DNA from: Cohnella cholangitidis
GTDB taxonomy: Bacteria > Bacillota > Bacilli > Paenibacillales > Paenibacillaceae
Direction of reading: 5' to 3'
DNA: 64,000 bases
Assembly: GCF_014107495.1 (NCBI RefSeq)
Contig: NZ_CP041969.1
Span: forward strand, 2,443,501-2,507,500
The position numbers and the translations under genes were made by a program. Shown piece by piece: positions 1-64,000 of the stretch. Position 1 is the stretch's first letter. Each line of letters opens with the position of its first letter. A model generated the notes under the pieces. It was not told the origin of the DNA, did no database searches, and worked only from the letters and a program-made list of their open reading frames with translations.

Positions 1-1172
1 AACGCGGAGATGAGTCCGTGCGACACCGATTGATAGATCGCGCCTTGCAAGCCGACTTCCTCAAGAGATGCGATCCCCAGCAGCACGATGCCCATGTGGC
101 TTATGCTTGAATACGCGAGTACCAGCTTGAACTCTTTCTGCACGCATGCCAGTACTGCGCCGTACAAAATATTGATGACCCCGAGAACGGCCAACGTCGT
201 CGTCCACGACTGCAACTGCTCGGGAAATAAGAATACCGCGAAGCGGATCAATCCGTATACGCCCATCTTCAGCAAGATGCCGGAGTGGATCATTACGATC
301 GCCGGAGGCGCCTCCGTATGCACCTTTAACATCCATGTGTGGAACGGGAAGATCGGAACCTTGATGCCGATCGCGATCAGCAGCAGCACGAATGCTCCCC
401 ATCTCGCGCCGTCGGTCAGGAATATTCCGAAATATCTCGAATTTTCCACATCCATGTTCGCTACGGCATTCGGATCGGCGACGTTGGCAAGCAGTACGTC
501 ATAATTTCCGCTATACAGGAAATTCGTCTCTCCGGTTACGCTAAATCCTAACGTAACGATCAGAATGAGAAAGGATAGCAGCATCGCCGCAGATCCAAGC
601 CCATTATAGATGAGAAACCGCGTAGCCGCCTTCTCTCGCCCGTAATAACCCCAGATCCCGATTAGGAAGAACATCGGAATAAGCGTCACTTCAAAGAAAA
701 TAAAGAACAAAATTAAATCGCGCGCCAGGAACACGCCATAAATTCCGGTAAGCAAGAGAAGAAACAATACATAATAGGTTTTCCATCGTTTGCGAATATG
801 TACCGAAGCGAGAACGGACATCGTAGACACGACACCCGTCAGCAGCAGCAACGGCATCGATATTCCGTCGACCGCCATATGGTAGTCGAAAGCCACTTTT
901 AACGAAGCTACTCCGCCCTGCAACGTCATATTCAGAACTTCGTTGTTCAGCGGGATGGACAACCAGGTCGAATGTTCCGTGTACGCTCCGCCACCCATGG
1001 CTGGCTCATAAGCGGCGAACAACCATAGAGTCAATGCTAGAGGAATTAACGTAAAAATAATTGCCGTGGTTCTAAGCCAATTGCTTCTGGCGCTCGGAAG
1101 CATCAGAACGATCAGCGCGCCGACTAACGGCGCAAATGCGATAAACGAAAGTACCGGCAAGTCATCCAGCAT
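1..1172 (-). CDS. nuoM: NADH-quinone oxidoreductase subunit M (NuoM), 3' end outside window
   Basis: Proton-pumping antiporter-like membrane subunit of respiratory complex I. About 390 N-terminal residues are inside the window, out of roughly 500 for the family; the rest lies beyond base 1. The frame shows many hydrophobic helices, a conserved Glu-containing helix (FFIFFEVTLIP) and the FPFHTW...EAPP...GILLKMG segment typical of NuoM and its Mrp-type relatives. The ATG at 1172-1170 overlaps the nuoL stop codon (TAATG), and GGAGG lies just upstream, so translation is probably coupled. It is the last visible gene of the nuo operon; nuoN is expected beyond the edge. Confidence 0.93.
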   Translation of the reverse strand, partial: MLDDLPVLSFIAFAPLVGALIVLMLPSARSNWLRTTAIIFTLIPLALTLWLFAAYEPAMGGGAYTEHSTWLSIPLNNEVLNMTLQGGVASLKVAFDYHMAVDGISMPLLLLTGVVSTMSVLASVHIRKRWKTYYVLFLLLLTGIYGVFLARDLILFFIFFEVTLIPMFFLIGIWGYYGREKAATRFLIYNGLGSAAMLLSFLILIVTLGFSVTGETNFLYSGNYDVLLANVADPNAVANMDVENSRYFGIFLTDGARWGAFVLLLIAIGIKVPIFPFHTWMLKVHTEAPPAIVMIHSGILLKMGVYGLIRFAVFLFPEQLQSWTTTLAVLGVINILYGAVLACVQKEFKLVLAYSSISHMGIVLLGIASLEEVGLQGAIYQSVSHGLISA

Positions 1173-3043
1173 TACCAGAACCTCCTTCCGGCGATCGCGA
1201 CAATCAGAATAACGATTCCGATGACTGCCGTAAGGGCATAGGCTTGAACTTGGCCGCTCTGCAGCCTAGTATTTAACCGGCCTAGAGCGGACACGGAATA
1301 CCCCGACAAGCGGACGATTCCGTCCACCACGTATTCATCGAACAGCTCTAGCGCTTTACCGATCCCTTGCAAAGGCTTGACGAACAACCATTGATAGAGC
1401 TCATCGATATAATACTTGCGTTCGAGCACGGTAACCAGCCAAGGGACTTGCGAAGTCACCGCATCGCGCCGGATTGTTCCTTTGACGTAAGTCAGCCATC
1501 CGATATAGAGCCCTAACAACCCTACGGCCGCGGACACGACCATGACCAAACCGCTGACATGGTGCTCTGCTTCATCGCCCATTAACCAATGGCCGAACCA
1601 ACCGTTGAACGGCGTCTCGACAAAACCGGCTACCGTAGCCAGGACGGCGAGCACGATGAGCGGAATCGTCATAACCGATGGGGATTCCTTGGCATGTTGG
1701 CCTTCCCGCGGTTTGCCGACGAACACTAAGAAAAATAATCTTGCCATGTATAACGCCGTAAAGAACGCAGCTATGACGGCTACGACGAACAAGATCGGCT
1801 GTTTATCCAGCGCCACGGTCAAGATCGCGTCTTTGGACCAGAATCCCGAAAACGGCGGTATCCCGGACAGGGCAAGCGCGCCGATACCGAACGTCCAGGC
1901 CGTTACCTTCATTTTGCTTCCAAGACCGCCCATTTCGCGTATGTCTTGTGTATGCACGCTGTGGATGACGCTGCCAGCTCCCAGGAACAGCAACGCTTTG
2001 AAGAAAGCATGCGTGAACAGATGGAACATCGCTCCCGTTACGGAGCCGACCCCAAGGGCCAACATCATGTAGCCTAGTTGGCTGACGGTCGAATAAGCTA
2101 GAATTCGCTTGATATCGTTCTGAGCGAGACCGATCGTCGCGGCGAAAATCGCCGTAAACGCGCCGATAATGGCGACCGTCGTCATCGCAACCTGCGAAGC
2201 ATCGAAAATATCGAACGTCCGGGCGACGAGGAACACGCCGGCCGCAACCATCGTTGCCGCATGAATCAATGCGCTAATTGGCGTCGGGCCTTCCATGGCA
2301 TCCGGTAACCAGACATGCAACGGGAATTGGCCCGACTTCCCAACCGCTCCGAGGAAAATGAGCAAAGCGATGAGCGTCGTAATTCCCGTGGAGATGGCGC
2401 CTCCGCCTTGCGAGTCGAATACGTTGTGGATAGTCGTGAAATCCAGCGCATGGCCCGGCATGTACCAGAACAGCAGGAGCAGCGCGATCAGCAAGCCCAA
2501 ATCCCCGATCCGGGTGACGATGAACGCTTTCTTCGCCGCTGCCTTCGCCTCCGGCTTCTGATACCAGAAGCCGACGAGCAAGAACGAGCAGACGCCGACA
2601 AGCTCCCAGAAAATATAAAAGGTGAGCAAATTGTCTGCCAACACTAATGCAAGCATGGAGCTTGTAAACAAAGCAACGTAAGCGTAGAAGGTAGAGATTC
2701 TCTCGTCTTTCTTCATGTATCCTTGAGAATACAGATTCACGAGAAAACCGACCAACGTTACGACGACCAGCATTAACGTCGAGAGATTCGTTACCTCGAA
2801 GCCCGCGTTAAGCTTTAATGTTCCGATTTCAATCCAAGTAAATTGATTGCTGTAATCTTCGGCATTCCCGGAAAGGCGCTCGGTCGCGATACAGATCGAC
2901 AGAACTAGAGAAGCGAAGGTGGCGACCGTCCCGATCCATGCTCCGGATTTTTTCAACCCTTTGCCCATCGCCGTCAGAATCGCGAATGCGGCGAACGGAA
3001 ACACCGGGACGAGCCAGGCGTATTGTGCAAAGAAGGTGCTCAT
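1172..3043 (-). CDS. nuoL: NADH-quinone oxidoreductase subunit L (NuoL)
   Basis: Largest antiporter-like proton-pumping subunit of complex I, 623 aa, close to the family length. It has many transmembrane helices, the conserved Glu of FWELVG near residue 147, the GKSGQFPLHVWLPDA motif near residue 235, and the long C-terminal lateral helix ending in a last membrane segment. A short gap separates it from nuoK and it overlaps nuoM by one base. The RBS upstream of ATG reads GGAGG. No defects were seen in the frame. Confidence 0.96.
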   Translation of the reverse strand: MSTFFAQYAWLVPVFPFAAFAILTAMGKGLKKSGAWIGTVATFASLVLSICIATERLSGNAEDYSNQFTWIEIGTLKLNAGFEVTNLSTLMLVVVTLVGFLVNLYSQGYMKKDERISTFYAYVALFTSSMLALVLADNLLTFYIFWELVGVCSFLLVGFWYQKPEAKAAAKKAFIVTRIGDLGLLIALLLLFWYMPGHALDFTTIHNVFDSQGGGAISTGITTLIALLIFLGAVGKSGQFPLHVWLPDAMEGPTPISALIHAATMVAAGVFLVARTFDIFDASQVAMTTVAIIGAFTAIFAATIGLAQNDIKRILAYSTVSQLGYMMLALGVGSVTGAMFHLFTHAFFKALLFLGAGSVIHSVHTQDIREMGGLGSKMKVTAWTFGIGALALSGIPPFSGFWSKDAILTVALDKQPILFVVAVIAAFFTALYMARLFFLVFVGKPREGQHAKESPSVMTIPLIVLAVLATVAGFVETPFNGWFGHWLMGDEAEHHVSGLVMVVSAAVGLLGLYIGWLTYVKGTIRRDAVTSQVPWLVTVLERKYYIDELYQWLFVKPLQGIGKALELFDEYVVDGIVRLSGYSVSALGRLNTRLQSGQVQAYALTAVIGIVILIVAIAGRRFW

Positions 3044-3048
3044 GAAAG

Positions 3049-3357
3049 TTACCTCCTCAACTCGTCGAATTCGTCCACGTTCACCGTTGCGCGGCTGCGG
3101 TAGAACACGATCAATACCGCAATGCCTACCGCAGCTTCGGCAGCTGCGACCGTAATGGTAAACAAGGAGAAGATATGACCCGCTAACGATGGGTTGACCC
3201 CGTACTTGGAAAAGGCGATCAGGTTGAGGTTAACCGCATTGAGCATCAGTTCGATCGACAAGAGTACGATAATGGCGTTTCTTTTCGTAAGCACGCCGTA
3301 TAACCCAATACAAAACAATACGGCGGCAAGCGTTAAGTAGGAGGACAGCATGCTCAT
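3049..3357 (-). CDS. nuoK: NADH-quinone oxidoreductase subunit K (NuoK)
   Basis: Small complex I membrane subunit, 102 aa with three transmembrane helices, which is the usual size. The two conserved membrane glutamates are visible, in [11 protein letters not shown] (helix 2) and [10 protein letters not shown] (helix 3). The start overlaps the nuoJ stop by four bases, indicating translational coupling. It is followed by a five-base gap to nuoL. Confidence 0.96.
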
Positions 3358-3881
3358 TGCGAGCTCTCCTCCTCTCTCTTGGCAAGCGCGATCGCGCCGA
3401 TGAAAGCAACGGTTAGCAGCACGGATACAAGTTCAAACGGGATCGCGTATTGCGTGAATAGCAACTTCCCGATTTCGCGAGTATTGTCCTCTACGAAAGG
3501 AGCCGAATCCGTAGGGAAGTCGGCGTTGCGTATACCGTAAAAGATAATTCCGAACAGGCAAAGGCAACCGATCGCGGCCAGCGTCTCTAACAGCGGCCGT
3601 CCCGGTTCCTTGCCTTCTCCGTCGTGCTTGGTCATCATAATTCCGAAGATCATAAGAATGGTTATGGCTCCGACGTACAATAACACTTGCACGAAGGCAA
3701 TAAATTCGGCTTCAAGAAGGACGTACAATCCCGCTATGGATACGAACGTAAAAGCAATCGAGAGCGCCGTATGAACGACCTTCGTGAAGTTGATCGCCAA
3801 TACCGCTCCGACGATCGCGCATACCGACAATAAGAAGAAAGCGACGAATTCGCCCGTAAACTCGATATCGAAGTTAAACAC
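3354..3881 (-). CDS. nuoJ: NADH-quinone oxidoreductase subunit J (NuoJ)
   Basis: Complex I membrane subunit, 175 aa with five predicted helices. The glycine-rich helix 3 ([17 protein letters not shown]) is the family hallmark and contributes to the pi-bulge region. It lies between nuoI (three-base gap) and nuoK (four-base overlap). The hydrophilic C-terminus ends in REEESSQ. The frame is intact. Confidence 0.95.
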
Positions 3882-3884
3882 CGT

Positions 3885-4331
3885 TTATTTGGCGCCTCCT
3901 TTCGGAGACCCGATATTGTTGTTGTCCTCGCGAATGTTCCGATTGTTCTCGTACAGCCATTGTTTATCTTTGTATAAATCATCGCGGCTGTATGCGGCGA
4001 GCTCGAAATTGTTCGTCATGACGATCGCTTCCGTCGGACAAACCTCCGTGCACAGATCGCATAGAATGCAAATTTCGAAGTTCACGTCGAAAGTGTCGAT
4101 GACCTTGCCCTTTTTCTCCGGATCCGGATTGGCTTTGCCCGTCAGCGTAATACAGTCCGTCGGACAGATGCGCGCGCATTGATTGCATACGATACATTTA
4201 TCCGGCTCGAAGTACTGGATACCGCGAAACCGGTCCGGCATCTGGATCGGAACGTCAGGATACGCTAACGTCACCTTCTTGGTACCCATCGTTTTCAGTG
4301 TAACGCCGAGACCTTTGAGCATTCCCTTCAT
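3885..4331 (-). CDS. nuoI: NADH-quinone oxidoreductase subunit I (NuoI), 2x[4Fe-4S]
   Basis: Peripheral-arm subunit that relays electrons through two tetranuclear iron-sulfur clusters, 148 aa. Two ferredoxin motifs are present: C46-V-V/C-N-Q-C...CP ending at C60, and CILCDLC...CP at about residues 88-98. It follows nuoH by 13 bases and precedes nuoJ. The N-terminus (MKGMLKGLGVTLK) provides the membrane-associating helix seen in the family. Confidence 0.96.
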   Translation of the reverse strand: MKGMLKGLGVTLKTMGTKKVTLAYPDVPIQMPDRFRGIQYFEPDKCIVCNQCARICPTDCITLTGKANPDPEKKGKVIDTFDVNFEICILCDLCTEVCPTEAIVMTNNFELAAYSRDDLYKDKQWLYENNRNIREDNNNIGSPKGGAK

Positions 4332-4344
4332 GACTTCAGCCTCC

Positions 4345-5352
4345 TTATCCTAACAATTCTATTCCGAGCGCCGTTAAGAAAATATTGAGTATCGCGAGCG
4401 GGAGCAGCACCTTCCACGCCATTCCCATCAACTGATCGACCCGAAGCCTCGGGAAAGTCGCGCGAATCCAGAACAAGGAGAACACGATTACCGCAAACTT
4501 AAGGAAAAACCATAGGATCCCCGGCACGAAATCGAGCTGCGGGATCGGCGGATTCCATCCTCCAAGGAACAGAATCGTCGTTAAGCTGGCAATCGCGTAT
4601 ACGTAGATGTACTCCGTCAGCATGAAGAAAGCGAATCGGAATCCGCTATATTCGACGTGATAACCCGCGACCAATTCCGATTCCGCTTCCGGCAAATCGA
4701 ACGGCGTCCGGTTCAACTCCGATACCGCCGCGATCAGGAATATCCCGAACCCGAGTATTTGCGGCAGGAAGTTCCACTCCCAGAAGTAACCGCTTTGGGC
4801 AATGACGATATCCCTCAGGTTCAAGCTTCCGGTCATCATCACGACGCCGACTACGGACATGACCAGCGGCACTTCGTAGCTAATCATCTGAGCAGCGGAA
4901 CGCATGCCGCCTAGCAGCGAGTATTTGTTGTTGGAAGCCCATCCCGCCACGACGATAGCAATCGTCGTAATCCCGGAGAGCGCGATGTAATATAAGAAAC
5001 CAACGTTCAAATCCGCGAATTGCAAATCCATTGTATAAGGGATGAATGCCAATACGGCGAAAGAAGGCACAAAAGCTAGCGCTGGCGCAAGGATGAACAA
5101 CCCTTTGTCGGCTTTCTTAGGAATCGTGTCTTCCTTGAGCAGCAGCTTGGATACGTCCGCGACGGTTTGCAGCAAACCTAACGGTCCCGTACGGTTCGGA
5201 CCTTTACGATATTGCATCCACCCGATGAATTTGCGTTCGAAATAAATAGCGTATGTAACGAAAATTATGACGACGGCCAACACCCCGATTGCAGCTGCAA
5301 CGAATATCCCGGCAATACCCCAACTTAACGGTTCATCCCAGAAACGCTGCAT
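4345..5352 (-). CDS. nuoH: NADH-quinone oxidoreductase subunit H (NuoH)
   Basis: Membrane subunit of complex I that helps to form the quinone channel, 335 aa. Diagnostic stretches are ERKFIGWMQYRKGPNRTGP near residues 40-58, the Glu/Asp-rich loop SELNRTPFDLPEAESELVAGYHVEYSG, and the C-terminal RATFPRLRVDQLMG. The ATG overlaps the nuoD stop region at base 5352. There is no nuoEFG between nuoD and nuoH. Confidence 0.96.
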   Translation of the reverse strand: MQRFWDEPLSWGIAGIFVAAAIGVLAVVIIFVTYAIYFERKFIGWMQYRKGPNRTGPLGLLQTVADVSKLLLKEDTIPKKADKGLFILAPALAFVPSFAVLAFIPYTMDLQFADLNVGFLYYIALSGITTIAIVVAGWASNNKYSLLGGMRSAAQMISYEVPLVMSVVGVVMMTGSLNLRDIVIAQSGYFWEWNFLPQILGFGIFLIAAVSELNRTPFDLPEAESELVAGYHVEYSGFRFAFFMLTEYIYVYAIASLTTILFLGGWNPPIPQLDFVPGILWFFLKFAVIVFSLFWIRATFPRLRVDQLMGMAWKVLLPLAILNIFLTALGIELLG

Positions 5353-6452
5353 TAGCAGTCAACCTCCCCGAGCACGATATCGATGCCCCCGAGAATCGTA
5401 ACCAAATTCGTCATGCTTTCCCCGACGAGCAGCTTGGGCAAAATCTGAAGGTTAACAAAGGACGGTCGACGGAATTTCAGACGATAGGGTTCGGCTTTGC
5501 CGTTGGATACGATGTGGCAACCGATCTCTCCGCGCGGCGATTCTATCCGCACGTATATTTCTCCGGCCGGCGGCCGAATGACGCGCGGGACCTTGCCCAT
5601 CGTCTCGCCTTCTCCCGGAAATTGTTCGAGCGCTTGCTCAAGTATGCGCAAGCTTTGGGTAATTTCCGCCATCCTGATTTCATACCGGTCGAAGCAATCC
5701 CCGTTTTTGCCAACAGGCACGTCGAATTCGAAACGGTCGTATAGGCTGTAGGGCTCTGCTTTGCGCAGATCCCATTGGACGCCCGTGCAGCGCAGGTTCG
5801 CTCCGGACAAGCCGTATTCGATCGCCGTTTGGGCATCGTACTTGCCGATGCCTTTAATCCGGTACAGAAAGATTTCATTGCCGCTTACCAAGTTATGATA
5901 TTCGTCCAGGCGGTTGTACATATCTTTGACCAATGTTTTGACCTTGTCGATCCAGCCCTCCGGCGCATCCCACTTCACTCCGCCGACGCGCATGTAGTTG
6001 TACGTGAGCCTCGCGCCGCAAAGCTCGTTGAACAGGCCGAGTATTCGCTCGCGATCGCTAAAAGCGTACAAGAACGGGCTTAGCGCGCCGATATCGAGCA
6101 AGTAAGTTCCCCACCATACCAAATGGCTCGCAATCCGTTGCATTTCCATGACAATAAGGCGCATGAATTCCGCTCTCTCCGGAATTTCCAGCCCCATCAT
6201 TTTCTCCACCGCGTGGCAGAGAACATAGTTATTCGTCATGGCGGACACGTAGTCCATTCGATCGGTATAAGGAACGATTTGCGTAAAATTCAAATTTTCC
6301 GCGAGCTTCTCCGTGCCTCTGTGCAGATAACCCATTACGGGCGTCGCTTCCGTTATTACTTCTCCGTCTAATTTGACGATGATCCGAAACACGCCGTGCG
6401 TGCTCGGATGCTGCGGACCAACGTTGAGCAGCAGTTCTTCTGTACGAATCAC
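5352..6452 (-). CDS. nuoD: NADH-quinone oxidoreductase subunit D (NuoD)
   Basis: 49-kDa-type subunit that forms the quinone-binding site with NuoB, 366 aa. The N-terminus carries the family signature LNVGPQHPSTHGVFR and HRGTEKLAE; the C-terminus ends in DIVLGEVDC. It is a stand-alone NuoD, not fused to NuoC, with a six-base gap after nuoC. Overlapping open frames on the other strand are shadows. Confidence 0.96.
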   Translation of the reverse strand: MIRTEELLLNVGPQHPSTHGVFRIIVKLDGEVITEATPVMGYLHRGTEKLAENLNFTQIVPYTDRMDYVSAMTNNYVLCHAVEKMMGLEIPERAEFMRLIVMEMQRIASHLVWWGTYLLDIGALSPFLYAFSDRERILGLFNELCGARLTYNYMRVGGVKWDAPEGWIDKVKTLVKDMYNRLDEYHNLVSGNEIFLYRIKGIGKYDAQTAIEYGLSGANLRCTGVQWDLRKAEPYSLYDRFEFDVPVGKNGDCFDRYEIRMAEITQSLRILEQALEQFPGEGETMGKVPRVIRPPAGEIYVRIESPRGEIGCHIVSNGKAEPYRLKFRRPSFVNLQILPKLLVGESMTNLVTILGGIDIVLGEVDC

Positions 6453-6458
6453 GCGTGC

Positions 6459-7237
6459 TTACACCTCCGGGTCAAGCGGAACGTAGTCTTTGCGGAGCGG
6501 ATGTCCGACCCAATCATCGGGCATCATGATGCGTCTCAGGTCTGGATGGCCTGGAAAATCTATGCCTAACAGATCGTAGATTTCCCTCTCGTTCCAGTTG
6601 GCGGTTTCCCAGATCGGAGTCACGGACTGTACCGTCGGATTGTCCCGGTCCGTGCGTACCTTAACGCAGTAGCCTTCGCGATTATTCAGGTTGAGCGGAT
6701 AGTAGACGACCTCCATATAGGTCTCGTAATCTACTCCGGAAACATTACGCAAATAATTGCAGTTCAAGACTTCGTGATTACGAAATAATGGCGCGGCTTT
6801 CGACCAATGCTCATTCTTTAGCACTAATGTAGGAAGATGATCATTGGCTTCGTTAATATAGGACTCGTCAACGGCATCGTCCGCTACTAACTCTCTTAGT
6901 AACGCGACAACCCGATCGAGACGCGGCTGGTTAGGCGACGGTTGTTTAACCGGCTGCTCCTCTTCCGCTCCGGCCCCTCGCCATCAGCCGAGGATTTCGC
7001 CGCGGCGCGACCTTCGGTGCCGGCTTGCGCGGCTTTGGCTGCCGCTTGCGCCGCCGCGGCCTTCGCCGCTTCGCGGGCTTCTAAAGCGGCTTTACGCCGG
7101 GCTGCCTTCTCTTCGTCCGTCTCTTTGCGGCGTTCAGGGGGCGCAGCCGCTGCTTCCTCCGAAGCCGGTTTAGCGTCCGCTGCAGGCTCCGTCGATGCCG
7201 GGGTTTCTTTCGGTTCTTGTTTATTATCCTCGCTCAT
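6459..7237 (-). CDS. nuoC: NADH-quinone oxidoreductase subunit C (NuoC), interrupted by an apparent -1 frameshift
   Basis: 30-kDa-type complex I subunit that contacts NuoD and NuoB. The gene starts at ATG 7237, overlapping the nuoB stop (ATGA). About 85 residues of an Ala/Glu/Lys-rich N-terminal extension, common in Paenibacillus NuoC, are read first. The frame then runs into a stop at about 6896. One added base in the C4 run at 6974-6977 (a G run on the coding strand) rejoins it to a frame reading EEEQPVKQP...DRVVALLRE and then the conserved core ([36 protein letters not shown]). The total then becomes 259 aa, as expected. A sequencing error is likelier than a real null allele because the rest of the operon is intact. 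Confidence 0.88.
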
Positions 7238-7752
7238 CGGCTAGTCACCTGCTTTCCGGTTTTCGCCTCGTATCTGATTTTCTCTTGCAGCTTGTTAATG
7301 CCATAGATAAGCGCTGCGGGATTGGGAGGGCAGCCCGGTATATATACGTCTACCGGCACGATCTGATCGACGCCCTTAATAACGGAATAAGATTTGACGT
7401 ACGGGCCTCCCGCGGTCGCGCAGGATCCCATCGCGATAACCCACTTCGGTTCCGGCATTTGATCGTATAACCGCTTCAACAAAGGCCCCATCTTCTTGGT
7501 CACGGTTCCCGAGACGATCATGACGTCCGCCTGCCGCGGCGACGTTCGGAACAAAACTCCGAAACGGTCCAGATCGTAGTGCGCCCCGCCTGCCGCCATC
7601 ATCTCGATCGCGCAGCAAGCCAAGCCGAAGGTAAGCGGCCACAATGAATTGCTTCGGGCCCAACCTTTCAGTTGTTCGACGGTGCCAAAGAATACGTTGC
7701 GTTCTACTTCTTTCCGGTCCTCCGGCGATACGTTCGCTAAATCGAATTCCAT
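7234..7752 (-). CDS. nuoB: NADH-quinone oxidoreductase subunit B (NuoB), cluster N2
   Basis: Subunit that carries the terminal [4Fe-4S] cluster N2 donating electrons to quinone, 172 aa. Cluster ligands are visible in the tandem cysteines of LACCAIEMM, in GSCATAGG and in PGCPPNP. The start MEFDLANV was chosen because GAAGAAGGTG precedes it and because upstream in-frame codons have no family similarity. The start lies inside the nuoA 3' end (16-base overlap), and the stop overlaps the nuoC start. Confidence 0.95.
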
Positions 7753-8108
7753 TTCAGCACCTTCTTCCTCCAAGCGTACACTAACCCCACTAGCAACAGA
7801 CCGGCAAAGATGATCATCTCGACCAAAGCAAATAGACCAAGCTGTTTGTAAGCTACGGCCCAAGGGTAAAGAAACACGGTTTCCACGTCAAAAATAACGA
7901 ACATCAATGCGTACAAGTAGTACCTTACGTTAAAGCGGATCTGGCTGTCCCCTACCGGTTCGTTCCCGCTCTCGTAAGTGGTTTGCTTCTCGTCCGTCGG
8001 TTTTTTGGGCCGCAGCACGGATCCTAGCCACAATACGAAAATCGGAAATGCGATACCTAGGATTAGGAAGACGGTAACAATGACGTATGAATTGATGTAT
8101 TTCTCCAC
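7737..8108 (-). CDS. nuoA: NADH-quinone oxidoreductase subunit A (NuoA)
   Basis: First gene of the operon; small complex I membrane subunit, 123 aa with three helices. The conserved loop [22 protein letters not shown] and [12 protein letters not shown] identify it. A GTG start at 8108 is chosen: GGAGG stands seven bases upstream, and the protein then begins VEKYINSYV, as in relatives. Upstream in-frame codons extend into the promoter region. Confidence 0.93.
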
Positions 8109-8301
8109 TTCAACGCCTCCGCAAACAGGTAAATTTACCCCATAAGTATAACAAATGCTCCCATTCAAGTCCACGAAAATAGCGTTTTCATTGGAAGCTC
8201 ATTAGTTTTGCTTATAAGTACTAAAAAGTCGCGGACACGCATAAGAACCGCCGCGTATATTCCCCGCGACGGTTCTTCCAACCGCTAATCCTTGCGCTAC
8301 T
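8109..8301 (-). promoter_or_regulatory. nuo operon upstream region
   Basis: This gap of about 190 bases before nuoA holds the hairpin behind the Dps gene and, nearer nuoA, a candidate -10 (TATACT on the minus strand, about 8144-8149) without a convincing -35 at the right spacing. No riboswitch motif was recognised. The transcription start cannot be fixed from sequence alone. Confidence 0.35.
8243..8277 (-). terminator. Hairpin downstream of the Dps-like gene
   Basis: Thirteen-base arms AAGAACCGTCGCG and CGCGGCGGTTCTT (one mismatch) enclose a nine-base loop about 25 bases after the Dps stop codon. The following tract is only weakly T-rich, so termination efficiency is uncertain. Confidence 0.55.
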
Positions 8302-8736
8302 CTATCCAAGCGTCGATTTCAGCATCCACACTTGCTTCTGCAACTCTTCCACCTGTCCGACAACCAAATCGGACGTCGCCGGGTCTTTGGCTTCTTCCGC
8401 CAGCTCCGCCGCTTTTTCCAACCCTTGAATAAGCTCCTGCAGATCGGCGATCGTCGCGGACAACATGTCGTTCTCTGTTTTCGACTTATCCGCTTCTTTG
8501 ATCGTGGCCAGGGACAAAAATTCCTTCATCGTGGACACCGGCTTGCCTTCGATAGCAAGTATCCTTTCCGCCAGCTCGTCCAGCTTGAGAGCCGCCAGTT
8601 CGTACAACTCCTCGAACTTGGCATGCAACACCGGGAAATGGGGTCCTTTTACGTACCAATGAAAGTGATGCAGCTTAATGTAAAGTACCGACCAATTCGA
8701 CACTTGGATATTCAGTTCGTCGTTCAATTTACTCAT
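8302..8736 (-). CDS. Dps/ferritin-like DNA protection protein
   Basis: Ferritin-like miniferritin of 144 aa that probably oxidises and stores iron and protects DNA in stationary phase. The N-terminal ferroxidase residues typical of Dps are visible (LHHFHWYVKG near residue 23; FEELYELAALKLDELAERI near 41-60). The rest is helical, ending in LQKQVWMLKSTLG. An AGGAGGGATTTGC ribosome site precedes the ATG. It is a monocistronic gene between the atp terminator and the nuo promoter. Confidence 0.88.
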   Translation of the reverse strand: MSKLNDELNIQVSNWSVLYIKLHHFHWYVKGPHFPVLHAKFEELYELAALKLDELAERILAIEGKPVSTMKEFLSLATIKEADKSKTENDMLSATIADLQELIQGLEKAAELAEEAKDPATSDLVVGQVEELQKQVWMLKSTLG

Positions 8737-8801
8737 GCAAATCCCTCCTGTACGAATCGACTTCTCCTTTACTGATTACCCTTCCGAGCTTTATAAGAAA
8801 C

Positions 8802-8848
8802 AAAAAAAATCGCCTTCTATCGGATCATAAGATCCGGTAGAAGGCGAT
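8802..8848 (-). terminator. Intrinsic terminator of the atp operon
   Basis: On the minus strand an ATCGCCTTCTAcCGGATC stem with a short TTAT loop is followed by eight T residues. It lies 15 bases after the atpC stop and matches a strong rho-independent terminator. Confidence 0.9.
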
Positions 8849-8862
8849 CGTTGCAATATTTA

Positions 8863-9264
8863 CTACTCTCCGCCAGCGGTTTCAATCCGGCTGATGGCAC
8901 GCGCAAGCGCGAGTTCCGCGCGTTGTGCGTTAATATCGGCTTGCTTCTGCGCAAGACGGCGTTCCGCGCGTTCCTTAGCCAAACGGGCACGGGACACATC
9001 GATGTCCGTTCCCAGCTCGGCAGCTTCCGCGAGGATAACCACTTTGTCTTTGCGCACTTCCATGAATCCGCCGTGAACAGCAATAAACTCGTTCGTATTG
9101 CCGATCTTGGCTTTAACCGGAGCAACCTTCAATGGAGTCACCAAAGGAATGTGATGCGGCAGGATACCCAGCTCACCGCCCACTCCTTTGACGACGACCA
9201 TGTTCACGTCTTTCTCGTAAACCTTTCGCTCCGGAGTTACGATCTCTAACCGTAAGGTACTCAT
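8863..9264 (-). CDS. atpC: ATP synthase epsilon subunit
   Basis: Central-stalk subunit that couples the c-ring to F1 and regulates hydrolysis, 133 aa. It starts MSTLRLEIVTPERKVYEKDV, shows the beta-sandwich motif GELGILPHHIPLVTPLKVAPV, and ends with an Ala/Arg-rich two-helix domain. It is the last gene of the operon, 27 bases after atpD. The terminator follows directly. Confidence 0.96.
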   Translation of the reverse strand: MSTLRLEIVTPERKVYEKDVNMVVVKGVGGELGILPHHIPLVTPLKVAPVKAKIGNTNEFIAVHGGFMEVRKDKVVILAEAAELGTDIDVSRARLAKERAERRLAQKQADINAQRAELALARAISRIETAGGE

Positions 9265-9291
9265 ATCGTTCCCTCCAAACCGGCGGCTGTA

Positions 9292-10746
<1,455 letters not shown>

Positions 10747-10824
10747 CTATGGCGTCTACGGTTGATCGTTACGATACAATTAAACTCTCTCCCCGTCGGG
10801 GCTTGAGATCAACCGTCACTAATT

Positions 10825-11685
10825 TTATTGCTGTGCATTCGCTCCGCCGACGATTTCCGCGATTTCTTGGGTGATTGCCGCTTGCCGCGCACGGTTGTAC
10901 GTGAGCGTCAAATCCGCGATCATCTTCGTCGCGTTTTTCGTCGCATTGCCCATTGCCGTCATCCGTGCTCCGAATTCGCTCGCTTTACCCTCGAGTAACG
11001 CGCTGAACACAAGCGTTTCCGCGTATTTCGGCAACAGCACGTTGAGCACCTCTTCGGCAGAAGGCTCATATTCGTAATCCGCTTTGTCGCTTCCGGCTTG
11101 GATCTCGCCCAGAGGAAGTACCCGCTTGAGCGTTGGCTCTTGCGATATCGCGTTATTGAATTTGTTATATGCCAAGTAAAGCTCGTCGTACTTACCGGAT
11201 TCGAAGCCCTGTACCGCTTGAGCCGCGATATCTTTGATATCCGAGAACTTAGGAGAGTCGGATAACCCCGTCACTTCACCCACAAGAGGAATGTCGCGGC
11301 GTGCGAAGAAGTCGCGTCCTTTGCGTCCGATAACGAAAACGGCGTACTCATCCTGCGATTGGTGATTTTCTTTGATCGTCAGCAGCACTTTACGGAGGAT
11401 ATTTGCGTTATAACCCCCGGCAAGACCGCGATCCGAAGTAATGACCAAATACGCCGTTCTTTTGATCGGACGGGTGAGCAGCATTGGATGCTTGCTGCTT
11501 CCAGCCGCGGAAGCGATGCTGGATACGACCTCTTTCAGCTTATCCGTATAAGGGCGAGCGGCGACAGCCGCTTCCTGGGCTCTTCTAAGCTTAGAAGCCG
11601 CGACCATTTCCATCGCCTTCGTGATTTGTTTCGTACTTTGCTTGCTTCGAATCGAGCGCTTAATTTCGCGCATCCCTTTAGCCAA
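10825..11685 (-). CDS. atpG: ATP synthase gamma subunit
   Basis: Rotor shaft of F1, 286 aa. The TTG start at 11685 gives the family-typical N-terminus (M)AKGMREIKRSIRS and has AAGGTGGTG upstream; an earlier GTG four codons upstream sits inside that ribosome site. The C-terminal motif GARMTAMGNATKNATKMI...NRARQAAITQEIAEIVGGA is complete. It lies between atpA and atpD. Confidence 0.95.
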   Translation of the reverse strand: MAKGMREIKRSIRSKQSTKQITKAMEMVAASKLRRAQEAAVAARPYTDKLKEVVSSIASAAGSSKHPMLLTRPIKRTAYLVITSDRGLAGGYNANILRKVLLTIKENHQSQDEYAVFVIGRKGRDFFARRDIPLVGEVTGLSDSPKFSDIKDIAAQAVQGFESGKYDELYLAYNKFNNAISQEPTLKRVLPLGEIQAGSDKADYEYEPSAEEVLNVLLPKYAETLVFSALLEGKASEFGARMTAMGNATKNATKMIADLTLTYNRARQAAITQEIAEIVGGANAQQ

Positions 11686-11767
11686 TCGTTTCACCACCTT
11701 ATTGCCAGGCTTGCCCGAGGCAAACCCGGCTCAAGCTTATGTTACGTTCAAAGCCAAGTATTCGGGC

Positions 11768-13305
<1,538 letters not shown>

Positions 13306-13326
13306 TTACTAATGGTATTGTTAAAA

Positions 13327-13875
13327 TTAAATCGCTGCCGAGTGCAGCGCCTTATCCAATCGTTCCAACTTGCCTTTGAGGCTTCCGTCGTACAGCGTAT
13401 CGCCGATACGGACAGTCAGTCCTCCAAGCAATTCAGGGTTAACGGTGTTCGTTACCCGAATCGTTTTGCCGATCAAAGCTCCGAATTTCTCTGCCAACTT
13501 CGTTTTCTCTTCCTCGCTAAGCGGTCTAGAAGAGGTAACATAGGCATCCGCGCGGCCAAGAACGTCGCCCGCGACTTGCTTGTAAGCAGCCAACACGGCT
13601 GCCAACTCGCCCTCGCGTCCGCGCTCGATCAGGAGGCTGACGAGATTAAGGATAATCGGCGAAGCTTCCGCTCCGAAAGCTTGAACAAGCGTTTGTCTTT
13701 TTGCTTCAAGCGTGATGTTAGGAGCCGTAAGGAACGCGCGAACTTCGGCGTTGCTCTCCACGACTGTAACGATCAGGCCCAATTGCGCTTCGGTCTCGGC
13801 TACGAGCCCTTTTTGCTGCGCCAATTGAAACAACGCTTTAGCATACCGTTTGGCCACTACCGTACCGCGGCTCAT
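13327..13875 (-). CDS. atpH: ATP synthase delta subunit
   Basis: Stator subunit linking F1 to the b subunits, 182 aa. It starts MSRGTVVAKRYAKALFQLAQ and ends with the conserved NPELLGGLTVRIGDTLYDGSLKGKLERL. The ATG overlaps the atpF stop by four bases. It is followed by a 45-base gap and the atpA ribosome site. Confidence 0.96.
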   Translation of the reverse strand: MSRGTVVAKRYAKALFQLAQQKGLVAETEAQLGLIVTVVESNAEVRAFLTAPNITLEAKRQTLVQAFGAEASPIILNLVSLLIERGREGELAAVLAAYKQVAGDVLGRADAYVTSSRPLSEEEKTKLAEKFGALIGKTIRVTNTVNPELLGGLTVRIGDTLYDGSLKGKLERLDKALHSAAI

Positions 13876-14357
13876 GACTTATTCCCTACGTCTTGCAGGT
13901 ATTGATCAACGAGTTGCTTCTGGGATTGCTCGTCAACTTGTTTCTCAATGATTTTGGAAGCGATCAGGACGGACAGTCCGCTGACCTGAGCTTTCAATGC
14001 TGCAACCGCTTTGTTCTTCTCGGCTTCGATCTCGCGTACCGCTTCTTCTTTGATACGGTTAGATTCATTGCGCGCAGCCTGAACGATTTCGTCCGCTTGT
14101 CTGGAACCCGTCGTTCTAGCTTGCTCGATAATATCGTGAGCTTCTTTGCGAGCTTGTTGTAGCGCTTGTTTTTGCTCTTCGATCAACCGCTCCGCTTCGG
14201 TGCGGTTAGTCTGAGCGTTCTCCATTTGTTCTTGAACGAGCTGACGGCGCTTCTCCATAACCCCGAACAATGGTTTGAACGCGAAGCGTGACAAGAGCCA
14301 GAACAAGATGGCGAAGGATACTAATTGGATAAAAAAGTTGGACCAAGTAATTGTCAC
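13872..14357 (-). CDS. atpF: ATP synthase subunit b
   Basis: Peripheral stalk, 161 aa, with a single N-terminal transmembrane helix (FFIQLVSFAILFWLLSRFAF) followed by a long charged coiled coil rich in Glu, Gln, Lys and Arg. The stop overlaps the atpH start. AGGAGTG stands upstream of the ATG. The frame is intact. Confidence 0.96.
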   Translation of the reverse strand: MTITWSNFFIQLVSFAILFWLLSRFAFKPLFGVMEKRRQLVQEQMENAQTNRTEAERLIEEQKQALQQARKEAHDIIEQARTTGSRQADEIVQAARNESNRIKEEAVREIEAEKNKAVAALKAQVSGLSVLIASKIIEKQVDEQSQKQLVDQYLQDVGNKS

Positions 14358-14457
14358 CGATCTACACTCCTTTCACACGGCTTAATTCAAGCTTCGTGCA
14401 TTAACTGCAAAAGGAAGGCGTGGAGGCAAATCCGACTCCGCGCCTTACGTTTCCTTA

Positions 14458-15491
<1,034 letters not shown>

Positions 15492-15495
15492 TTTG

Positions 15496-15903
15496 TCATT
15501 TTTCACCCCTTTCGTCAGTGGACTGTCCGTCCTGAAGACGGCGAATGGCGAACAAACCCAGTAACAGTGTCACCAACGGTAAGGCTAATATTCCTGCCGC
15601 CGTCGCCGGGAGATTAAAACCCATCACCCTGACGGAAACAATGGCAGCAGCCACCCCGATGGCTGCGCGGGATACGAATCCGAATCCCATTCTGCTTTTG
15701 TAGCCGGCGGCAGCTTGATGGCCGATGCGCGTCGCTTTCCAAGCCAAGTGATAAGAGCTTAGCAAACCGCCGATCACACCGAGCATGAATCCGCCGAAGA
15801 TTGGCTTGTAATCCGGCCAGATTGCCCAACCGATACAACCAATAGACAAAAAAAAGAAAGCAATGCGCGTAGTACGTCTCAGTAAAGCAGGCAAATCGTC
15901 CAT
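15496..15903 (-). CDS. atpI: ATP synthase subunit I
   Basis: Small membrane protein encoded first or second in many atp operons; known as an assembly or ion-supply factor rather than a core subunit. It has 135 aa and four hydrophobic segments (FFFLSIGCIGWAIWP, GFMLGVIGGLLSSYHLAW, AAIGVAAAIVSVRVMG, ILALPLVTLLLGLFAI). The ATG overlaps the preceding stop (TGATG). Assignment rests on position and hydropathy. Confidence 0.85.
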   Translation of the reverse strand: MDDLPALLRRTTRIAFFFLSIGCIGWAIWPDYKPIFGGFMLGVIGGLLSSYHLAWKATRIGHQAAAGYKSRMGFGFVSRAAIGVAAAIVSVRVMGFNLPATAAGILALPLVTLLLGLFAIRRLQDGQSTDERGEK

Positions 15904-16151
15904 CACGGTCTTCCAGCCCCCGTATATTTCCGGATCAGCGCCACGGCCGACCCAATACCGGCTACCAGTCCGATCACCACTCCGGTCAAATACCCATAGC
16001 TAGTGCCATTCCGGTCATCATACAACGTTCCCAGCCACCAGCCGAGACCGATGCATACCGCAAGCTCCACTCCCAAACCCGTTACAAGGCCAGCGGCCTT
16101 CCAAGGATTCTCGTCTTGAGGCAAATCAGGTTTACGTGGAGTTTCCGTCAT
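15903..16151 (-). CDS. AtpZ/AtpI-family protein
   Basis: First gene of the atp operon, 82 aa. Two transmembrane helices (AAGLVTGLGVELAVCIGLGWWLG and GYLTGVVIGLVAGIGSAVALI) flank a short loop, as in AtpZ-type proteins that accompany AtpI. The start MTETPRKPD was chosen because AAAGGAG precedes it; in-frame codons further upstream run through the promoter. The stop overlaps atpI. Confidence 0.82.
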   Translation of the reverse strand: MTETPRKPDLPQDENPWKAAGLVTGLGVELAVCIGLGWWLGTLYDDRNGTSYGYLTGVVIGLVAGIGSAVALIRKYTGAGRP

Positions 16152-16229
16152 GGATTTGTCGCTCCTTTGACGCTGCATGGGCAGTAAAAAAAGGAATAAG
16201 TAAGCCCTTTCTTCCCATGTTCCCGTTAT

Positions 16230-16259
16230 ATTGTATCGTTCGACGATAACCTTTGTCAA
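16230..16259 (-). promoter_or_regulatory. Sigma-A-type promoter of the atp operon
   Basis: On the minus strand a perfect TTGACA (16259-16254), an 18-base spacer and TACAAT (16235-16230) stand about 80 bases before the first gene. No other comparable promoter was seen in the gap. Confidence 0.8.
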
Positions 16260-16328
16260 TTGATCGAAAATCAAACATTATGTGAACAACGCAGTCACGA
16301 ATCCTTATTTATCAAGTGTTCCCGGACT

Positions 16329-16381
16329 TTCAAACCATACAGTTCCGCTGTATGCTGTACGTTCAACCGTTATGGTTTGAA
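16329..16381. repeat. Inverted repeat between mnaA and the atp promoter
   Basis: Perfect 11-base arms TTCAAACCATA and TATGGTTTGAA are separated by 31 bases, which contain a smaller ACAG-TTCCG-CTGT hairpin. It lies about 60 bases beyond the mnaA stop and 70 bases upstream of the atp -35. It could be a weak terminator for mnaA or a protein-binding palindrome. There is no T tract. Confidence 0.5.
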
Positions 16382-16440
16382 CATGCCCCCAAAACCACTG
16401 GCAACCTGTACCATTTCTTCCATTACTTACGCCGGCATTT

Positions 16441-17583
16441 TTACCGCGCGAACGGTTCCGGCCGAGCCGCGCGGCCGAAATGATGGAGGATCGCCGCGGC
16501 GATTCGTTTCGAAGCTTGTCCGTCGCCGTACGGATTGGCCGCTTGGCTCATCCGGGCATACAGATCTTGGTCGCCGAGCAATGCCCGCGCACGGTCGTAA
16601 ACGTCGTCTTCCTCCGTGCCGACAAGCTCTAACGTTCCCGCTTCGATCCCTTCCGGACGCTCCGTCGTATCGCGAAGCACGAGAACCGGGACGCCGTAGG
16701 AAGGCGCTTCTTCCTGCAAACCGCCGGAATCGGTCAGAATCAAATGAGTATGAGGATAGAAATTATGCAACTCGACCACGTCAAGCGGATCAATGAGCTT
16801 AATGCGCGGGTGGTTGCCGAGTATTTCCTGAGCCGGCTCCCTTACGGCCGGACTAGGATGAACGGGATAGACGATCGCGATATCCTCGAACTCGTCGGCG
16901 ATCCGTTTCACCGCCCGGAAAATCTGACGGTGGGGTTCGCCTTGAGACTCGCGGCGGTGAGCCGTCATGAGAACCAATCGCTTGCCCTCCGCCCAATCCA
17001 GTACAGGATGGGTGAAGTCCGGCTTCACCGTATATTGGAACACATCCGTGACCGTATTGCCGGTAATGTAGATTTGCTCCTCGCTTTTGTTCTCCTTGCG
17101 AAGATTGCCCGCCGACCAGTCGGTCGGCGCGAAATGCAGATCCGCGATTACTCCCGTCAATTGGCGGTTCATCTCCTCGGGATAAGGAGACAGCTTGTTC
17201 CACGTCCGCAAGCCGGCTTCCACGTGCCCGACTTTGATTTGTTGCATAAAGGAAGCATAGCTTGCGAGGAACGTCGTCAACGTATCCCCGTGAACGAGCA
17301 CGAGATCCGGCTTCGCTTCTTTTAATACCGGCTCCAGCCCTTGAAGGACGCGAATGGAGATGTCGTTCAACGTTTGGCTAGCCTGCATGATGTCCAGATC
17401 GTAATCCGGCTTGATGTCGAATACCTCCAGCACTTGATCAAGCATCTGACGATGCTGGGCGGTTACGCATACGATCGGCTGGATCTGATCGGGGTACTTT
17501 TGCAATTCCAATATTAACGGCGCCATCTTGATCGCCTCGGGTCGCACCCCGAATATGGTCATGACTTTGATTTTATCGCTCAC
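16441..17583 (-). CDS. mnaA: UDP-N-acetylglucosamine 2-epimerase (non-hydrolysing)
   Basis: Interconverts UDP-GlcNAc and UDP-ManNAc for teichoic acid linkage units or other surface polymers; cytoplasmic, 380 aa. Family motifs are IFGVRPEAIKMAP at the N-terminus, VHGDTLTTF, GHVEAGLRTWNK, ITGNTVTD, MTAHRRESQG and DSGGLQEEAPSYGVPVLVLRDTTERPEG near the C-terminus. It lies between upp and atp, the same neighbourhood as in B. subtilis. The C-terminus is rich in Ala/Arg and slightly long. Confidence 0.93.
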   Translation of the reverse strand: MSDKIKVMTIFGVRPEAIKMAPLILELQKYPDQIQPIVCVTAQHRQMLDQVLEVFDIKPDYDLDIMQASQTLNDISIRVLQGLEPVLKEAKPDLVLVHGDTLTTFLASYASFMQQIKVGHVEAGLRTWNKLSPYPEEMNRQLTGVIADLHFAPTDWSAGNLRKENKSEEQIYITGNTVTDVFQYTVKPDFTHPVLDWAEGKRLVLMTAHRRESQGEPHRQIFRAVKRIADEFEDIAIVYPVHPSPAVREPAQEILGNHPRIKLIDPLDVVELHNFYPHTHLILTDSGGLQEEAPSYGVPVLVLRDTTERPEGIEAGTLELVGTEEDDVYDRARALLGDQDLYARMSQAANPYGDGQASKRIAAAILHHFGRAARPEPFAR

Positions 17584-17609
17584 TTCGGTCTTCTCTCCTT
17601 ATAGAGGCA

Positions 17610-17644
17610 GTTCAAAAAGTCATCTGAAACCCGACTTTTTGAAC
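17610..17644 (-). terminator. Hairpin between upp and mnaA
   Basis: Perfect 12-base arms GTTCAAAAAGTC and GACTTTTTGAAC around an 11-base loop, seven bases after the upp stop. There is no run of T after the stem, so it may be a partial terminator that allows readthrough into mnaA. Confidence 0.6.
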
Positions 17645-17650
17645 CTTATC

Positions 17651-18280
17651 TCATTTCGTTCCGTAAAGTCGGTCGCCGGCATCGCCGAGGCCCGGAACGA
17701 TATAGCCATGGTCGTTTAACTTTTCATCTAAAGCAGCCAAGTAAATATCGATATCGGGATGTTGCTCCTGAACCGCTTTAACGCCTTCCGGCGCTGCAAT
17801 CAGACACATTAGTTTCGTCGGTTTGCAACCTTTGTTCTTCAACATGGAGATCGCCGCGTTCGCCGATCCGCCCGTCGCGAGCATCGGATCGATGACGATC
17901 AATTCCCTCTCGGCGACGTCGGAAGGCAAGCTGCAGTAATATTCGACAGGCTGCAGCGTCTCGTGGTCGCGGTATAATCCGATATGTCCGACCTTGGCCG
18001 AAGGAATGATTTTCAATACGCCGTCCACCATGCCGAGCCCCGCGCGCAAGATCGGTATCAATCCCATCATTCTGCCCGCGATCACTTTTCCTTCCGCCAC
18101 TTGGACCGGCGTCTCTACTTTGACCGTAGAAAGCGGAACATCCCTCGTTATTTCGTAAGCCATAAGCATAGCCACTTCATCGACTAGCTCGCGGAATTGC
18201 TTCGTATTTGTCATTTTGTCGCGAATGAACGTGACTTTGTGCTGGATCAACGGATGATCGCATATGACGAGACGTCCCAT
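17651..18280 (-). CDS. upp: Uracil phosphoribosyltransferase
   Basis: Pyrimidine salvage enzyme: uracil plus PRPP gives UMP; cytoplasmic, 209 aa. The N-terminus is [16 protein letters not shown]; the PRPP loop is [16 protein letters not shown] near residue 130; the uracil-binding C-terminus is [17 protein letters not shown]. The position next to glyA is conserved in Bacilli. A TATAAT -10 lies upstream (minus strand, about 18364-18369) but without a convincing -35. Confidence 0.97.
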
Positions 18281-18508
18281 TAGTTTCTACCCTTTCTTCT
18301 ACGAGCCGACAAGGCGCAAGTTGCGGGTTGCCGGCCGCTATCCTATGTAGCTTGCCCGTACATTATATCATTGTCTCCGAACAGGTGCATAACATCCGTT
18401 GAAGGTCCTCGATTTTCGTCGAAAGCGAGCTAGTTCCGTTTCGCCAAGTAGGCACCCATTGCTGGGCTAACGCATAGCATGTAACAGATATCCTTAGGAG
18501 GAATGCCT

Positions 18509-18802
18509 ATGCAAGCCCGTACCGTCGATAACCCTAACCAGATCTATAAAGCAGACAGCCAATGGTCCGAACAAGTTCGCAAAACGCGCCAGAAACTAGC
18601 CGGCGCGTGCGGTCAATGCATGAACCGCCCGGTCCGCGTCCAAACGCTGGACGGCCATACGTACGAAGGAGTCGTGGTCGGCTCGGACCACTCTTATTTG
18701 CATCTCATGACCGGGGACGCGCGCTTTTTCGGCCCCTACGCTTCCAATGCGATTCTAACGTTGGTATTGTATGAGCTGCTTGTCATCACGCTATTGATCT
18801 AG
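18509..18802 (+). CDS. Small conserved-looking protein of unknown function
   Basis: I do not recognise a named family. The 97-aa product has a basic N-terminal half, two cysteines (GACGQCMNRPVRV), a compact beta-rich centre (VQTLDGHTYEGVVVGSDHSYLHL, resembling an Sm-like or small barrel strand pattern) and a hydrophobic C-terminus (ILTLVLYELLVITLLI), possibly a membrane anchor. The ATG at 18509 is preferred to that at 18503 because TTAGGAGG ends only two bases before the latter. The strong ribosome site and convergent terminator support a real gene. Confidence 0.7.
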   Translation: MQARTVDNPNQIYKADSQWSEQVRKTRQKLAGACGQCMNRPVRVQTLDGHTYEGVVVGSDHSYLHLMTGDARFFGPYASNAILTLVLYELLVITLLI

Positions 18803-18830
18803 CTCGGCGTCTATTCGACGATCATAACCA

Positions 18831-18868
18831 AACAAACCGGAAACCCAGTTAAGGGGTTCCGGTTTGTT
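18831..18868. terminator. Bidirectional terminator between 18509-18802 and glyA
   Basis: Arms AACAAACCGGAA and TTCCGGTTTGTT flank an ACCC/GGGG-closed loop, about 30 bases after the plus-strand gene and about 12 bases after the glyA stop. T-rich and A-rich flanks suit both directions. Confidence 0.8.
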
Positions 18869-18879
18869 CGGTTTCTATC

Positions 18880-20130
18880 TTAGTACTCCAACGTTGGGTA
18901 CAAAGGGTATTGAGCGGTCAATTCGGCAACCAATCCGCGAGCTTTGTCGAGAGTCGCTTCGTCTTTCGGGTTTTTCAACGTCAGAGCGATCACTTTGGCG
19001 ATCGTCTTCATCGCTTCAGGTCCCATGCCGCGAGTCGTTACGGCAGGAGTACCTACGCGGATTCCGCTTGTTACGAACGGGCTTGTAGGGTCGAATGGAA
19101 TCGCGTTCTTGTTAACGGTAATAGCTACGGAATCCAACACGTGCTCCGCTTCTTTACCCGTAATGTTCAAGTTGCGCGTGTCGATCAGCATCAGATGGTT
19201 GTCCGTGCCGCCGGATACAAGGTTCAATCCTTCGGCAACTAGAGCTTCGGCCAGCGCTTTGGCATTCACGACGACATTGCGGGCATATTCCTTGAACGAA
19301 GGCTGAAGAGCTTCTCCAAGCGCTACCGCTTTAGCCGCGATAATATGCATCAGCGGACCGCCTTGCGTTCCGGGGAACACCGCTTTGTCTATTGCCGCAG
19401 CCCATGGTTGACGGCACAGGATCATACCGCCGCGAGGACCGCGAAGCGTTTTGTGCGTAGTCGTCGTTACGAAGTGGGCATGCGGTACCGGGCTTGGATG
19501 TTCTCCTCCGGCCACAAGACCCGCGATGTGAGCCATGTCGACCATGAAGAGCGCGCCAACGTCGTTAGCGATTTTAGCCATTTTTTCGAAATCGATCGTG
19601 CGCGGGTAAGCGGAAGCGCCCGCAACGATCAAGCGAGGACGATGTTTGAACGCCGCTTTGCGAACTTCGTCGTAATCGATCGTGAACGTTTGATCGTCTA
19701 CGCCGTATGCCACGAAGTTGTACAGCAAGCCGGACGCGTTCGCCGGATTGCCGTGCGTGAGATGTCCGCCGTGCGCAAGGTTCATGCCCAGAACGGTATC
19801 GCCCGGTTTCAATACGGCCAAGTAAACGGCCAAGTTCGCTTGCGCGCCGGAGTGAGGTTGAACGTTGGCATGCTCGGCTCCGAACAATTCCTTAGCGCGG
19901 TCGCGCGCGATTTGTTCAGGGATATCCACGTACTCGCATCCGCCGTAGTAACGTTTGCCCGGATAGCCTTCGGCGTATTTGTTGGTCAGTACGGTACCCA
20001 TCGTTTCCAGAACCGCTTCGCTAACGATATTCTCTGAAGCGATCAACTCGATATTATCGCGTTGGCGTTTCAATTCCAAGTTAAGGGATTTGACGATTTC
20101 CGGATCTTGCTTACGTAAATTTTCTAACAT
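18880..20130 (-). CDS. glyA: Serine hydroxymethyltransferase
   Basis: PLP enzyme that converts serine and tetrahydrofolate to glycine and methylene-THF, a major source of one-carbon units for purines; 416 aa. Motifs include the PLP-lysine region [26 protein letters not shown] near residue 60 and the C-terminal [16 protein letters not shown]. It lies 92 bases after ywlG and is probably cotranscribed, so the ZTP-type riboswitch upstream of ywlG would control both. Confidence 0.97.
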
Positions 20131-20222
20131 AGTCGTGAATCCTCCCGATTGTATATGATGGTTGGTTCTTTAATCACAGGACTTCGGTGGAACTTCAAGC
20201 AAATCGGCGGCCGAACGCTCTT

Positions 20223-20774
20223 CTACCGCCGAGTATACGGCACGCGCGCTCCGATCAATTTCGGACGGGTCATCGCCATATTTACTCTGGCTTGCCCGAT
20301 CGAACGAATCGTCGGTCTTAAAGGGACGGCTACGGGACGAAGGTGCATCCCGATCATCGTCTCTCCGATGTCGATTCCGGCATGTACTTGCACGGCTTCG
20401 ACCAAGACCGGTTCCTTCAACTGACGATAAGCGTATGAGGCCATTGAACCCCCCGCTTTCGGAACGGGAACCGCGGACACTTCGGTCCAGCCTTGCGCTT
20501 CCGCGACCGCTCTTTCGACGACCAGCGAGCGATTCAGATGCTCGCAGCATTGCCAGACGACATGGAACCCGAGCGGCTCCCGAACTCTTCGGACGCCCTC
20601 GTAAATCTGTTCCGCCACCGTCTCCGCTCCCGACGTGCCGATCCGGCGACCTTGCACTTCGCTCGTGCTTACGCCCAGAACGATCAGATGGCCGGCGCGA
20701 ATTCCGCCGGTAACAACGAGTTCATTCAGCAACAACTCGACTTGATCGGCTATGGATTGCGAATCCTGAGCCAT
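20223..20774 (-). CDS. ywlG: YwlG-family protein (TIGR01440/UPF0340)
   Basis: Conserved Bacilli protein of unknown biochemical role, 183 aa. The family segments GVSTSEVQGRRIGTSGAE and FQCCEHLNRSLVVER (here VVWQCCEHLNR) are present, as is AVPVPKAGGSMASYAY. AAGGAGG precedes the ATG. The order ywlE-ywlG-glyA-upp is conserved, although rpiB, which sits between ywlE and ywlG in B. subtilis, is absent here. Confidence 0.9.
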   Translation of the reverse strand: MAQDSQSIADQVELLLNELVVTGGIRAGHLIVLGVSTSEVQGRRIGTSGAETVAEQIYEGVRRVREPLGFHVVWQCCEHLNRSLVVERAVAEAQGWTEVSAVPVPKAGGSMASYAYRQLKEPVLVEAVQVHAGIDIGETMIGMHLRPVAVPLRPTIRSIGQARVNMAMTRPKLIGARVPYTRR

Positions 20775-20940
20775 GACAAGACCTCCTTACGGCTAGCTCG
20801 CATGCTCTTCCTAAACGAGTACAACGCTCTAGGACAATACAGGTATTTATTATACCTGAATCGGTCAAGCTCAAACAGTTCAGCTTACTCGCGGCAGGCG
20901 GAGTACGCCGGTTTATCGCCTCCCATGAACGAATAAAGAC

Positions 20941-20975
20941 AAAAAAGAGCAGACGTGCTTACGCACGTTGCTCTT
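20941..20975 (-). terminator. Intrinsic terminator of the ZTP-type riboswitch
   Basis: On the minus strand GAGCAACGTGC-GTAA-GCACGTCTGCTC is followed by six T residues. It begins directly after the conserved 3' end of the aptamer, the usual arrangement of a riboswitch expression platform. Confidence 0.9.
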
Positions 20976-21051
20976 TGCCCAGGCGACCGGCCGTCATTCC
21001 GATGCTCCACCGTGGTATGCTCCACTTGTCGTCGCCAGTTACATCGGAACC
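20976..21051 (-). promoter_or_regulatory. ZTP/ZMP (pfl-type) riboswitch aptamer before ywlG-glyA
   Basis: The minus strand shows, in order, an outer stem TTCCGATG/CATCGGAA (21049-21042 and 21003-20996), the conserved TAACTGGCG, the CCACGGTGGAG block (consensus CCACGGGGAG with one extra base) and the invariant CGCCTGGGCA at 20985-20976. This class senses the purine intermediates ZMP/ZTP and turns on purine and folate genes such as glyA and purH. It fits glyA as target through ywlG. The only other content of the 353-base gap 20775-21127 is a small AGGTAT/ATACCT hairpin with an overlapping TATAAT at about 20855, a possible second promoter. Confidence 0.88.
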
Positions 21052-21127
21052 TTGAAGTTGTAGCTTAATCATACCTAAGGAAACGACAAAAATCAATTAT
21101 CTTCTTTCGCTCGCGAATTTGGAAATA

Positions 21128-21709
21128 TCAGCTATCCCTATCCAGCTTTTCGACCAGCGCCATAAGGGTATCCTCTATCTCGTCGGCGCACTGCTCGTAC
21201 AAGGATAGCGGGCCTCCGAACGGATCGGCGATATCGAAGTCGGGAATTCTGCGCTGCAGTTCGATCAATCGCTCTCGCTCCTCGGCAGTCAAGTTTTGGC
21301 CTAGCGCCTGTCTGACTTGCCACTCCGTATACAGCCTTTCCGCTTCCGCCACGTCATCCATCACGGGATCTCCGCGCAAGGCATATTCTTTAAGCGTATA
21401 GGTTTTGGACAAGGCTTCGGGAAACCTTTCCAGGATGGCCCGTTTGTGCCCCGCCGTCATCGTCAGAATTAAATTCGCCCAGAGCACCTCATCCGCGGAC
21501 AATACGCTGGACGATCCGGGAAGCGCCAAATTCCGTTTGCGCAGCGTTGCCGCCGCATGGGGGGAAATGGGCATTCCTTCGGCGGTAGCCACTCCCGCCG
21601 AACGAATCTCTATCGGCTTCCCGTTCCGTGCGGCTAGATCCTTAAGTATCGCTTCGGCCATCGGGCTTCGGCAAGTATTCCCTGTACAAACGATCAAAAC
21701 CCGGTTCAT
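21128..21709 (-). CDS. ywlE: Protein arginine phosphatase, low-molecular-weight PTP fold (YwlE)
   Basis: Removes phosphate from phosphoarginine residues written by McsB; cytoplasmic, 193 aa. The P-loop CTGNTCRSPMAE begins at Cys8. The Thr before the second Cys is the residue known to favour phosphoarginine over phosphotyrosine. The general-acid Asp lies in DIADPFGG. The start MNRVLIVC was chosen because GGGGGAG precedes it and 13 upstream codons lack similarity. It is longer than usual (about 150 aa) because of an extra helical segment near residues 110-150 and a C-terminal helix. Confidence 0.87.
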   Translation of the reverse strand: MNRVLIVCTGNTCRSPMAEAILKDLAARNGKPIEIRSAGVATAEGMPISPHAAATLRKRNLALPGSSSVLSADEVLWANLILTMTAGHKRAILERFPEALSKTYTLKEYALRGDPVMDDVAEAERLYTEWQVRQALGQNLTAEERERLIELQRRIPDFDIADPFGGPLSLYEQCADEIEDTLMALVEKLDRDS

Positions 21710-21770
21710 TTTCTCCCCCCCATAAAACCTAACTTTTTGAACTCGCATATAGGAACATTAACACTTTCAC

Positions 21771-22331
21771 CTATATTAGAAATAATAGACCAAACGCGAA
21801 TAAAATAACACCGCCAAGCGCCTCTCCGTATTCTCCTAATGATCGGCTTGCCCGTCGTCCCAGCATTAATCCCATCACGCTCATCAATCCCCCGAAGAAA
21901 CCGAACATTAGAACGGTCAGCCAAACATGGGCGGAGAACATGCCCAGGGATACCCCGACGGAAAAAGAATCTATGCTCACGCTGAAAGAAAATACGAGCA
22001 TCCCCCAAACGGTGCGATGGTCGAACGAATCGACCGATTCCCCTCGGAGCGAACTATACACCATGTGACCGCCCAACAGCAGAAGCAGAGCCCCCGCTAC
22101 GGAAGTCGCGATTCCGCCCAGCAGTCCGCTTACGTACTGTCCCGTCACCATCCCGCCAAGAGGCATTAGCACGTGAAATATGGCAATAATCGTGCTTAAT
22201 TTCAAAATATCGTAAAGCCGAACCCCTTTCAAGCCGATCCCGACTCCCAAAGAGAATGCATCCATGCCCAAGGCGACCGCCATGACGAGTATGGTTAACA
22301 GTTGCCCGGTTGATGCGGACACGTCGAACAT
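21771..22331 (-). CDS. mntP: Manganese efflux pump MntP family protein
   Basis: Inner-membrane Mn2+ exporter, 186 aa with six hydrophobic helices in two repeats (ALGMDAFSLGVGIG and SFSVSIDSFSVGVSLGM, each with the conserved Asp). The start MFDVSASTGQ follows AAGGGGG; earlier in-frame codons were rejected. B. subtilis YwlD occupies the same place between ywlC and ywlE. No yybP-ykoY leader was recognised upstream. Confidence 0.9.
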   Translation of the reverse strand: MFDVSASTGQLLTILVMAVALGMDAFSLGVGIGLKGVRLYDILKLSTIIAIFHVLMPLGGMVTGQYVSGLLGGIATSVAGALLLLLGGHMVYSSLRGESVDSFDHRTVWGMLVFSFSVSIDSFSVGVSLGMFSAHVWLTVLMFGFFGGLMSVMGLMLGRRASRSLGEYGEALGGVILFAFGLLFLI

Positions 22332-22422
22332 TGCCAATCCCCCTTGCGATCCCTTGTCCTCTTCCCAACATATGCGGACAAGATAGGGAACATGCAAAAG
22401 GGGGAAACTTTAGGGTTAACCG

Positions 22423-23517
22423 TTATGAGACGGTTAATTCGCGTCCGCCGGCCGCTTTGCGCATCCGATTCATCAGCGCGGCTCCGATGCCTTCTTCCGG
22501 ATAGCCTTCGGCCACGATGAAATCAATGCTTCTCTCATCGCATTCGCGCAAGAGGGCGTACAAGGAATGCGCCGCCCGTTCAGGGTTGCGATACGGTCCG
22601 CAGTCCAGCACCGTTTCCGCCCGATAAACCGAAGCATGCTCCGTGCAGCTAATAACCGCTACTCTGAGCCCCTTCCGAACGGCTTCGTCGATTTTCTCCT
22701 GCACGGCGGGGACTATTTTATCTAATGGACCGGCGATAAGCAGCATTTCTCCTTTAGGGGCGTAATGCGTATATTTGACCCCCGGAGAACGCGGAGCTCG
22801 CTCGGTATGATTCACCGATTCGGCTTCCGCTTGGGAGTTCGAATCCTTAGGCGAGAGGACGTCCGCCGTCGACCCGACCGCCGATTGCAACTGCTCTCTG
22901 GTCACTCCTCCCGGACGTAGAATATGAACTTTCCCTTCCACAACCCGAACAACCGTCGATTCCAATCCAACCCCGGTTGCGCCGCCGTCGAGCACCCCGT
23001 CAATCCGCCCGTTCAGATCCTCCATGACATGGCGCGCTTGCGTCGGACTAGGCCGACCTGAACGATTCGCGCTCGGCGCCGCGAGGGGACAACCCGATCG
23101 CTGGATTAGCGACCTAGCAAGCTCATGCGCGGGAACCCTCACGGCTACCGTGTCCAGGCCTGCCGTAACTAAAGGCGATACGGCGCCGGCTCTCAAGGGA
23201 AGCACCAACGTTAACGGCCCCGGCCAGAAAGTTGCCATTAGAACCCGTTCCACTTCGTTGACTCGCTCCGCCAAGCTATAGACTTCCTCGCCGTGCGCGA
23301 GATGCACGATGAGCGGGTTGTCCGAAGGCCGCCCTTTGGCGGAGAATATCCGTTCAACCGCCGCCGTGCTTCGAGCGTCCCCGCCAAGCCCGTACACCGT
23401 CTCCGTCGGGAATGCAACAACGCCGCCAGCGGCGAGTGCCGCGGCGGCTTCCGTAACCCCCGTCTGCGTTTGCTGCGCAGCCCAATATTTCGTCGTAACC
23501 GTCATGTCCTGTTCCAT
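22423..23517 (-). CDS. ywlC: L-threonylcarbamoyladenylate synthase (Sua5/YwlC)
   Basis: Makes threonylcarbamoyl-AMP for the t6A modification of tRNA; cytoplasmic, 364 aa. The N-terminal Sua5/YciO/YrdC domain shows FPTETVYGLGGDA, KGRPSDNPLIVH, FWPGPLTLVL, VAVRVPAHELAR and PLAAPSANRSGRPSPT. The C-terminal Sua5 domain begins near GVKYTHYAPKGEM. AGAGGA precedes the ATG at 23517; Met5 is an alternative. It belongs to the conserved spoIIR-ywlC-mntP-ywlE block. Confidence 0.94.
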   Translation of the reverse strand: MEQDMTVTTKYWAAQQTQTGVTEAAAALAAGGVVAFPTETVYGLGGDARSTAAVERIFSAKGRPSDNPLIVHLAHGEEVYSLAERVNEVERVLMATFWPGPLTLVLPLRAGAVSPLVTAGLDTVAVRVPAHELARSLIQRSGCPLAAPSANRSGRPSPTQARHVMEDLNGRIDGVLDGGATGVGLESTVVRVVEGKVHILRPGGVTREQLQSAVGSTADVLSPKDSNSQAEAESVNHTERAPRSPGVKYTHYAPKGEMLLIAGPLDKIVPAVQEKIDEAVRKGLRVAVISCTEHASVYRAETVLDCGPYRNPERAAHSLYALLRECDERSIDFIVAEGYPEEGIGAALMNRMRKAAGGRELTVS

Positions 23518-23580
23518 CCTCGCATTCCTCTATGCGTGCAGGCAGCACGTCTGCCTCGTTTCCGTTATTATAGCACACCC

Positions 23581-24261
23581 TTAAGAGAACAAAGCGGCGA
23601 TGAACGCGAACAACTTCTGAAGAACTTCCCATAAAAAAAACTTCGCCTTCGGTTCTTCCTCCGGGGAACCGTTGATCGCTTTGCCGGCGGAGGCTAGCGT
23701 CGAGACTTCTCCGGAAGAAGCTTGATCATCCTTAGCCGTAGCGGCCGTTAAGCAAAGCGGCGGAAACAGGACGCACCACCAGTTGTTCCCGCCTCCTTCG
23801 CCGAGTGTAATACGTAACGCTTCGTAGTCGCCCGCCGCATACTCGTTCCCGTCGAAAACTTTTTCCGGGAACGGAACTTTCGCAAGCTCGACTTCGGCGC
23901 CGTAAGATACCCCGGCTTCGACCAACATCGCATCTACGCGCTTCTGAATTTGCGGCACGCGCTTCCGGATCAGACGATGCGCTTCATCGTAAGTCGAGGG
24001 CATGCCGCCCCACGATTCGATATAGACGGCGACCTTGTCCCGCACTTTGTTTTTGAGAGCTTGATCCGATTGATTATTGGAGTTGGCGATAATGCGAATA
24101 CGAATGGCGTCTTCGGGAATCAACTTGTCCGAATCGCCCGTATTAGCGGAAGCAATCCGCCCGATAAGCGTGGATATTCCTATGATAAATACGAAAGCCG
24201 CTAGAATGATTTTGCTTGCCCAATAGTAAAAAGATGACAGGGAATGATGGCTATTACGCAT
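23581..24261 (-). CDS. spoIIR: Stage II sporulation protein R
   Basis: Forespore-secreted signal that triggers processing of pro-sigma-E in the mother cell, 226 aa. It has an N-terminal membrane/secretion segment (ILAAFVFIIGISTLI). The core IRIRIIANSNNQSDQALKN, RDKVAVYIESWG and EALRITLGEGGGNNWWCVLFPPLC is typical. The C-terminus is divergent and ends in a hydrophobic helix. It has its own sigma-F-like promoter. It is direct evidence that the organism forms spores. Confidence 0.95.
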   Translation of the reverse strand: MRNSHHSLSSFYYWASKIILAAFVFIIGISTLIGRIASANTGDSDKLIPEDAIRIRIIANSNNQSDQALKNKVRDKVAVYIESWGGMPSTYDEAHRLIRKRVPQIQKRVDAMLVEAGVSYGAEVELAKVPFPEKVFDGNEYAAGDYEALRITLGEGGGNNWWCVLFPPLCLTAATAKDDQASSGEVSTLASAGKAINGSPEEEPKAKFFLWEVLQKLFAFIAALFS

Positions 24262-24325
24262 AGATTCTCGCTCCTTGAGGCACCCGTCGGTGCAGCGCTA
24301 TGCGTTCCGGAACGTCTTAGCCATC

Positions 24326-24353
24326 ATTATGTCCGGATTTCTATTCTATAAAC
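24326..24353 (-). promoter_or_regulatory. Sigma-F-like promoter of spoIIR
   Basis: On the minus strand GTTTA (24353-24349) and GGACATAAT (24334-24326) are 14 bases apart. The second box fits the forespore sigma-F -10 pattern GGnnAnAnT exactly. B. subtilis spoIIR is known to be sigma-F dependent. The -35 has one mismatch, so this is a candidate. Confidence 0.55.
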
Positions 24354-24356
24354 CTA

Positions 24357-25589
24357 TCAAACCAAACTCTTCAAAGATTCAAGAGCGAGAGGGGAGGATA
24401 CGATGCCATGGTCGTATTTCCGCAGAACGTCGGTATCCTTCAGTAGATTTCCCGTGAGGATGCAGACCGCCGACTCCTCCCGCCCTATTTTCCGCTCCGC
24501 CATAAGCTTGCGCAATCCCGCGACCGTCGCCGCCGATGCCGGTTCGCATCCGATTCCGCTTCGATCGACGAGCGCTTTCGCTTCCATGATTTCCTCGTCC
24601 GTTACGGAACAGGTGATCCCGTCGCAGCTCTTCAGAAACTCTCGGGCCTTTCTCCAGCTTGGAGGATGACCGATATTCATCGCGGACGCGATCGTTGAGG
24701 GCTGCATTACCGGAACAAGCTCTTGCTCCCCGCTCGACATTAACTTGTGAAAAGGACTTGCCCCTTCCGCTTGAACTAACGCTACTCGAGGAAGCTTCTC
24801 GATGAATCCAAGCTCCAGAAGATCTCGCAAGCCTTTACCTAATGCGGTAACGTTACTAAGCGCCCCTCCGGGTATGACGATCCAATCGGGCAATTCCCAT
24901 CTCAAGTTTTGCGCCATTTCATATACGATGCTCTTCTGCCCCTCGATCCGCAATGGATTAATCGAATTGCAAATATATAAACCTAGTTCTTTGCCATGTT
25001 GCTTGTAAAATCGGATCCCGTCATCGTAAGTTCCGTCGAATTGAACGACCTTTGCCCCGTAGGCCAGCGTTTGCAGCACTTTGTTGAGCGAAATTTGATC
25101 GCTCGGAACTAGCACGACCGATTCGCAACCCGCCCATGCCGCGTACATCGCTAACGAGGAGGAAGTGTTGCCCGTCGACGTGCAGGTGAAACGGTTATAC
25201 CCGAGCATTCTCCCATGGGAAACCGCGACCGCCATCCCGTTGTCTTTGAACGAGCCGCTCGGATTCTCGCTTTGCGCTTTCAGCCACAGTTTACGGATCC
25301 CAAGCGATTGGCGGATCAACTCGGACTCGTAAAGTCCGGTGTTCCCTTCGTACTTCGTTACGATAGCCTCCTCCGGCAGCTCCGGATAGATCAGCTCCTT
25401 ATAGCGCCAAACCCCGCTCGCATAGGGACTCATCCGTTCCGCGAGCCTCTGGCGAAACGCTTGCTTCAACTCTTCCGCATCCACATTAGCGAAGTCATGA
25501 ACCACCTCTAACAACCCGCCGCATTGGCATTGATAATCGAAAGCGGATTCGACTTGCGCTTTGCCGCAGTCGTAACATACGATTTTCAT
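24357..25589 (-). CDS. thrC: Threonine synthase, zinc-ribbon N-terminus
   Basis: PLP-dependent enzyme that converts O-phosphohomoserine to threonine, 410 aa. The N-terminal four-Cys ribbon (CYDCGK...CQCGG) is followed by the PLP-lysine motif NPSGSFKDNGMA, STGNTSSSLAMYAAWAG, the glycine-rich loop VIPGGALSNV and C-terminal EPASAATVAGL and LTGNLLKD. The start MKIVCYDCG follows GGGATGGAAG; 13 upstream in-frame codons are rejected. It is longer than B. subtilis ThrC (about 350 aa) because of the ribbon. A divergent LysR gene may regulate it. A related PLP lyase activity cannot be excluded. Confidence 0.82.
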   Translation of the reverse strand: MKIVCYDCGKAQVESAFDYQCQCGGLLEVVHDFANVDAEELKQAFRQRLAERMSPYASGVWRYKELIYPELPEEAIVTKYEGNTGLYESELIRQSLGIRKLWLKAQSENPSGSFKDNGMAVAVSHGRMLGYNRFTCTSTGNTSSSLAMYAAWAGCESVVLVPSDQISLNKVLQTLAYGAKVVQFDGTYDDGIRFYKQHGKELGLYICNSINPLRIEGQKSIVYEMAQNLRWELPDWIVIPGGALSNVTALGKGLRDLLELGFIEKLPRVALVQAEGASPFHKLMSSGEQELVPVMQPSTIASAMNIGHPPSWRKAREFLKSCDGITCSVTDEEIMEAKALVDRSGIGCEPASAATVAGLRKLMAERKIGREESAVCILTGNLLKDTDVLRKYDHGIVSSPLALESLKSLV

Positions 25590-25628
25590 CTTCCATCCCG
25601 TCCCTTCCGTAAATTCGTTGCTTATCAT

Positions 25629-25729
25629 TTCGATGTAAGCTTAGAATAGGGGAGAACGTTTAATAGATCTAATATATTAAGATTTGATTATCATAAGCAT
25701 TATTTATCAATCGAGAGAAGGCGGAAGCC
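25629..25729. promoter_or_regulatory. Divergent thrC-LysR control region
   Basis: About 100 AT-rich bases between divergent starts contain a short dyad TTAATAGATCTAATATATTAA around 25661-25681 and repeated TTATCAT/ATAAGC elements, of the kind bound by LysR proteins. No T-box or other riboswitch was recognised. Confidence 0.4.
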
Positions 25730-26620
25730 ATGTTAAACCTGCATGCATTACGTTTATTCCACCGCGTCGCGGAGCTAGGCAGCGTAACGAAGGCTGCAGA
25801 GCAGTTGAACATTAGCCAACCGGCCGTCACTTCGCAGATCAAGAAATTGGAACGCGATCTTGGGTTGCAGCTGGTGACCGCTCATGGCAGAGGAGTTGTA
25901 CTGACGGATGTTGGAACCAAGCTGGCCGAAGAAGCGGTAAGGCTATTTGCGCTGGAACGAAGTATCGAGAGAACTCTAGAAGATTATAAGCAAGGGCGTA
26001 CGGGGAAGCTCCAAATCGCGGCGACCTATCTTCCGGCCAACTACCTGCTGCCACGCTGGATCGCAAGCTACAAACGCAAATATCCGGGCGTTGATGTTCA
26101 ATTCACCACGACCAGCTCGATAAACGCGATCCAACTGCTGCTGCGCTACGAAGCCGATATCGCTCTGATCGGGGGAAGCCAGCAGCCCCGCCACGATCTG
26201 GCGAGCACGTTATGGCGGGAAGACGAAATGTGGTTTGTCGCGCATAAGGATCACCGGTTGGCGTCCAGAGAAACCGTGCTGGCCGAAGTGGTGAAGGAGT
26301 CGTTCGTCTATCGGGAACAAGGCAGTTATTCGAGGGAACAACTGCTTGCCGTATGCCGACTCCATCAATTGGAATCGCCTGCTATCGGATTGCAAATGAA
26401 CGGTTTTAGCGAACTCATTCGCGTCGTAACGAACGGGTATGGCATCGCCTTTTTATCCGCTTTGGAAGCTCGGGATGAAGTTGAACGAGGGACATTATGC
26501 AGAATTTACGTCAGTGACGTTAAACTGACAAACCCGGTTTGTCTCTACCAACGCAAAGAACCGTTGCAACCTTGCGCCCGACGTTTCCTTGAACTGCAAG
26601 ATATGGAGATAGACGTCTAA
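25730..26620 (+). CDS. LysR-family transcriptional regulator
   Basis: DNA-binding regulator, 296 aa. The N-terminal winged helix-turn-helix (LRLFHRVAELGSVTKAAEQLNISQPAVTSQIKKLE, residues about 5-40) is followed by a periplasmic-binding-like effector domain starting at GKLQIAATYLPANYLLP. GAAGGCGG precedes the ATG. It is divergent from thrC, and LysR proteins commonly control a divergent neighbour, so thrC is a candidate target. The effector is unknown. Confidence 0.9.
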   Translation: MLNLHALRLFHRVAELGSVTKAAEQLNISQPAVTSQIKKLERDLGLQLVTAHGRGVVLTDVGTKLAEEAVRLFALERSIERTLEDYKQGRTGKLQIAATYLPANYLLPRWIASYKRKYPGVDVQFTTTSSINAIQLLLRYEADIALIGGSQQPRHDLASTLWREDEMWFVAHKDHRLASRETVLAEVVKESFVYREQGSYSREQLLAVCRLHQLESPAIGLQMNGFSELIRVVTNGYGIAFLSALEARDEVERGTLCRIYVSDVKLTNPVCLYQRKEPLQPCARRFLELQDMEIDV

Positions 26621-26700
26621 TTCCGCCTTGTGCTAACATACAATTAAGATCCGGAAGCACCGGTCAATCCTATTATTGATACGGGCGAGGAGGCCAGAAC

Positions 26701-27075
26701 GTGGAACAAACGATCCTGCACCGAATTCTGGATGTTGTGAACGGACTGCAGACCGGCATGACGGAAATGAAACAGGACATTCGCGGGCTTAAAGAAGATG
26801 TAGGAAGTTTAAAACTCAGCATGAACAGGCTGGAAATCAAAGTCGACCAGATCGATGCCCGGACCGAACGGTTAGAACAACGAATGGACATGACATTCGA
26901 TACCGTCGGAACGATCAAGGAAGAGGTCACTGAAATCAAAGGCGAAGTTGCGGGAATCAAGGAAGAAGTCGCCGGTTCGAAGCAAAAACAAGAACGACAC
27001 GAAATTCTCTTAGGCGAAATCGCCATGTCTCTTCTGGAACAAACCGCAAGGAGTCGGCTTCCCAAGCCAATCTAA
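26701..27075 (+). CDS. Small coiled-coil protein of unknown function
   Basis: A 124-aa soluble protein that is almost entirely heptad-like coiled coil with no Cys and no membrane segment: Met/Leu/Ile/Val positions alternate with Glu/Lys/Asp, and short near-repeats such as IKGEVAGIKEEVAG occur around residues 78-92. The GTG start at 26701 has GAGGAGG seven bases upstream. It is a monocistronic gene inserted between LysR and prmC, absent from the equivalent B. subtilis order. Length and heptads resemble phage tail-tip or structural coiled-coil proteins, but no function can be assigned. Confidence 0.72.
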   Translation: MEQTILHRILDVVNGLQTGMTEMKQDIRGLKEDVGSLKLSMNRLEIKVDQIDARTERLEQRMDMTFDTVGTIKEEVTEIKGEVAGIKEEVAGSKQKQERHEILLGEIAMSLLEQTARSRLPKPI

Positions 27076-27088
27076 CTCATATAATAAG

Positions 27089-27130
27089 AAGACCGCAAAG
27101 CTCCGGTTTGGAGGCTGCGGTCTTCGTTTT
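27089..27130. terminator. Terminator after the coiled-coil gene
   Basis: Arms AAGACCGCA and TGCGGTCTT around an 18-base loop, followed by CGTTTTATTT; 14 bases after the stop. It faces the prmC stop and may serve both directions. Confidence 0.75.
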
Positions 27131-28031
27131 ATTTGACGGCTATTACATGACGGTCAATCCCCGCGTAGTCTTTGACGTAACGGATCTCGTCCCAGTCCGA
27201 CACGGAGCGAAGCAGCTCCGCTACGTCCGCGGCTTGTCCGGCACCGACTTCCCATGCGACAAGTCGCGGCAAACGCTTCAGTTCCGATAGCTGGCCAGCC
27301 ATAAGCCGGTAAGGATTCAACCCATCCTCCCCGCCGTCCAGAGCAAGATGCGGCTCATGCTCCCGGACCTCTCGTTGCAGACCCGGAATATCCGAGGACG
27401 GGATATACGGCGGATTGGAAACGAGCACATCCACTTCAGCGTATCCGTTATCGCCAATGAATGGAGATAACAAGTCCCCTAGAACAAAGTCGATGCGTGA
27501 TCCAACGCCATGCTTCTCGGCATTGCGCCTTGCCATTCCTAGCGCATCTCCCGATAGGTCGGACGCGATCATCCGCCACTTCGGACGCTCCGCGGCCAAA
27601 GTCACCGCAAGGATGCCGCTCCCCGTTCCAACGTCTAATGCCACGGGAGCTTCCGATAGCTGCGGCGCCCATAACCGATCGGCTATCTCAAGCACGGCTT
27701 CAGCCAACAATTCCGTCTCCGGGCGCGGGATAAGCACCGCCTCCGACACATCGAAGGCTCTGCCGTAAAAGTATTGCTCCCCGATTACATATTGAACGGG
27801 CACTCCCGTTGCTCTACGAGCCAACAGTTCTCCCCAAGCCTCCCTCTTCCCATCGGGAAAAGGGTCGCGCCAATCCCTTAACAACGTCGCCTTGCCGATC
27901 CCCAGCAAATAAAGAAGAAGAAGCTCCGCATCAGCGTCCGCTTCTTCGACTCCCGCTTGCCGTAATTGTTCCGCGCCCTGCCGCCAAGCATCGCTTAACG
28001 TCACAGGCTCGGGCTTGCGTTCCAACGCCAC
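27129..28031 (-). CDS. prmC: Release factor glutamine methyltransferase
   Basis: Methylates the GGQ glutamine of peptide release factors with SAM, 300 aa. The N-terminal helical domain precedes the Rossmann methyltransferase with DVGTGSGILAVTL (motif I) and the catalytic VSNPPYIPS motif. It lies 17 bases after prfA, which encodes its substrate, and the pair is an evident operon. The C-terminus ends RHVIAVK. Confidence 0.95.
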   Translation of the reverse strand: MALERKPEPVTLSDAWRQGAEQLRQAGVEEADADAELLLLYLLGIGKATLLRDWRDPFPDGKREAWGELLARRATGVPVQYVIGEQYFYGRAFDVSEAVLIPRPETELLAEAVLEIADRLWAPQLSEAPVALDVGTGSGILAVTLAAERPKWRMIASDLSGDALGMARRNAEKHGVGSRIDFVLGDLLSPFIGDNGYAEVDVLVSNPPYIPSSDIPGLQREVREHEPHLALDGGEDGLNPYRLMAGQLSELKRLPRLVAWEVGAGQAADVAELLRSVSDWDEIRYVKDYAGIDRHVIAVK

Positions 28032-28048
28032 GCCAAGCGCCTCCTTGC

Positions 28049-29122
28049 TTACTTCATCTGTTCGCGTTCAAGAATTTCCGCTTGCTCGGCAAGCGTCAAC
28101 GCCTGAACGATCTCTTCCATATCGCCGTTCAGAACGTATTCCAGGCGGTGTAGGGTCAAGCCTATCCGATGGTCCGTTACCCGGCTTTGCGGGAAGTTAT
28201 AAGTGCGAATCCGTTCGCTCCGGTCTCCCGTTCCGATCTTCTCGCGACGCTCGCCGGAATATTTAGCTTCTTCCTCTTGGCGTTTAACATCCATGATGCG
28301 CGTACGCAATACTTGCAGCGCCTTGTCTTTGTTGTCGTTTTGCGATTTGCCGTCTTGGCACGTCGCTACGATTCCCGTAGGCACATGAGTAACGCGAACG
28401 GCCGATTTCGTCGTATTAACGGACTGTCCGCCGGCTCCGCTAGAACAGAACGTATCCACGCGGATATCTTTATCATGAATGACGATGTCCAGCTCTTCCG
28501 CTTCGGGCATGACGACGACCGTAGAAGTCGAAGTATGGATCCGTCCGCCGGACTCTGTCTCCGGAACCCGTTGAACGCGGTGGGCACCGCTTTCGTACTT
28601 CATTTTGCGATAAGCGTCCGAACCGCTAACCGTGAAAATAACTTCTTTGAACCCGCCCAAATCGCTCACGCTGGATTCGAGCATTTCCGTGCGCCAGCCC
28701 TGGCTATCCGCGAATTTGGCATACATGCGATATAGCTCCGCAGCGAAGAGATTCGCTTCTTCCCCGCCGGCGGCTCCGCGGATCTCCACGATAATGTCTT
28801 TGCCGTCGTTCGGATCTTTAGGCAACAGTAGAAAACGTACTCTCTCTTCGAGCTCGATACGGCGGCTATCGAGCTCTTCGATCTCCATTTTCACCATCTC
28901 GCGCATTTCGTCGTCCAGTTTTTCTTCCTGCATGGCTTTGGCATCCTGCAATTGCGTTAACACTTGCTTGTATTCTTCATAAGCGCGGTATGCTTCCTCA
29001 AGTCCGGACTGCTCTTTGGCATAAGTCCGTAACCGAGCCGAGTCGCTTACCACGTCGGGATCGCTTAATAATTCGTTAAGCTTCTCATATCGATCCGCAA
29101 GGATTTGCAGACGGTCTAACAC
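28049..29122 (-). CDS. prfA: Peptide chain release factor 1
   Basis: Recognises UAA and UAG stop codons and releases the peptide, 357 aa. The GGQ loop is [19 protein letters not shown] near residue 230; the PxT-type anticodon region is [19 protein letters not shown]; the C-terminus contains [14 protein letters not shown] and VTDHRIG. A single prfA-prmC unit with a GAGGATGAGG ribosome region upstream. Confidence 0.97.
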
Positions 29123-29203
29123 TGTTCCTCATCCTCCGTTGCTTGTAATTGTGAACATTATACCACACTCGAGTCGTTCCGTGCGGGACTGGAATAAACA
29201 ACA

Positions 29204-29238
29204 AAGAGACGAGCCCCTCCATGCGGGAATCGTCTCTT
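29204..29238 (-). terminator. Terminator of the stalk-domain gene
   Basis: Minus-strand arms AAGAGACGA and TCGTCTCTT enclose a 17-base loop, followed by TGTTGTTT. It lies about 30 bases after the stop codon. Confidence 0.65.
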
Positions 29239-29268
29239 GCCGTACTGCCTAATTATTGATTAAATCCC

Positions 29269-30386
29269 TTACTTCCGGATGAAAAAACCGAGGAACGCTT
29301 TCGACTCCGGGTCCAATACGAGCTTCAGCGGCCCTAGCAACGCATCTTGATCCGTGTTATACGTTACCTCGACCAATTTGCCGTTCGCCGCCTGGATTTC
29401 TTCCAGCTTCTTCGCTTGCCCTTCCGGAGTACCCAATAATCGGATATCTTTGGATTCGATCACCGAGACCTGCGCCTCGTCCTTCTTCGTCGTCAGATGC
29501 GACTTATCGCTTTCCGGCACGCTCTTCCAGGCGATCTCGCGGTACTCTTGGATTTCCGCGGGCGCAAGCTTCTCCGGAGCGTTCAACACGACAAGGTAAT
29601 GCAGAGGACTCTGAGGCGGAAGGCTCTTAGTCATAATCGGGCCATAATAGGCACGAACTTTGTCCCCCGCTTTCAGGTCGCCGAACGCGACCGATTCGCC
29701 TTGGGCCGTCAACACGCTAGTTTCCTTGCCGCAGTCAGCTTAAGAGTCGGAACCGCAGCGCCGTCTTTCGTCTCTCCGAAAGTAACCTGCCAACCGTCGT
29801 CCGTCTTCTCGACCGTCTGAATGACATCTTCCTTCACGAGCGTTTCGCTTCCTACGATGATACTATGCGCGTGCGATTGCCCCGGATAACTCATGGCCAC
29901 GACCGGACCGAACTCGGCGGTGATGCGCGTGCCCGCTTTCAGATCCGCGGCAGCCGCAGGTTTGCCGCTCTCATCCGTCAACACCGTATCCTTATCCGCG
30001 TAGAGAATCATCCACCTGTCGTCGCCTTTCCCGAGCAGCTCGATCCGATAGCTCCCATCGTCCGTTTGTTTCACGTCGACGACGACGCCCAACATCCGCA
30101 TATACTCCACGGCCTGCTCATCCTTCGAATTGATTTCGATTTCTTTGCCTTTCGAGTTCCAGCTCAAGTTATAGCCTAACGCACCCGCGAGGTCGCGAGC
30201 CGGCAAATAAGCCTTCCCATCGATGTAGACCGGATGCAGAGCCGTGTCCGCTCCGTCCACGGATACGACGACCTCTTTATTCAACACTCCCGCTACTTTG
30301 CTGACTAACCCGTTTGCGCCTACGACGGCGCTCGTTCCAAGCAGCCCCACTGCGGTGGCTAGGACCAATAATTTTTTCCTTTGCAT
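29269..30386 (-). CDS. Secreted stalk-domain protein (copper amine oxidase N-terminal-like), apparent -1 frameshift
   Basis: Exported protein with an N-terminal signal peptide (KKLLVLATAVGLLGTSAVVGANG) and a copper-amine-oxidase-like stalk domain (VYIDGKAYLPARDLAGALGYNLSWNSKGKEIEI, about residues 50-85), common in Paenibacillus cell-surface proteins. Two repeated DUF-like beta modules follow, each containing an AGDKVRAYYGP / AGTRITAEFGP type motif. The frame breaks near 29731 (...LKLTAARKLAC). One extra base joins it to GKETSVLTAQGESVAFGDL and gives 372 aa. No catalytic role is implied; the domain is structural. Confidence 0.78.
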
Positions 30387-30503
30387 GTGAATTACCCCTT
30401 TCCGAATTGTGCCTGTTCTAGGCTGGGAAATATTGATGCTTGCGCAGTCAGTGTCACAGACGACATGAATCTCGGAAAGGTTTCACCAGAGGCTCGCCGC
30501 GCG

Positions 30504-30549
30504 AAAAAAAGAAGCAACCGAGCAGGAACCCCCTGCTAAGTTGCTTCTT
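30504..30549 (-). terminator. Intrinsic terminator of ychF
   Basis: Minus-strand stem GAAGCAAC..AGCAGG / CCTGCT..GTTGCTTC with a short loop, then seven T residues; 11 bases after the ychF stop. Confidence 0.85.
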
Positions 30550-30559
30550 CGATTGCCTT

Positions 30560-31660
30560 TTATACGTTGAAAAGGAAATGCATAACGTCGCCGTCCGCAA
30601 CTACGTACTCTTTGCCTTCCAGACGCGTAAGCCCTTTTTCTTTGGCCGCCTTCATCGAACCGCTGGTCGTCAAATCCTCGTAAGATACAACCTCCGCGCG
30701 AATGAAACCCCGTTCGAAGTCCGTATGAATGACTGCCGCCGCTTGCGGAGCTTTCGTTCCTTTGCGAATCGTCCAGGCGCGAACCTCTTGCACGCCTGCC
30801 GTAAAATAGGTATACAAGCCAAGCAGCTTATAAGAAGCGCGAATAAGACGATCCAGACCCGACTCGGTCAAACCCAGCTCTTCGAAAAATAACGCTTTGT
30901 CTTCGCCCTCAAGCTCGGCGATCTCCGACTCTACCTTCGCGCTGATATATACGACTTCGGAACCTTCCGCCGCCGCGAATTCGCGGACCTTCTGGACGTA
31001 AGGATTGCCGTCCGCGTTTGCCGCTTCGCTCTCGCTTACGTTCGCTGCGTAAAGCACCGGTTTCATCGTAAGAAGGTGCAAATCGCGGATAAGCAGCTTT
31101 TCTTCGTTCGTCAATTCCACGCTTCTAGCCGGTTTCTCGGCGGTTAACGCCTCGTGCATGCGTTGCAGAACCTCAAGCTCTTCGGCCACTTTCTTGTCGC
31201 CGCCCTTAAGGCCTTTGCGCGTGCGCTCCATTCGTTTCTCGATCGAATCGATGTCCGTAAGGATCAATTCCAGATTGATCACTTCGATGTCGTTGATCGG
31301 ATCGATTTTGCCCGATACATGGGTAATATTCTCATCCTGGAAGCAACGAACGACGTGAACGATCGCATCGACTTCGCGGATGTTAGCGAGAAATTTATTG
31401 CCGAGTCCTTCTCCGCGGCTTGCGCCCTTAACCAGTCCGGCAATGTCCACGAATTCGAACGCGGTAGGAACGATTCTGTTCGGATTCACGATATCCGCTA
31501 GCTTCTGAAGACGCTCATCCGGCACTTCGACGACGCCGACGTTCGGATCGATGGTGCAGAACGGATAGTTAGCCATCTCCGCTCCCGCTTGAGTTATTGC
31601 ATTAAACAAGGTCGACTTGCCCACGTTGGGCAGTCCGACGATTCCGCACGATAATGCCAT
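30560..31660 (-). CDS. ychF: Redox-regulated ribosome-associated ATPase/GTPase YchF
   Basis: Obg-family P-loop NTPase, 366 aa. Motifs are [15 protein letters not shown] (G1), [20 protein letters not shown] (G3) and YAANVSESE; the C-terminal TGS domain shows [35 protein letters not shown] and ends [11 protein letters not shown]. The start [12 protein letters not shown] was chosen by family; 14 upstream codons were removed. It is monocistronic with a terminator. Confidence 0.96.
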
Positions 31661-31928
31661 GATCCAACACACACTCCTGACTTCTTGCGATCGCGGCCTC
31701 AAGCCTCTTAAGCCCGATCGTCAAGCTGTTCAATTCTCACGCCATTATAACGGATGTACAGGGGAACGTCCACAGCTAGTCGCCGAAACGCTCTTTTTAG
31801 CGCTATCCCCTTCGTTCAGGAAAAGTCGTGCCCGATTCCTGAGCGGAAGGGATAACGTAAAATGGACTTGCGCCTGGGAATGGGACCGCAAGCCGCTAGC
31901 GTTCTCCCAGCCAGCGGCCCGCCCATAT
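31661..31928. other. Gap between ychF and the DUF6612-like lipoprotein gene
   Basis: The gap holds the ychF ribosome site and presumed promoter, and a long imperfect inverted repeat (31804-31854) described separately. No open frame with a ribosome site was found. Confidence 0.5.
31804..31854. repeat. Imperfect 19-base inverted repeat
   Basis: Left arm TATCCCCTTCGTTCAGGAA and right arm TTCCTGAGCGGAAGGGATA match at 16 of 19 positions around a 13-base spacer. It lies 75 bases after the lipoprotein stop with no T tract, so it may be a structured 3' end or a binding palindrome. Confidence 0.55.
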
Positions 31929-32837
31929 TTATTCTAGCCCAAGCTCCTTGCCCAGCTCATCCGGATCCAATGCCTCTTGGGCTTCTTTAGGCACCGTAAT
32001 CGCCGCGGAAACATTATGTTCGCTATACGTACCGGCCAATGTCTGGTTAACGGTCGTTTTTTGCCCGGGCTCCAACTCGATGTTAAAATCCGATTCGATC
32101 CGATAGGTCAACGGCCAATGCCGATCGGCATCGAGCGTCAAGATCACTTTAAGTTTCTGTACTTCAAGACTATTCACGATATCCTTCTGTTCGCCCGTAA
32201 TGCCCAATGTGCTTTCCAGTAAACCAGCCATAAATACGGACGCCTCCGGGCCCGTTCCTTCGTAGCGCACGGTCACTACGTTTCCCTTTCGCGCGGCTTG
32301 CAAGGAACTGCCCAGCTTCCGAATGCTTTCGATTGCCCGATCCGGATTCACCTGGTAATCGGAAAGCGTGGCTATGTTCTCCGCGGCAACGTCCTTGGAC
32401 AGCTTGCTCCATTCTTCGTATTCGGGGATATACATATAATAAGCTTCCGGCACGACGATGGACCGTAAAGTCGAAGCTTCTCCGTCAATATTGCTTTTGA
32501 TCGTCTGATCCAGCTTCAACGGATTTCTTTCCGCACGGCCTTGCATATCGATTTCCACTTGGGCAGGTTCCCCCGCATTTCCCTCGCCGATCTTCTGGCT
32601 CATCCGCAGCTCGAAGCCGTATTTGTTCATTTTTTGCGCGGCGGCGGTCTTCGCTTTCGTTAGCCATTCTGTTGCCTCGTCTTCCGAAGTCGCGGCTTCC
32701 GAGCTTGCCGGCGGCGATGAGGCGGTGTCGTTCCGCGAGCATGCCGGGACAACGAACAGGCAAACCATTAAGCAAAACGTCAACCAACCTCGCATGTACG
32801 AGAGACCGCGTCCTTGACCATTTTCCCCTGTATTCAT
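31929..32837 (-). CDS. DUF6612-like lipoprotein
   Basis: Predicted lipoprotein, 302 aa. The signal peptide has the lipobox VVPAC near residue 33, preceded by a hydrophobic stretch (WLTFCLMVCLFV). The mature part resembles the LolA/LppX-like beta sheets of the DUF6612 family: LRMSQKIGEG, VPEAYYMYIPEYEEWSKL, YRIESDFNIELEPGQK. The ATG at 32837 is chosen because AAGGAGGT stands eight bases before it; Met15 is the alternative. A role in envelope lipid or ligand carriage is inferred only from fold similarity. Confidence 0.72.
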   Translation of the reverse strand: MNTGENGQGRGLSYMRGWLTFCLMVCLFVVPACSRNDTASSPPASSEAATSEDEATEWLTKAKTAAAQKMNKYGFELRMSQKIGEGNAGEPAQVEIDMQGRAERNPLKLDQTIKSNIDGEASTLRSIVVPEAYYMYIPEYEEWSKLSKDVAAENIATLSDYQVNPDRAIESIRKLGSSLQAARKGNVVTVRYEGTGPEASVFMAGLLESTLGITGEQKDIVNSLEVQKLKVILTLDADRHWPLTYRIESDFNIELEPGQKTTVNQTLAGTYSEHNVSAAITVPKEAQEALDPDELGKELGLE

Positions 32838-32912
32838 AATGACAGAACCTCCTTGCGGATAACGTTAAAGGGGATTGCGCACAATGACGACGAAGAGAGG
32901 AGGGACATCCCC

Positions 32913-33056
32913 ATGGAGAACAAATCGCACAAAGGCAATTACAAAGGCACAACCAAAATGAAAGCGGAAAATCAGGACATGGCGTTCGTCAACGATACGC
33001 TGGAAAACACCAAATCCATCGCTCCCGTGCCTTCCGCCAAGAAGGAAACCGATTAA
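32913..33056 (+). CDS. Small hydrophilic protein of unknown function
   Basis: A 47-aa Lys/Asn/Thr-rich product (MENKSHKGNYKGTTKM...APVPSAKKETD) without Cys, Trp or membrane segments, apparently disordered. GGAGGG lies eight bases before the ATG. It is divergent from the lipoprotein gene. Small hydrophilic proteins like this often accompany sporulation, but there is no motif to say so. Confidence 0.5.
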   Translation: MENKSHKGNYKGTTKMKAENQDMAFVNDTLENTKSIAPVPSAKKETD

Positions 33057-33198
33057 TCGCTCCGAATCGCCCTTTAAAATCCAAGCAGCCCGGATTCGCA
33101 AGCAGCCATCCCATCGAGGGCGGCCTGCCATTCCGGGCTGCGGCTTCCGTTCAACCGTCCTCCCCATTAACATACCCATTACTTCAGGCTAGAACCCG

Positions 33199-34419
33199 TT
33201 AAACCTTCACCCATGCGTCGGTATCGTAGCCTCTTTTTTCCCAATACCCGACGTGCTCCCGCTCGATTAACTCGATTCCGTCCAGCCATTTGACCGATTT
33301 GTAGGCATACATCTTCGGTACGATCAGACGGACGGGCCCGCCGTAATCCCGGTGGATCGGCTTCCCGTCGTGCAGCAGCGCCACGATGACGTCATCCATG
33401 TTCGCTTGCTCCAACGTTAACGTGTCCGTGTACTCCCCGTCTCCGGAATAAAATTTAACGAACTTGGCGGCGCTTTGAACGCCCGCTTGTTTCAACAGGG
33501 AGGACAGCGGTATCCCTTCCCAAGTATTCTGATAGACCGACCACCCGGTCACGCAATGGAAATCGCTAACCTGAACGATTCGCGCCAACTCAAGAAATTG
33601 CGTCCAGTTCCATTTCAGCGGCTTATCCACGAGTCCATGAACGGAGAAGCTCCAGGTTCGGGCATCGAACGTAGGCAGAGGAGTTACCGTATATACGCGA
33701 AAATAACCTCGGGCCCCGCCGCCGACTACGTTAACGGAATCCGGTAGCGGCTTCGGGTTGGGAAGCATCAAATTCTCGGAAGCGGACACCTCCTTCATTC
33801 CGTCAGATTCGCCGCCGGATAGACTGCCTCCTGGCGAGGTCGTTAACCAACGGAAAAACGAGGGGGCGATCGCAACCGCCAACGCCGCTCCGAGCGACCC
33901 CTTCAAAAACTGGCGACGATTCATCCATGGCGTAGGCTCCGCAGGCTCGGAAAGGGCGATCGAACGCCGTTGCGGTTGCTTCATCCATCTTAGCCGAACA
34001 ACGGAATGATAGAGAATATAGGGGACTCCGAACCAGGTAAGCAGATCATGGACGGCCAGCGCTCCGTTCGCCCATTCCGGAGGAAACCTGCGAATTTGCC
34101 ACAACACGATACCGGAGAGCAGCCAACCGATTAAGAGCGCCATCACGAAGATAAGATTTCCCTTCTGCTTCGGCCGCTGTTTGATTTGTTTAATGTGGCG
34201 TTTCATAAGGGGGAAATAGAGCGCGATCACGACTCCGGAAAGAACGCCGAGAATAATATGCAGTTGTTTGACGGGGTTGCGAAAATATCCATCCAACCAA
34301 CCTCGTACGACATCCCAGGCGAGCAACAGCCCGGTAATCGCTAAAACAAGGACGATCAATCCGTTCCAACGGTGCAATTCCGCTAGCTGCTTGCCGAATC
34401 CGGGCTTCCGACCGCTCAA
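33199..34419 (-). CDS. Membrane cytochrome b-like domain fused to a molybdopterin (sulfite-oxidase fold) oxidoreductase, with internal Tat motif
   Basis: A 406-aa fusion. Residues 1-145 hold four hydrophobic helices with four candidate haem-ligand histidines (H16, H54, H124, H138). Then NRRQFLKG at about 168-175 and a hydrophobic stretch form an internal twin-arginine motif. Residues about 230-400 are an oxidoreductase-molybdopterin domain with the probable cofactor Cys in DFHCVTGWS (near 289) and PVRLIVPKMYAYKSVKWLDGIEL. Likely topology: membrane haem domain passing electrons to an exported Mo enzyme. The TTG start has GAGGGG seven bases upstream. Substrate unknown; YedY/MsrP-type peptide-methionine sulfoxide reduction is one possibility. 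Confidence 0.85.
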   Translation of the reverse strand: MSGRKPGFGKQLAELHRWNGLIVLVLAITGLLLAWDVVRGWLDGYFRNPVKQLHIILGVLSGVVIALYFPLMKRHIKQIKQRPKQKGNLIFVMALLIGWLLSGIVLWQIRRFPPEWANGALAVHDLLTWFGVPYILYHSVVRLRWMKQPQRRSIALSEPAEPTPWMNRRQFLKGSLGAALAVAIAPSFFRWLTTSPGGSLSGGESDGMKEVSASENLMLPNPKPLPDSVNVVGGGARGYFRVYTVTPLPTFDARTWSFSVHGLVDKPLKWNWTQFLELARIVQVSDFHCVTGWSVYQNTWEGIPLSSLLKQAGVQSAAKFVKFYSGDGEYTDTLTLEQANMDDVIVALLHDGKPIHRDYGGPVRLIVPKMYAYKSVKWLDGIELIEREHVGYWEKRGYDTDAWVKV

Positions 34420-34602
34420 GTCTATCCCCTCGATTCATAGGATGAATTTCGATCGATATCGTTAACCCGATTATAACATAGCGGCATCCGGCTATTCTCC
34501 TGCGGTTACGGGAGAATAAAAGTCAAATCTCAGCATTTTCCACCGTAACATCTTCGCGACTTTTGCGTCTAACCTATTACATCACTGCAAGGAGGAATCC
34601 AC

Positions 34603-35325
34603 ATGCGTAGAATGACCCCGCTATTAAGTGCGGCTATTCTCGCTCTCCTATTGTCTGGCTGCGGATCCGCTTCCAATAGTAACGGAGCAACCGATGCTCC
34701 TAAAGCTTTTCCATCCGCCGGATCATCCCTCGGGATTGAAGCTACAGTCAATACGGGCAGCGAAACACCCGCGCCAACCGAACTCATCCCGTCCGAAACC
34801 GGACCTTCCGATTCCTCCAACGTCCCGGATGCCCGATTAGAAGAGGCAGCCCGAGAAGTTGTAGAATATTTGCGGGAAAGAGATTTAACCTCTCTTACGC
34901 CCTTGATCGATTCGGAGCTGGGGTTGCGGTTCTCTCCGTATTCCCACATCAATGCCGAAACGGATCTTGTCTTCCAAGCGGACGCTCTTCCCGACTTCAA
35001 AGACGCGAAGAAGATGGTCTGGGGAACGGCTGACGGCAGCGGCGAGCCGATCGAACTCTCATTCCGGGATTATTACGAAAAATTCGTATACAACAAAGAT
35101 TTCGGCAACGCGCCCAACATCAGCTTTAACAAAATCCTCGGAACCGGCAATTCCGCGTTCAACGGAAAAGAGGTCTATCCCGACGCCTCGTACGTGGAGT
35201 TTCATTATCCCGGCTTCGACAAGACCTTGGACGGAATGGATTGGCAGAGCTTGGTTCTCGTATTCGTTCCTAAGAACGACGAGTGGAAGCTGGCCGCGAT
35301 CGTGCACGGACAATGGACGATTTAA
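34603..35325 (+). CDS. Lipoprotein of unknown function
   Basis: A 240-aa lipoprotein with a signal peptide (PLLSAAILALLLSGC, lipobox LSGC at about residue 20) and a Ser/Thr/Pro-rich linker to residue 75. The globular part has conserved-looking GLRFSPYSHINAETDLVF, KKMVWGTADGSGEPIELSFRDYY and SYVEFHYPGFDKTLDGMDW, resembling Paenibacillus lipoproteins of unassigned family. The frame covers the whole protein, and the ATG follows AAGGAGG. No enzymatic motif was seen. Confidence 0.78.
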   Translation: MRRMTPLLSAAILALLLSGCGSASNSNGATDAPKAFPSAGSSLGIEATVNTGSETPAPTELIPSETGPSDSSNVPDARLEEAAREVVEYLRERDLTSLTPLIDSELGLRFSPYSHINAETDLVFQADALPDFKDAKKMVWGTADGSGEPIELSFRDYYEKFVYNKDFGNAPNISFNKILGTGNSAFNGKEVYPDASYVEFHYPGFDKTLDGMDWQSLVLVFVPKNDEWKLAAIVHGQWTI

Positions 35326-35336
35326 TGGGTTATAAA

Positions 35337-35382
35337 AATAAGGTTGAGCTAGGAACCGTTCTCCTAGGCTCAACCTTATTTT
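35337..35382. terminator. Bidirectional terminator between the lipoprotein and yhgE genes
   Basis: Arms AATAAGGTTGAGC and GCTCAACCTTATT, with A-rich and T-rich flanks, lie 12 bases after the plus-strand stop and about 18 bases after the yhgE stop. Confidence 0.85.
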
Positions 35383-35399
35383 GTTGCGTTGCTGCTAAA

Positions 35400-37421
35400 T
35401 TACGCGGGCAATACTTGATCTTGTTCGCGCGAACTCGCATATTCCTTGCGGTATGCGATCACGAAGTAGACTAGAGTCAATGCCATGAACAACCCGGCGA
35501 AGCCTAGCAAGATCCATGCATTATCCCACATGAAGGAGTAATCTCCGCTGGAGATGACAGCCTTAAGGCCGGATACGGAATAAGTCATAGGCAGCCATAG
35601 GCCGGCTTGCTGCAACCAGCTTGGAATCAATTCCATCGGGAACGTTCCCGCGGAGCTGGTTAGCTGGAAGATCAAAATCACGATAGCGACGAATCTGCCC
35701 GGATGCTGAAGCACCGTAACCAGGAACTGAATAAGCGCCATGAACGTGATGCTCGTAACGATCGTAAATAAGAAGAACAATGGCAAACTCCTAACTTCCA
35801 TTCCCAGTCCGTATAGCAATACGAGGTCGGCAATAACGGCTTGCACCGTCCCGATGGTCACCATCGTAAGGAGCTTCCCGACGAACCAGCTCCAACCGCT
35901 GGCCGGTTTAACGGCAGGTTCCCTCACCGTGTAGACAATCGTAAGCAGCAGCGCTCCGACGAACAGTCCCAAGGAGATAAAATAAGGAGCAAAACCCGTT
36001 CCGTAATTCGGCACTTCATTCTGCTTCACGACATCCAGATCTACCGGGCTGGCGAACATGTCGACGACCGCGTCCCCGGAGTTCAGACCGGAAGTTTTTT
36101 GAGCCGCATCGCTTAACTTGCCGGACAGCTCGCCCGTTCCGTCGGTCAGCTTCACGAGTCCCTGCTTCAATTCCGTTGCGCCTTCATCCAACTTGCCGGA
36201 GCCGTCCACAAGCACGCCAACGCCTTCCGACAAGCTACCCAGACCTTGTTTCAATTCCGTTGCGCCCGCATGCAATTGCTTAGCGCCCGCCGCCGCTTTG
36301 GCTCCGCCTGCGCTGGCCTTCTCCAGTTGATCTCCGAACTGTACCCATCCATCGGCAAGCTGCTCCATACCGCCGCTTAGCTTAGTCGCTCCCGCCAATA
36401 GCTGATCTTGGCCTTTCTTGGCTTCCCCGACTCCGCCGGCAACCTGTTTACTAGCCGCGAGCAACTGTTGGATCGCGGCGTCGTCTTTCAGCTCGGGATG
36501 AGCCTGCACGTATTGTTCAAGCCCCTCCGCCACGCCTTTGGCGCCTGCTTCCAGCTTCATTGCCCCGTTAGCCGACTGCGATAGTCCAGCCGCTAATTGC
36601 GATGCCCCTTGCTTAGCTTGCATAGCGCCTTGCTCAAGCTTTCCGCCCGCATCCGATAGCTGCGACAGCCCGGTCGCAAGCGAACCGCTGCCCTGCTCCA
36701 AATCGGCAATTCCGTTCTCCAGCTTAGAGCTGCCGGCTAGAAGCTTATCCACGCCGCCTTGCATCGACAGCGTGCCGGATGCCAGCTTGTTCAAATTCTC
36801 TTTGATAAGATCCACGCCATCCTTGGCTTTATCCGTACCCGAGGCAATCTCGGTTGCGCCGTCGCTCGCTTGGCTTAGACCGTCGGCAAGCGTTTGGACC
36901 TGATCGAATACGGTATGGGTATACGCCTTGGTCACTTCTTTGCTTAATTCGGATTTCATCTTCTCGACCGCCGTATTTCCGATTTGAGCCGCCAGGAAGT
37001 TATAGCTCTCGTTCGGCATGAACACGATCCGAGCCGGCGTCGGCTGCTCTGAAGTGAGCGTCGTCGTCTTCTCCGAGAAATCCTCCGGAATTTCGATAGC
37101 CATATAATACGTATTGTCTTTCAGCCCGGCCTGAGCTTCCTCCTTGCTCACGAAGCTATAGTTGAAGTTTTTGCTTTCTTGTAACTTCCCGATGAAATCG
37201 TCCCCGATATGCATCGACTCGCCTTCGTAGACCGTACCTTGATCCGAATTGACGACGGCAACCGGCAAATCGTCCATTTTCCCGTAAGGATCCCAGAACG
37301 CTCCGAGAAACATGCCGCAGTACATGACCGGTACCGTCAATATCGCAACCACTTGAATAAGCGCCTTTTTATTGCGGCCGATGCCCGCCATTTCTTTTAC
37401 GAATTGCTTGATTCCCTTCAT
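35400..37421 (-). CDS. yhgE: YhgE/Pip-family membrane protein
   Basis: Large membrane protein of the phage-infection-protein family, 673 aa. One N-terminal helix (ALIQVVAILTVPVMYCGMFLG) is followed by an extracellular domain of about 400 residues with many LxxGxxxLxxG repeats (about residues 200-420), then five C-terminal ABC-2-like helices. The ATG at 37421 is chosen because GGGGTG stands upstream; an earlier TTG is part of that site. Some relatives are phage receptors or export systems. The adjacent TetR gene shares a probable operator with it. Confidence 0.9.
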   Translation of the reverse strand: MKGIKQFVKEMAGIGRNKKALIQVVAILTVPVMYCGMFLGAFWDPYGKMDDLPVAVVNSDQGTVYEGESMHIGDDFIGKLQESKNFNYSFVSKEEAQAGLKDNTYYMAIEIPEDFSEKTTTLTSEQPTPARIVFMPNESYNFLAAQIGNTAVEKMKSELSKEVTKAYTHTVFDQVQTLADGLSQASDGATEIASGTDKAKDGVDLIKENLNKLASGTLSMQGGVDKLLAGSSKLENGIADLEQGSGSLATGLSQLSDAGGKLEQGAMQAKQGASQLAAGLSQSANGAMKLEAGAKGVAEGLEQYVQAHPELKDDAAIQQLLAASKQVAGGVGEAKKGQDQLLAGATKLSGGMEQLADGWVQFGDQLEKASAGGAKAAAGAKQLHAGATELKQGLGSLSEGVGVLVDGSGKLDEGATELKQGLVKLTDGTGELSGKLSDAAQKTSGLNSGDAVVDMFASPVDLDVVKQNEVPNYGTGFAPYFISLGLFVGALLLTIVYTVREPAVKPASGWSWFVGKLLTMVTIGTVQAVIADLVLLYGLGMEVRSLPLFFLFTIVTSITFMALIQFLVTVLQHPGRFVAIVILIFQLTSSAGTFPMELIPSWLQQAGLWLPMTYSVSGLKAVISSGDYSFMWDNAWILLGFAGLFMALTLVYFVIAYRKEYASSREQDQVLPA

Positions 37422-37451
37422 CTTCAACACCCCATGGTCAATATGACTATT

Positions 37452-37470
37452 TTGTTCATTTGGTCATTTT
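37452..37470 (-). promoter_or_regulatory. Candidate TetR operator upstream of yhgE
   Basis: Minus strand AAAATGACCAAATGAACAA, about 30 bases before the yhgE start. A near copy stands before the TetR gene at 38132-38150 (matches at AAATGACC, A, TGA, CA). Two copies at two adjacent promoters suggest a shared repressor site. Confidence 0.5.
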
Positions 37471-37509
37471 GCTGTAAAAAAAAGCAGACTGTCCGATGTT
37501 AAGCCCCAC

Positions 37510-38085
37510 TTACTCCTTGGCCAGTCCACGCATTAAGTACAATTGAAACAGCTCCGCGATCTTCTCCTTTTCCAACGGAGCGTGGGAATGCTGCCATTCC
37601 GAAGCCAACGCCAAGTATAATTTCAGCATCACGAATGCCGTTACTTCAGGATCGCAAGGCTTGAGTTCACTCTTATCGATCGCGGCTTGGATCTTCACCT
37701 GGATGTAAGACAGAATCGCGCCTTCCAGCCTATTTAGCCCCTCGAGCGCTTTAGGCGTCCCCATATCCCGCACTTCATGCGCCATCTTCATCGCAAGCTG
37801 ATGCTTCTCGCGGAAGTCGAGGATTCGGAATAAAATCCTGTTCAGATTATCGAAGAAGGAACGATCCGCGTTATACTCGCCCTCAGCCACCTGCTTCATC
37901 TCTTGAATGAGGCGGTTCATGATTTCATCGAACAGTTCTTCTTTGTTGGAGAAAAAAGTATAGATCGTACCTTTGCCTACATTCGCCAGTTTGGCAACCT
38001 GGTCCATCGTCGTCGCTTTGTATCCGAACAGAGCAAACGATTGGGATGCCGCGTCTACGATAAGTTTTCTCCGATCAACGCTCAT
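37510..38085 (-). CDS. TetR-family transcriptional regulator
   Basis: One-component repressor, 191 aa. The N-terminal helix-turn-helix (VDAASQSFALFGYKATTMDQVAKLANVGKGTIYTFFSNKEELF, about residues 9-52) is canonical; the C-terminal ligand domain is helical. GAAGGAG precedes the ATG. It lies 88 bases upstream of yhgE on the same strand with a shared candidate operator, so it probably represses itself and yhgE. Confidence 0.92.
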   Translation of the reverse strand: MSVDRRKLIVDAASQSFALFGYKATTMDQVAKLANVGKGTIYTFFSNKEELFDEIMNRLIQEMKQVAEGEYNADRSFFDNLNRILFRILDFREKHQLAMKMAHEVRDMGTPKALEGLNRLEGAILSYIQVKIQAAIDKSELKPCDPEVTAFVMLKLYLALASEWQHSHAPLEKEKIAELFQLYLMRGLAKE

Positions 38086-38131
38086 CTTCTCATCTCCTTC
38101 CCGGAAACTGACCTTCTGACTAAAATCCGTT

Positions 38132-38150
38132 TCTGGTCAATCGGTCATTT
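38132..38150 (-). promoter_or_regulatory. Candidate TetR operator upstream of the TetR gene
   Basis: Minus strand AAATGACCGATTGACCAGA, about 50 bases before the TetR start. It resembles the site at 37452-37470 and has tandem TGACC half sites. Further TGAC/GTCA half sites lie between it and the gene. Confidence 0.45.
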
Positions 38151-38201
38151 CGTACTTTATCACTTTCCGTTTCGATTTGCAACAGCTCACACAAAAAAAA
38201 T

Positions 38202-38250
38202 TAAAAAGAACACCGTCAACCTTCACTTTAGAAGGCTTACGGTGCTCTTA
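38202..38250 (-). terminator. Terminator of trxA
   Basis: Minus-strand AAGAGCACCGT..AGCCTTC / GAAGGTTGACGGTGTTCTT stem followed by TTTAATTTTTTTT, 10 bases after the trxA stop. Confidence 0.85.
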
Positions 38251-38258
38251 ACATTCTC

Positions 38259-38570
38259 TTACAGGTGGTTCTGAATTTTCGCTTTCAAGGAATCTTTGCT
38301 TTGCAAGCCGACAAGTTTGTCGACCGGTTGGCCATCCTTGAACAGGATCAACGTCGGAATGCTCATGACTCCGAATTGGCTGGCAAGCTCGGGCTCTTCG
38401 TCAACGTTTACTTTCGCGATCGTCGCCGTGCCTTTCAATTCCTCGGAAAGCTCTTCCACGATCGGAAGCTGCATTTTGCAAGGTCCGCACCATGGTGCCC
38501 AGAAATCAAGCAAGGAAACTCCTTGCGCCACGTTCTCAGTGAAGTTGTCTTTAGTAATCGCAACTGCCAT
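38259..38570 (-). CDS. trxA: Thioredoxin
   Basis: Cytoplasmic dithiol reductant, 103 aa. The active site WAPWCGPCKM is at about residues 25-34, and the cis-Pro loop is FGVMSIPTLILFKDG. Length and fold are typical. A short AGGAGAGATG ribosome site precedes the ATG. It is followed by a strong terminator; the Rrf2 gene lies upstream in the same direction. Confidence 0.97.
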   Translation of the reverse strand: MAVAITKDNFTENVAQGVSLLDFWAPWCGPCKMQLPIVEELSEELKGTATIAKVNVDEEPELASQFGVMSIPTLILFKDGQPVDKLVGLQSKDSLKAKIQNHL

Positions 38571-38664
38571 AACAACATCTCTCCTATCTTAAGTGGAATA
38601 ATGGATTAAACCTATGATGATCGGGCACGTCTATGCCCGCTCCACCCATGCCTTACGCGGCTCC

Positions 38665-39090
38665 TTACGACCTGGCCTTAGCCGTTAGCCTGGATAGCAT
38701 CGATCCGATCGTAATCGACTCGAAATACGTCTCCAAATGCTGATCCGCTCCGCAGAACACGGCATTCATGACTTCCGCCATATTCGAGCCTACCAAGCAG
38801 TCCGACTGTGGATCTCCGCTGCACCAGCTTGGCGCCAACGAACCCGAAGCCAGCGCGCGATAGACGTCGGCCAAAGTCACATCGCCCGGTTCTCTAGATA
38901 ACCGGTAACCGCCTCCGGAACCTTCCCTCGTATCCACGAACCCGTGCTTGCGCAGGCAACTCATCACCTTGCGGACACGAACCGGATTAGTGCATACGTT
39001 GGATGCGATCTCCTCGCTAGAAGCCATCCCATCGGGACGATGCGCCAGAAGCACAAGGCTGTGGACAGCTATGACGAATTCACTGTTCAT
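38665..39090 (-). CDS. Rrf2-family transcriptional regulator (YwnA-like)
   Basis: One-component regulator, 141 aa. The N-terminal winged helix (VIAVHSLVLLAHRPDGMASSEEIASNVCTNPVRVRKVMSCLRKHGFV) and GYRLSREPGDVTLADVYRA are typical of Rrf2. It has cysteines near residues 29, 41, 85, 93 and 108, but not the three-Cys [2Fe-2S] pattern of IscR, so it is closer to the YwnA type. The start MNSEFVIAVHSL is chosen because upstream in-frame codons overlap the promoter. A promoter with an overlapping palindrome indicates autoregulation. Confidence 0.87.
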   Translation of the reverse strand: MNSEFVIAVHSLVLLAHRPDGMASSEEIASNVCTNPVRVRKVMSCLRKHGFVDTREGSGGGYRLSREPGDVTLADVYRALASGSLAPSWCSGDPQSDCLVGSNMAEVMNAVFCGADQHLETYFESITIGSMLSRLTAKARS

Positions 39091-39112
39091 GAGCTTAGCC
39101 TCCCTGATGATT

Positions 39113-39147
39113 ACTGTAATAATATCAATTACAGTTACGGTTGTCAA
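39113..39147 (-). promoter_or_regulatory. Promoter and overlapping palindromic operator of the Rrf2 gene
   Basis: On the minus strand TTGACA (39147-39142), a 17-base spacer and TATTAT (39124-39119) form a near-ideal sigma-A promoter. A palindrome ACTGTAAT-N7-ATTACAGT (39113-39135) covers the -10. This is an operator position that would block polymerase, most simply bound by the Rrf2 protein itself. Confidence 0.75.
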
Positions 39148-39225
39148 GGGGCATCGCTTCATGTATGTTTTCATATTCTCCGCGTATTTATGCCTGCAAA
39201 AACAGTATCGTAAGATCGGGTTTTC

Positions 39226-40053
39226 CTAGAAATTAATGTGGTCCGGATCCGCGCCGAAGCGATGATTCTCGTTGAGCGCGTCGATTCGAACGATATCCTC
39301 GGGCTCCAGCTCGAAGTCGTATAATTGGGAGTTCTCGATAATCCGCGTCTCCCGGACGGACTTCGGAATCGCGACCAACCCAAGCTGCAGATGCCACCTG
39401 AGAACGATTTGCGCGGGAGTTTTGCCGTATTTGGCCGCCAGCTCGACGATCAAAGGCAAGCGGAGTTCCCCCTTCATGAGCGGGCTCCACGATTCTAACT
39501 GGATGCCTTCCTTGCGGCAAAAAGCGAACAGCTTCTTCTGCGATAGAAGCGGATGCAATTCCACTTGGTTAACCATCGGCTTAATCCGGCACGCTCCCAT
39601 CAAATCCTCGAGATGATGGATATGGAAGTTGCTGACCCCGATCGCCCGGACGAGCCCTTGCTCGTACAGTTCCTCCAACGCCCGGTATGTTTCTATGTAT
39701 TTGCCCGCGACTGGCCAATGGACCAAATACAGATCGACGTAATCCAAGCCCAATCGGTCGAGACTGCTCCGAAACGCATTAAGCGTACTATCGTATCCTT
39801 GCTCGCTATTCCAAACCTTAGTCGTTACGAAAATTTGTTCGCGCGGAGTGCCGGAAGCGCGAATCGCGCGGCCTACGCTGTGCTCGTTCTTGTATATCGA
39901 AGCCGTATCGATGCTTCTGTAGCCCGCTTTCAAGGCGGCAAGCACCGCATTCTCGGCTTCCTGTCCGTCTTCCGCTCGCCAGACTCCAAGACCAAGGCGC
40001 GGCATCTCCACTCCGTTCAACAGTTCGGCGGTCGAATCCATTCTCAAAGACAC
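39226..40053 (-). CDS. Aldo/keto reductase
   Basis: NADPH-dependent oxidoreductase with TIM barrel, 275 aa. The catalytic region DTASIYKNE includes the conserved Asp and Tyr; FVTTKVW carries the Lys; VDLYLVHWP carries the His; NVxx cofactor residues include IPKSVRETRIIENSQLYDFEL. It belongs to the same group as B. subtilis YtbE/YvgN, which reduce glyoxal and other aldehydes. It lies upstream of the Rrf2 gene on the same strand. The physiological substrate is unknown. Confidence 0.92.
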   Translation of the reverse strand: MSLRMDSTAELLNGVEMPRLGLGVWRAEDGQEAENAVLAALKAGYRSIDTASIYKNEHSVGRAIRASGTPREQIFVTTKVWNSEQGYDSTLNAFRSSLDRLGLDYVDLYLVHWPVAGKYIETYRALEELYEQGLVRAIGVSNFHIHHLEDLMGACRIKPMVNQVELHPLLSQKKLFAFCRKEGIQLESWSPLMKGELRLPLIVELAAKYGKTPAQIVLRWHLQLGLVAIPKSVRETRIIENSQLYDFELEPEDIVRIDALNENHRFGADPDHINF

Positions 40054-40194
40054 GAATATAGCCTCCTCTTCAGCTCATCTTCAATCTATTTTCACATTTT
40101 ACCATTATCGTGAAAATGCCGCACATTGAATGCGGCCGCGGAGTCTGCCATACTAGGAGAACGGATGTTTAACGAACACGCAGAGGTGATTCCG

Positions 40195-40829
40195 ATGAAA
40201 ATCGATGTCTATTCCGATATGGTGTGCCCTTGGTGCCGAATCGGCAAAAAAACATGAGCGACGCAATTGAAACTTGGCTCGACCAAACCGGTCAAACGGT
40301 GGAAGTAAGCTATCACGCTTATCAGTTGGATCCGACGTTGCCGCCCGAAGGCATGCCCTTCAACAGCGCGATGGAGAAAAAGATGGGAGGAGCCGAACGG
40401 CTCAGACCGATGCTGCAGCGGGTTACCGATGCGGGCGCCGCGGTCGGCGTGACCTTCAACTTCGACAAGGTCGAACGGATGCCGAATACCGTGCTGGCCC
40501 ATCGGATCACGGCATTGCTTCCCGAGGAAGACGAAGTTTACTGGTTGGATGCCGTCATGAAGGCTTATTTCGAGGATGGAAGGGATATCGCCAAGCTTGA
40601 AGTTCTGCTGGAGATCGCCTCGGAACTGGGACTCGACGCCGAAGAAGCCAAACGCCTGCTGGATGACGGCGAGGGTCTCGCCGCGGTCGAGCAGGATATG
40701 GAGTCCGCCAAAGCTATCGGCATTACCGGCGTTCCGTTCTTCATCATCAACAATAAATACGCGCTATCCGGCGCATACCCGTCCACTCAATTTCTCGAGG
40801 CGTTCAAGAAGATCTCACAGGAAAACTAA
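40195..40829 (+). CDS. DsbA-family (FrnE-like) thioredoxin-fold oxidoreductase, apparent -1 frameshift
   Basis: Cytosolic DsbA-like disulfide or isomerase enzyme, 211 aa when repaired. It begins MKIDVYSDMVCPWCRIGKK with the CPWC redox motif. The frame then stops in an A7 run at 40246-40252; one extra A gives KKNMSDAIETWLDQ and the rest of the family (GVTFNFDKVERMPNT, GITGVPFFIINNKYALSGAYP). AGAGGTGATTCCG precedes the ATG. There is no signal peptide. Transcriptional slippage on A7 is possible, but error is likelier given seven similar cases. Confidence 0.85.
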
Positions 40830-40845
40830 TCAACGGACAAATCGA

Positions 40846-40915
40846 CAATAGTCTTTAGGCGAATCAAGATTAGGAAGCCGCGCTTCTTGATTATGGAATC
40901 GCCTAGAGACTATTG
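40846..40915. repeat. Long nested inverted repeat between two convergent genes
   Basis: Outer arms CAATAGTCTTTAGGCGA and TCGCCTAGAGACTATTG (15 of 17 paired), and inner AATCAAGA / TCTTGATT, form a hairpin of about 70 bases. It is placed between the convergent DsbA-family gene and the small membrane gene, so it probably terminates both transcripts. Confidence 0.7.
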
Positions 40916-40924
40916 CGCGTTAAA

Positions 40925-41183
40925 CTACCTTTCTCGTTCCCGGGATGAGCGTCGGGAAGGCGCCTGATTCCAGCGATTGCGAAACCAAACCAGCAGCGTA
41001 TATGAAAGTCCGATCCCCAGAACGGGATCTACAGCCGAATAAAATGCGGACTGCCATGTCAACCCTCCCTCGAATGCTGAAGTGTCCCCATCTACTGCCC
41101 CGCCTAATATAAAGCCGATCGGAATGCTAACGATCAGGATTATCGCAACGACTCTCCAACTATACCACCCTCCGTCTCCTCAT
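40925..41183 (-). CDS. Putative small membrane protein, frame broken near its start
   Basis: The ATG at 41183 overlaps the LysR stop (ATGA), suggesting coupling, but its frame stops after seven codons. Another frame then reads about 80 codons without stop: WYSWRVVAIILIVSIPIGFILGG, a membrane helix, then a second helix (GIGLSYTLLVWF) and a basic tail ending SRERER. Removing one G near 41166-41168 joins the two into an 85-aa protein. There is no recognisable family. It could be a real short gene with a read error, or decay. Confidence 0.35.
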
Positions 41184-42088
41184 CCATCCCGCTGCGACGA
41201 CAGCATCGTTCCCGTAGCGGTGCGCAGCGTCTGCAGAAACACGTCCATCGTGCGGGTTCTCAAATCGCCGTGACGCATGAGAACGTGAAAGCCGCGTCTG
41301 AACGGAAGCCCTTCGATATCTAGTAATTTCAAGGAGCCGAGCCCGAGTTCTTTGCGAAGCGCCCAGCGCGATTGCAGAGTAACGCCGAGCCCGGCTTCTA
41401 CCGTTTCCTTGATCGATTGCGTGCTGCTCATTTCCATTAAGCGGGACGGATGCAGTCCTAGCTCCGAGAACATTTTATCGGCTGCGGCTCTTGTCCCCGA
41501 GCCCTGCTCCCTCACGAGCCATGTTTGTCCCTCCAGTTCCGCCATGGAAACCGGAGATCGATCGGCAAGAGTATGCCGCGCTCCGGATGCGACGAACATC
41601 TCGTCTTCGGCAAGCTTCTCTACGGCGAGCCCCGTACCGATCTCTTCGCCTTCCACGATGCCTACATCCAACTCGCGGTTGCGGACCTTCTCCGCGATAT
41701 CGGATGTATTCCCGATCATGACCGTCGGACGGATATCCGGATATTCCGTATTCAATGACGCCAAAGTTAGCGGAAGGACGTATTCCCCGAACGTATAGCT
41801 TGCTCCAATGGAAAGAGGGCCGCCCGTATAATGCATCAATTCGTCGACCATTTCCTCCATTCTGCGGTATAAGCCCCCGATTTCCTTCGCATGGTGAAGC
41901 ACGATCTCTCCCGCTTTCGTCAGGGCTACCGATTTATTGTTACGTTCCAGCAGCCTTACCTTAAGGCGCTCCTCCAGAACTTTGATATGTTGGCTAACGG
42001 CCGGCTGGGTCATATGAAGTCGTTCCGCGGCCCGGGAAAAGTTGCGCGTATCCGCGACTTCGGAAAACACGACAAGCGATTGATCCAT
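41180..42088 (-). CDS. LysR-family regulator (CysL/YeiE-like)
   Basis: DNA-binding regulator, 302 aa. The helix-turn-helix FSEVADTRNFSRAAERLHMTQPAVSQHIKVLEERL is near the N-terminus, and the effector domain begins GPLSIGASYTFGEYVLP. The start MDQSLVVF fits the family; an ATG six codons upstream lacks a ribosome site. It is divergent from a YeiH-family gene, the same pairing as yeiE-yeiH and cysL contexts, so control of that exporter is likely. Confidence 0.9.
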   Translation of the reverse strand: MDQSLVVFSEVADTRNFSRAAERLHMTQPAVSQHIKVLEERLKVRLLERNNKSVALTKAGEIVLHHAKEIGGLYRRMEEMVDELMHYTGGPLSIGASYTFGEYVLPLTLASLNTEYPDIRPTVMIGNTSDIAEKVRNRELDVGIVEGEEIGTGLAVEKLAEDEMFVASGARHTLADRSPVSMAELEGQTWLVREQGSGTRAAADKMFSELGLHPSRLMEMSSTQSIKETVEAGLGVTLQSRWALRKELGLGSLKLLDIEGLPFRRGFHVLMRHGDLRTRTMDVFLQTLRTATGTMLSSQRDG

Positions 42089-42106
42089 TCGATCCCATCC
42101 GTTCAT

Positions 42107-42237
42107 TAGTTTTTGCTTACTATAAATATAATTATAATTAATTTTTCTTATTATTCAATCCGCATTATGATGAGGTTATCAAATGAACGGCGGATATCGC
42201 GGCCGGCTCCCGTTCGACAATGGAGGAATCAGACATC
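42107..42237. promoter_or_regulatory. Divergent LysR-yeiH control region
   Basis: An AT-rich stretch with repeated TATAAT/ATTATAAT words (42120-42150), such as ATAATTATAATTAAT, likely includes both promoters and LysR sites. No single -35/-10 pair could be chosen. Confidence 0.4.
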
Positions 42238-43295
42238 ATGTTTGCCAAAATAACCTCGCAGTCAACCGCCGGTCTGCCATTCGCATCGCCTAGGCTTTAC
42301 GGCATCCTTTTCACGCTTGCGTTCGCCTTGGCCGGTTGGGGCGTATCCTTGCTGCCCGGTCTCGACCGGCTCGGCCCGCTTGCCTGCACCTTGTTGCTCG
42401 CGGCTGCCTATCGCCACCGTTTCGGTTACCCTTATGCGTTCGGCGCAGGCATTCGTTTCTCGTCCGGCACTTTACTACGTCTTGCCATCGTCCTATTCGG
42501 ATTGAAACTAAATATCGCCGAGCTATGGCAACAAGGACTCCCGTTGCTAACCCGAGGCGGCAGTACGGTTGTTTTCTCCCTGATCGCGGTGCTGGCAATC
42601 GGCCACTGGCTTCGGGCGGACCGCCAATTAACCCTGCTGCTAGCAATCGGAACCGCGATCTGCGGCGCCGCGGCCATCGCCGCCGTATCCCCGTTGCTAA
42701 AGTCCAAAGAGGAGGATACCGCCGTCAGCGCCGGGCTGATCGCCTTGATCGGAACTGCGTTCGCTGCGGTCTATACGCTTGTTCAACCTTGGCTGCCGTT
42801 AAGCGCCGATGCTTACGGAATATGGGCGGGACTTACCTTGCACGAGATCGCCCACGTCGCCATGGCCGCCGCTCCCGCCGGAGACACGGCTCTTGCCGAT
42901 GGATTGCTCGCCAAGTTATGTCGGGTAGCCTTACTGGTTCCCGTATGCCTCGGAATTGCAGGTTACTCCATGTTCAAGGATCGATCTAACGCGAATACGA
43001 CCGAGACAACACCCCGGACGACAACCGGAACCCTGCGTTTCCGTTTCCATGGTTCTTATTAGGCTTTATCGCTATGAGCATAATCGGAACCTACTTCCTT
43101 CCGATTATCGTGCCCGCTCCCGACAACTTATTGCATGACCTATCGTTAGCCACTACATTGCTGCTCGGGATGGCCATGGCGGGTCTCGGCCTTAACGTGG
43201 ATCTGCGCGACTTCCGCTCCCGCGCCCTGCGTCCGTTCATCGCCATGCTGATCGCCTCGTCGCTGCTAGCGGGACTGACATTTGTATCGCTATAA
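42238..43295 (+). CDS. YeiH-family putative sulfate/sulfur-compound exporter, apparent -1 frameshift
   Basis: Membrane protein of the UPF0324 (YeiH) family, 352 aa when repaired, with about ten helices. The start MFAKITSQS follows GGAGG; an upstream ATG overlaps that site. Conserved segments include RLAIVLFGLKL, AIGTAICGAAAIAAVSPLL and GLTLHEIAHVAMA. The frame breaks in a C run at 43031-43033; one added C gives PAFPFPWFLLGFIAM and the last helices (TTLLLGMAMAGLGLNVDLRDFR). Substrate transport is predicted only; some homologues are taurine/sulfur associated. Confidence 0.86.
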
Positions 43296-43314
43296 AAGTA
43301 CCGCGAAGCGCAAT

Positions 43315-43352
43315 CAAAAAAGCTGTCCCGACTCGCAAGTTGGGACAGCCTT
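43315..43352 (-). terminator. Terminator of the FAD oxidoreductase gene
   Basis: Arms GCTGTCCC and GGGACAGC around a 13-base loop, followed on the minus strand by six T residues, 17 bases after the stop. Confidence 0.85.
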
Positions 43353-43368
43353 CTATCACCGTAGCTAC

Positions 43369-44808
43369 TTAAACACTCTTCTTCTCCGCGATCGCACGGG
43401 CGATCCATACGCCCGCCGCGCCGGCTTGCGCCAACCCGCGGGTGACTCCCGCTCCGTCCCCGCCGCAGTATAGGCCGGAAATTTCCGTTTCCAACGTCTC
43501 GCTCAGCTTAGGGCGGGCCGAATAGAACTTGGCCTCTACGCCGTAGAACAAAGTATGCTCCGAAGCGATGCCCGGCGTGACCCTATCAAGCGCTTCTACC
43601 ATCTCGATCAAGCTCTTCATCGTGTTGTAAGGAAGCACCAACCCCAGATCGCCCGGAACCGCTTCATGCAAAGTCGGCTCGATAAACCCTTCCTTGATCC
43701 TGCTCGTCGTAGAGCGGCGTCCTCTTAGGATATCCCCGAACTTCTGGACGATCACGCCGCCGCTAGAGAGATCGTTGGCCCGTTTGCAGATTTCGCGGGC
43801 GTACTCGTTCGGCTTATCGAATGGATCCGTGAATTTGTGAGACACAAGCAAGGCGAAGTTCGTATTGCTCGAACCTAGAGCCGGATCCTTGAAAGCATGC
43901 CCGTTCGCCGCCATGACCCCGCTGTGGTTTTCCACGACGACGTGTCCGGAGGGATTGCTGCAGAACGTCCTGACCCGCGTCCCTACGGACGTATTGTAAA
44001 TGAATTTCCCCTCGTACAGGTGCTCGTTGATTTCCCGCATGACGACATCGGACGTTTCCACCCGAACGCCCACGTCAACTTGATTGTTGACCATTGCCAG
44101 CCGGCGCTTTTTCAGAACGGCGGTTAACCAGCCCGAACCGTCCCGCCCCGGCGACACGACGACCGTATCCGCCATGATCTCTTCGCCGTTCTTGAGCGTA
44201 ATCCCGCATACCCGGTGCGCGCCGTTCTCCTTAACGCTCAAGAGGTCGACGACCTCCGTCTTGAAACGCATATCGATGCGGCTTTCCAAATAGGCATGGA
44301 TAGACTTTAGAATCTCCAAATTTTGCTCCGTGCCGAGATGGCGGACTTGCGCCCTCAGCAGCTTCAATCCGGCCGCATACCCTCTGTGCTCGATCCCCTT
44401 AACGAACTCGGTCGTCGGATCGGTCAAGTTATCCGTCGCCCCATGCTCAAGGTTGATCTCGTCTACGTAGCGGATAAGATTCAGCACCTGCGAAGGAGCC
44501 AAGTAATCCGTCAGCCATCCGCCGAATTCCGTCGTAATGTTGAATTTACCGTCGCTGTAAGCTCCCGCTCCGCCGAACCCCGCCGTAATCGAACATGCCG
44601 GCATGCATCCGGCGAAGTCTTTTTTCCCCGCGGGAGGGGGACATAGCTCGATTTTATTTTCCAGGATCGGACAGTGCCGATGTTTAATGTCGTGCCCTTT
44701 ATCCACTAGCAGCACTTTCAAGCGCGGAGAAGTTCTTGTCAACTCGTAACAAGTGAAAATACCGGCCGGACCGGCGCCAACCACGATAACGTCATAAGAA
44801 CGGTTCAT
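43369..44808 (-). CDS. FAD-dependent oxidoreductase of COG2509 type, under a purine riboswitch
   Basis: Cytoplasmic flavoprotein, 479 aa, biochemically uncharacterised. The N-terminal Rossmann motif YDVIVVGAGPAGIFTCYEL binds FAD; central TEFGGWLTDYLAPSQ and VVSPGRDGSGW, and the C-terminal CGGDGAGVTRGLAQAGAAGVWIARAI, are the family's nucleotide-binding hallmarks. The start MNRSYDV follows GGAGGAGATTTGCGA; upstream in-frame codons run into the riboswitch terminator. It has its own promoter and guanine-type riboswitch, which implies that its activity is wanted when guanine or hypoxanthine is scarce. Confidence 0.85.
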   Translation of the reverse strand: MNRSYDVIVVGAGPAGIFTCYELTRTSPRLKVLLVDKGHDIKHRHCPILENKIELCPPPAGKKDFAGCMPACSITAGFGGAGAYSDGKFNITTEFGGWLTDYLAPSQVLNLIRYVDEINLEHGATDNLTDPTTEFVKGIEHRGYAAGLKLLRAQVRHLGTEQNLEILKSIHAYLESRIDMRFKTEVVDLLSVKENGAHRVCGITLKNGEEIMADTVVVSPGRDGSGWLTAVLKKRRLAMVNNQVDVGVRVETSDVVMREINEHLYEGKFIYNTSVGTRVRTFCSNPSGHVVVENHSGVMAANGHAFKDPALGSSNTNFALLVSHKFTDPFDKPNEYAREICKRANDLSSGGVIVQKFGDILRGRRSTTSRIKEGFIEPTLHEAVPGDLGLVLPYNTMKSLIEMVEALDRVTPGIASEHTLFYGVEAKFYSARPKLSETLETEISGLYCGGDGAGVTRGLAQAGAAGVWIARAIAEKKSV

Positions 44809-44849
44809 TCGCAAATCTCCTCCTGGTATCCCCGATAGCCGGAACAAAC

Positions 44850-44904
44850 AAAAAAATCCCCGACTGCCGAAGGTGTGGGTGTCCCACATCCTTCGTAGTC
44901 AGGA
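44850..44904 (-). terminator. Riboswitch expression-platform terminator
   Basis: Minus-strand arms TCCTGACTACGAAGGATGTGGG and CCCACACCTTCGGCAGTCGGGGA (with mismatches) enclose ACA and are followed by seven T residues. The 5' arm shares the aptamer's P3 and P1 3' strands, so ligand binding and termination are mechanically linked. Confidence 0.88.
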
Positions 44905-44959
44905 ATTTAAGGTTCCCGGTAGAGACCCCCAGCCCATATTGCCGAGGATATACGAATGG
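44890..44959 (-). promoter_or_regulatory. Purine (guanine-type) riboswitch aptamer
   Basis: Minus strand matches the class: P1 TTCGTA/TACGAA, the J1/2 and L2 region TATCC...AATATGG, the J2/3 TCTCTACC, P3 CGGGAA/TTCCTG with the L3 CCTTAAAT, and J3/1 GACTACG. The base that sets ligand choice is C (GAC rather than GAT), predicting guanine/hypoxanthine binding. Transcription begins at its own promoter just upstream (45022-44994). In this class ligand binding normally stabilises termination, turning expression down. No other gene lies in the 319-base gap. Confidence 0.92.
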
Positions 44960-44993
44960 ATGAATAGATTGAACAATGTCGTTTCCAATACGT

Positions 44994-45022
44994 AGAGTAA
45001 CCGATTTTTACGTACTGGTCAA
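44994..45022 (-). promoter_or_regulatory. Promoter of the riboswitch and FAD oxidoreductase
   Basis: TTGACC (45022-45017), a 17-base spacer and TACTCT (44999-44994) on the minus strand, about 35 bases before the aptamer. It separates this gene from the transglutaminase operon. Confidence 0.75.
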
Positions 45023-45127
45023 GGGACATTCGTCTCAAACATTCGTAATTAAACGCCAATATTGCACCATCCACTATATAAACCCTAGAATTCGTCCCGA
45101 ATTCCCGAACAATATCTTTTTTCACCT

Positions 45128-45994
45128 TTATCCCGTCTCCGCCAACCGTACGTCTACCGTCACCTGAAGCTCCTGCCCCGACGTCCCCCTGTAAATCCCC
45201 TTGACCGGGACGATATCCGCATAGTCTCGTCCATGCCCCAGCTTCACGTAACGCCAATCGATCAGGTTGTTGTTCGTCGGATCGATCCCTTGCCAGCCCA
45301 CGCCGGGAATGTACACCTCGACCCATGCATGCGACGCTTGCTCGAAGTCCGCATCCCGGCCCTGAAGATCGCCGACGAAATGATATCCGCTTACGTACCG
45401 CGAAGGCACCCCTCTCAGCCGGCATACCGCGATGAGCAGATGCGCGAAGTCTTGGCACACTCCGCTGCCGATGCCGATCAATTCGTCCGCCGTCGTCTGC
45501 ACGCCGGTAGACAGCGGTTTATATTCGAAGTCGCCATAGATCGCGCTGCCCGCGTTCCGAATAAAACCGAATACTCCGTCCTCTTCTCCCCGAATACCCG
45601 AAGCGTAAGCTTCCACGCGGGGATGAAACGAGACGTAGGAGGAAGGAAGCAAATATTCCGCGTATCCGTCTATGAAATCTTCGCTTTTCAAGCGGTTCCA
45701 AGATTCCTCCGGTCCCCATGCCGCGCTCCACAGGACGTCCTTATCCCGCGTAACGACCGTCGAGTACGAGGTTATGACTAATTCCCGGTGCGGCGCGTGG
45801 GCGGTGAAGGAATGCACCCTGTTGCCGAAATAATCTTCATAGGACAACAATTGTACGTTAGGGTCTATGACAAGCCGATGCTGATAACAGGCTTGCCGTT
45901 CGTCCGTACGCGGAGTCAGCCGGATTTCATTGACACTGTCCGTCACCGAGGCGTCGTAACGGTATTTGGTAACGTGGCAAATCTCTAGCTTCAA
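45128..45994 (-). CDS. Transglutaminase-like cysteine protease-fold protein
   Basis: 288 aa. An N-terminal beta domain (CHVTKYRYDASVTDSVNEIRLTPR) precedes the catalytic fold with Cys in GSGVCQDFAHLLIAVCR (about residue 170), His in ASHAWVEVYIPGVGW and Asp in IDPTNN. This is the transglutaminase-like family that regularly follows alpha-E and ATP-grasp genes. The ATG overlaps the upstream alpha-E stop by four bases. It probably hydrolyses or forms amide bonds on a peptide product; the substrate is unknown. Confidence 0.87.
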   Translation of the reverse strand: MKLEICHVTKYRYDASVTDSVNEIRLTPRTDERQACYQHRLVIDPNVQLLSYEDYFGNRVHSFTAHAPHRELVITSYSTVVTRDKDVLWSAAWGPEESWNRLKSEDFIDGYAEYLLPSSYVSFHPRVEAYASGIRGEEDGVFGFIRNAGSAIYGDFEYKPLSTGVQTTADELIGIGSGVCQDFAHLLIAVCRLRGVPSRYVSGYHFVGDLQGRDADFEQASHAWVEVYIPGVGWQGIDPTNNNLIDWRYVKLGHGRDYADIVPVKGIYRGTSGQELQVTVDVRLAETG

Positions 45995-46953
45995 GCGATA
46001 ACCTCCCGTCCAGGGGAAAAAAAATACTTGGCAACCGCTTCGCCAAGCTGTTTATTCGTGTTAAGCAATTGCTGAAGCACCGACGCCAACGTATCCATCG
46101 TAATGTCGTTGCGATCGAGCCAGCCCAGCTCCGAACGCGCTTTGCCGGCTAATCGGATCATCCGTTCCAATGCCGAACTGGATTTATCCGATTGATCGCG
46201 CATCGCTTTCAAATGCCGGTCGAAGGTAGTCAACGCGAAGTGTACGGAGCGCGGAAACGATTCCTGCAGCACGAGGAAACGCGCCACCTCCTCCAAAGTA
46301 ATCTCCTCCAAGTCGAGTCTTCTGAAGGCCTCATACCCTCCGACCGACTTCAATACCGCTATCGTATAGGCGTATGACCCCTTACGCTGCTCCGGAGAGA
46401 CGTCCCCTACCGATTGCAGCAGTCTGACGACGTTCTCCGATCGCTCCAAATATCTGCCGCTCTCCAGCAGATTCCACGATTGATCCCTCATCGCCAAGGA
46501 CGTCGCGGTACCTTGGAATGCCGCCAACCCTTCCTTCACCCGTTGGAAAAAACGATGAGGAGATGGCTGAATGACCTCTTCAGGCCGAACGCCCTTCAGC
46601 CACAAGTAAAAGCCGTTCAGCAGATTCCACAGCTCGGAGGGTAGCTGCTCGCGGATTTTCTTGAGATTGTCCCGGGCTTGCGCGACGCACGATAGAATCG
46701 AGTTAGCCTGCGTAGGGTCAAGGGTAAGGAAGAACAAAACATCGTACTCCCGATAGACTTCGTACCTCTCTTCGTACAACGCGCAATCTCCTATCGCTTC
46801 GGCTATCCGTTTCCAGATCGCCTCCGTCTCCTCGCCGCCTCCCTCGCGAAGATGATAATACACGTCCAGCAGCCGGGCATGATTCTCCGCACGTTCGGTG
46901 TACCGCCCGATCCAGAACAACGACTCCGCTATCCTATCCAACATAGGGCTCAC
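45991..46953 (-). CDS. Alpha-E domain protein (DUF403)
   Basis: 320-aa all-alpha protein with the family N-terminus MLDRIAESLFWIGRYTERAENHARLLDVYYHL. It has no catalytic motif and is always found next to circularly permuted ATP-grasp genes; the charged helices suggest a scaffold or partner. It lies between the ATP-grasp gene (31-base gap) and transglutaminase (four-base overlap). Confidence 0.9.
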   Translation of the reverse strand: MSPMLDRIAESLFWIGRYTERAENHARLLDVYYHLREGGGEETEAIWKRIAEAIGDCALYEERYEVYREYDVLFFLTLDPTQANSILSCVAQARDNLKKIREQLPSELWNLLNGFYLWLKGVRPEEVIQPSPHRFFQRVKEGLAAFQGTATSLAMRDQSWNLLESGRYLERSENVVRLLQSVGDVSPEQRKGSYAYTIAVLKSVGGYEAFRRLDLEEITLEEVARFLVLQESFPRSVHFALTTFDRHLKAMRDQSDKSSSALERMIRLAGKARSELGWLDRNDITMDTLASVLQQLLNTNKQLGEAVAKYFFSPGREVIA

Positions 46954-46984
46954 TCCTTAAGGGCACGCACCCCGTTAATAAGCG

Positions 46985-48438
46985 TTATTTCGCCAATACC
47001 CAAGTATCTTTAACGCCGCCGCCCTGAGACGAATTGACGACGAGCGAACCTTCCTTCATCGCCACCCTGGTCAATCCGCCCGGAAGAACGCGTACATTCC
47101 TTCCGTCGGCCATCGCGAATACCCGCAAATCGATATGGCGATGAGCCATTTGGCCCTCCAGATTAATCGGCGACGTCGATAGCTTAATGGTCGGCTGGGC
47201 AATATAGTTAGCGGGATTCTCGCGGATTTTGGCCGCGAATCTTTCCCGTTCCCATTCGGTAGACGAAGGGCCGACGAGCATGCCGTAACCGCCGGACAAG
47301 GACGTCTCTTTCACGACCATCTCCTCGAGCCTTCCGAGAACGTGCTCCCGTTCGTCCGGGCGACTCATCAGATAGGTGGGCACATTGTTCAGAATCGGGC
47401 GTTCGTTCAAGTAATAACGGATCATCTCGGGAACGAAAGTATAGATAGCCTTATCGTCCGCGACGCCGGTCCCCGGCGCGTTAGCGATCGCAATGTTGCC
47501 GAAGCGATAGGCGTTCATCAATCCTGCGACGCCCAGCATGGAATCCGGGCGAAAAGCCAGAGGATCAAGGAAATCGTCGTCTATTCTCCGATACAGGACG
47601 TCAACCTTCCTCAAGCCGGTTAATTTGCGAATATAGATTTTGTTGTCCCTGCACACCAGATCGCGACCCTCGACGAGCTCCATCCCCATTTGTTGAGCGA
47701 GAAAAGCATGCTCGAAGTACGCGGAGTTGAAGCTTCCCGGCGTCAGGAGCACGATAACCGGCTCTGCGATGTCCGTAGGGGCTAGGTTGCGCAAGGAAGC
47801 ACGGAAATCGTGAAGCGACCGCTCGATGCCTTTGACGGAATGCGAAAAGATGAGCTCCGGAAAATCATGGGTCATGATCGAACGGCTCTTATAGACGTAA
47901 GAAAATCCGGAGGGAGATCGCAAATTGTCTTCGAGGACGAAATAATCCCCTTTCTCGTCCCGGATAAGATCGATTCCGGAAGCCGTCACGTACGTGCCTC
48001 CGGGAACGGGCAGACGCATCATTCCGTACGGAAATACCGATTGCCCATCACCATGCGGCGGGGAACGAGTCCGTCCTTCAGGATGCATTGCTCATGATAA
48101 ATATCGGTCAGGAACGCGTTCAAGGCGCGCACCCGCTGCCGCGTACCTTGCTCGATCGTTTCCCATTCCTCGGCAGGGATGACCCTAGGAATGAGATCGA
48201 ACGGAATCGTCCGTTCCAATCCGTCGGTTTGATCTCCGCCCGATAAAGTGAACGTGATTCCTTCCTCCAGCAAACGCCCGTTCATCCGAGCCTGTCTGGC
48301 GATTCGGTCTTCCGTCGACATTCGCGATAGCACATGATGCACCTTGCGATAGTGCTCTCGAACTTGATCTCCGTCATACATTTCGTTGTAAAAACGGGAG
48401 GAAGGCGAAGTTACCGATACTTCGTTCATCATTTCCAT
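46985..48438 (-). CDS. Circularly permuted ATP-grasp type 2 protein (DUF404/DUF407), apparent -1 frameshift
   Basis: Predicted ATP-dependent amide ligase, 484 aa when repaired. The start MEMMNEVSV follows GAGGGAG; the earlier ATG overlaps the promoter -10. After ...VMGNRYFRTE the frame stops at 48019. One added base in the run at 48022-48023 restores [43 protein letters not shown], with the ATP-grasp acidic/Asn metal site EDN. Later SGGYGMLVGP and the final SSQGGGVKDTWVLAK are conserved. The product, probably a peptide or amino-acid conjugate, is unknown. Confidence 0.9.
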
Positions 48439-48475
48439 GCAGAACGGCTCCCTCTTCCCACTGGGTTTTATTGTA

Positions 48476-48504
48476 ATCATATTCCCGCGCTTCGTTTATG
48501 TCAA
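48476..48504 (-). promoter_or_regulatory. Promoter of the ATP-grasp/alpha-E/transglutaminase operon
   Basis: Perfect TTGACA (48504-48499), a 17-base spacer and TATGAT (48481-48476) on the minus strand. Its -10 overlaps the upstream ATG, which decides the true start at 48438. Confidence 0.85.
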
Positions 48505-48604
48505 TAATACTTACATAAATTTGCCGTAATTATTATATATTTAACACATATATACCATGAAAAGTCATGCATTGGTTAGAATCCGATTTATCGATATCCA
48601 TAGC

Positions 48605-48717
48605 TTGATACGTCAGGATATGATAATATATATAAGTTGAGTTAGATCGCATTACTGGAGAGGGTGGTTGTCACCCATGAAATCGCATCGCGCATTAACC
48701 ATTATATGGACTTTAAC
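48605..48717 (+). promoter_or_regulatory. Untranslated leader with hairpin and 20-codon frame before the CDF gene
   Basis: A -35-like TTGATA (48605) and ATATAA/ATAT -10 region lie before about 100 bases containing a GGGTG/CACCC hairpin (48662-48676). An ATG at 48677 opens a 20-codon frame (MKSHRALTIIWTLTGIQPQG) that ends inside the terminator. No known riboswitch core was recognised. Because the following terminator precedes a gene on the same strand, this is probably an attenuator or a small terminated RNA. Confidence 0.55.
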
Positions 48718-48757
48718 AGGCATTCAACCCCAAGGTTGAATGCCTGCTTTATTTTTT
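48718..48757 (+). terminator. Intrinsic terminator inside the CDF leader
   Basis: Perfect arms AGGCATTCAACC and GGTTGAATGCCT around a CCAA loop, then GCTTTATTTTTT. It is on the same strand as, and 36 bases before, the CDF start, so it must be bypassed for expression. Confidence 0.88.
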
Positions 48758-48792
48758 GCGCGGGGCAAACTTTCTTAGAAGGGGTAATCATT

Positions 48793-49704
48793 GTGGCGGA
48801 TAGGCATCATTCGGGAATTGTGGCGATCTGGATTAGTCTGATAAGCAACATCGTTCTTACCATCATGAAAATCGGAGCCGGCCTTGTTCTGGCAAGCCCC
48901 GTCCTCCTCGCGGACGGAGTCCACAACGCCGGGGATATTATCGCGACCGTAGCCGCGCTCACTTCCTCCATGGTTTCCAAGAAGCCGGCCGACGAGGATC
49001 ATCCCTATGGCCACGGCAAAGCGGAAGTCGTGGCGTCCGCTTTCGTGGCGATCGTCCTCGTGCTCGCCGCCTTCTGGATCGGCTTCCAGTCGATCGGAGC
49101 GTTGTTCGAGCCGCCTGGAGAAGAAAGTTGGTTAGCATTATGCGCAGCGGCGATCTCCCTGGTCTGGAAGCAAATCCTCTATCTCTATACGATCAAAATC
49201 GGCAAAGCGACGAATAGCAAAAGCGTGCTGGCCACCGCATACGATCACCTTGCCGACGTGTATGCCTCCCTTGCCGCCGTCATCGGAATCGGGCTCGGAT
49301 TGCTTGGCGACTACCTTCATTGGGAGTGGGCCGCCTACGGCGATCCGATCGCCGGAATCATCGTTTCCTTGCTCGTGCTCAAACTTGCCTTCGAGATGGG
49401 CCGCGAAGCCATCGACATCTTGATGGAACACAACGTCGACGCGGAGAAGATCGCCCACTACGAAGATTTGCTCCGCACGGACGACAACGTCAAGAGAATC
49501 GATCGGGTACGCGCCCGCGAGCACGGCCACTACATCATCGTCGATATTCGCATAGGCATTCGCAACGATTTCACCATCCAACAAGGGCACGACATCAGCA
49601 AACAACTCAAAAAGCTCATCATGGACTTCGACCCCGACGTCGTCGAGGTCATGATCCATCTTAACCCTTGGGAGCCCGGCGAACACGAACTAGCCGCTAG
49701 GTAA
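48793..49704 (+). CDS. Cation diffusion facilitator transporter
   Basis: Proton-coupled divalent metal exporter (Zn, Co, Fe or Mn), 303 aa, with six transmembrane helices. Metal-site signatures are LLADGVHNAGDIIA (helix II) and TAYDHLADVYASLAAV (helix V); the C-terminal cytoplasmic domain shows REHGHYIIVDIRIGI. The GTG start has AAGGGG upstream; a longer frame from 48664 would translate through the terminator and is rejected. The ion cannot be predicted. Confidence 0.9.
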   Translation: MADRHHSGIVAIWISLISNIVLTIMKIGAGLVLASPVLLADGVHNAGDIIATVAALTSSMVSKKPADEDHPYGHGKAEVVASAFVAIVLVLAAFWIGFQSIGALFEPPGEESWLALCAAAISLVWKQILYLYTIKIGKATNSKSVLATAYDHLADVYASLAAVIGIGLGLLGDYLHWEWAAYGDPIAGIIVSLLVLKLAFEMGREAIDILMEHNVDAEKIAHYEDLLRTDDNVKRIDRVRAREHGHYIIVDIRIGIRNDFTIQQGHDISKQLKKLIMDFDPDVVEVMIHLNPWEPGEHELAAR

Positions 49705-49749
49705 ACGACGCTCCCTTCGGCCGCGCCGAACCCTTCCGCGCCAACAAAT

Positions 49750-49799
49750 AGAAAAAAGAGCAAGGGGTCCGGTCGGGCGGCCCCCTGCTCTTTTTTTCT
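49750..49799. terminator. Bidirectional terminator between the CDF gene and qoxD
   Basis: AGAAAAAAGAGCA...GGGG / CCCCCTGCTCTTTTTTTCT arms provide T runs in both directions, between convergent genes. Confidence 0.9.
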
Positions 49800-49810
49800 A
49801 TTGCAATAGA

Positions 49811-50140
49811 CTATGCGACTTTATTATAAGTCATGATCCAAATCGAACCGGCCACGATCGTCAGCACGATAATCAACCCGAGAATTAGCACCATCAAGTT
49901 GTACCGCGGCTTGCCCTCTTCCTTCAAATGCATGAAGTAAAACAACTGCACGACGAACTGCAAGATTGCCGATCCCAGCAGGACGACGGTTGCCGCCGTC
50001 CCCTCCAGCATGTCGTTCAGAACGATGATCAGCGGAATCGCGGTCAAGACGAGCGAGAAGACGAATCCAATGACATAAGACTTAAGCGAACCATGCGATT
50101 CATGAGCCTCATGCGTGTCGTGCCCCGAATGCTGCGCCAT
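49811..50140 (-). CDS. qoxD: Quinol oxidase aa3 subunit IV
   Basis: Small membrane subunit of the aa3-type menaquinol oxidase, 109 aa with three helices (YVIGFVFSLVLTAIPLIIVL; ATVVLLGSAILQFVVQLFYFMHL; VLILGLIIVLTIVAGSIWIM). The His-rich N-terminus (AQHSGHDTHEAHESHG) is typical. It is the last gene of qoxABCD, separated by one base from qoxC. Confidence 0.9.
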   Translation of the reverse strand: MAQHSGHDTHEAHESHGSLKSYVIGFVFSLVLTAIPLIIVLNDMLEGTAATVVLLGSAILQFVVQLFYFMHLKEEGKPRYNLMVLILGLIIVLTIVAGSIWIMTYNKVA

Positions 50141-50141
50141 C

Positions 50142-50771
50142 TTACATCACCTCCATCAGGTATACGATCGTAAAGACGAAGATCCATACGACATCGAGAA
50201 AATGCCAGTAAAGGCTAACGACATTCACTTTGCGCCGTGTGACGGAGTTAATGCCGTGACGGCTTAACTGTATCATGATAGCGATCATCCAGACGAGACC
50301 GATCGATACGTGAAGTCCATGCGTACCTACAAGCGTATAGAATGCCGACCAGAACGCGCTCGTGGAAATCGCCGCGCCTTCATGTACCAGCGTTACGAAT
50401 TCCGTAATTTCAAGAGTAATAAAAGAAGCCCCGAGCAGCACGGTTACGATCAACCATCCGATCAATCCTTTGCGATCGCCTCTGTTCATCGACAGAACGG
50501 CCAATCCGCTCGTGAAGCTGCTTGTCAGCAAGATGAAAGTCTCGGCGATTACGCCGGGCATCTCGAACAAATCCGCCCCCGTAAGCCCGCCGGCCGTACT
50601 ATCGCTTAGCACGACGAAAGTCGCGAACAAGGTACCGAACAGAATACAGTCCGTAATCAGGAATATCCAGAAGCCCATCATACGGAGCCCTTCAAGATCG
50701 TGATGCTCCTCATGCCCATGCTGGGCGTCATGAGACGGAGCGGAAATAATAGGTTTTCCCGAACTCGCCAT
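50142..50771 (-). CDS. qoxC: Quinol oxidase aa3 subunit III
   Basis: Haem-copper oxidase subunit III, 209 aa with five helices. Conserved GTHGLHVSIGLVWMI and LYWHFLDVVWIFVFTIVYL are visible, and the N-terminus is polar. The ATG overlaps the qoxB stop by one base. It supports assembly and oxygen access to subunit I. Confidence 0.93.
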   Translation of the reverse strand: MASSGKPIISAPSHDAQHGHEEHHDLEGLRMMGFWIFLITDCILFGTLFATFVVLSDSTAGGLTGADLFEMPGVIAETFILLTSSFTSGLAVLSMNRGDRKGLIGWLIVTVLLGASFITLEITEFVTLVHEGAAISTSAFWSAFYTLVGTHGLHVSIGLVWMIAIMIQLSRHGINSVTRRKVNVVSLYWHFLDVVWIFVFTIVYLMEVM

Positions 50772-52741
50772 TAGATAACCCTCCTTGCCGCCGCTTCCGT
50801 GCGTTTGATTTCATCGACCGGGATATAATAATCGGTCTTATAGTTGAACGAGTGAGCGAGCATGCATACGACTACGCCGATAAGTCCCGGAATGGCCATC
50901 CACAGCCAATCGAACACGAACCCGAATCCCGCGACGAAGAAGAAAGCCGACATAATGAACGGAATTCCCGAGTTTTTCGGCATATGAATCGGTTCGATCT
51001 TAGGCTGCGGTTTAGGCGCGCCCCCTTGCGCGATGCGCTGCTTCTCTTCCCAGAACGAGTCTTTCTCGTCCGCTCTAGGCAACGTAGCGAAGTTATACAT
51101 CGGAGCCGGCGACGGAATGGACCATTCGAGCGTCCTGCCATCCCAAGGATCTCCCGTCGTGTCGCGTTCCATGAATTTGATGCTGTGCAAGATTTGCCAT
51201 ACTTGGAACAGGAAGCCGATCCCCATCAAGAAACCGCCGATCGTCGAGGTCAGGTTGAGCTCGTACCAGCCTTTGTCCCACCCATAGGTGCTTACGCGGC
51301 GAGTCATCCCCATCAAACCAAGGACGTATTGCGGCATGAAGCAAACGTAGAATCCGATGTTCCAGAACCAGAAAGCCCATTTGCCGATTTTTTCGTTCAG
51401 TTTGAATCCGAACACTTTAGGCCACCAGTAGTACAATCCGGCGAAATACCCGAACGCGACTCCGCCAATAAGTACTTGATGGAAGTGGGCGATAAGGAAG
51501 TAGCTGTTATGGAACTGGAAGTCCGCCGGCGCGACCGATAGCAATACGCCGGTCATCCCCCCGACTACGAAACAAGGAATGAATCCGATCATCCAGAGCA
51601 TCGGAGTCGGGAAAGATAATCGGCCGCGATACATCGTGAACAGCCAGTTAAACACCTTGACCCCGGTCGGTATGGCGATAATCATCGTCGTGACCGCGAA
51701 GAACGCATTGACGTTCGCTCCGGATCCCATCGTGAAGAAGTGATGGGCCCAGGTAAAGAACGAAGCGATGCTTATGCTCATGAGAGCGAACACCATCGAC
51801 TTATATCCGAACAGCCTTTTCTTCGAGAAAGTGGCCACGACTTCCGAGAAAATCCCGAACGCCGGCAAAATAACGATATAAACCTCCGGATGACCCCACA
51901 TCCAGATCAAGTTGATGTACATCATCGGATTTCCGCCGGCATCCAACGTAAAGAAGTGAGCGCCTAGATAACGGTCGATAAATAAAAGCGCCAATGTGAT
52001 GGTCAAAATCGGGAAAGCTAGAATAATCGTCAAACAGCTCGAAAGCACCGACCAAGTGAACATCGGCATTTTCATCAGCTTCATGCCGGGAGCGCGCATT
52101 TTGAGAATCGTAACGATAAAGTTGATCCCCGTCATCAAGCTCCCGATCCCCGAAATTTGAATCCCCCAAATGTAGAAATCCTGTCCTACGCCGGGGCTAT
52201 GGGATAACTCGGAGAGCGGAGGATAAGCGAGCCAACCCGCGTCCGGAGAGCCTCCGATGACGAACGATACGTTGAACAGCATCGCCCCGAAGAAGAACAA
52301 CCAAAAGCTAAGCGAGTTCAGGAACGGGAACGCGACGTCCCTCGCCCCGATTTGCAGCGGAATAACCAAGTTGAACAACCCGAACATAAGCGGCATCGCC
52401 ATGAACAAGATCATGATGACCCCGTGCGTCGTAAAGATTTGGTTATAGTGTTCCGGAGACAGGAATTCCATATCCGGTACCGCTAGCTGCGTACGCATGA
52501 GGAGAGCATCGACTCCGCCGCGGAAAAGCATCAGCAACGAAGCGATTACGTACATGATCCCGATTTTCTTATGATCGACGGTCGTCAACCAATCTTTCCA
52601 CAGCCACGTCCATTTTTTGAAATAGGTTAATGCGGCAACGACCGCAATGAGAGTGAGCGCGATGGAAACGTCGGCTCCATAGATGAGCGGATCGCCCGTT
52701 ACGAAAAACTCCGAGGCGAAATCCTTAATATTGTCCCACAT
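50771..52741 (-). CDS. qoxB: Quinol oxidase aa3 subunit I
   Basis: Catalytic subunit that reduces oxygen at the haem a3-CuB site, 656 aa with about fifteen helices. The binuclear-centre motifs are WGHPEVYIVILPAFGI, ASFFTWAHHFFTMG and FLIAHFHQVLIGG; FTTHGVIMILFM carries a haem ligand. Sequence and length match Bacillus QoxB and the quinol-oxidising clade, rather than cytochrome-c oxidase CtaD. It is 20 bases after qoxA. Confidence 0.95.
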   Translation of the reverse strand: MWDNIKDFASEFFVTGDPLIYGADVSIALTLIAVVAALTYFKKWTWLWKDWLTTVDHKKIGIMYVIASLLMLFRGGVDALLMRTQLAVPDMEFLSPEHYNQIFTTHGVIMILFMAMPLMFGLFNLVIPLQIGARDVAFPFLNSLSFWLFFFGAMLFNVSFVIGGSPDAGWLAYPPLSELSHSPGVGQDFYIWGIQISGIGSLMTGINFIVTILKMRAPGMKLMKMPMFTWSVLSSCLTIILAFPILTITLALLFIDRYLGAHFFTLDAGGNPMMYINLIWMWGHPEVYIVILPAFGIFSEVVATFSKKRLFGYKSMVFALMSISIASFFTWAHHFFTMGSGANVNAFFAVTTMIIAIPTGVKVFNWLFTMYRGRLSFPTPMLWMIGFIPCFVVGGMTGVLLSVAPADFQFHNSYFLIAHFHQVLIGGVAFGYFAGLYYWWPKVFGFKLNEKIGKWAFWFWNIGFYVCFMPQYVLGLMGMTRRVSTYGWDKGWYELNLTSTIGGFLMGIGFLFQVWQILHSIKFMERDTTGDPWDGRTLEWSIPSPAPMYNFATLPRADEKDSFWEEKQRIAQGGAPKPQPKIEPIHMPKNSGIPFIMSAFFFVAGFGFVFDWLWMAIPGLIGVVVCMLAHSFNYKTDYYIPVDEIKRTEAAARRVI

Positions 52742-52761
52742 GCCGGCACCATCCTTTCTGC

Positions 52762-53742
52762 TTATTCATGGCCCATATGGCCTTCGTGATTCGACGACGC
52801 TTCGGCATTCTCGTGTTCATGCCCGGCCGCGCCCTCGTCTTTCTTGTCGCCCGCGCTATCGGAAGGTTCGGCATGACCCGAACCATGATTGTTGTGCGCA
52901 CCGTATTTATTGACGATCTTCTCGAACAGCCCCTCCGGTATCGACGAGAACGTCTCTACTTCAGACACGCCCGGAATGGCCAACTGCTCATATCCCTCCG
53001 TCGTAAGCGCAGGAGACGAATCTTTGACCTGCTGCACCCACGCATCGAATTCCTCTTGCGATGTCGCCTTCGCCGTGAATTCCATCTTGCCGAAATCGCG
53101 TCCGCTGAAGTTGGCGCCCATGCCCATGTACGAACCAGGCTCTTCGGCGATAAGATGAAGCTTCATCGCCATGCCGGACATGGTATAGATCTGTCCGCCG
53201 AGCTGCGGAATCCAGAAGGAGTTCATCGGAGCATCCGAAGTAAGCTGGAATTGCACCGGCACGTCTTCGGGGAATTGAATGTAATTGACCGTTGCGATCC
53301 CCTGCTCCGGATATTGGAACAACCATTTCCAGTCGAGCGAGGTGACTTGGATGACGATCGGTTTAGCCTCATGCTCCAACGGTTTGGACGGCTCAAGCAT
53401 ATGCGTATATTTAATCGTTATTGCTCCAAGAATCACGATGATAATAATAGGAACGCCCCACCAGATCGTTTCCAGCTTCGTGCTATGCTCCCATTCAGGC
53501 TCGTACTTGGTCGCTTTCTTGGAATTGTGACGATATTTCCATACAATATAGAAGGTAAGAATCAATACCGGCACGATTACGACCAAACAAAGTACCGTAG
53601 AGATAATAATCAGATCCAATTGATGTTTGCCGATTTCGCCTTTCGGATTCAGCACGAGAATCTTATCCGCGCAGCCCGTCATGAGTATTGTCATCGCGAT
53701 CAGCGATAGAGCTGCCGTTAGGCGCCGAAGCCCTTTCTTCAT
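52762..53742 (-). CDS. qoxA: Quinol oxidase aa3 subunit II, histidine-rich C-terminal tail
   Basis: Lipoprotein subunit II, 326 aa. The signal peptide and lipobox MTGC come first, then two helices (LIIISTVLCLVVIVPVLILTFYIVW; PIIIIVILGAITI) and a cupredoxin domain (YPEQGIATVNYIQFPEDVPVQF, MNSFWIPQLGGQIYTMSGM). The Cys pair and other CuA ligands of cytochrome-c oxidases are missing (GANFSGRDFGKMEF), so quinol is the donor. The ATG at 53742 (MKKGLRRL) has GGGGGAG upstream. The last 45 residues are rich in His, Glu and Gly. Confidence 0.93.
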   Translation of the reverse strand: MKKGLRRLTAALSLIAMTILMTGCADKILVLNPKGEIGKHQLDLIIISTVLCLVVIVPVLILTFYIVWKYRHNSKKATKYEPEWEHSTKLETIWWGVPIIIIVILGAITIKYTHMLEPSKPLEHEAKPIVIQVTSLDWKWLFQYPEQGIATVNYIQFPEDVPVQFQLTSDAPMNSFWIPQLGGQIYTMSGMAMKLHLIAEEPGSYMGMGANFSGRDFGKMEFTAKATSQEEFDAWVQQVKDSSPALTTEGYEQLAIPGVSEVETFSSIPEGLFEKIVNKYGAHNNHGSGHAEPSDSAGDKKDEGAAGHEHENAEASSNHEGHMGHE

Positions 53743-54040
53743 TTCCATCTCCCCCATCTTCTTGCTACTCGACATTACCCGCGAATCATGTCGGATTACC
53801 AGCCGCCCATGAATAACGAATTGCAGTATTCCTTTGATGCATTCAACATATCAGAAATCGAAGTGATGTTCCGCACAGTTAACAAAGGAGACAAATAAAC
53901 GTTGAAAATTCGCAATACATTGTTCACCGTTTAGACGAATTGTGAATTTTATTACATACTGACCGGCAAAAACGACACAAAAAAAGGGAAGCCCGCCCAA
54001 GCCCCCCCCTTTTTTTTCTCTTCGCTTACTTTTCCGCACG
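53743..54040. other. Upstream region of qoxA and spacer to the small membrane gene
   Basis: Contains an A7GGG...CCCTTTTTTTT dyad (53979-54017) that could terminate transcription in either direction, and an AT-rich TTGTGAAT/ATTCACAA region (53938-53948 and neighbours) of the type found near redox-controlled promoters. No confident -35/-10 pair for qoxA could be assigned. Confidence 0.4.
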
Positions 54041-54082
54041 AAAAAACCGCCTCGACAGAACAACGCGTTCTGCAAGGCGGTT
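54041..54082 (-). terminator. Terminator after the small membrane gene
   Basis: Minus-strand AACCGCCTTGCAGAAC / GTTCTGTCGAGGCGGTT stem followed by TTTT, 20 bases beyond the stop. Confidence 0.85.
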
Positions 54083-54102
54083 ATTTCATCGCAATATATG
54101 AC

Positions 54103-54339
54103 TTAGGCCATTTCTTCCGTAGCGGTTGCCTGGGAATTCTCTTGATTCTTCTGCATCAGCGGAGCGATGACGCCGAACAGCATGATTTGGCTGCCGCCGA
54201 TCAGAAATCCGATACCGACCATCAAACCGAGGTTGCGGTCGTTAAACTGCGCGATGTTCAAAAGACAGCACAGAATGCCAACTCCAAGAACGATCATAGC
54301 TACCCATTTCAACATGCGAGACATTTCTTTATTTTTCAT
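54103..54339 (-). CDS. Small two-helix membrane protein of unknown function
   Basis: 78 aa with two hydrophobic helices (MLKWVAMIVLGVGILCCLLNIAQF and GLMVGIGFLIGGSQIMLFGVIAPL) and a polar tail. The start MKNKEMSRM follows GGAAGGGG; upstream in-frame codons rejected. Monocistronic upstream of qoxA, with a terminator between them. No family recognised. Confidence 0.75.
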   Translation of the reverse strand: MKNKEMSRMLKWVAMIVLGVGILCCLLNIAQFNDRNLGLMVGIGFLIGGSQIMLFGVIAPLMQKNQENSQATATEEMA

Positions 54340-54477
54340 GAGGCAAAACCCCTTCCGTGAAAGCGCTATATGTGAACATTTTATCACAGACTTGTGACAA
54401 ATCAAAGACTAAATTCACATGTTCGACAAAATTAGGCACGACTTCGCTTAAAGTCGCCTGCGCTCCACGGAAAGGAG

Positions 54478-55959
54478 TCACTTATCCGAAGCGGCGGCCG
54501 CTGACGCCCCGGCCTCGGTTTGCTCCGCAGCTGGAGACGAGGACGGCGACGGGGATGCTTCCCCGGCAGTCGCTTTGGCTTTGGCCTCTTTCTCGCTTTC
54601 TTCCGTCAGCATCTGTTGACCTTTCGTCTGCAAACGATCAAGCGCCTCCGAGATGGTCGTCTTCCCGTCCTTAACACTCTGAAACTCTTGCTGTGTCAGC
54701 CCATCGAATTTCATGTAGAACTGTTGCGGAATCTTATCGAAATCCTTGTACATATTGTTCTGAGCCGGCTTCAAGCTATAGAAAGCTTCCATATGCAGCC
54801 CGTCTCCGTTGTCGAGATACTTCGTCCTCGTCGGGAAGCTGCCGTTCTGAAGTTTCGATGTCACCCGCGCGTAGTCGTCGCCGTTAATATAGCTTACGAA
54901 TTTCCATGCCGCATCGGCGTTGGCGGTATTCGCGTCGATCGCGAAAATCTGGTTAAGCGACATATACGTGCTTTCGTCCGGAGTCTGCGGGTTAACCGGA
55001 ACCGTAACGAGATCCCAATTTTGCACGCCTTTGCCTTTGTCTTTAAGTACGTTCTTCGCTTCTTTGATCTGGTTCATTAAATAACTGCCTTCCATGACCA
55101 TAGCAACCTTGCCGCCGATGAACGGATCTCTCAAGAGATAGTCTTCATAGGAAGACGATCCTCCGTTCATCTGATTCGGATCTTCAACGTATAACGACCC
55201 GGATTTAAGCGCCGTGTTCGCCGTCTCGAAAGCCGTTTTCCAAGAATCGGAATTGATCATTAATTGCATGGACGACGGTTTAATGTAAGTTAACCCTTGC
55301 GACGATCCGATCATCATTCCGAGCTGGTAGAGGTCCGACTGGTAACCTACTTTCAAGCCGTAGACCCGATCGTCCTTCGAGCCGGTCGTCGGGAACCTCG
55401 CCGCGAGCTGCAACAGTTTCTCCCAACTCATTCGATCCTCGGGTAGCGTGACGCCATGCTTGGCAAACAAATCCTTGTTGTAGTAGATCGCCTGGCTGTA
55501 AAATTCCGGAACCAATCCGTACAGGATTCCATCGCTTTGCTGCTTGATGTACTCGATAACTCCCGGAGCGAAGCCCTCCAAATCATACTTATCTTTCTTG
55601 ATAAAGGATTCCAGGTTGTACAGCTTGCCTTCGCTCGACATCCGGGAGTATTCGTCCGTACTGAGCATAAGAACGTCCGGCTTCTCCTGGGCAATAAACT
55701 CCTGTATCGCTTTCTGCATGTCTTTGCCTTCTTCGTAAGGAACGCTCTGCGTGGAGACCACTTCAATCTCGATATTCGGATATAGCGTGGAGAACAACAT
55801 ACCGTATTGTTGATAGAAACTTCTTTCATCGTAATGCATGACTTTAAGAGAGGTTTTGACGTTTTCCTTCGATTCGTTCCCGCCCGCGCTGCAACCGGCG
55901 AGCAAACCCACTAACATTACCGACACTATCATCATGTAAACAAACCTATTGGAACGCAT
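54478..55959 (-). CDS. Extracellular solute-binding lipoprotein (family 1, sugar-type)
   Basis: Substrate-binding protein of an ABC importer, 493 aa. The signal peptide ends at LLAGC; the fold segments ALKSGSLYVEDPN, GGKVAMVMEGSYLMNQIKEAK, WDLVTVPVNPQTPDE and ADAAWKFVSYINGDDYARVTSKLQNGSFPTR are family-typical. A C-terminal Ala/Ser/Glu-rich tail is unusual. No permease or ATPase gene is adjacent, so it is an orphan. TACAAT lies upstream (about 56053-56058) without a good -35. Confidence 0.88.
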   Translation of the reverse strand: MRSNRFVYMMIVSVMLVGLLAGCSAGGNESKENVKTSLKVMHYDERSFYQQYGMLFSTLYPNIEIEVVSTQSVPYEEGKDMQKAIQEFIAQEKPDVLMLSTDEYSRMSSEGKLYNLESFIKKDKYDLEGFAPGVIEYIKQQSDGILYGLVPEFYSQAIYYNKDLFAKHGVTLPEDRMSWEKLLQLAARFPTTGSKDDRVYGLKVGYQSDLYQLGMMIGSSQGLTYIKPSSMQLMINSDSWKTAFETANTALKSGSLYVEDPNQMNGGSSSYEDYLLRDPFIGGKVAMVMEGSYLMNQIKEAKNVLKDKGKGVQNWDLVTVPVNPQTPDESTYMSLNQIFAIDANTANADAAWKFVSYINGDDYARVTSKLQNGSFPTRTKYLDNGDGLHMEAFYSLKPAQNNMYKDFDKIPQQFYMKFDGLTQQEFQSVKDGKTTISEALDRLQTKGQQMLTEESEKEAKAKATAGEASPSPSSSPAAEQTEAGASAAAASDK

Positions 55960-56150
55960 ATGTACACATCCTTAATCATTTGTTGTTGATCGATCCTGAA
56001 AAATAAGTCTCGCAAACCTCCTTTTCCCTAAAATCAGCCAAAAGGTTTACATATTGTACCATGAAAGGGAACGGAAGTTTCTTAAGATAACCTTAACAAT
56101 CCATTAAGCGGAACAATTTAGGCGCCGCGCTAAGGATTAATATTTTTCAA

Positions 56151-56224
56151 ACAGTACCTTGCATTATTCAGTACCGTGTGTTAAATTATAGCAGAAGCAG
56201 CTATTATCCATTATTCAGTACTGA
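56151..56224 (+). promoter_or_regulatory. PadR promoter with repeated operator-like boxes
   Basis: TTGCAT (56159) and TAAATT/TTATAG about 17-19 bases on form a promoter. The word CATTATTCAGTAC occurs twice (56162-56174 and 56209-56221), ACAGTAC once more (56151-56157), and the second copy extends to the perfect palindrome TCAGTACTGA (56215-56224). The boxes bracket the -35/-10 region, as expected for PadR autorepression. Confidence 0.6.
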
Positions 56225-56264
56225 GTAAACCATACAAAAACAGTTACAGATCGGAGGAAGTACC

Positions 56265-56636
56265 GTGGACATTAACACCCAATTCAAAAAAGGCGTGCTT
56301 GAACTGTGCGTGCTCGTGCTCATTCAAAAAAACGACCGTTACGGGTATGAGCTTGCAGAAGCGGTTTCGCAGCACATCGAAGTCGCGGAAGGCGCCCTGT
56401 ACCCCCTTCTCCGCAAACTCGTCAAAGACGGCTATTGCACCACCTACCTGCAGGAGTCGAGCGAAGGCCCTCCTCGGAAGTATTACAAACTGACCCCCGA
56501 AGGGGCGTTATACTCGCAAAAATTAATCGTAGCCTGGAACGACTTCGTGCGGAACGTAGCCAACTTGATCGAACAGGCGAGTTCCAGAGCCAATCTTGAC
56601 CGTTTCATGTTTGCCCCCGCCTTAAGTCGGGGTTAA
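56265..56636 (+). CDS. PadR-family transcriptional regulator
   Basis: Phenolic-acid-type or envelope-responsive repressor, 123 aa. The winged helix (LIQKNDRYGYELAEAVSQHIEVAEGALYPLLRKLVKDG, about residues 19-58) and PRKYYKLTPEG are typical. The GTG start has GGAGGAAG upstream. It is followed by DUF1700 and DUF4097 genes, the standard PadR-HAAS-DUF4097 cassette. Confidence 0.93.
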   Translation: MDINTQFKKGVLELCVLVLIQKNDRYGYELAEAVSQHIEVAEGALYPLLRKLVKDGYCTTYLQESSEGPPRKYYKLTPEGALYSQKLIVAWNDFVRNVANLIEQASSRANLDRFMFAPALSRG

Positions 56637-56709
56637 ACATCAACTCCCGTCGGTTATCGCGCGGATAGCACTTAAGCTAAAATGAACGAAAGGAAAGGGA
56701 GATTATTCC

Positions 56710-57258
56710 ATGAATAAACAGGAATTTATCGCAACGCTTCAACATTACCTCTCAGCGTTGCCAGCGGAAGAACGAAACGAATTGTTGCGCGATTACGAAG
56801 CGCATTTCATTTACGGCCAGCAGCACGGCAAATCGGAAGACGAGATCGCTAGAGAGCTAGGAGATCCGCTGGCGCTGGCGAGAGAAGTCGTCGGCCCCGA
56901 TTTTCTGCCGCCTCCGCCTTGGACCCCTTCACGCCGGGACACTCCACGGACTATCGCAGTGACGATTATGCTCTTCTTTACGAATCTCATATTCGCGGTT
57001 CCGGTCTTCGCCTTGCTGTGGTCCGTTTTCGCCGCTTTCTGCGCGGCCGCGATCGCGGGACTGATCTCGCCGATCGCCTTGGCGTTGGAACAAATCCTGT
57101 ACAACGAATACACGAATCTTAAATTGTTTCTCGCGATCGGAATGCTCGGAATCGGCATGCTCATGGCCGCTTGGACGCGCACGATCGGCAAGTGGCTTAT
57201 CCTAATCACCGCGAAATACGACCAATGGAACGTCAATACATGGAAAGGAAGATCGTAA
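56710..57258 (+). CDS. DUF1700 (HAAS) membrane protein
   Basis: 182 aa. An N-terminal HAAS signalling domain (LSALPAEERNELLRDYEAHFIYG...DEIARELGDPLALAREV, residues about 13-60) is followed by three hydrophobic helices (IMLFFTNLIFAVPVFALLW; FCAAAIAGLISPIALAL; LAIGMLGIGMLMAAW). It lies two bases before the DUF4097 gene and downstream of PadR. The cassette is thought to monitor the envelope. Confidence 0.9.
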   Translation: MNKQEFIATLQHYLSALPAEERNELLRDYEAHFIYGQQHGKSEDEIARELGDPLALAREVVGPDFLPPPPWTPSRRDTPRTIAVTIMLFFTNLIFAVPVFALLWSVFAAFCAAAIAGLISPIALALEQILYNEYTNLKLFLAIGMLGIGMLMAAWTRTIGKWLILITAKYDQWNVNTWKGRS

Positions 57259-57260
57259 TC

Positions 57261-58127
57261 ATGAAAAAACTGTGGTACATCGCCGCATTTTGCCTCATCC
57301 TAATAGGAGCCGCGGGAGCGCTCAGCTACGATTGGAATTCGCATGACAAAAACCTCCACGCGTTCGAGAAGACATGGACCTTCTCTCCGACGGAGCTGCG
57401 TAACCTGGACATCGAAAGCGACTATGACGTCGTTGTTACGTTCACGAAAAGCAGCGACGGCCAAAACTCCATTCAACTTAACGGCCGAGGCACGGAGAAG
57501 ATGATCGAGAAAGCGAAATCAACCGAGATTACGAACCAGAGTCTTGAGCTGGATCTGACCCGCACGCCCAAAAAATACATTAACTTCTTCGACTTTAGCT
57601 TCGCCGAAGCCAAAGAGGAGCTCGTCATCTCCGTAACGGACGATACCCTTCTAGAGTCGCTGAAGATCGAGCTCGATTCCGGAAATATCGACATCACCGA
57701 TGCGGCATTAGCCCGCATATCGGAAGCGGATTTGTCGGCGGACTCCGGCAACGTTTATCTTAACCGGTTCAAGAGCGACAAGCTGAATATCGACGTCGAT
57801 TCCGGGAATATCAACGGCAGCGAAGTGACGGCGAGCGTATCGGCTTCCGCGGACTCCGGCAACATCAAGCTCGAGAAAATGACGGGGCCTAGCAATCTAT
57901 CCGTCGATTCGGGTTCGATTAAATTGTATAAGCTGGACACGGCCAATACGGACATTACCGCGGACTCCGGCAACGTCTACGTTCAGGTTCCATCCCATTT
58001 TGCGGGATTCTACGATTTGAAGGTCGACTCCGGGAACATTAAAGCTCCGGAATCGACAAGACAAACGACGGATTACGTAAAAGTCAGGGCGGACAGCGGG
58101 AATATTAAAATCGAGCAGCAACAGTAA
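57261..58127 (+). CDS. DUF4097-family beta-solenoid protein
   Basis: 288 aa with an N-terminal signal anchor (LWYIAAFCLILIGAAGAL). From about residue 135 to the end, eight copies of a roughly 20-residue unit built around DSGN/DSGS (for example LDSGNIDITD, ADSGNVYLNR, ADSGNIKIEQ) suggest a right-handed beta ladder outside the membrane. The start MKKLWYIA is chosen because it follows the preceding stop by two bases and GGAAAGGAAG. The last gene of the PadR cassette. Confidence 0.9.
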   Translation: MKKLWYIAAFCLILIGAAGALSYDWNSHDKNLHAFEKTWTFSPTELRNLDIESDYDVVVTFTKSSDGQNSIQLNGRGTEKMIEKAKSTEITNQSLELDLTRTPKKYINFFDFSFAEAKEELVISVTDDTLLESLKIELDSGNIDITDAALARISEADLSADSGNVYLNRFKSDKLNIDVDSGNINGSEVTASVSASADSGNIKLEKMTGPSNLSVDSGSIKLYKLDTANTDITADSGNVYVQVPSHFAGFYDLKVDSGNIKAPESTRQTTDYVKVRADSGNIKIEQQQ

Positions 58128-58143
58128 ACGACAGAATACCATT

Positions 58144-58190
58144 CACGCCGTATTTTCTCTTAACCGATGAGAGATACGGCGTGTTTCGTT
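58144..58190 (+). terminator. Terminator of the PadR cassette
   Basis: CACGCCGTAT..TCTC / GAGA.ATACGGCGTG stem followed by TTTCGTT, 17 bases after the stop. The remaining gap to 58355 contains no recognised feature except an AAGGAGG ribosome site. Confidence 0.85.
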
Positions 58191-58355
58191 ATGGACGAAA
58201 TTCGCTATCGCGCTGCAAGGCGGGGATCGTCCTCCTACTTTAGTCGAGGCTGCATTCCAAACTTCGGACGGTTACCCGGATCTCCCTTCCGGGGTTAGGA
58301 TGATAACAAGTGATTCATATCGAGAGCCGCGGACACTATCAAGGAGGTTACCCCT

Positions 58356-60416
58356 TTGTTCTCTATCGTTACCGGCATCATCTACGCTAGCGTATTTTTT
58401 ACGATCGTTTTGTCCTGGATTGCGGGCAGCAAAGCTTCCCGTTTGCTTTACGGCGGCTCCGTCGAGAGGTTAAGCCGCAAAACCCGCAAGCAGATGGTCT
58501 GGAGCGCATACGTCACCCTGCCCGCGGCCACGGTTATTATTGCCACGCTTAGAATGACGGCATCTATGGATCCCGTATTCTGGGAAGACCGGGTCTTGCT
58601 TCATTTGCCTCTAGCTATCGTACCTTTATTAGGCTTGTGGTTGCTAACTATGCCAAGACTTTGGAAGCTGCGAAAGGTAACGCGCGGAACGACCGGCGCG
58701 CCCCTTCCCGCAGAAATCCGACGACAAGCCGCGCATCCGCTGATCATCGTTCCATTTCAGAGTTCCGCGCTCGGGGCCGCCACGATTCTCTACTACCTGC
58801 TCGTAACGCCCGTGCCGCTACAAGCGTCGAATTCGATTATCCCGATTCTCGTTTGGTTAGCCGCTTCCGCAGCCCTGTGGTACGCGCATGAGCGCCGTTT
58901 ACGGAAAATCGGTCTTCCGGATGCCGTCTTTCCCTTCAATCCGCGCAGAAGATTCCTTAAAGGATTAGGTATTTTCTTCGTCGCGGCCGGAATAGCTTCC
59001 CTCGCGCTCATGGTCGAGTATCATAACAGCAAATTGCCCGGCCGACTTAACATGGCGGAAGGACCGATGGATTTCGGCGGTGGCCCGGAGCTTCGGCACG
59101 ATGCTCAGGCAGATTTGTCCGTCGCCATGCTCACAGGCCCGAGGGATGGAACGCCGGATCGGAAGTTCACGTTAACCGCGGAGAAAAAAACCGTTACTTT
59201 AGGCTCCGGCGAGAAGGTCGACGCCTGGACCTTCAACGAACAAATTCCCGGTCCGGAACTCAGGATGAGGCAAGGAGAATTGGTTGAAGTCACGTTGATT
59301 AACGGCGATATCGAGGAAGGAGTTACGATTCATTGGCATGGGCTTGATGTCCCTAATGCCGAAGACGGAGTAGCCGGCGCTACGCAAGATGCGATATATC
59401 CGGGAGAACGTCACGTCTATCGGTTCGTTGCCGAGCAAACGGGAACATTCTGGTACCATTCGCACCAAGAGTCTCAAGAAGCCGTGAAGAGGGGATTGTT
59501 CGGAACGTTGATCGTGGATCCCGCAACGCCGGCTCAATCACCCGAGGAAGACATAACCGTCATTACGCACGTATGGGATGGAGCAGGAATGTCGGTCGGA
59601 GACCATAGCGGCGTGCAGCGCAAGAAAGTAACGCCCGGAACGCCGGTACGCCTTAGACTGATTAATACCCAGGATTGGATTCGGCAAAAATACGTGCTGG
59701 TCAACACGCCGTTCCAAGTTGCCGCCATCGACGGAACGAACCTGAACGAGCCGGAGGAGTTGCAGGACGCGCATATTACGCTAACGACCGGCGGAAGGGC
59801 CGATCTTACGTTCCTCATGCCCGACCGCCCCGTCTTCCTAAGCGTAGGCGGCAACAAGAACCACGGCATCCTTCTCAGTCGAGACGGATCGGGGGATATT
59901 CCCGATATTCCGGTTACCGCCCCCTTCGATCCCCTCGCGTACGGAACGCCAACCGGGACTCTTATCGATGCGAATAGCGACTTCGATCGCGAATTCGAGC
60001 TCATTTTAGACAACAAGCTCAGCTTCTACAACGGCCAGTTCAGCTCCCTGTACACGATAAACGGCGAAGTTTTTCCGAATACGCCTATGTTCATGGTTCA
60101 AGAGGGCGATCTCGTGAAAACGACCATCTACAACCGCGGAGCCGTCGATCATCCGATGCACTTGCACGGCCACCATATGCTCGTATTGTCTCGCGATGGC
60201 GAACCGTCGACGGGCAGTCCCTGGTATTCCGATACGCTGGACGTCCAACCCGGAGAAACTTACGAGGTCGCCTTCATAGCCGATAACCCCGGACTTTGGA
60301 TGGACCATTGCCACAATCTGACGCATGCCGCCGCGGGCATGTCCATGCATCTCATGTACGAAGGAATCTCCACCCCTTACACGGTAGGATCGGAATCTCG
60401 CAATCATCCCGAGTAA
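58356..60416 (+). CDS. Multicopper oxidase with an N-terminal membrane domain and internal Tat motif
   Basis: 686-aa fusion. Five hydrophobic helices occupy residues 1-180. RRRFLKG at 197-203 plus a hydrophobic run forms an internal twin-arginine motif. Three cupredoxin domains follow with copper motifs HWHG (326-329), HSH (368-370), HPMHLHGHH (near 595) and HCHNLTHAAAGMSMHL (near 645). It should oxidise a phenolic, metal or quinol substrate on the outer face. The TTG start has AAGGAGG upstream. It is a complete protein; the substrate cannot be told from sequence. Confidence 0.9.
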   Translation: MFSIVTGIIYASVFFTIVLSWIAGSKASRLLYGGSVERLSRKTRKQMVWSAYVTLPAATVIIATLRMTASMDPVFWEDRVLLHLPLAIVPLLGLWLLTMPRLWKLRKVTRGTTGAPLPAEIRRQAAHPLIIVPFQSSALGAATILYYLLVTPVPLQASNSIIPILVWLAASAALWYAHERRLRKIGLPDAVFPFNPRRRFLKGLGIFFVAAGIASLALMVEYHNSKLPGRLNMAEGPMDFGGGPELRHDAQADLSVAMLTGPRDGTPDRKFTLTAEKKTVTLGSGEKVDAWTFNEQIPGPELRMRQGELVEVTLINGDIEEGVTIHWHGLDVPNAEDGVAGATQDAIYPGERHVYRFVAEQTGTFWYHSHQESQEAVKRGLFGTLIVDPATPAQSPEEDITVITHVWDGAGMSVGDHSGVQRKKVTPGTPVRLRLINTQDWIRQKYVLVNTPFQVAAIDGTNLNEPEELQDAHITLTTGGRADLTFLMPDRPVFLSVGGNKNHGILLSRDGSGDIPDIPVTAPFDPLAYGTPTGTLIDANSDFDREFELILDNKLSFYNGQFSSLYTINGEVFPNTPMFMVQEGDLVKTTIYNRGAVDHPMHLHGHHMLVLSRDGEPSTGSPWYSDTLDVQPGETYEVAFIADNPGLWMDHCHNLTHAAAGMSMHLMYEGISTPYTVGSESRNHPE

Positions 60417-60453
60417 ACGATCAGCAGGAGCAAGTCAAGAAATTTACTTCATT

Positions 60454-61323
60454 TTAGAACCCCTGCTCCGCCGCATACCGTCCCCAGTGCGGACGGCTTC
60501 CGTCCATGTCGGAGATGCCGTATTCATCGGATAACCCCCATGAAGTGAAGGCTTTGCCGGATTTGCCCAACAAGTCCGGGTCCGCCGCCAACGCGGCCAC
60601 TCCGCGCCCGAGAAAGTATGGAGTTTCCGATTGCAGGAAGTGAGGATCCTGTTTCGCGGCATCGCGCCAATTCTCCTCCGTCACGCCGAAGTGATCCAAC
60701 ATTTCCTCCGACCGAAGAAACCCCGGCGTTACGGATACCGCCGCAACGCCGTGCGGCCGAAGCTCCGCCGCTAGCGCCTCGGCCATATGGATGGCCGAAA
60801 CTTTAGCAAGGCTATAAGGAAGGTTTCCGCGATATCGATAATCGTAGCCGTCCGTTACTTCCACGACGAGCCCCTTACCTTTAGCTACGAGAAGCGGCGC
60901 GCCATAATAACTCGTAATCATGTGGGAATGCACCGCCCGCCGCTGCATGAGCAGCGCCTTGTCCAGCGAACCTTCCCAGAACGGAGTTCCCCATTCGGAT
61001 AACTTCTCCCCTCCCCACACATCGTTAACGAGGATATCCAATCCCCCTTCCCTGTCTTGCTTCACCTTATCAAAAAGCGCTTTAACCTGCGACTCCTCGG
61101 TATGATCGACCCGAACGGCGATCCCCCGGCCCCCTTGTTCGGTCACTAGCTCGGCCGTCTCTTCGATCGTTTCCGCGCGACCGATATCCGAGGGCCCCCC
61201 TCGCACGCTGCGCCCCGTTACATACACGGTTGCGCCGGCTGCGCCTAACATCATCGAGATCGCACGCCCCGCCCCTCTTGTCGCTCCTGCCACAACCGCT
61301 GCTTTTCCCTCTAACGGTTTCAT
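60454..61323 (-). CDS. Short-chain dehydrogenase/reductase
   Basis: NAD(P)-dependent oxidoreductase, 289 aa. N-terminal AAVVAGATRGAGRAISMMLG binds the cofactor and the catalytic YSLAKVSAIHMAEALAAELR includes the Tyr-x3-Lys pair. The C-terminus is longer than usual. It is divergent from the WYL-domain regulator, which may control it through the palindrome at 61397-61413. Substrate unknown. Confidence 0.9.
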   Translation of the reverse strand: MKPLEGKAAVVAGATRGAGRAISMMLGAAGATVYVTGRSVRGGPSDIGRAETIEETAELVTEQGGRGIAVRVDHTEESQVKALFDKVKQDREGGLDILVNDVWGGEKLSEWGTPFWEGSLDKALLMQRRAVHSHMITSYYGAPLLVAKGKGLVVEVTDGYDYRYRGNLPYSLAKVSAIHMAEALAAELRPHGVAAVSVTPGFLRSEEMLDHFGVTEENWRDAAKQDPHFLQSETPYFLGRGVAALAADPDLLGKSGKAFTSWGLSDEYGISDMDGSRPHWGRYAAEQGF

Positions 61324-61396
61324 GCCAACACTCCTTCTCTTTTTTTTAATAATGCCATCGGCGTTGCCAACTGCCCCTTAATCGTACATCGGATAG

Positions 61397-61413
61397 ATGA
61401 CAACCTCTGTCAT
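61397..61413. promoter_or_regulatory. Palindromic operator in the SDR-WYL regulator gap
   Basis: ATGACA-ACCTC-TGTCAT is a perfect six-base dyad with a five-base spacer. It lies just upstream of a TATACT -10 (61424-61429) for the regulator gene, so binding would plausibly repress it and the divergent SDR gene. Confidence 0.5.
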
Positions 61414-61464
61414 ATATAAATGGTATACTGGAACATGTAATCAACCATTCAAGGAGGCAACTTT

Positions 61465-62429
61465 ATGAGAGCGGATCGGTTGCTTGCGATCTTATCCCTG
61501 CTGCAGACTCACGGCCGATTATCCTCCAAGGAGCTCGCCCTGAAACTCGAAGTTTCGGAACGGACCGTCCATCGCGACATGGAGTCCTTGGGCATGGCCG
61601 GCATTCCCGTATACGCGGAACGGGCCCCAAGGGCGGCTGGACGTTATCCGAAGGCTACCGCAGCCAAATTACGGGAATGACGATCGACGAAATCCGCTCG
61701 CTCATGCTCTTGCATTCTTCGAGCGTCGTGAGGGACTTAGGGTTGAACGACCAGGCGCAAACGGCGTTCCGCAAGCTGCTATCGGCGCTGCCGACAACCG
61801 TAAGGAACGACGCGGAATACGTCCGGGAACGCATCCACGTAGACGGAGCAGGCTGGCACTCCGCAACCCCCTCGCGCAGCTCGCATTTGCAAACGGTGCA
61901 GGAGTCCCTATGGGCGCAGCGCAAATTACGAATAACCTACCTCGGTTGGGATTCCGCGACGGCCACCGAGCGAATCGTCTGCCCGCTAGGTTTGGTAGCG
62001 AAGATGAGCGTATGGTATATGGTCGCCCAAACGGAAGAAGAAATCCGAACATTCCGGATTTCCCGCTTGCAGCACGCCGATAGGCTTGACGAGACATTCG
62101 ACCGCCCCGTCCCCTTCGATCTCGCGGACTACTGGGAGCGTTCGACCGCTAGCTTCAAAGCCAACCTTCCCCGCTATCCCGCGCAAGTACGAATACGTTC
62201 CGGAAGCTGGAGCAAATTCAATCAAGCCAAATACGCGAAAGTCATAAGCCATCGCGATTTAGATCAAGACGGATGGATCGAAGCGGAAGTAAACTTCCAG
62301 ACGTTGGAGTCCGCCTGCGAGATCATGCTCGGGTTAGGCAGTTCCGCCCAAGCCATCGCCCCCGAACGACTGCGGGAAGCGATATGCGAGGAGAGCAAAG
62401 CGATTGCCTCGCTATATGAGGACGGATAA
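61465..62429 (+). CDS. YafY-like WYL-domain transcriptional regulator, apparent -1 frameshift
   Basis: 321 aa when repaired. An N-terminal helix-turn-helix of DeoR type (LAILSLLQTHGRLSSKELALKLEVSERTVHRDMESL, residues about 6-42) precedes a WYL ligand-sensing domain (VAKMSVWYMVAQTEEEIRTFRISRLQ). The frame breaks in the GGGCCCC run at 61623-61628; one more G restores AERGPKGGWTLSEGYRSQITGMTIDEIRSL. AAGGAGG precedes the ATG. Target: probably the divergent SDR. Confidence 0.85.
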
Positions 62430-62442
62430 GGAGGATATACTA

Positions 62443-62475
62443 AAAAAAGAGAAGCCTTACGGCTCCTCTCCCCTT
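62443..62475. terminator. Bidirectional terminator between the WYL regulator and the GGDEF-EAL gene
   Basis: AAAAAAAGAG-AAGCC-TTAC-GGCT-CCTCTC stem, with A and T flanks, between convergent genes. Confidence 0.8.
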
Positions 62476-62487
62476 TCAACGATTTCG

Positions 62488-64000
62488 CTATTCGTCCATC
62501 CAGCTGGAGATCTCCAGGAAATAGGCGATGAATTGATCCGATGTCATCGGACGGCCCGTGAAGAAACCTTGAATTCGGTCGCACTGCAGCTGCTGCAGCC
62601 TTTGCAGTTGTCCTTCCGTCTCTACTCCTTCCGCCGTAACCGACAAGCCCAAGCTGTGGGACATTTCGATGACGGCCTTGGCGATCGCATCGTCGTCGGA
62701 ATCCTCTATCATATTAAGAATGAAAGATGGATCGATCTTGACGATATGGACAGGCAGCTTCTTAAGCCACAGAAGCGAGGATTGTCCGATGCCGAAATCG
62801 TCAATCGCGATTTTGACCCCGATCTTCACCAACTCGCCCAGCATTCGTATGCTGTGCTCCATGTTCTGCACGGCCGTATGCTCGGTGATCTCCAGACAGA
62901 GGTTATACGGCTCGATCCCCGTATCTTTGAGCACCCGGCGAACCAATTCGGGGAAATCGTCTTGCTGGAACTGCAGCGCTGAAATATTGACCGAAATAAC
63001 CAACGACGGCATGCCCGCGTGAATCCAACGCTTGCATTCCAAACAAGCCCGCTCCAGCACCCACTGCCCGATCGGGATAATGAGCCCCGTCTCCTCCGCT
63101 AACGGAATGAATTCGCCCGGCTGTATCGTTTGGCCATCCGGGGAATTCCACCTGAGCAGCGTTTCCGCGCCGTAGACCTTCCCCGTCGCCAGCGACACCT
63201 GCGGTTGAAAATTGAGCATAAGCTCCTTGCGTTCCAACGCGTACCTTAAGCCATTTTCCATATTAAACCTTTCCGCCTGCTTCGAACTGAGAGCAGGAGT
63301 GTAGATTTCGAGGCGATTGCCGCCGCTTTCCTTCGTATGGTACATAGCCAAATCCGCGAATCGAATAAGAGAATCGACGTCGGTTCCGTCATAGGGGTAC
63401 ATGCAAGCCCCGATACTTGCCGACAAGTAAAACTCCCGCCCCTCCAAGAGAAACGGCTTCGTCAACAGCCGAAGCATCCGGTCGGACACTCTCTTAACGT
63501 CGTCTACCCCTTCGATCGGAGACAACAATACGATGAATTCGTCTCCGCCCAGCCGCGCGATAATGCCCATGTCCCCAACGCACTCTTTCAACGAAACAGC
63601 CGCATGCTGCAGCAGCAAATCTCCCGTCTGGTGGCCCAGCGTATCGTTGACGATCTTAAAGCGGTCAAGATCGATCATCATGACGGCAAGCTTTTTCCCG
63701 TCGCGCAACCGATCGTCCATCGCAGCTTGAAGCTGATCCTTGAACAACAGCCGGTTAGGCAATCCCGTCAAAGCGTCCTGATAAGCAAGTTGAGTGATTC
63801 TGGCTTCGTTCGCTTTTTTCTCCGTAATATCGGTTAACGATCCGATGATCCGCATCGCCTGACCGTCCGCGCTCCATACGACGTCCCCCGCCAGGAATAC
63901 CCATAAGAATTGCTCTTCCAAGCCGCGAATCCGAAATTCCAGTTGAAGCGGTTGATCCTTCTTATAAGGAGGCGCGAATGCGGCGCTGACGAGCTGCTGG
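62488..64000 (-). CDS. GGDEF-EAL cyclic-di-GMP protein with PAS domain, 5' end outside window
   Basis: The last 504 codons are visible; the frame is open through base 64000. A PAS/PAC-type end (ADGQAMRIIGSLTDITEKK) leads to a diguanylate cyclase domain with canonical RLGGDEFIVLL, then an EAL phosphodiesterase domain (AETLLRW, where EAL is ETL; IDDFGIGQSSL; VHIVKID; EGVETEGQ). Both active sites retain their metal and catalytic residues. Membership is sure; whether one domain dominates cannot be told. Confidence 0.92.
   Translation of the reverse strand, partial: QQLVSAAFAPPYKKDQPLQLEFRIRGLEEQFLWVFLAGDVVWSADGQAMRIIGSLTDITEKKANEARITQLAYQDALTGLPNRLLFKDQLQAAMDDRLRDGKKLAVMMIDLDRFKIVNDTLGHQTGDLLLQHAAVSLKECVGDMGIIARLGGDEFIVLLSPIEGVDDVKRVSDRMLRLLTKPFLLEGREFYLSASIGACMYPYDGTDVDSLIRFADLAMYHTKESGGNRLEIYTPALSSKQAERFNMENGLRYALERKELMLNFQPQVSLATGKVYGAETLLRWNSPDGQTIQPGEFIPLAEETGLIIPIGQWVLERACLECKRWIHAGMPSLVISVNISALQFQQDDFPELVRRVLKDTGIEPYNLCLEITEHTAVQNMEHSIRMLGELVKIGVKIAIDDFGIGQSSLLWLKKLPVHIVKIDPSFILNMIEDSDDDAIAKAVIEMSHSLGLSVTAEGVETEGQLQRLQQLQCDRIQGFFTGRPMTSDQFIAYFLEISSWMDE

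Follow-up and report, generated by a model that had tools for sequence, protein, structure and literature searches.

A guanine-type purine aptamer, arranged so that its ligand should permit transcription, lies behind a putative PurR-type operator and upstream of a gene for an FAD-dependent flavoprotein. We consider it probable that this guanine-ON riboswitch and the operator together control a flavoprotein that replaces GMP reductase. The window, by which we mean the whole stretch of DNA analysed, covers 64,000 nucleotides of Cohnella cholangitidis, and all coordinates below refer to its minus strand. The proposal provides a testable function for a strongly conserved flavoprotein family whose sole close solved relative is uncharacterised. 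If it is true, the step from guanine to adenine nucleotides would have two unrelated solutions in Bacilli, almost on an either/or basis.

The aptamer and its pairing with the flavoprotein gene

An Rfam covariance search placed a full-length RF00167 match (model positions 1–102) at 44975–44876, with 75.8 bits against a gathering threshold of 37 and an E-value of 1.1e-11. All four nucleotides of the binding pocket are present, namely U22 (44950), U47 (44925), U51 (44921) and C74 (44898), in a numbering that we take to be that of the xpt structure. A guanine-type purine aptamer had been proposed here in a preliminary description, with a covariance search against RF00167 as the check, and it is confirmed by the score and by the pocket; from C74 we infer that the ligand is guanine. 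Positions C54 and G72 are paired in the window aptamer, which has no insertion, and the same two positions are unpaired in 56 of 75 distinct aptamers, where they can be read as one extra nucleotide per side. The genome contains four RF00167 matches in all, the other three preceding genes read as an NCS2 permease (L002), purE (L003) and an EamA-like transporter (L004). Elsewhere in the window, a ZTP riboswitch (RF01750, 57.8 bits, gathering threshold 39) lies at 20970–21052 upstream of the open reading frames 20774–20223 and 20130–18880, the second of which reads as a serine hydroxymethyltransferase; this arrangement is ordinary.

The regulated gene (43369–44808, 479 amino acids) is preceded by the ribosome-binding site AGGAGG (44819–44824) and encodes a predicted substitute for GMP reductase, an assignment that draws on its Pfam domains, its relative 3NLC, its invariant residues and near-exclusion with guaC. 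Upstream of the aptamer, a putative −35 element TTGACC (45017–45022) is separated by 17 nt from a putative −10 element TACTCT (44994–44999), a weak match, and a strict promoter scan of the leader reports no promoter and neither element. The promoter of its own that had been claimed for the leader is thus a weak point, resting on the string itself (45022–44994), and similar TTGAC-like strings followed by TAnnCT about 17 nt on can be seen by eye in many Cohnella leaders.

Conservation of the pairing was examined in the best 80 of 524 close protein relatives, which with the window make 81 loci. A covariance model (R1) was built from the aptamers of 23 relatives, the window included, leaving 58 of the 81 loci outside the training set. 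It finds one aptamer in every locus, no more than about 450 nt upstream of the flavoprotein gene and with scores of 63.7–96.6 bits; the window scores 92.9 bits as one of the 23 training sequences. The retention of aptamer and gene together in relatives, by which the preliminary description proposed to judge its reading, is thus seen at every one of the 81 loci, made up of the window and the best 80 of 524, and RF00167 itself matches upstream of the gene in all 13 Paenibacillus and Brevibacillus loci tested. Scores on R1 are not specific to the flavoprotein gene, as guaC leaders reach 72.4–84.7 bits and adenine-type leaders up to 78.7, with purE-, pbuG-, guaA- and xpt-like leaders at 47.6–62.8 bits. 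Pocket nucleotides U22, U47, U51 and C74 are invariant in all 81 aligned aptamers, and positions 24, 48, 54, 72 and 73 vary. The helices covary, with 10 pairs changed on both sides against a shuffled mean of 4.9, as counted on an alignment fitted to the same structure. A simpler search with a regular expression for the core gave 18 of 80 loci, all but one from Cohnella, and had suggested that the aptamer is absent in Paenibacillus; Rfam and R1 show this to be a failure of the expression.

Direction of the switch

The terminator hairpin of the window (44854–44908, −32.2 kcal/mol) belongs to the minimum-energy fold of the leader and is followed by seven T (U-run, 44850–44856). Its 5′ arm is composed of the 3′ strand of aptamer P3, J3-1 and the 3′ strand of P1, which agrees with the sharing of P1 and P3 strands noted in the preliminary description. 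Eleven of the 12 aptamer positions 68–79 are paired into this hairpin; with P1 intact, the structure that can still form beside the U-run has only −2.3 kcal/mol.

The same layout was found in 85 leaders, comprising the 81 loci and L145, L147, L148 and L182, when the terminator was chosen as the lowest-energy hairpin ending at a T-run 28–130 nt after C74. All 85 terminators take up 7 or more of the 12 positions. Changes at position 73, one of the variable positions, are matched by changes in its terminator partner. It has no such partner in four of the 85, and in the remaining 81 it forms a Watson-Crick pair in 70 and a G-T pair in 11; the mean Watson-Crick count under 10,000 permutations was 38.8 and the maximum 55. 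With P1 intact across the leaders, the median energy of the hairpin remaining at the U-run is 0 kcal/mol, compared with −28.4 kcal/mol when the aptamer strand takes part, and a residual hairpin of −8 kcal/mol or lower is seen in just 4 of 81 leaders; this energy-based count replaced a looser one that had given 34 of 81. The terminator takes its 5′ arm from 3′ strands of the aptamer, so only one of the two structures can exist at a time, and ligand binding should permit transcription. An ON switch in which the ligand prevents termination is therefore well supported. In L168, whose protein is 72% identical, the terminator seems by eye to take the 5′ strand and the loop of P3 as well, and the leader still looks ON.

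Sixty-two RF00167 matches from ten related genomes, with L216 left out, served as a control census and were scored by the same 12 positions. Scores are 8–12 for the flavoprotein leaders in this set, 11–12 for five C74U leaders and 0 for the L002 and L003 leaders of the window genome. Leaders before purE, pbuG, guaA and xpt, as read from N-termini, mostly score 0–6, the exceptions L123, L223 and L231 reaching at least 7. Scores of 0–2 are obtained for four xanthine-II-like leaders (L250, L251, L256, L258), and since their class is described as ON, a low score is no proof of an OFF switch; the test is also imperfect in that the core of L211 was wrongly picked. A first automatic classification into ON and OFF proved noisy and was set aside: it gave no terminator for the flavoprotein leader L243 and called L217, L223, L224, L235 and L239 ON, all five being purE-, pbuG- or guaA-like leaders.

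Several other leaders were seen alongside. In L004, L260, L261 and L262, a divergent RF00167 aptamer with an ON-type terminator precedes a gene read as an EamA-like transporter, which suggests purine efflux. The C74 aptamers of L236, L237 and L246, also with ON-type terminators, precede enzymes named 5′-deoxyadenosine deaminase, of which L236 and L246 exceed the NF005557 cut-off; ligand and substrate have no obvious match in these three. C74U (adenine-type) ON aptamers in L207, L209, L228, L240 and L255 stand before genes read as adenosine deaminase, adenine deaminase, purine nucleoside phosphorylase and an MFS transporter. L257 comes from a genome in the same genus as the window; its aptamer precedes an 8-oxoguanine deaminase (NF006055, 590 bits against 532) and has a J2-3 that is one U shorter, making it a candidate 8-oxoguanine riboswitch.

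The PurR-type operator and the distribution of guaC

According to PMC8789054, the PurR operator consists of 14-bp boxes with a central CGAA/TTCG and a 16–17 bp spacer. Transcription is repressed by PurR and induced by PRPP, and guaC of B. subtilis is named there as one of the genes with PurBoxes to which PurR binds. Forty upstream regions of the flavoprotein gene from wider Bacilli, spread over families and including the distant paralogues L183 and L184, were scanned for the inverted pair CGAAC..GTTCG; all shuffled controls for this pair keep base composition rather than dinucleotides. The pair is exact in 17 of the 40 (shuffled mean 0.01) and present with at most one mismatch in 27 (shuffled mean 1.0), or in 25 once L145 and L148, where the match overlaps the aptamer or terminator, are discounted. 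The exact boxes lie 29 nt apart at 11 of the loci, 30 nt at five and 31 nt at one, with four other distances once each, a spacing that agrees with the PurBox rule of PMC8789054. Within 293 kb around 20 flavoprotein genes, 11 of the 12 exact pairs lie no more than about 220 nt upstream of the flavoprotein gene. RF00167 matches only 6 of the 40 regions. The preliminary description held that relatives with the gene and lacking the aptamer would speak against its reading, and the outcome is mixed: 34 regions do lack the aptamer, and 23 of these carry the PurR-type pair with at most one mismatch, 15 of them exactly.

The operator also precedes the aptamer in the 81 aptamer-bearing loci, in which pairs were counted outside the aptamer. 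Here the pair is exact in 2, present with at most one mismatch in 18 (shuffled mean 0.7, maximum 3) and with at most two in 52 (shuffled mean 6.1, maximum 13). Among Cohnella-type leaders, 17 of 18 have a pair with at most two mismatches, 16 of them at a distance of 31 (shuffled mean 1.8, maximum 8). The window copy is degenerate, its PurBox 1 core ACGAAT (45041–45046) and PurBox 2 core GTACG (45011–45015) being paired at a distance of 31 with two mismatches from the ideal; GTACG or GTGCG occupies the second position in 16 of 18 Cohnella-type leaders. The operator is a second purine signal, independent of the RNA, and PurR is the protein that would be expected to bind it.

Because the PurR/PRPP logic, together with a riboswitch demand for guanine, suits a conversion of guanine nucleotides to IMP, guaC was searched for across 398 Bacilli genomes. 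Of these, 158 contain a match to the flavoprotein, the list from which the 40 upstream regions were drawn. In 139 it was taken as an orthologue (E < 1e-130), and among these are five f8 genomes whose best matches cover the C-terminal two thirds only. The Bacilli-type guaC (TIGR01306) is found in 163 of the 398 at E 1e-90, all above the curated cut-off. Both genes occur together in 2 genomes against 56.9 expected (Fisher p 5e-39, phylogeny ignored) and, by genus, in 4 of 146 genera against 17.3 expected. Neither gene is present in 98 of the 398 genomes, so the step is dispensable. Species carrying one gene and species carrying the other occur together within families f1, f20, f30 and f49, as they do within the genera f1 g13 and f1 g18. 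In the window's own family, guaC is found in 4 of 148 genomes, none of which has the flavoprotein, a result that is weak by itself. A GMP reductase of the E. coli type (TIGR01305) could have accounted for the missing guaC, and this was ruled out by its presence in 0 of 398 genomes; the window genome has neither TIGR01306 nor TIGR01305 at E 1e-90. As a control, the adenine deaminase gene ade shares 24 genomes with the flavoprotein where 33.6 would be expected (p 0.016, by an approximate draw), a deficit that exists but is far weaker than that of guaC at 2 against 56.9.

The two genomes with both genes differ. In G324, which is marked as 8% contaminated, the flavoprotein homologue (L283) is without the N-terminal FAD motif, none of the three forward reading frames of the retrieved sequence encoding one, and G462 is the sole genome with an intact flavoprotein and guaC. 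The guaC genes of both have no PurBox pair, as in 2 of 18 other guaC leaders. When 20 guaC upstream regions, picked from the 163 before scanning, were examined, the PurBox pair was found with at most one mismatch in 16 (shuffled mean 0.42) and exactly in 7 (shuffled mean 0). Four of the 20 (L270, L275, L278, L282) also carry an RF00167 aptamer of 73.6–85.3 bits in addition to the PurBox pair; they have the same overlapping terminator, with 9–12 of 12 positions paired, and their R1 scores of 72.4–84.7 bits fall inside the range of the flavoprotein leaders. Some Bacilli thus have a similar double control upstream of guaC, and others have it upstream of the flavoprotein gene. The suggestion of the preliminary description that the gene fills a missing step in purine salvage gains support from the pairing in 81 of 81 loci, from the PurR-type operator and from near-exclusion with guaC.

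Proposed function, alternatives and related systems

The flavoprotein exceeds the Pfam cut-offs for FAD-depend_C (33.1 bits, cut-off 27) and Pyr_redox_2, which bears out the FAD protein first proposed as the regulated gene, of a type presumably named COG2509. Among proteins of solved structure, a sequence search at E 0.001 matched the uncharacterised VP0956 (3NLC) alone. The predicted fold (pLDDT 78, pTM 0.83) also matches 3NLC best, followed by generic FAD oxidoreductases, and gives no hint of a substrate; residues 47–75 and 80–85 are of low confidence. The protein is 61–85% identical in most Bacilli genomes that carry it, and the residues invariant among 34 sequences include C46, C68, C72 and C283. 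No recurring purine gene was found among its neighbours, where no cluster apart from the flavoprotein gene itself occurs in more than 16 of 80 loci. At 20 distant loci, 18 of them orderable, genes read as bioB-like follow in two and a CoA-transferase/aminotransferase cluster in three; in L186 and L189, from two distant families, a gene read as biotin-synthase-like comes after the flavoprotein gene.

Near-exclusion with guaC and shared control suggest that the flavoprotein stands in for GMP reductase. The reaction would be the reductive deamination of GMP (or guanine or guanosine). GuaC uses a cysteine at C2 together with a hydride, and a cysteine and FADH2 could do GuaC-like chemistry in the flavoprotein, the hydride perhaps coming from FADH2 and the cysteine being one of the four invariant ones. 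In the proposed mechanism, the 3′ strands of P3, J3-1 and P1 would be drawn into the long terminator when guanine is lacking, and transcription would stop; bound guanine would lock P1 and J3-1, no terminator would form and the gene would be transcribed. High PRPP is expected to make PurR allow transcription. The gene would then be on while purine nucleotide synthesis is running and guanine is abundant, a pattern that is the logic expected of a GMP-to-IMP conversion. Whether the flavoprotein forms a second, unrelated GMP reductase family that converts GMP (or guanine) to IMP (or hypoxanthine) by means of FAD we regard as evenly balanced, and we are of two minds to the same degree on whether such an enzyme is widespread in Bacilli lacking GuaC, with one large clade switched by guanine through RNA. 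Among the matches listed in our searches, no title or abstract connects an ON-type purine aptamer with GMP reductase or with the flavoprotein family; an association of flavoprotein and aptamer may be listed in the figures or supplements of PMC9295807.

A flavoprotein within the same guanine-ON and PurR regulon could instead perform another guanine step, such as the oxidation or detoxification of guanine or 8-oxoguanine, and the exclusion of guaC would then mainly reflect lineage; this we judge possible and distinctly less probable than replacement of GMP reductase. The structure and literature search found no biochemistry of the flavoprotein family, and the ten-genome census includes ON-type purine aptamers before catabolic or export genes, among them the 8-oxoguanine deaminase of L257 and the 5′-deoxyadenosine deaminases of L236 and L246, all above NCBIfam cut-offs, and the transporters read as EamA-like in L260–L262, of which L260 was scanned and falls below the cut-off of its only family. 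Lineage does not sit well with the occurrence of both states inside families f1, f20, f30 and f49 and genera f1 g13 and f1 g18, nor another step with the same operator type and an ON-type aptamer at some guaC genes.

The aptamer might also bind a relative of guanine, such as 8-oxoguanine, hypoxanthine or xanthine, in place of guanine itself. We think this unlikely, as none of the 81 aptamers departs from the four contact nucleotides, the strings TCTACA/TTTCTACA and TGGCTAC recur in the aptamers L210, L217 and L231, whose genes read as pbuG-like, and the sole aptamer before an 8-oxoguanine deaminase (L257) has one U fewer in J2-3. What keeps another ligand in play is the variation at positions 24, 48, 54, 72 and 73, together with the Paenibacillus pocket variants with other ligands and the only about 10-fold selectivity of guanine-I against hypoxanthine and xanthine that are described in PMC9295807. 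A guanine OFF switch repressing the flavoprotein gene, as the preliminary description had it, is very improbable. Guanine riboswitches do commonly lower expression when guanine is plentiful, and guanine-I of Paenibacillus is described as an OFF switch in PMC9295807; here, formation of the strong terminator uses up strands of the aptamer, only a small hairpin or none remains at the U-run in most leaders if these are taken away, and the shared strands give the ON layout in 85 of 85 leaders, so guanine repression is not borne out.

The preferred reading, a guanine-ON switch behind a PurR-type operator, draws on parts with known counterparts. The PurR regulon, with inverted CGAA/TTCG boxes 30–31 nt centre to centre, is recognisable by sequence in the relatives, and the putative copy in the window is degenerate. 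GuaC (TIGR01306) resembles the flavoprotein system in its PurR-type operator (16 of 20 guaC leaders), its ON-type aptamer (4 of 20) and its complementary distribution, whereas the proteins are unrelated by sequence, the flavoprotein having FAD-binding domains and no IMPDH/GMPR match (TIGR01306, TIGR01305) at E 0.001 in Pfam and NCBIfam searches. VP0956 from PDB entry 3NLC, for which we know of no purine link, is the best match in both sequence and fold and is 24% identical in the fold alignment.

Among the riboswitches, the adenine-type ON class (C74U), which we take to be the pbuE type, has the same terminator layout, with five census leaders at 11–12 of 12, but carries U at position 74, where the flavoprotein aptamers have the C of guanine-type pairing in 81 of 81. 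Guanine-II, described as ON in Paenibacillus, and xanthine-II share the predicted ON direction and the occurrence in Paenibacillus; both carry insertions in J2-3 and J3-1, the J2-3 insertion of guanine-II being a single nucleotide, and xanthine-II also has U51G (PMC9295807). In contrast to xanthine-II, the flavoprotein aptamers keep U51 in 81 of 81, and the J2-3 insertion is absent in 79 of 81 and present in 2. Guanine-I (xpt type, RF00167) is alike in its three-stem junction and its U22/U47/U51/C74 pocket, with matches far above the gathering threshold, and differs in its usual OFF platform, whereas in all 85 leaders analysed here the terminator draws on 3′ strands of the aptamer itself. The flavoprotein aptamer is a guanine-I pocket on an ON platform, and throughout a large clade a guanine-type aptamer would act in the ON direction, as against the guanine-I described as OFF in Paenibacillus.
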